A model generated the notes under the pieces. That model did no database searches. It was not told where the DNA came from and worked only from the letters and a program-made list of their open reading frames with translations. Shown here in pieces: positions 1-12,739 of a DNA stretch of 12,739 nt. Both the position numbers and the translations under genes were made by a program. The stretch comes from Bacteroidales bacterium (GTDB taxonomy: Bacteria; Bacteroidota; Bacteroidia; Bacteroidales; WCHB1-69). Numbering within the stretch: position 1 is the first letter of the stretch; each line of letters begins with the position of its first letter. The stretch spans positions 1-12,739 of the forward strand of contig JAIRTU010000131.1 of the NCBI GenBank assembly GCA_031254735.1, written 5' to 3'.

Positions 1-564
1 CCGAATATCTGCAAAAGCATTCATCTTCCTGCTCAATCGGGAAGCGATGCCGTACTCAACGCCATGAACCGAAAATATACACGTCAATGGTATTTAAGTC
101 GGATCGAAAGCATTCGCAAACACATGCCCGACTGCGGCATTTCCACCGATATGATTGCCGGATTTTGCGGCGAAACACAAGCCGACCACGAACAAAGCCT
201 TTCTTTGATGAAAACGGTGGAATACGATTATGCTTTTATGTTCAAATATTCGATGCGAGAAGGAACGGCGGCTCACAAGAGCATGCAAGACAATATCGAC
301 GAAGCTACAAAAACCGCCAGATTGGAAGAAATTATTGCGTTGCAACAAGAATCTTCGCTCAAAAGCAACCAAAAAGATGTCGGAAAGACCTTTGAAGTCT
401 TGGTGGAAGGTGTTTCAAAGCGTTCCGATGATTTTCTTTTCGGAAGAAACAGTCAAAACAAAGTGGTTATTTTCCCCAAAGGAGATTATAAAAAAGGAGA
501 TTATGTCCATGTAAAAATCACTTCCTGCACCAGTGCCACCCTAAAAGGAATTGTTAATGGTTAA
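1..564 (+). CDS. miaB: MiaB, tRNA-2-methylthio-N6-dimethylallyladenosine synthase (C-terminal part, 5' truncated by window edge)
   Basis: The reading frame is open from base 1 and ends at TAA 562-564, giving the last 187 residues of a protein normally about 440-470 long. The visible part starts inside the radical-SAM domain with IHLPAQSGS and MNRKYTRQWY, followed by STDMIAGFCGET, all characteristic of MiaB. The last ~65 residues (GKTFEVLVEGVSKRS, LFGRNSQNKVV, SATLKG) are the TRAM RNA-binding domain. The enzyme is cytoplasmic and adds a methylthio group to i6A37 of tRNAs reading UNN codons, using S-adenosylmethionine and iron-sulfur clusters. The cluster-binding cysteines lie upstream of the window and cannot be checked. 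The ATG at 64 is internal, because conserved MiaB sequence continues upstream of it. The stop codon sits within a short TTAATGGTTAATTG-type repeat that continues into the intergenic region. The family call is secure; MiaB rather than MtaB or RimO is favoured by the NRKYTR and FMFKYS motifs. Confidence 0.93.
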   Translation, partial: PNICKSIHLPAQSGSDAVLNAMNRKYTRQWYLSRIESIRKHMPDCGISTDMIAGFCGETQADHEQSLSLMKTVEYDYAFMFKYSMREGTAAHKSMQDNIDEATKTARLEEIIALQQESSLKSNQKDVGKTFEVLVEGVSKRSDDFLFGRNSQNKVVIFPKGDYKKGDYVHVKITSCTSATLKGIVNG

Positions 565-637
565 TTGTTGATGACGCGTTGACAACACGACAGAGCATAA
601 TCGTATAAATTACCGTTCAGACAAAAGAGGCTTACTG

Positions 638-711
638 ACATTCCCGAAAACATTCCGTACATGTTCTAAAGTCTTTCGGACATGTTCTAAAGTGCTCCAT
701 ACATGTACAAA
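638..711. repeat. Three ACATGT palindromes plus one degenerate copy, exact 21-bp period
   Basis: ACATGT occurs at 659-664, 680-685 and 701-706, exactly 21 bp apart. A degenerate copy, ACATTC, sits a further 21 bp upstream at 638-643. The first two full units share ACATGTTCTAAAGT, and the third has ACATGTACAAAAA. The flanks differ between units, so the conserved part is the palindromic core and its right side. A 21-bp step is two turns of B-DNA, which places all cores on one face of the helix. This suits a multimeric binding site but also a decayed tandem repeat. Confidence 0.7.
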
Positions 712-795
712 AACGTTCAGGGAACTTCCAAAAAATTGCCCCTCAATTCCCTTCTGCTCTGCTGTTCCGTCATTAACCATCAACCATTATTAAAA

Positions 796-809
796 TCCCC
801 CGCAGGGGA
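796..809. other. Small GC hairpin, possible weak terminator
   Basis: TCCCC (796-800) can pair with GGGGA (805-809) around a CGCA loop. A-rich sequence flanks both sides, with no clear T-run after it on the plus strand. It could help end miaB transcription, but the stem is only 5 bp, so this is a weak call. Confidence 0.25.
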
Positions 810-895
810 AAAATAATAATGATTAGTGATAAGTGATTAATGACGCACGCACGTAGCGAAAGAACATAATCCCACAAATCTCAGGTTGAACAATT

Positions 896-908
896 GGGGA
901 AAGTCCCC
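896..908. other. Small hairpin upstream of the DUF2147 gene
   Basis: GGGGA (896-900) pairs with TCCCC (904-908) around a 3-nt loop, AAG. It lies 15 bp upstream of a TATTTTTG match (924-931) to the Bacteroidetes -7 element. It may be a leftover of the intergenic repeats or a weak structural element; no regulatory role can be shown. Confidence 0.25.
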
Positions 909-923
909 TGTTATTCATGGCAT

Positions 924-931
924 TATTTTTG
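924..931 (+). promoter_or_regulatory. Possible Bacteroidetes -7 element (TAnnTTTG) for the DUF2147 gene
   Basis: TATTTTTG matches the TAnnTTTG consensus and lies 59 bp before the ATG at 991, a sensible leader length. No TTTG -33 element is found at the usual spacing; the nearest TTG starts at 894, too far upstream. In such T-rich DNA one match can arise by chance. Confidence 0.3.
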
Positions 932-990
932 TTTTTTGCATGAAAAACGATTTTTGTAAGATTTTTTTTTGAAAATAAAACCATAAATAA

Positions 991-1434
991 ATGAGAACAA
1001 CAGATTGGAAAACTATTGCTTTATTTTTTACCATAAATTTTTTACTTTCCCCCATTTACGGACAGGTATCGTCTATTGTCGGAGAGTGGAAAACGGTGGA
1101 CGACAAAACAGGTGAAGTCCGTGCAATGGTTCGGATATTCAAAGCAAACAATGGTTTATATTATGGTAAAATAGAAAAAATGTATAAATATTCCGACGCC
1201 GTCTGCGAAAAGTGCGAGGGCGAAGATAAAGGAAAACCTGTTCAAGGCATGATGATTATTCGTGGCATGAAAGCCGACAACAACGTGCTGAAAGAAGGTT
1301 ATGTTTTAGACCCCGAAAGCGGTAAAAAATATTATGGAACTATCAGTTATGACGCCAAAACAGGAAAACTCAAACTGCGCGGGTCTTTGGACAAACGCGG
1401 TATTTTGGGCAGAAATCAATATTGGATAAAATAA
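991..1434 (+). CDS. Secreted DUF2147 family protein
   Basis: This 147-residue protein begins with a hydrophobic signal peptide (about residues 8-24) with a likely cleavage after SPIYG, before Gln25, so it should be exported. The mature part matches the DUF2147 pattern: VGEWKTVDDKTGEVRAMVRI at about 30-49, YYGKIEKM at 57-64, a CEKC pair (Cys72, Cys75) with GKPVQGMMIIRGMK after it, then ILDP-like VLDPESGKKYYGTI and a closing LKLRGSLDKRGILGRNQYW. The family is a small beta-rich domain of unknown function, common in Bacteroidetes and Proteobacteria and often about 140-150 residues, so the gene appears full length. The Cys pair could form a disulfide or bind a metal; that is inference. It stands alone, with 426 bp before it and 262 bp after it, on the same strand as its neighbours. 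No enzymatic role should be assumed. Confidence 0.85.
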   Translation: MRTTDWKTIALFFTINFLLSPIYGQVSSIVGEWKTVDDKTGEVRAMVRIFKANNGLYYGKIEKMYKYSDAVCEKCEGEDKGKPVQGMMIIRGMKADNNVLKEGYVLDPESGKKYYGTISYDAKTGKLKLRGSLDKRGILGRNQYWIK

Positions 1435-1696
1435 TAAATGAAACAGCACGAGGCATCTTTTCACACAATCGCAAAGATTGCCGCAACAGACAGCAACCGG
1501 CGGAATATTGTTGTGATGACAGGTCGATTTTCAACAGGAAAACGGCAAGATAAGGCGGTTTGGAAGTTGAAATAACCCGAAAAAAGAAACGAGAAAGAAT
1601 TTCCTTTCCAAAATCGCGGAATGCTTTCGGCGTATGTCGAGCAGAGGAAAGGACGAAAATAGAAAATAGGAACGTGTAAATTAAATATTCATCGAA
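1435..1696. other. 262-bp gap upstream of the efflux operon
   Basis: No gene is supported. A 45-codon ATG-to-TAA frame (1438-1575) is present but matches nothing recognised. TCCTTTCC (1602-1609) and GGAAAGGA (1646-1653) form an 8-bp inverted repeat with a 36-nt centre, a possible operator though near chance level. No TAnnTTTG promoter element was found by eye. The efflux operon promoter most likely lies here, since this is its only upstream gap. No TetR, MarR or AraC regulator gene adjoins it. Confidence 0.45.
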
Positions 1697-2761
1697 ATGA
1701 AAAAAAACAATATCATCATTTTCGTAACAATAGCCTTGTTGGCTTCCTGTGGAAGAAATACAAAAGAAGCCGAGCCGATTGTCCGTACCGCAAAGATAGA
1801 TACGGTGCGATTGTCGGGCGGCGTGTTGAAGTCGGTATATCCGGGAAAAGTAAAATCGAATACAGAGGCGAGCCTTTCTTTTCGCGTGGACGGAACAATA
1901 GCCCGCATGCCTCATGCCGAAGGTGCTTTTGTCCGCAAGGGAACGCTTATCGCCGAAATGGACGCTCGTGATTACCGCGTGCAGCTGGCAGCCACCGAAG
2001 CGGAATACAATCAGATAAAAGCTACCGCCGAACGAATTATCGAGCTGTACAATCGCGGCAGCGCCACCAAAAGCGATTACGAAAAAGCCGTTTACGGATT
2101 GGACCAAATCACCGCCAAATACAACGCTCACAAAAACCAATTGAGCGACACCCGTTTGCTTGCTCCTTTTGACGGATATATCCAAAAGAAATTGCACGAC
2201 GAACGCGAAACGGTGGCGGCAGGCATGCCGGTAATTTCTATGACAGGAAATAAAGAATGTTTGATAGAGATCAATCTGCCGGTGCAGGATTACGCCCGAA
2301 AAGAGGACTTTGAACACTTTGAAGCAACGGTATCTACCGAACCCGACAAGAAATTGGCGTTGGAACTGTTTGAACTTTCTCCCACAGGAAATGCCAATCA
2401 GCTGTATCGAATGACCTTTCGGATAAAAAACCCGAAAGAAGTAAGCGTAGTTTCGGGCATGAGTGCAGAAGTCGGCATTAAATATAAAACCGAACAAAAA
2501 CCGGTGTACGAAATTCCTGTTTCGGCTATCTTCGAGATGAAGAACAAGCCGCATGTGTGGATATTTACTTCGGAAGATGTTCCGTTGAAAGCACAGGAAG
2601 TTGTTGTCAGCGAGATAAAACGCAACGGATATATTGTTGTGGAACAAGGAATAAAAGACGGAGACGTGATAGTGGTTGCGGGCGTGCAATCTATTCGGGA
2701 AGGAACGAAAGTCAAGCCGCTGCCACCCGCAAGTCCGAGCAATATAGGAGGAATGTTGTAA
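1697..2761 (+). CDS. RND efflux periplasmic adaptor lipoprotein (membrane fusion protein)
   Basis: This 354-residue protein has a lipoprotein signal: KKNN, a hydrophobic stretch, then the lipobox LLASC with Cys18 as the likely lipidated residue. It should be anchored in a membrane and reach through the periplasm, bridging the pump and the outer-membrane channel. The barrel-sandwich (lipoyl-like) halves are SLSFRVDGTIARMPHAEGAF with RKGTLIAEMDARDY (about 55-95) and LLAPFDGYIQKKLHDERETV with AAGMPVISM (about 154-185). They enclose a short alpha-helical hairpin (about 96-150). Beta-barrel and membrane-proximal domains follow, including YEIPVSAIFEMKNKPHVWIF and a closing IKDGDVIVVAGVQSIREGTKV. 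It is a normal HlyD/AcrA-type adaptor at typical length. The start is fixed by the signal peptide. The TAA stop shares a base with the pump's ATG (TAATG), so the two are probably translationally coupled. The substrate cannot be predicted. Confidence 0.93.
   Translation: MKKNNIIIFVTIALLASCGRNTKEAEPIVRTAKIDTVRLSGGVLKSVYPGKVKSNTEASLSFRVDGTIARMPHAEGAFVRKGTLIAEMDARDYRVQLAATEAEYNQIKATAERIIELYNRGSATKSDYEKAVYGLDQITAKYNAHKNQLSDTRLLAPFDGYIQKKLHDERETVAAGMPVISMTGNKECLIEINLPVQDYARKEDFEHFEATVSTEPDKKLALELFELSPTGNANQLYRMTFRIKNPKEVSVVSGMSAEVGIKYKTEQKPVYEIPVSAIFEMKNKPHVWIFTSEDVPLKAQEVVVSEIKRNGYIVVEQGIKDGDVIVVAGVQSIREGTKVKPLPPASPSNIGGML
2746..2751 (+). promoter_or_regulatory. Strong Shine-Dalgarno (AGGAGG) before the RND pump
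   Basis: AGGAGG ends 9 nt before the ATG at 2761, inside the adaptor gene. It settles the pump start at 2761 although the frame stays open upstream to an ATG at 2557. It is notable because the other starts in the window have little or no Shine-Dalgarno sequence. Confidence 0.7.
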
Positions 2762-5700
2762 TGAGCAGATTATCGGAATTGGCATTAAAAAACAGGCTGA
2801 CGGTAAAATTCCTTGTTTTTTCTTTGTTGGCGGGCGGGATTTTATCGTTTTTCCGCATGGGAAAAATGGAAGATCCCGAGTTGGCAATTCGCATTGCTCA
2901 GGTGGTAACTGTTTATCCGGGAGCGTCGGCACACGAAGTGGAATTGCAGGTTACCGATCCGTTGGAAAAAGCCATACGTTCCATGACGGGGATAGGTTCG
3001 GTAGAATCTAAATCGAGCAACGATTTGTCTATCATTCAAGTTACGTTAGATATTACCTTGCCCGAAAAAGAGATACAGCAACATTGGGATATTTTGCGTC
3101 GCAAGGTTGGCGATGCGGGGTCTTCGTTGCCCGCCGAAGCTCGTACTCCTGTGGTGATGGATAACTTTGGCGATGTGTACGGTTTGTTTTACGCTATCAC
3201 GGCTGACGGTTTTTCCAATGAGGAGTTTAACGATTATATCGGAAAGATAAAACAGGAACTCCTCACGGTGGAAGGCGTTGGGAAAGTTACTTCGTTCGGC
3301 GAACAAAAGCCCTGTATCTATATCGACATAAAACAGGATAGATTGGCACATCTGGGTGTACATTTCTACGAGCTGATGATGACCATTCGAGGGCAAAATC
3401 AAATGGTGTATCCGGGTTATTTTTACAGCGGAAACACACGCCTCCGCATGGAAATAACCGACAGTTACAACAACGTGGAAGATATTGAAAACCTGTTGAT
3501 AAAAGGACACGAAGAAGACCAACTCCGTTTGAAAGATATTGCCGCCATTCGGAAAGGAATAGTAGAACCCTCGCGCAGCAGCATGCGTTACGACGGAAAA
3601 CCGGCTGTCGGCTTGGCGGTGTCGATGGCGCCGAAATACGATATTACCAAAGTGGGAAAATCGGTGGAAAAGCATTTGCTGGAATTGGAAAACAGAGGCA
3701 CGCTTCCTTTGGGGATAGATTTTCATAAGGTGTTTTTCCAGTCCGACAGAGTAAATGAATCTATCAACACTTTTTTAATTAATTTGTTGGAATCGGTTTT
3801 GATAGTGGTTTTGTTGCTCATGCTCACTATGGGTTTTAGAAGCGGCGTGATTTTAGGGTCTAATTTGTTGATTATAATATTGGGATCGTTCTTTGTTTTA
3901 GACCTTTTCAACGGAACATTGCAGCGGGTGTCTTTGGGTGCGTTGATATTGGCAATGGGCATGTTGGTAGACAATGCGGTGGTGATTATCGACGGTATTT
4001 TGATCGATTCCCAACGGGGAATGAAAAAACCGCTTTCTTTGGTGGATACGGCAAACAAAACCTCGATGCCGCTTTTGGGTGCGACCATGATTGCTATTTT
4101 GGCATTTTTCCCTATTTTCCTCTCGCCCGATATGGCAGGCGTTTATGTACGCGATTTGTTTGTGGTGTTGGCTGTTTCTTTGATAATAAGTTGGATATTA
4201 TCGCTTACCTTAGTGCCTATGCAGGCAGACACATTGTTGAAGTTGAACACAAAAGAAGAAAATAAAGATCCTTTTTCGGGGAAATTTTATGTTCGATTTC
4301 GCAAAATGCTTTACTTCATGCTTTCGCATCGCCTGCTGACAATAACGGCGGTTCTTGTTTTGTTGGTGCTTACGATGTTTGGTTTTCAATATGTGAAACA
4401 GGGATTTTTCCCCGATTTTAGATATGAACAGGCATATATCGAATACAGAATGCCCGAAGGGACAAATATCACTCAGGTGAAAGCCGATTTGCAAAATATG
4501 GAACAAACGCTTTTGGCAAGAGAAGATATTCATCATGTTATATCAAGCTACGGCGGAACGCCTTTTCGGTACAATTTGGTGCGTTCTTTCGCCGAGCCGT
4601 CTTTGTCTTACGGCGAATTGATAGTCGATTTTGTTTCTCCCGAAGCGATGGAAAAAGCCTTGCCCGAATTGCAGAAGATGTTGTCGGAAGCCTATTCGCA
4701 GGCGTATGTTCGTATCAAGAAATATAATTTAATGTATAAACCTTATCCGATAGAGGTTATGTTTACCGGTCCCGATCCCAAAATATTGAAAGAGCTTTCT
4801 GCACAGGCAGAAGCCATCATGGAATCCGAGCCGAGCATTATGCTTGTTACCAACGATCTGGGTGCTGAATCGCCTGTTTTAAGAGTCAATTACAATCAAT
4901 CTTCCGCACGCACGGCAGGCGTTTCGCGTTCCGACATGGCGATGTCGTTGCTGGCGGCAACCGACGGTATTCCGATAGGATCGTATTACAACGGAATCAC
5001 TTCCGAACCTTTGATTTTGAGAAGCGTAGACGTTCACGAAAACCCGATAGAAGATGTTTCCAACGTCCCTGTGTTGACGGCACTTCCTTCTTTGTCTTCG
5101 TTGAACAGAGAATCGATCATGGAGGTGTTTATGGGAAGTAAAGAAATATCTGCCATTATCACCGACATGTTGCAGCCCTCTTTGTTAAGTCAGGTGAGCG
5201 ACGGAATTTCTTTGGAATGGGAAGATTTGATCGTTCGCCGCGACAACGGAAAGCGTTCGATAAAAGCACAATGCAACAATGCGTACGGCTGCACTCCCGC
5301 TCAATCGCGCAACGCCATTAAAGAGAAAATAGAAAATATTCATCTTCCCGAAGGCTATCAATTGGAATGGCGGGGCGAAGCACAGGCAAGTGCCGATTCT
5401 ACAAAATATCTCTTTGCCAATGTTCCGCTTGCCATTGTGTTGATGATCGTCATTTTGATTATGTTGTTTAAAGATGCAAAAAAACCGATGATTATCTTTT
5501 TCTGCATTCCGTTGGCAGCTATCGGCATTGTGGCGGGCTTGTTGATAAGCGGAAAAGAATTTGGCTTTGTGGCTATTGTCGGGGCGTTGGGATTGATAGG
5601 CATGATGATTAAAAACGGCGTGGTGCTGCTGGACGAAATCACCCGATTGATCGCTTCGGGAACACCGCCGGTAGAATCTTTGCTGACGGCTTCTTCTTCT

Positions 5701-5883
5701 CGCCTCCGTCCGGTGATAATGGCTTCGGGAACAACCATTGTGGGAATGATCCCGCTGTTGTCGGATGTGCTTTTCGGCTCTTTGGCGGTTACTATCATGG
5801 GCGGACTGTTGATTGGAACAATTATTACGCTGATGATTATTCCTGTTTTGTATGCCCTGTTTTTTAAAATAAAAATAAAATAA
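2761..5883 (+). CDS. RND family efflux pump, inner-membrane permease (AcrB/HAE1-like)
   Basis: A 1040-residue proton-driven exporter that takes substrates from the periplasm and inner membrane and passes them to the adaptor-channel assembly. The layout is canonical: TM1 (about 14-34), a first large periplasmic loop, TM2-6 (about 336-485, from FLINLLESVLIVVLLLMLTM to LVVLAVSLIISW-like sequence), TM7 (about 525-545), a second loop, and TM8-12 (about 883 to the end). The TM4 motif GMLVDNAVVIIDG carries Asp404, equivalent to AcrB Asp407, but Asn405 replaces the second Asp (AcrB Asp408). The TM10 lysine of the proton relay is present as Lys951 in GMMIKNGVVLLDE, matching AcrB Lys940. Length and motifs indicate an intact pump. 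The start at 2761 is chosen for its AGGAGG site, its overlap with the adaptor stop, and the typical N-terminus MSRLSELALKNRLTVKF. It is the middle gene of the operon; the channel follows after 18 nt. Sequence alone does not distinguish drug, lipid or bile-salt export. Confidence 0.95.
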   Translation: MSRLSELALKNRLTVKFLVFSLLAGGILSFFRMGKMEDPELAIRIAQVVTVYPGASAHEVELQVTDPLEKAIRSMTGIGSVESKSSNDLSIIQVTLDITLPEKEIQQHWDILRRKVGDAGSSLPAEARTPVVMDNFGDVYGLFYAITADGFSNEEFNDYIGKIKQELLTVEGVGKVTSFGEQKPCIYIDIKQDRLAHLGVHFYELMMTIRGQNQMVYPGYFYSGNTRLRMEITDSYNNVEDIENLLIKGHEEDQLRLKDIAAIRKGIVEPSRSSMRYDGKPAVGLAVSMAPKYDITKVGKSVEKHLLELENRGTLPLGIDFHKVFFQSDRVNESINTFLINLLESVLIVVLLLMLTMGFRSGVILGSNLLIIILGSFFVLDLFNGTLQRVSLGALILAMGMLVDNAVVIIDGILIDSQRGMKKPLSLVDTANKTSMPLLGATMIAILAFFPIFLSPDMAGVYVRDLFVVLAVSLIISWILSLTLVPMQADTLLKLNTKEENKDPFSGKFYVRFRKMLYFMLSHRLLTITAVLVLLVLTMFGFQYVKQGFFPDFRYEQAYIEYRMPEGTNITQVKADLQNMEQTLLAREDIHHVISSYGGTPFRYNLVRSFAEPSLSYGELIVDFVSPEAMEKALPELQKMLSEAYSQAYVRIKKYNLMYKPYPIEVMFTGPDPKILKELSAQAEAIMESEPSIMLVTNDLGAESPVLRVNYNQSSARTAGVSRSDMAMSLLAATDGIPIGSYYNGITSEPLILRSVDVHENPIEDVSNVPVLTALPSLSSLNRESIMEVFMGSKEISAIITDMLQPSLLSQVSDGISLEWEDLIVRRDNGKRSIKAQCNNAYGCTPAQSRNAIKEKIENIHLPEGYQLEWRGEAQASADSTKYLFANVPLAIVLMIVILIMLFKDAKKPMIIFFCIPLAAIGIVAGLLISGKEFGFVAIVGALGLIGMMIKNGVVLLDEITRLIASGTPPVESLLTASSSRLRPVIMASGTTIVGMIPLLSDVLFGSLAVTIMGGLLIGTIITLMIIPVLYALFFKIKIK

Positions 5884-5901
5884 ACGACCAAATAATATAG
5901 C

Positions 5902-7290
5902 ATGAAACTAAAATATATCATCGGAATACTTTTGCTTACAGGCGGAATGTCTTTGCAGGGGCAAAATTATCTTTCGTTAGACAGCTGTCGAAGATTGGCA
6001 TTGGAAAACAACAACAAATCGAAATCGGCACAAATGCAGTTCAAAAAGATGCGTTACGAGGTGAATGCCTATCGCGCGAATTTCTTCCCGCGAATTTCTG
6101 CTCAGGGGATGTATCTGTTTACCACAGGAGACTTTAATTATCATAATCGTTTCGACATGTATAAGACCAATATTCCGAGCATGATAGGAAGTCTTCCCCT
6201 TCCCGAATGGGCGGTTGGCTATCTCGATCAATTTTACAAGGCGCTGTATGCCGATATTGACCTTACGGTAAAACCCAACAATACCTTTTTGGCAGGAATA
6301 ACGTTTGAACAGCCTGTGTTTATGGGAGGAAAAATTACTGCGGCATACAAAATGTCGAAGATTGGTCGAGAAATGGCACAGCTGAACCTCGAACTGACCG
6401 ACGCGGAAGTTATCCTCAAAACAGATGAAGCCTATTGGCAGTATGTAAAGGTGATAGAACTCTACACCACCGCACTCAAATACAAAGAAGTGGTCGAAAA
6501 CGTCTGCACCGATGCCCAAAACGGAATGGAGGCGGGCATGATTGCCCAAAACGACCTGATGAAAGCCCAAGTGAAATTAGGCGACGCCAAACTGATGCTT
6601 CGGCAGGCAGAAAACGGAAAACGATTGGCACAGACAAACCTCTGCATGGTAACAGGAATGAACCTTTTTACCGAAATTCTTCCTTTGGACACCTTGTCGG
6701 ACGAACTTCCGCTTGCCCTGCTCGACAACATGCCGGAGGTTACTTCCCGCATCGAATATCGTTTGCTCAAAAAGCAATTGGAGTTGAAAAAACAACAGGT
6801 AAACCTCTCGCGGAGTGATTTCTTGCCGCAGTTGGGCATTACGGGCGGATATAATTACCTCAACGGCGTTATGCTCAACGATACCAAACTTTTCGATAAG
6901 GCTTCTTTTTCGGCGATAGTGTCGTTGAAGATTCCGCTTACGCAATGGGGCGAAGGCGTCAACCGCATACGTTCTGCCAAAGCCGACCTGTATATGGCGG
7001 AATATCAACTGCAAGAAACCGCCAATCTGTTGCAGTTGGAGATAATGCAGGCATATAATACGTTGGACGAGACTATTTTAAAAACCGATATTGCTCGTTT
7101 GGAACATCAACAGACAACAGAAAATCTGCGTATCGCCAACGACCGTTATGAATTGGGCTTGGAAACACTTTCTGCTCTTTTGGAAGCACAAGTCTTGTGG
7201 CAACAGGCGAGAAACAAATACATAGAAGCCAAAGCCTCTCTCCGCACCGTCGAATCGGATTATCTGAGAATAAGCGGCAAAAGAAAATGA
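5902..7290 (+). CDS. TolC family outer-membrane efflux channel
   Basis: This 462-residue protein has a signal peptide (MKLKYIIGILLLTGGMSLQG, then QNY) with no lipobox cysteine, so it is probably cleaved by signal peptidase I and inserted in the outer membrane as a trimer. It shows the duplicated outer-membrane efflux protein pattern. The first half opens with SLDSCRRLALENNNKSKSAQ and has long helices and a beta-strand pair around FLAGITFEQPVFMGGKITAA. The second half repeats the layout with SRSDFLPQLGITGGYNYLNG, FSAIVSLKIPLTQWGEGVNR and a closing helix, RYELGLETLSALLEAQVLW. Length is normal for the family. It is the third gene of the adaptor-pump-channel operon and should complete a conduit from periplasm to outside. 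Only 18 nt separate it from the pump, with a weak ribosome site. No clear terminator hairpin with a T-run follows, only the inverted-repeat element from 7295. Confidence 0.93.
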   Translation: MKLKYIIGILLLTGGMSLQGQNYLSLDSCRRLALENNNKSKSAQMQFKKMRYEVNAYRANFFPRISAQGMYLFTTGDFNYHNRFDMYKTNIPSMIGSLPLPEWAVGYLDQFYKALYADIDLTVKPNNTFLAGITFEQPVFMGGKITAAYKMSKIGREMAQLNLELTDAEVILKTDEAYWQYVKVIELYTTALKYKEVVENVCTDAQNGMEAGMIAQNDLMKAQVKLGDAKLMLRQAENGKRLAQTNLCMVTGMNLFTEILPLDTLSDELPLALLDNMPEVTSRIEYRLLKKQLELKKQQVNLSRSDFLPQLGITGGYNYLNGVMLNDTKLFDKASFSAIVSLKIPLTQWGEGVNRIRSAKADLYMAEYQLQETANLLQLEIMQAYNTLDETILKTDIARLEHQQTTENLRIANDRYELGLETLSALLEAQVLWQQARNKYIEAKASLRTVESDYLRISGKRK

Positions 7291-7294
7291 CGAA

Positions 7295-7415
7295 TACCGG
7301 TTACCGGTGAATTAATTCGGATAACCCCTTGCAAGGCGAAGCCGAAAACATTCGTGTATTCGCGGCAAAAAATAAGATTTTGAGTAAGGGGCAATTCATT
7401 AACAATCAACCGGTA
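7295..7415. repeat. Imperfect inverted-repeat element after the efflux operon
   Basis: The left arm (7295-7330) begins TACCGGTT and ends CCCCTT. The right arm (7386-7415) begins AAGGGG and ends AACCGGTA. The outer 8 bp and inner 6 bp of the two arms are perfect reverse complements, and a looser AATnAATT match lies between them. The centre is about 55 bp. The left arm also holds two ACCGGT copies 1 bp apart (7296-7301, 7303-7308) and a perfect 10-bp palindrome, GAATTAATTC (7309-7318). It could fold into a large stem and end efflux transcription, or be a small non-coding mobile or REP-like repeat. No target-site duplication was identified. Confidence 0.5.
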
Positions 7416-7467
7416 CAATTGAGCGTTATAAATAATCCCGGTTCGGAGAAAAGAGATCGTAATTTTA

Positions 7468-7519
7468 TTTGAGAATATTCGTTTATAAAAACAATATCTT
7501 AAACTGTTACATTCTCAAA
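7468..7519. promoter_or_regulatory. 9-bp perfect inverted repeat before the deacetylase-like gene
   Basis: TTTGAGAAT (7468-7476) and ATTCTCAAA (7511-7519) are perfect reverse complements separated by 34 AT-rich bases, 21 bp before the ATG at 7540. It could be an operator pair or a leader hairpin. No full TAnnTTTG promoter element was found near it. Confidence 0.3.
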
Positions 7520-7539
7520 AAGGAAACAATACAATCACG

Positions 7540-8328
7540 ATGAACATTATTGAACTTTTAAACAAAGTCAACCGGAAAAATATTTGGGACGAAGAGCCTG
7601 TTTTTTGCTTCACCTCCGACATGGATTGGGCGTCGGAAGCGGTTTTATCCATTTTTTTTCAAGAGATCCCTTTGGAAGAAATGAAATTGACGACTTTTGT
7701 TACTCATCTGTCGGAAATCATTGAAAATCTGTATAAAAACCAACAGATAGAAAGAGGAATACACCCTAATTTTCTCTTCGGTTCGTCGCATGGAAATTCT
7801 TTTCGCGAAGTGATAGAAACCTGCAAAACCTTTTCTCCCGAAGCTGTCGGAAGCCGTTCGCATCGTTTGTTTCAGGTTACGGATACGGCTCATTTGCTGA
7901 AAAATGAATACGGATTTTTGTATTCTTCCAATGTGATAAATGTTTTCGGGACAAAGATAAAACCGCTTTTGCATGAATCGCAGTTGATAGAGTTTCCTGT
8001 TTTTTTTGAAGACGGCACTTTTTTGTACAACGATTCCCGCTTGAAAATCGAGCCGTATTTAAACTGTTTTGAAACGCCGGGCTTGAAAATAATCAGTTTT
8101 CACCCGATGAATATCGTGTTCAATACGCCCTGCATTCAATGGATGCGAGCATTGAAAGATTCGATGACAAGAGAGGCATTCCACACAATCGATGCAGATT
8201 TTATTCAAAAAACAAAAAATAACAGCAGCGGAATTGGGAATATATTGTCGGAAATTGTTAATTTTGTGCGGCGAAAAAATTATCCTGTATTGTCGCTGAA
8301 TGAAATCTATTATAAAACCATAGAATAA
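7540..8328 (+). CDS. WbmS-like polysaccharide deacetylase family protein
   Basis: A 262-residue cytoplasmic protein without a signal peptide. Its motif set resembles the WbmS-like branch of the NodB/CE4 polysaccharide deacetylase superfamily: FTSDMDWASE (Asp27, Asp29) near the N-terminus as the likely metal or catalytic aspartates, GIHPNF (His75) with SSHGNS, GSRSHRLF (Arg106, His108) like the HSxxH metal motif region, EFPVFFEDG (about 151-159), and IISFHPMNI (His188) near the end of the barrel. Family members occur in O-antigen and other surface-glycan clusters; their substrate is generally unproven. Lack of an export signal suggests action on a nucleotide- or lipid-linked sugar inside the cell. 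The GNAT acetyltransferase follows 6 nt later, so the two are almost surely co-transcribed. Deacetylase activity is inferred from the fold, not proven by the motifs; the superfamily call is firmer than the reaction. Confidence 0.68.
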   Translation: MNIIELLNKVNRKNIWDEEPVFCFTSDMDWASEAVLSIFFQEIPLEEMKLTTFVTHLSEIIENLYKNQQIERGIHPNFLFGSSHGNSFREVIETCKTFSPEAVGSRSHRLFQVTDTAHLLKNEYGFLYSSNVINVFGTKIKPLLHESQLIEFPVFFEDGTFLYNDSRLKIEPYLNCFETPGLKIISFHPMNIVFNTPCIQWMRALKDSMTREAFHTIDADFIQKTKNNSSGIGNILSEIVNFVRRKNYPVLSLNEIYYKTIE

Positions 8329-8334
8329 ATTATC

Positions 8335-8889
8335 ATGAGAATATTAGAAACCGAACGAATTTTGCTCAAACCCATAGAGGAAGAAGACCTTACCTTTTTG
8401 ATGAATCTGCGTTGGGACAAAGACATCACCCAATTTATTATTCATGACCCCATTTCCAAACAGGATCAAAAAAAATGGTACGAGAAAATCTCCAAAGGAA
8501 ACAATTTGGCGTTGTCTGTTTTTTACAAAGACCCGAAAAACACGGCTCAAACAGAGATTATCGGAACAGTCGGACTGTTTGACGTCAACATGCGACATCA
8601 GCATGCGAAGTTGAAATCGACACGTATATTGGCGAAATATCAGGGAAGCGGAATTGTTTTCGAGGTGTTGATGCTGGTATTGGATTACGGATTTAACACC
8701 TTGAATTTGAACAAAGTATTCGGCGATTCTTTTGAAGAAAACACTCCGATCATCAAGATTTTGGAGACGCTTGGTTTTCAGAAAGAAGGCGTATTGCGAA
8801 ATCATTATTTTCACGAAGGAATGTTTAAAAATGCCATTGCGTTGGGTTTGCTGCGAGAAGATTTCAACAAACTGAAATCGGGATTATAG
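8335..8889 (+). CDS. GNAT family N-acetyltransferase (RimJ/RimL-like)
   Basis: A 184-residue soluble protein with the RimJ/RimL-type GNAT layout: N-terminal TERILLKPIEEEDLTFLMNL, then HDPISKQDQKKWYEKI, the strand around IIGTVGLFDVN (about 77-87), the acetyl-CoA loop in LAKYQGSGIVFEVLML (about 100-115, a variant of Q/RxxGxG/A), and the C-terminal NLNKVFGDSFEENTPIIKIL plus ETLGFQKEGVLRNHYFHEGM. The family uses acetyl-CoA to acetylate amino groups. Similar enzymes include PseH, which acetylates a UDP-linked amino sugar on the way to pseudaminic acid, and ribosomal-protein acetyltransferases. Pairing with the upstream WbmS-like gene (6-nt gap) favours an amino-sugar substrate, but no other Pse or related biosynthesis gene is in the window, so pseH is not assigned. 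Its TAG stop overlaps the end of the converging glycosyltransferase gene by 6 nt. Confidence 0.82.
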   Translation: MRILETERILLKPIEEEDLTFLMNLRWDKDITQFIIHDPISKQDQKKWYEKISKGNNLALSVFYKDPKNTAQTEIIGTVGLFDVNMRHQHAKLKSTRILAKYQGSGIVFEVLMLVLDYGFNTLNLNKVFGDSFEENTPIIKILETLGFQKEGVLRNHYFHEGMFKNAIALGLLREDFNKLKSGL

Positions 8890-9999
8890 TCCCGAATAAA
8901 TTTTCTGCAAAACCTTTTCTTCGTTTTCCCAATTGAGCGTTTTTGCTGCCTCTTTGCAGTTGGCTTTCAGCTTGTTGTAGAGCGATTGGTCTTCTATCAA
9001 CAAATTGATTGCCTCCGCAATGCTTTGAGGCGTTAATTCTTCCACAATCAAGCCCACACGACAGGTAGAGACAATATACGACCGTTCGGGCAGATTGCTT
9101 ATCAACAAAGGCGTTTCGGCTTGTATATATTCAAAAATCTTGTTGGGAAGACTGAAATAATGATCTTTGCTGACATTTTTGTCGAAAGAAATACCAATAT
9201 CCGCAAGGCAGGTATAATTAAACAGCGTTTCCGGCGGAACTCTGTCCACAAATCGAACGCGATTTTCCAAATGCAGGGTTTGAGTCTTTTGCTTCAACGT
9301 TTCGATAACTTCGCCGCTTCCCACAATAAGCAAAAAGGCTTCCTTTGAAGTGAACGGCATAGATTCAAGCAGTTCTTCCGCACCTCTGTCGCGGGCAATG
9401 TGATTTCCTTGAAGAATGACAATGGTTTTATCTTCGGGCAAGCCCAACGATTTTCGTGTTTGGGTAACGGCAGGTTTTTCTTTGGAGGGAATATTTCGGA
9501 CAACCTGAACATCTACACCGTATTGTTTTTGGTATGCTTTTGCAATAGAAGGACTTACCGTAATCACATGTTTCAATTTCGGGAAACAAAACCGCTCGAC
9601 GGCCAGCCATATTTTTCTCACAAGCGGCTTGTGAATTACCGTGATCATTTCGCAGAAATATTCATGACTATCGTATACTATCGGTTTTTTTTTCAGCCTG
9701 CTCATCAAAAAAACGGGAAGCAACGTTTCTAAATCGTTTGCCACCAAAATATCGTACGAATTGAAAAGCAAATGAAAAAAAAGACGAATATTAAACTCTG
9801 CAAAAAAAGGGAAACGTTTCTTGAAAAGCATACGGAAACGCTTTGTGTGAAACGGTTTCGACAACGACGGCGATTGTTTGCAGCGGCAACCGACCACCCA
9901 AACCTCAAATCCCATTTTCATGAGAGAACAGGAAACTTTATCGATACGAGTATCTGTATATAAGTCATTTAAGACACAAAGAACTATTTTTTTTCGCAT
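8884..9999 (-). CDS. GT4-like (GT-B fold) glycosyltransferase
   Basis: A 371-residue protein of usual GT4 length. The N-terminal acceptor domain begins MRKKIVLCVLNDLYTDTRID, the typical first strand and loop, and includes ILVANDLETLLPVF and VYDSHEYFCEM, followed by VITVSPSIAKAYQKQYG. The C-terminal nucleotide-sugar domain has IVILQGNHIARDRGAEELLE, LLIVGSGEVIETL, VRFVDRVPPETLFNYT and the donor-binding region YFSLPNKIFEYIQAETPLLI with Glu290. There is no signal peptide or clear membrane helix; such enzymes act at the cytoplasmic membrane face on lipid-linked glycans. Donor and acceptor cannot be predicted. It is the only minus-strand gene: its stop overlaps the GNAT stop tail to tail, and its start faces the adenylation gene across 128 bp. 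It is thus a separate transcription unit within the locus. Confidence 0.88.
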   Translation of the reverse strand: MRKKIVLCVLNDLYTDTRIDKVSCSLMKMGFEVWVVGCRCKQSPSLSKPFHTKRFRMLFKKRFPFFAEFNIRLFFHLLFNSYDILVANDLETLLPVFLMSRLKKKPIVYDSHEYFCEMITVIHKPLVRKIWLAVERFCFPKLKHVITVSPSIAKAYQKQYGVDVQVVRNIPSKEKPAVTQTRKSLGLPEDKTIVILQGNHIARDRGAEELLESMPFTSKEAFLLIVGSGEVIETLKQKTQTLHLENRVRFVDRVPPETLFNYTCLADIGISFDKNVSKDHYFSLPNKIFEYIQAETPLLISNLPERSYIVSTCRVGLIVEELTPQSIAEAINLLIEDQSLYNKLKANCKEAAKTLNWENEEKVLQKIYSGL

Positions 10000-10056
10000 T
10001 ATTCAGTATTGGTAAATCGAAAGATTGATACCCTTTCTGCATCAACATTTATTTTT

Positions 10057-10090
10057 TTTGCAAAAGTACAAAATATTTTATGTATTTTTG
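10057..10090 (+). promoter_or_regulatory. Bacteroidetes-type promoter for the adenylation/formyltransferase/carrier operon
   Basis: TTTG (10057-10060) serves as the -33 element and TATTTTTG (10083-10090) as the -7 element, with a 22-nt spacer. This fits the Bacteroidetes primary sigma factor consensus (TTTG and TAnnTTTG). It predicts a start near 10095-10100 and a leader of about 30 nt before the ATG at 10128. It is the best promoter match in the window. Confidence 0.65.
10061..10068 (-). promoter_or_regulatory. Possible -7 element for the glycosyltransferase gene
   Basis: On the minus strand this reads TACTTTTG followed by CA, a good TAnnTTTG match about 62 bp before the start codon. No -33 TTTG was found at normal spacing, so it is weaker than the plus-strand promoter. 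Its position inside the plus-strand spacer means the two promoters could compete. Confidence 0.35.
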
Positions 10091-10093
10091 CCG

Positions 10094-10109
10094 CTTCTTT
10101 AAAAAGAAG
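10094..10109 (+). promoter_or_regulatory. Short inverted repeat at the predicted transcription start
   Basis: CTTCTTT (10094-10100) and AAAGAAG (10103-10109) are reverse complements around AA. The element falls just after the -7 box, where the transcript should begin. It may be a small operator; as an RNA hairpin it would need a larger loop and would be weak. Confidence 0.25.
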
Positions 10110-10127
10110 TTCATTACTTGGTAAACA

Positions 10128-11612
10128 ATGTTTAAACGACTTTATAAATCTTTGGAAGACCACGCTTCAAATGTCGCATTCTGCATAGATGACAATTTTT
10201 ACACCTATGGAGAATTATCGGCTGTTGTTGCGAACATACGAACGCTCATTCGGGAAAATATCAGCCGAAATGAGCAAATAACGGCTCTTGTCGCTCATAA
10301 CGACGTGGAGACGTATGCTTCTATCCTTGCTCTTTGGTTTGAAGGAAAAGCCTATCTTCCTCTTTTGCCGAGCAATCCTCAAAAAAGGAACGAAAACATT
10401 TTGCGGCAGGCAAACATCAAATATGCTTTGTCTTCTTCGGCGGAAGAAAACATGGAAAATATTTGTTTTCTGCATACGAAAAACATTTCGGACAATCCTG
10501 TTACAGAGCAACCAAAAGACATTTCCGATACCGCATTTGCCTATATTTTGTTTACTTCGGGAAGTACTGCCGTTCCCAAAGGCGTTCCTGTTTCGCGAGG
10601 CAATATAAGTGCATTTGTTCACGCTTTTGATGCACTCGATTCCGGCATGACGAGCCGTGATAAATGTCTTCAAATGTTTGATTTGACTTTCGATATGTCG
10701 ATAATTGCTTTTCTGACGGCGTTGTTGCATGGGGCGGCTGTGTATACGCTTCCGCCCGTAAAAGCAAAATATGCTTACGCGATAAAGTTGATGCACGAAA
10801 ACGAACTGACCGTTGCCGTAATGGTTCCTTCGGTTATCAATTATTTATCTTCTTATTTCGATCAAATATATTGTCCTGCCATGCGGTACAACTTGTTTGC
10901 AGGAGAAGCACTCATGAAAGATACGCTTATCGGCTGGAAAAAATGTATCCCCAACGCAAGAATCGACAATGCGTACGGTCCAACCGAAACCTGCATCATC
11001 TGTTCTTATTATACCATTCCGTCACCTCCTCAACAGGCTCTTTCGCACAACGGATTGTTGTCTATCGGCAAGCCGATGAAAGGAACAGAGATGATAATTG
11101 CCGACGAAAACGGACAGGCATTGCCCGCCGAAAGCAAAGGGGAAGTCTGTATTTCGGGCAAGCAGGTGTTTTCAGGATATTTCAAAGATGAAGAAAAGAA
11201 TAAAACGGTTTTTTTCAAACGCGACAACATCACCTGTTATCGATCGGGAGATATGGCGTTTTCAAACGAAGAGGGCTATTTCTTTTTTCTGGGAAGAAAA
11301 GATTTTCAAATAAAAATAGACGGATACAGAATAGATTTGTTGGAAATAGAACATCATATCCGAACCATCACCGACAATCGATATTTGGTTTCGGTTGTGA
11401 GTTTTGCCGGCAATACCAATCACGGTATCGGCGTTGCGATAAAATCCGAACCTTTCGACACAAAAGAACTGATGGAACAGTTGAAATTGTTGCTGCCGAA
11501 ATACATGATTCCTTCCCGTTTTGTTTTTCTGCCCGAAATGCCGCTCAACAACAACGGAAAAATAGATAAACAAGCCTTACAATCACTGTTGGAAACCTGT
11601 CGAAATAAATGA
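10128..11612 (+). CDS. Stand-alone amino-acid-type adenylation enzyme (NRPS A-domain-like, DltA-like)
   Basis: A 494-residue ANL-superfamily enzyme that should activate a carboxylic acid with ATP and load it as a thioester on a carrier protein. All core motifs are present: A3 LFTSGSTAVPKG (141-152), A4 FDLTFDMS (184-191), A5 NAYGPTET (281-288), A7 YRSGDMA (371-377), A8 GRKDFQIKIDGYRID (389-403) and A10 NNNGKIDK with catalytic Lys478. Hand alignment to the GrsA Phe domain puts Asp189 at GrsA Asp235, which binds the substrate's amino group, so an alpha-amino acid is likely. The hand-read pocket code is about D-M-I-M-L-A-A-I-I-K, mostly hydrophobic, and too uncertain to name the substrate. No condensation, carrier or thioesterase domain is attached. 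It is the first gene of a cassette: its stop overlaps the formyltransferase start (ATGA), and a carrier gene follows, making that carrier the likely acceptor. It is not assigned dltA because dltB and dltD are not seen. Confidence 0.88.
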   Translation: MFKRLYKSLEDHASNVAFCIDDNFYTYGELSAVVANIRTLIRENISRNEQITALVAHNDVETYASILALWFEGKAYLPLLPSNPQKRNENILRQANIKYALSSSAEENMENICFLHTKNISDNPVTEQPKDISDTAFAYILFTSGSTAVPKGVPVSRGNISAFVHAFDALDSGMTSRDKCLQMFDLTFDMSIIAFLTALLHGAAVYTLPPVKAKYAYAIKLMHENELTVAVMVPSVINYLSSYFDQIYCPAMRYNLFAGEALMKDTLIGWKKCIPNARIDNAYGPTETCIICSYYTIPSPPQQALSHNGLLSIGKPMKGTEMIIADENGQALPAESKGEVCISGKQVFSGYFKDEEKNKTVFFKRDNITCYRSGDMAFSNEEGYFFFLGRKDFQIKIDGYRIDLLEIEHHIRTITDNRYLVSVVSFAGNTNHGIGVAIKSEPFDTKELMEQLKLLLPKYMIPSRFVFLPEMPLNNNGKIDKQALQSLLETCRNK

Positions 11613-12487
11613 TGAAAGTAGTAATTGCCGGAGAAGACCGATTTGCCGTTGCCGTAATGAAGACGCTTTTGAAAGAAGGGTACGAAATATCTTTATTCAT
11701 CACGCCTGCTTACAACAAACAAATTCGGTTGTTGGAGAATGCCGCCCTGAAAAACAATATTCCTTTCCTTTCGGCAGATGATATAAACGCTGCCGAAACG
11801 CTTTCTTTGTTGGAGAAACTGTCTCCCGATGTTGTTTTATTAATTCATTTCAACCGTCTGGTTCATCTGCCTTTTATAAAGATACCCAAAATGGGCTGTA
11901 TCAACATACATCCGTCTCTGTTGCCGCAGTATCGCGGACGACACCCTCAATATTGGGCAGTGATAAACGGCGAAGAAAAAACAGGAATAAGCATACATTT
12001 TGTGGACGAGGGAATAGACACAGGAGATATTATCTTCCAAAAAGAAATTGCGATCACTTCACAGATGTATATTGCCGATATTCAACAAATGCTGTTGAAC
12101 GAATATGGATCGTGCATGCTCAATGCCCTGACGCGGATACAGGACAAACAATTCAAACCGAAGAAACAGCCCGACGGAGATTTTAAAGTCTATCGGGCAT
12201 TGTCGATAAAAGATATTACTCTTGATACGGAGATGTCGGCAAAAGCTGTTTTTGACAGGATACGTGCCGGTTCTTTTCCGTTTTTGGGGGCGCGGTTTGA
12301 AGATTTTATCTTTTGGAAAGCCTCTTTTTTCGACCAACAGCAACAGAAAGATATTCTTCGAGAAAATAACTCGTCGGGATTTTGTGTTAATACGGCATGG
12401 GGCGATATATGGACGGCAAAAGACGGCGTGTTAAAAATAGAATGGTTTGAACAGATAAATACAGATAAACAAAAAAATGACAAGTAG
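11609..12487 (+). CDS. Formyltransferase family protein (Fmt/ArnA/LgrA-F fold)
   Basis: A 292-residue enzyme of the N10-formyl-tetrahydrofolate transferase family. The signature CINIHPSLLPQYRGRHPQYW is followed by TGISIHFVDEGIDTGDII. Asn99, His101 and Asp137 match the catalytic triad of methionyl-tRNA formyltransferase, with the same spacing as E. coli Fmt Asn106/His108/Asp144. The N-terminal Rossmann part starts MKVVIAGEDRFAV. The C-terminal ~100 residues (RALSIKDITLD, DRIRAGSFPFLGARFEDF) resemble the OB-like domain of Fmt and ArnA. Housekeeping Fmt is unlikely because of divergence and context. Two roles fit: N-formylation of an aminoacyl group on the adjacent carrier, as the F domain of linear gramicidin synthetase does, or N-formylation of a nucleotide amino sugar. 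The gene lies between the adenylation enzyme (4-nt overlap) and the carrier (11-nt overlap), which favours the first. The start could be 11609 or the next ATG at 11612. Confidence 0.87.
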   Translation: MMKVVIAGEDRFAVAVMKTLLKEGYEISLFITPAYNKQIRLLENAALKNNIPFLSADDINAAETLSLLEKLSPDVVLLIHFNRLVHLPFIKIPKMGCINIHPSLLPQYRGRHPQYWAVINGEEKTGISIHFVDEGIDTGDIIFQKEIAITSQMYIADIQQMLLNEYGSCMLNALTRIQDKQFKPKKQPDGDFKVYRALSIKDITLDTEMSAKAVFDRIRAGSFPFLGARFEDFIFWKASFFDQQQQKDILRENNSSGFCVNTAWGDIWTAKDGVLKIEWFEQINTDKQKNDK

Positions 12488-12722
12488 AGAAGACATACAA
12501 AAAGGAATAGAGAACATAATAGCGACTGTTTTGGATAATGATGATTTTGTTTTGGACGAATCGGCAGCTATCATAGACATAGAAGAATGGGATTCGCTGG
12601 CTCATATTACCATTATTTCGGAAATAGAAAAGACGTTCAAGATAAAATTCAAGTTACAGGAATTTTATCAAATAAACAACCTGAAAGCCCTCATCGACTT
12701 TACAGAAGAGAAAGTTGTCTGA
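12477..12722 (+). CDS. Acyl/peptidyl carrier protein
   Basis: An 81-residue acidic helical protein with the carrier-protein signature IEEWDSLAHITIISEIEKTF. Ser40 in DSL is the expected attachment site for 4'-phosphopantetheine. The helix-1 region (EDIQKGIENIIATVL) and the final helix (NNLKALIDFTEEKV) complete the four-helix fold at normal length. It should carry the aminoacyl thioester made by the adenylation enzyme two genes upstream. It resembles small stand-alone carriers of polysaccharide and DltC-type systems more than the housekeeping fatty-acid ACP, whose usual neighbours (fabF, fabD) are absent. Its start lies 11 nt inside the formyltransferase gene, implying coupled translation. No phosphopantetheinyl transferase gene is in the window, so a chromosomal one must activate it. 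The last 17 nt of the window after its TGA hold nothing callable. Confidence 0.87.
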   Translation: MTSREDIQKGIENIIATVLDNDDFVLDESAAIIDIEEWDSLAHITIISEIEKTFKIKFKLQEFYQINNLKALIDFTEEKVV

Positions 12723-12739
12723 ACAGTGGGAATAATTGC

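Follow-up and report, generated by a model that had tools for sequence, protein, structure and literature searches.

The question raised by this locus is what three overlapping genes, encoding a stand-alone adenylation enzyme, a formyltransferase and a carrier protein, make together beside glycan genes. The window (the whole stretch of DNA analysed, 12,739 nucleotides of a Bacteroidales bacterium) ends with these genes on the + strand: A, a stand-alone amino-acid adenylating enzyme of 494 residues (10128–11612; AMP-binding, 193 bits), F, a formyltransferase of 292 residues (11609–12487; Formyl_trans_N, 109 bits), and T, a carrier protein of 81 residues (12477–12722; PP-binding, 32 bits). All three Pfam scores lie above the cut-off. 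A and F overlap by 4 nt and F and T by 11 nt, so that the ORFs and domains bear out the sequence-only reading of three overlapping genes encoding free proteins. A possible promoter of the A-F-T operon, read from the sequence as TTTG (10057–10060) with TATTTTTG (10083–10090) on the + strand, is presumably of the Bacteroidota type.

The neighbours upstream are of glycan type, as had also been claimed. A GT4 glycosyltransferase gene (8884–9999, − strand) diverges from A; a GNAT acyltransferase gene (8335–8889, + strand) is separated from A by this opposing gene; and a WbmS-like protein of the polysaccharide-deacetylase family (PF22537, 133.6 bits) is encoded at 7540–8328 on the + strand. The glycosyltransferase has homologues of 41–46% identity near relatives of A in four loci (L161, 315 bits; L162; L164; L171), and neither the GNAT nor the WbmS-like protein has a homologue in the 16 A loci fetched. 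Because the window stops 17 nt past the stop codon of T, the absence of condensation and thioesterase genes from it is uninformative on the DNA downstream. Our preferred reading, to which we assign a probability of about one half, takes the cassette for the cytosolic part of a Dlt-like envelope aminoacylation system into which a step of N-formylation has been inserted.

The three proteins of the cassette

The residues Asn99 (codon 11903–11905), His101 (11909–11911) and Asp137 (12017–12019) of F are intact, as originally noted, and they are invariant in all 21 rows of the F family alignment. The F relatives form one clade (25 rows, SH-aLRT 99), within which the window F groups with P0002 and P0003 (support 97) as a third lineage, distinct from the F proteins linked to MBOAT genes. 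The phylogeny that the sequence-only reading had proposed separated F from the Fmt rows, but placed it beside formyltransferases of nonulosonic-acid-like loci only loosely, the SH-aLRT of 88 being below the starred level. In profile searches F matched Fmt with 154 bits, ArnA with 151 and LgrA with 74–76, and we rejected a kinship with LgrA on these scores; LgrA was also absent among the 50 matches listed in a second comparison, which excludes nothing. An identity of F with housekeeping Fmt was rejected as well, on a score of 129.5 bits against a cut-off of 201.5 and on the separate clade.

Given the loose sister grouping, a sugar substrate for F is possible. F might N-formylate an amino sugar in a glycan, with A and T separately aminoacylating the same sugar or polymer, and the operon would then be shared through one decorated glycan. 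We regard this as unlikely, and the sister support of 88 is one point against it. It is favoured by the sister formyltransferases L035, L044 and L072, which lie among NeuB-, NeuC-, DegT- and CMP-transferase-like genes (named by eye), and by structure comparison, in which ArnA tied with Fmt as closest to F. In addition, the terminal sugar of Bordetella O-chains bears formylation and amino-acid substituents (PMC7504554), and wbmS, to which a gene upstream in the window is similar, belongs to the Bordetella O-antigen locus (PMC3849452). Further evidence on this alternative comes from gene order and is given below.

F proved to be rare. At E 1e-58, three of 395 genomes of a phylum sample passed; two of these hits, L132 and L133, turned out on inspection by eye to be Fmt with peptide deformylase as a neighbour and were left out of the count, so that the seed alone remained. 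At the same threshold two family samples gave one of 222 genomes (the seed) and three of 344, and at E 1e-62 a class sample gave one of 395 (the seed). These four runs scored the best 6, 11, 7 and 6 candidates per genome at most (phylum, the two families, class), and the samples overlap and include the seeds. Within genera, again at E 1e-62, F was found in one of 14 genomes in the genus of G892 and in two of 93 in that of G002; a run over 59 genomes of the genus to which G912 belongs gave the same two genomes. Such patchiness within a genus would resemble that of a variable surface-glycan locus. A scan of genomes with the single F sequence gave no match, and one with the F alignment gave at least 80 loci, with two true relatives among the matches listed. 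Viral contigs held no close relative of F (best 35% over part of F), and plasmids held only remote formyltransferases, at 27–28% identity among the 15 of 382 records listed.

A carries the core motifs FTSGSTAVPKG, YGPTE, YRSGD, GRKDFQIKIDGYR and NGKIDK, together with Lys478 (codon 11559–11561) and Asp189 (codon 10692–10694), the latter being what we take, by GrsA numbering, to be the amine-binding position. It scored 295.5 bits with the general AA-adenyl-dom model, and 278.5 bits with a DltA model, both under the respective cut-offs; for the DltA equivalog model TIGR01734 the score was 269.2 bits against a cut-off of 559.85. In profile searches GrsA gave 327 bits, DltA 317 and LgrA 590, the last over two domains. 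The predicted structure (pLDDT 86.4) matched best the fold of the free-standing adenylation enzyme THR1, followed by a mixed list including AlmE, DltA, LgrA and others. DltA is thus singled out neither by profile nor by fold, which weighs against the preferred reading, and it is the gene company and the pocket seen in relatives, rather than A by itself, that justify the term Dlt-like.

The pocket was read at positions set by motif and GrsA numbering alone. Read in this way, the A proteins of the related loci L137 and L139 show FDLSVM and FCGE, that is, Asp-Leu-Met-Cys, which favours the preferred reading, whereas the window A reads Asp-Met-Ile-Ala and is without the Leu-Met-Cys set, which we count against a Dlt-like reading. 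Among 122 A rows, two of which entered the count twice, the Cys position is occupied by Cys in 81 and by Ala in 30. The DltA of Bacillus cereus binds D-Ala through Asp197 and a cavity formed by Leu, Met and Cys; this Cys governs D/L selectivity, and the C269A mutant has a relaxed preference for the D form (PMC8972799 and PMC4176424). A relative of A in Segatella copri has a code of the Asp-Phe-Met..Cys type and lies in a polysaccharide locus in the order A, ACP, AAC(3)-family N-acetyltransferase, alanine racemase. From the pocket residues and this racemase neighbour, alanine is the likely amino acid of the A relatives, and alanine of either enantiomer is plausible for the window A.

T has the motif WDSLAH, and its DSL serine, noted earlier, is the phosphopantetheine-bearing Ser40 (codon 12594–12596). 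The best PDB match was GmACP3 of Geobacter metallireducens (2lml, 43 bits), which has the WDSLxH pattern in common with T. As a database query T returned four proteins, itself included.

Gene company of A-F-T and of A without F

The order A-F-T was kept in four of the four loci of other genomes that hold a true F relative, namely L001/L140 (Aquirufa), L002/L139 (Ferruginibacter), L136/L137 and L135/L138 (A of L138 is cut by the contig end). The co-occurrence that the sequence-only reading had wished to see checked was therefore found, and the recurrence argues that the arrangement is not due to chance. Intergenic distances run from −4 to +3 nt between A and F and from −11 to +29 nt between F and T, and no fusion of the three into one chain was present in these four loci. 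The proteins P0003 and P0148 come from contigs of equal length (12,832), as do P0011 and P0240 (150,774), which is no more than suggestive of further pairs. This order tells against F working separately on a sugar, since in all four loci F sits between A and T and abuts or overlaps A. Beyond the cassette, the Aquirufa locus has PglD-, DegT- and PglC-like genes, and its DegT aminotransferase and PglC-like transferase (the latter named by eye) are what a sugar substrate would lead one to expect; no homologue of this DegT was found, however, in L137 and L139 (16 and 20 kb fetched).

The four loci are of two types. In L137 and L139, A and F are followed by T, a GNAT, a second carrier, an MBOAT and an SGNH-like protein; in L138 and L140 they are followed by T, a KAS III, a second carrier, an SDR and a metallo-hydrolase. 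That KAS III and SDR replace the MBOAT in two of the four counts against the preferred reading. They would fit a cassette that primes chain extension by KAS III, the N-formyl-aminoacyl group on T being elongated and reduced before attachment to a sugar. We think this very improbable for the window, the A and T of which are remote from their Aquirufa counterparts (28% identity and 24 bits). The window A is nearer to the A of the Ferruginibacter locus (43%), and T is nearest to the first carrier of that MBOAT-type locus (62 bits, against 24 for the KAS III type); we therefore expect the MBOAT type downstream of T, an expectation against which the placement of the window F in a third lineage weighs.

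A tree of 54 A rows requires five state changes for the six A proteins whose F partner is known or presumed, with rows of unknown F status scored as being without F and with a very long L140 branch; an equally good result came from 89 of 500 shuffles. The distribution suggests a repeated joining or loss of F with A lineages.

Relatives of A far outnumber those of F: 1,310 A proteins were found at E 1e-60, and at E 1e-130 the class sample of 198 genomes had A in 16, among them the seed G002. The 16 A neighbourhoods fetched represent the 17 other places; one genome supplies two of them, and some are short stretches (L159, 5.5 kb). None of them holds F (blastp of all ORFs). F-less related systems are common and the formylating version is rare. 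By tblastn, homologues of T were found in 12 of the 16, of the MBOAT in 10, of a GNAT in 4 and of the window glycosyltransferase in 4, against none for each in 78 control loci (1,149 kb), which are formyltransferase neighbourhoods mostly from other phyla and unmatched by taxon; A itself had matches in two of the controls. Against an MBOAT reading are the six loci that lack this gene and the S. copri locus, which has the AAC(3)-family acyltransferase in its place.

All 12 MBOATs inspected (10 from the F-less loci, with those of L137 and L139) end in FxYxx[FY], of which 11 read FxYxxF and one FxYxxY, and 11 contain SGxWH. The two that were scanned match the DltB model only, at 151 and 164 bits against a cut-off of 375. 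In PatA and, for Dlt systems, in DltX, this C-terminal hexapeptide is described as an acyl-tyrosine shuttle (PMC12148441). Of the 12 MBOAT loci, nine have a neighbour that shows the motifs GxS and DxxH, among 15 neighbours picked by hand; those picked in L167, L168 and L170 do not show them. On these motifs the MBOAT-adjacent proteins are putatively of the SGNH type; the Ferruginibacter copy was not recognised by Pfam.

Four of the 16 F-less loci have a GNAT gene in the slot of F, with A and T on either side, and the GNAT of L159 forms one chain with a carrier-like domain (WDSLTH; PP-binding 16.8 bits against a cut-off of 20.8). Occupation of this slot, once with fusion to a carrier, is as expected of an enzyme that caps a carrier-bound amine, and F and GNAT may be alternative caps. 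These GNATs, together with the one upstream in the window and the gene order in S. copri, would also fit a different fate of the acyl group, namely that N-formyl-aminoacyl-T is made and a cytosolic N-acyltransferase of the GNAT or AAC(3) type joins the acyl group in amide linkage to a nucleotide-bound amino sugar. We consider such a transfer quite improbable: in the sample A is more often accompanied by an MBOAT (10 of 16), and the window GNAT is parted from A by the opposing gene and is without homologues in the 16 loci.

A proposed N-formyl-aminoacylation route

For the preferred Dlt-like system with N-formylation, A would adenylate a small amino acid (probably alanine or one close to it) and load it onto the phosphopantetheine of T. 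F would formylate the α-amine of the T-bound residue with 10-formyl-tetrahydrofolate as donor, and the resulting N-formyl-aminoacyl thioester would serve as acyl donor, most likely to a membrane MBOAT using a C-terminal acyl-tyrosine shuttle, from which the group would pass through an SGNH-type protein to a surface glycan. Genes, motifs, the recurrence of A-F-T and the company of MBOAT and carrier with A in relatives are direct observations; which amino acid A loads, what F formylates and, as the window ends at T, every later step are inferred. The window itself holds no MBOAT or SGNH gene, which we count against the route. The sequence-only hypothesis of a system making an N-formyl-aminoacyl thioester is partly supported; the cassette is conserved, and a kinship with LgrA did not hold.

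More tentatively, and as something short of probable, we suggest that some Bacteroidota have a carrier-fed MBOAT-SGNH system that esterifies surface glycans with N-formylated (in the GNAT form, N-acylated) aminoacyl groups, the N-capping slot between A and T being exchangeable and one rare F clade from the sugar-modifying side having come to lie beside unlike A lineages. If this were so, the positive charge brought in by D-alanylation would be abolished on formylation, and the gain would be antigenic variation or ester stability. Surface polymers of bacteria would carry N-formyl amino acids by a modified Dlt-type route, a chemistry to be sought in the capsules and O-antigens of Bacteroidota, and the A-carrier-MBOAT loci found here would gain a rationale. 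In the mostly open-access literature consulted, we found no account of a glycan locus that combines a formyltransferase with A, a carrier and an MBOAT.

Comparison with known systems

Sugar N-formyltransferases (ArnA, WbkC, FdtF and the nonulosonic-acid types, the last loosely sister to the F clade) resemble F in fold and in the Asn-His-Asp site. They differ in that the F gene lies between A and T, and no DegT-type aminotransferase occurs in the fetched stretches of the two MBOAT-type F loci. In AlmE-AlmF-AlmG, which glycinylates lipid A, a stand-alone adenylation enzyme and a carrier likewise feed an envelope aminoacyl transfer, but without a formyltransferase; AlmE was compared through search and fold matches alone.

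LgrA of linear gramicidin synthetase formylates a carrier-bound aminoacyl group, and its F-A-PCP architecture has the same three activities and the chemistry proposed here. Unlike LgrA, in which they are fused, the cassette encodes them as free proteins; its F stands closer to Fmt and ArnA than it does to LgrA-F, the A relatives are mostly without F, and no peptide synthetase was seen in the loci examined. The description of the cassette as a split LgrA-like loading module is a good chemical analogy and wrong as to kinship.

PatA-PatB and other MBOAT-SGNH systems have in common with the related loci the C-terminal hexapeptide of the MBOAT. According to PMC12148441, MBOAT-SGNH pathways outside Dlt, PatA-PatB among them, lack a carrier and draw on acyl-CoA, whereas the A loci pair a carrier gene with the MBOAT; if our reading is right, a carrier feeds MBOATs with a built-in shuttle motif, in contrast to those carrier-less pathways.

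The Dlt system of teichoic acid D-alanylation (DltA-DltC-DltB-DltX-DltD) also combines a stand-alone amino-acid adenylation enzyme with a free carrier, and loci of A relatives further contain an MBOAT ending in FxYxx[FY] and, in many cases, a protein with SGNH motifs. Dlt genes are found in a Gram-negative as well: in Dickeya, dltBAC is induced and a dltB mutant has lower survival with polymyxin, the modified substrate being unknown (PMC3544676). The cassette departs from Dlt in the formyltransferase set between A and T, in the fusion of the shuttle motif to the MBOAT in A relatives, in scores of A and of the relatives' MBOATs far below the DltA and DltB cut-offs, and in the glycan type of the loci.

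Carrier fusion and carrier variants

At L159, a locus that has the adenylating enzyme (A) without the formyltransferase, a GNAT and a carrier-like domain are joined in one 299-aa protein (L159:1920-2819, plus strand), the gene for which directly follows that of A and is followed in turn by an MBOAT gene. This fusion, placed between A and MBOAT, hints at an action of the GNAT on the group bound to the carrier.

Where the serine of the WDSL motif is expected, the carriers adjoining A at four other such loci (L161, L162, L163 and L171) have WTSM, and that of L164 has WNSV.

Other genes of the window and related loci

A WbmS-like deacetylase-family gene and, after 6 nt, a GNAT gene occupy window positions 7540-8889; neither has a homologue in the 16 fetched A loci lacking the formyltransferase. 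Within positions 1-7290 lie the end of a gene that reads by eye as MiaB-like and a gene for a DUF2147 protein, together with three genes of an RND-type efflux set: an adaptor, a pump (assigned by eye) and a TolC-like protein.

L137 and L139, two related loci with A, formyltransferase and carrier, each encode in the same region a second, very divergent formyltransferase-like protein (L137:3855-5102 and L139:7864-8985, both minus strand), the L137 copy scoring 29.9 bits with Pfam. In a Segatella copri polysaccharide locus (L178:12010-15908), A and an ACP accompany an AAC(3)-family acyltransferase and an alanine racemase, with phosphonate and CDP-glycerol genes nearby.

SGNH-position proteins beside MBOAT

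At L167, L168 and L170, the SGNH-position protein adjoining MBOAT has GPC where the GxS motif is expected and lacks the DxxH motif; the adjoining MBOAT keeps the C-terminal shuttle motif FxYxx[FY], as in PatA and DltX.
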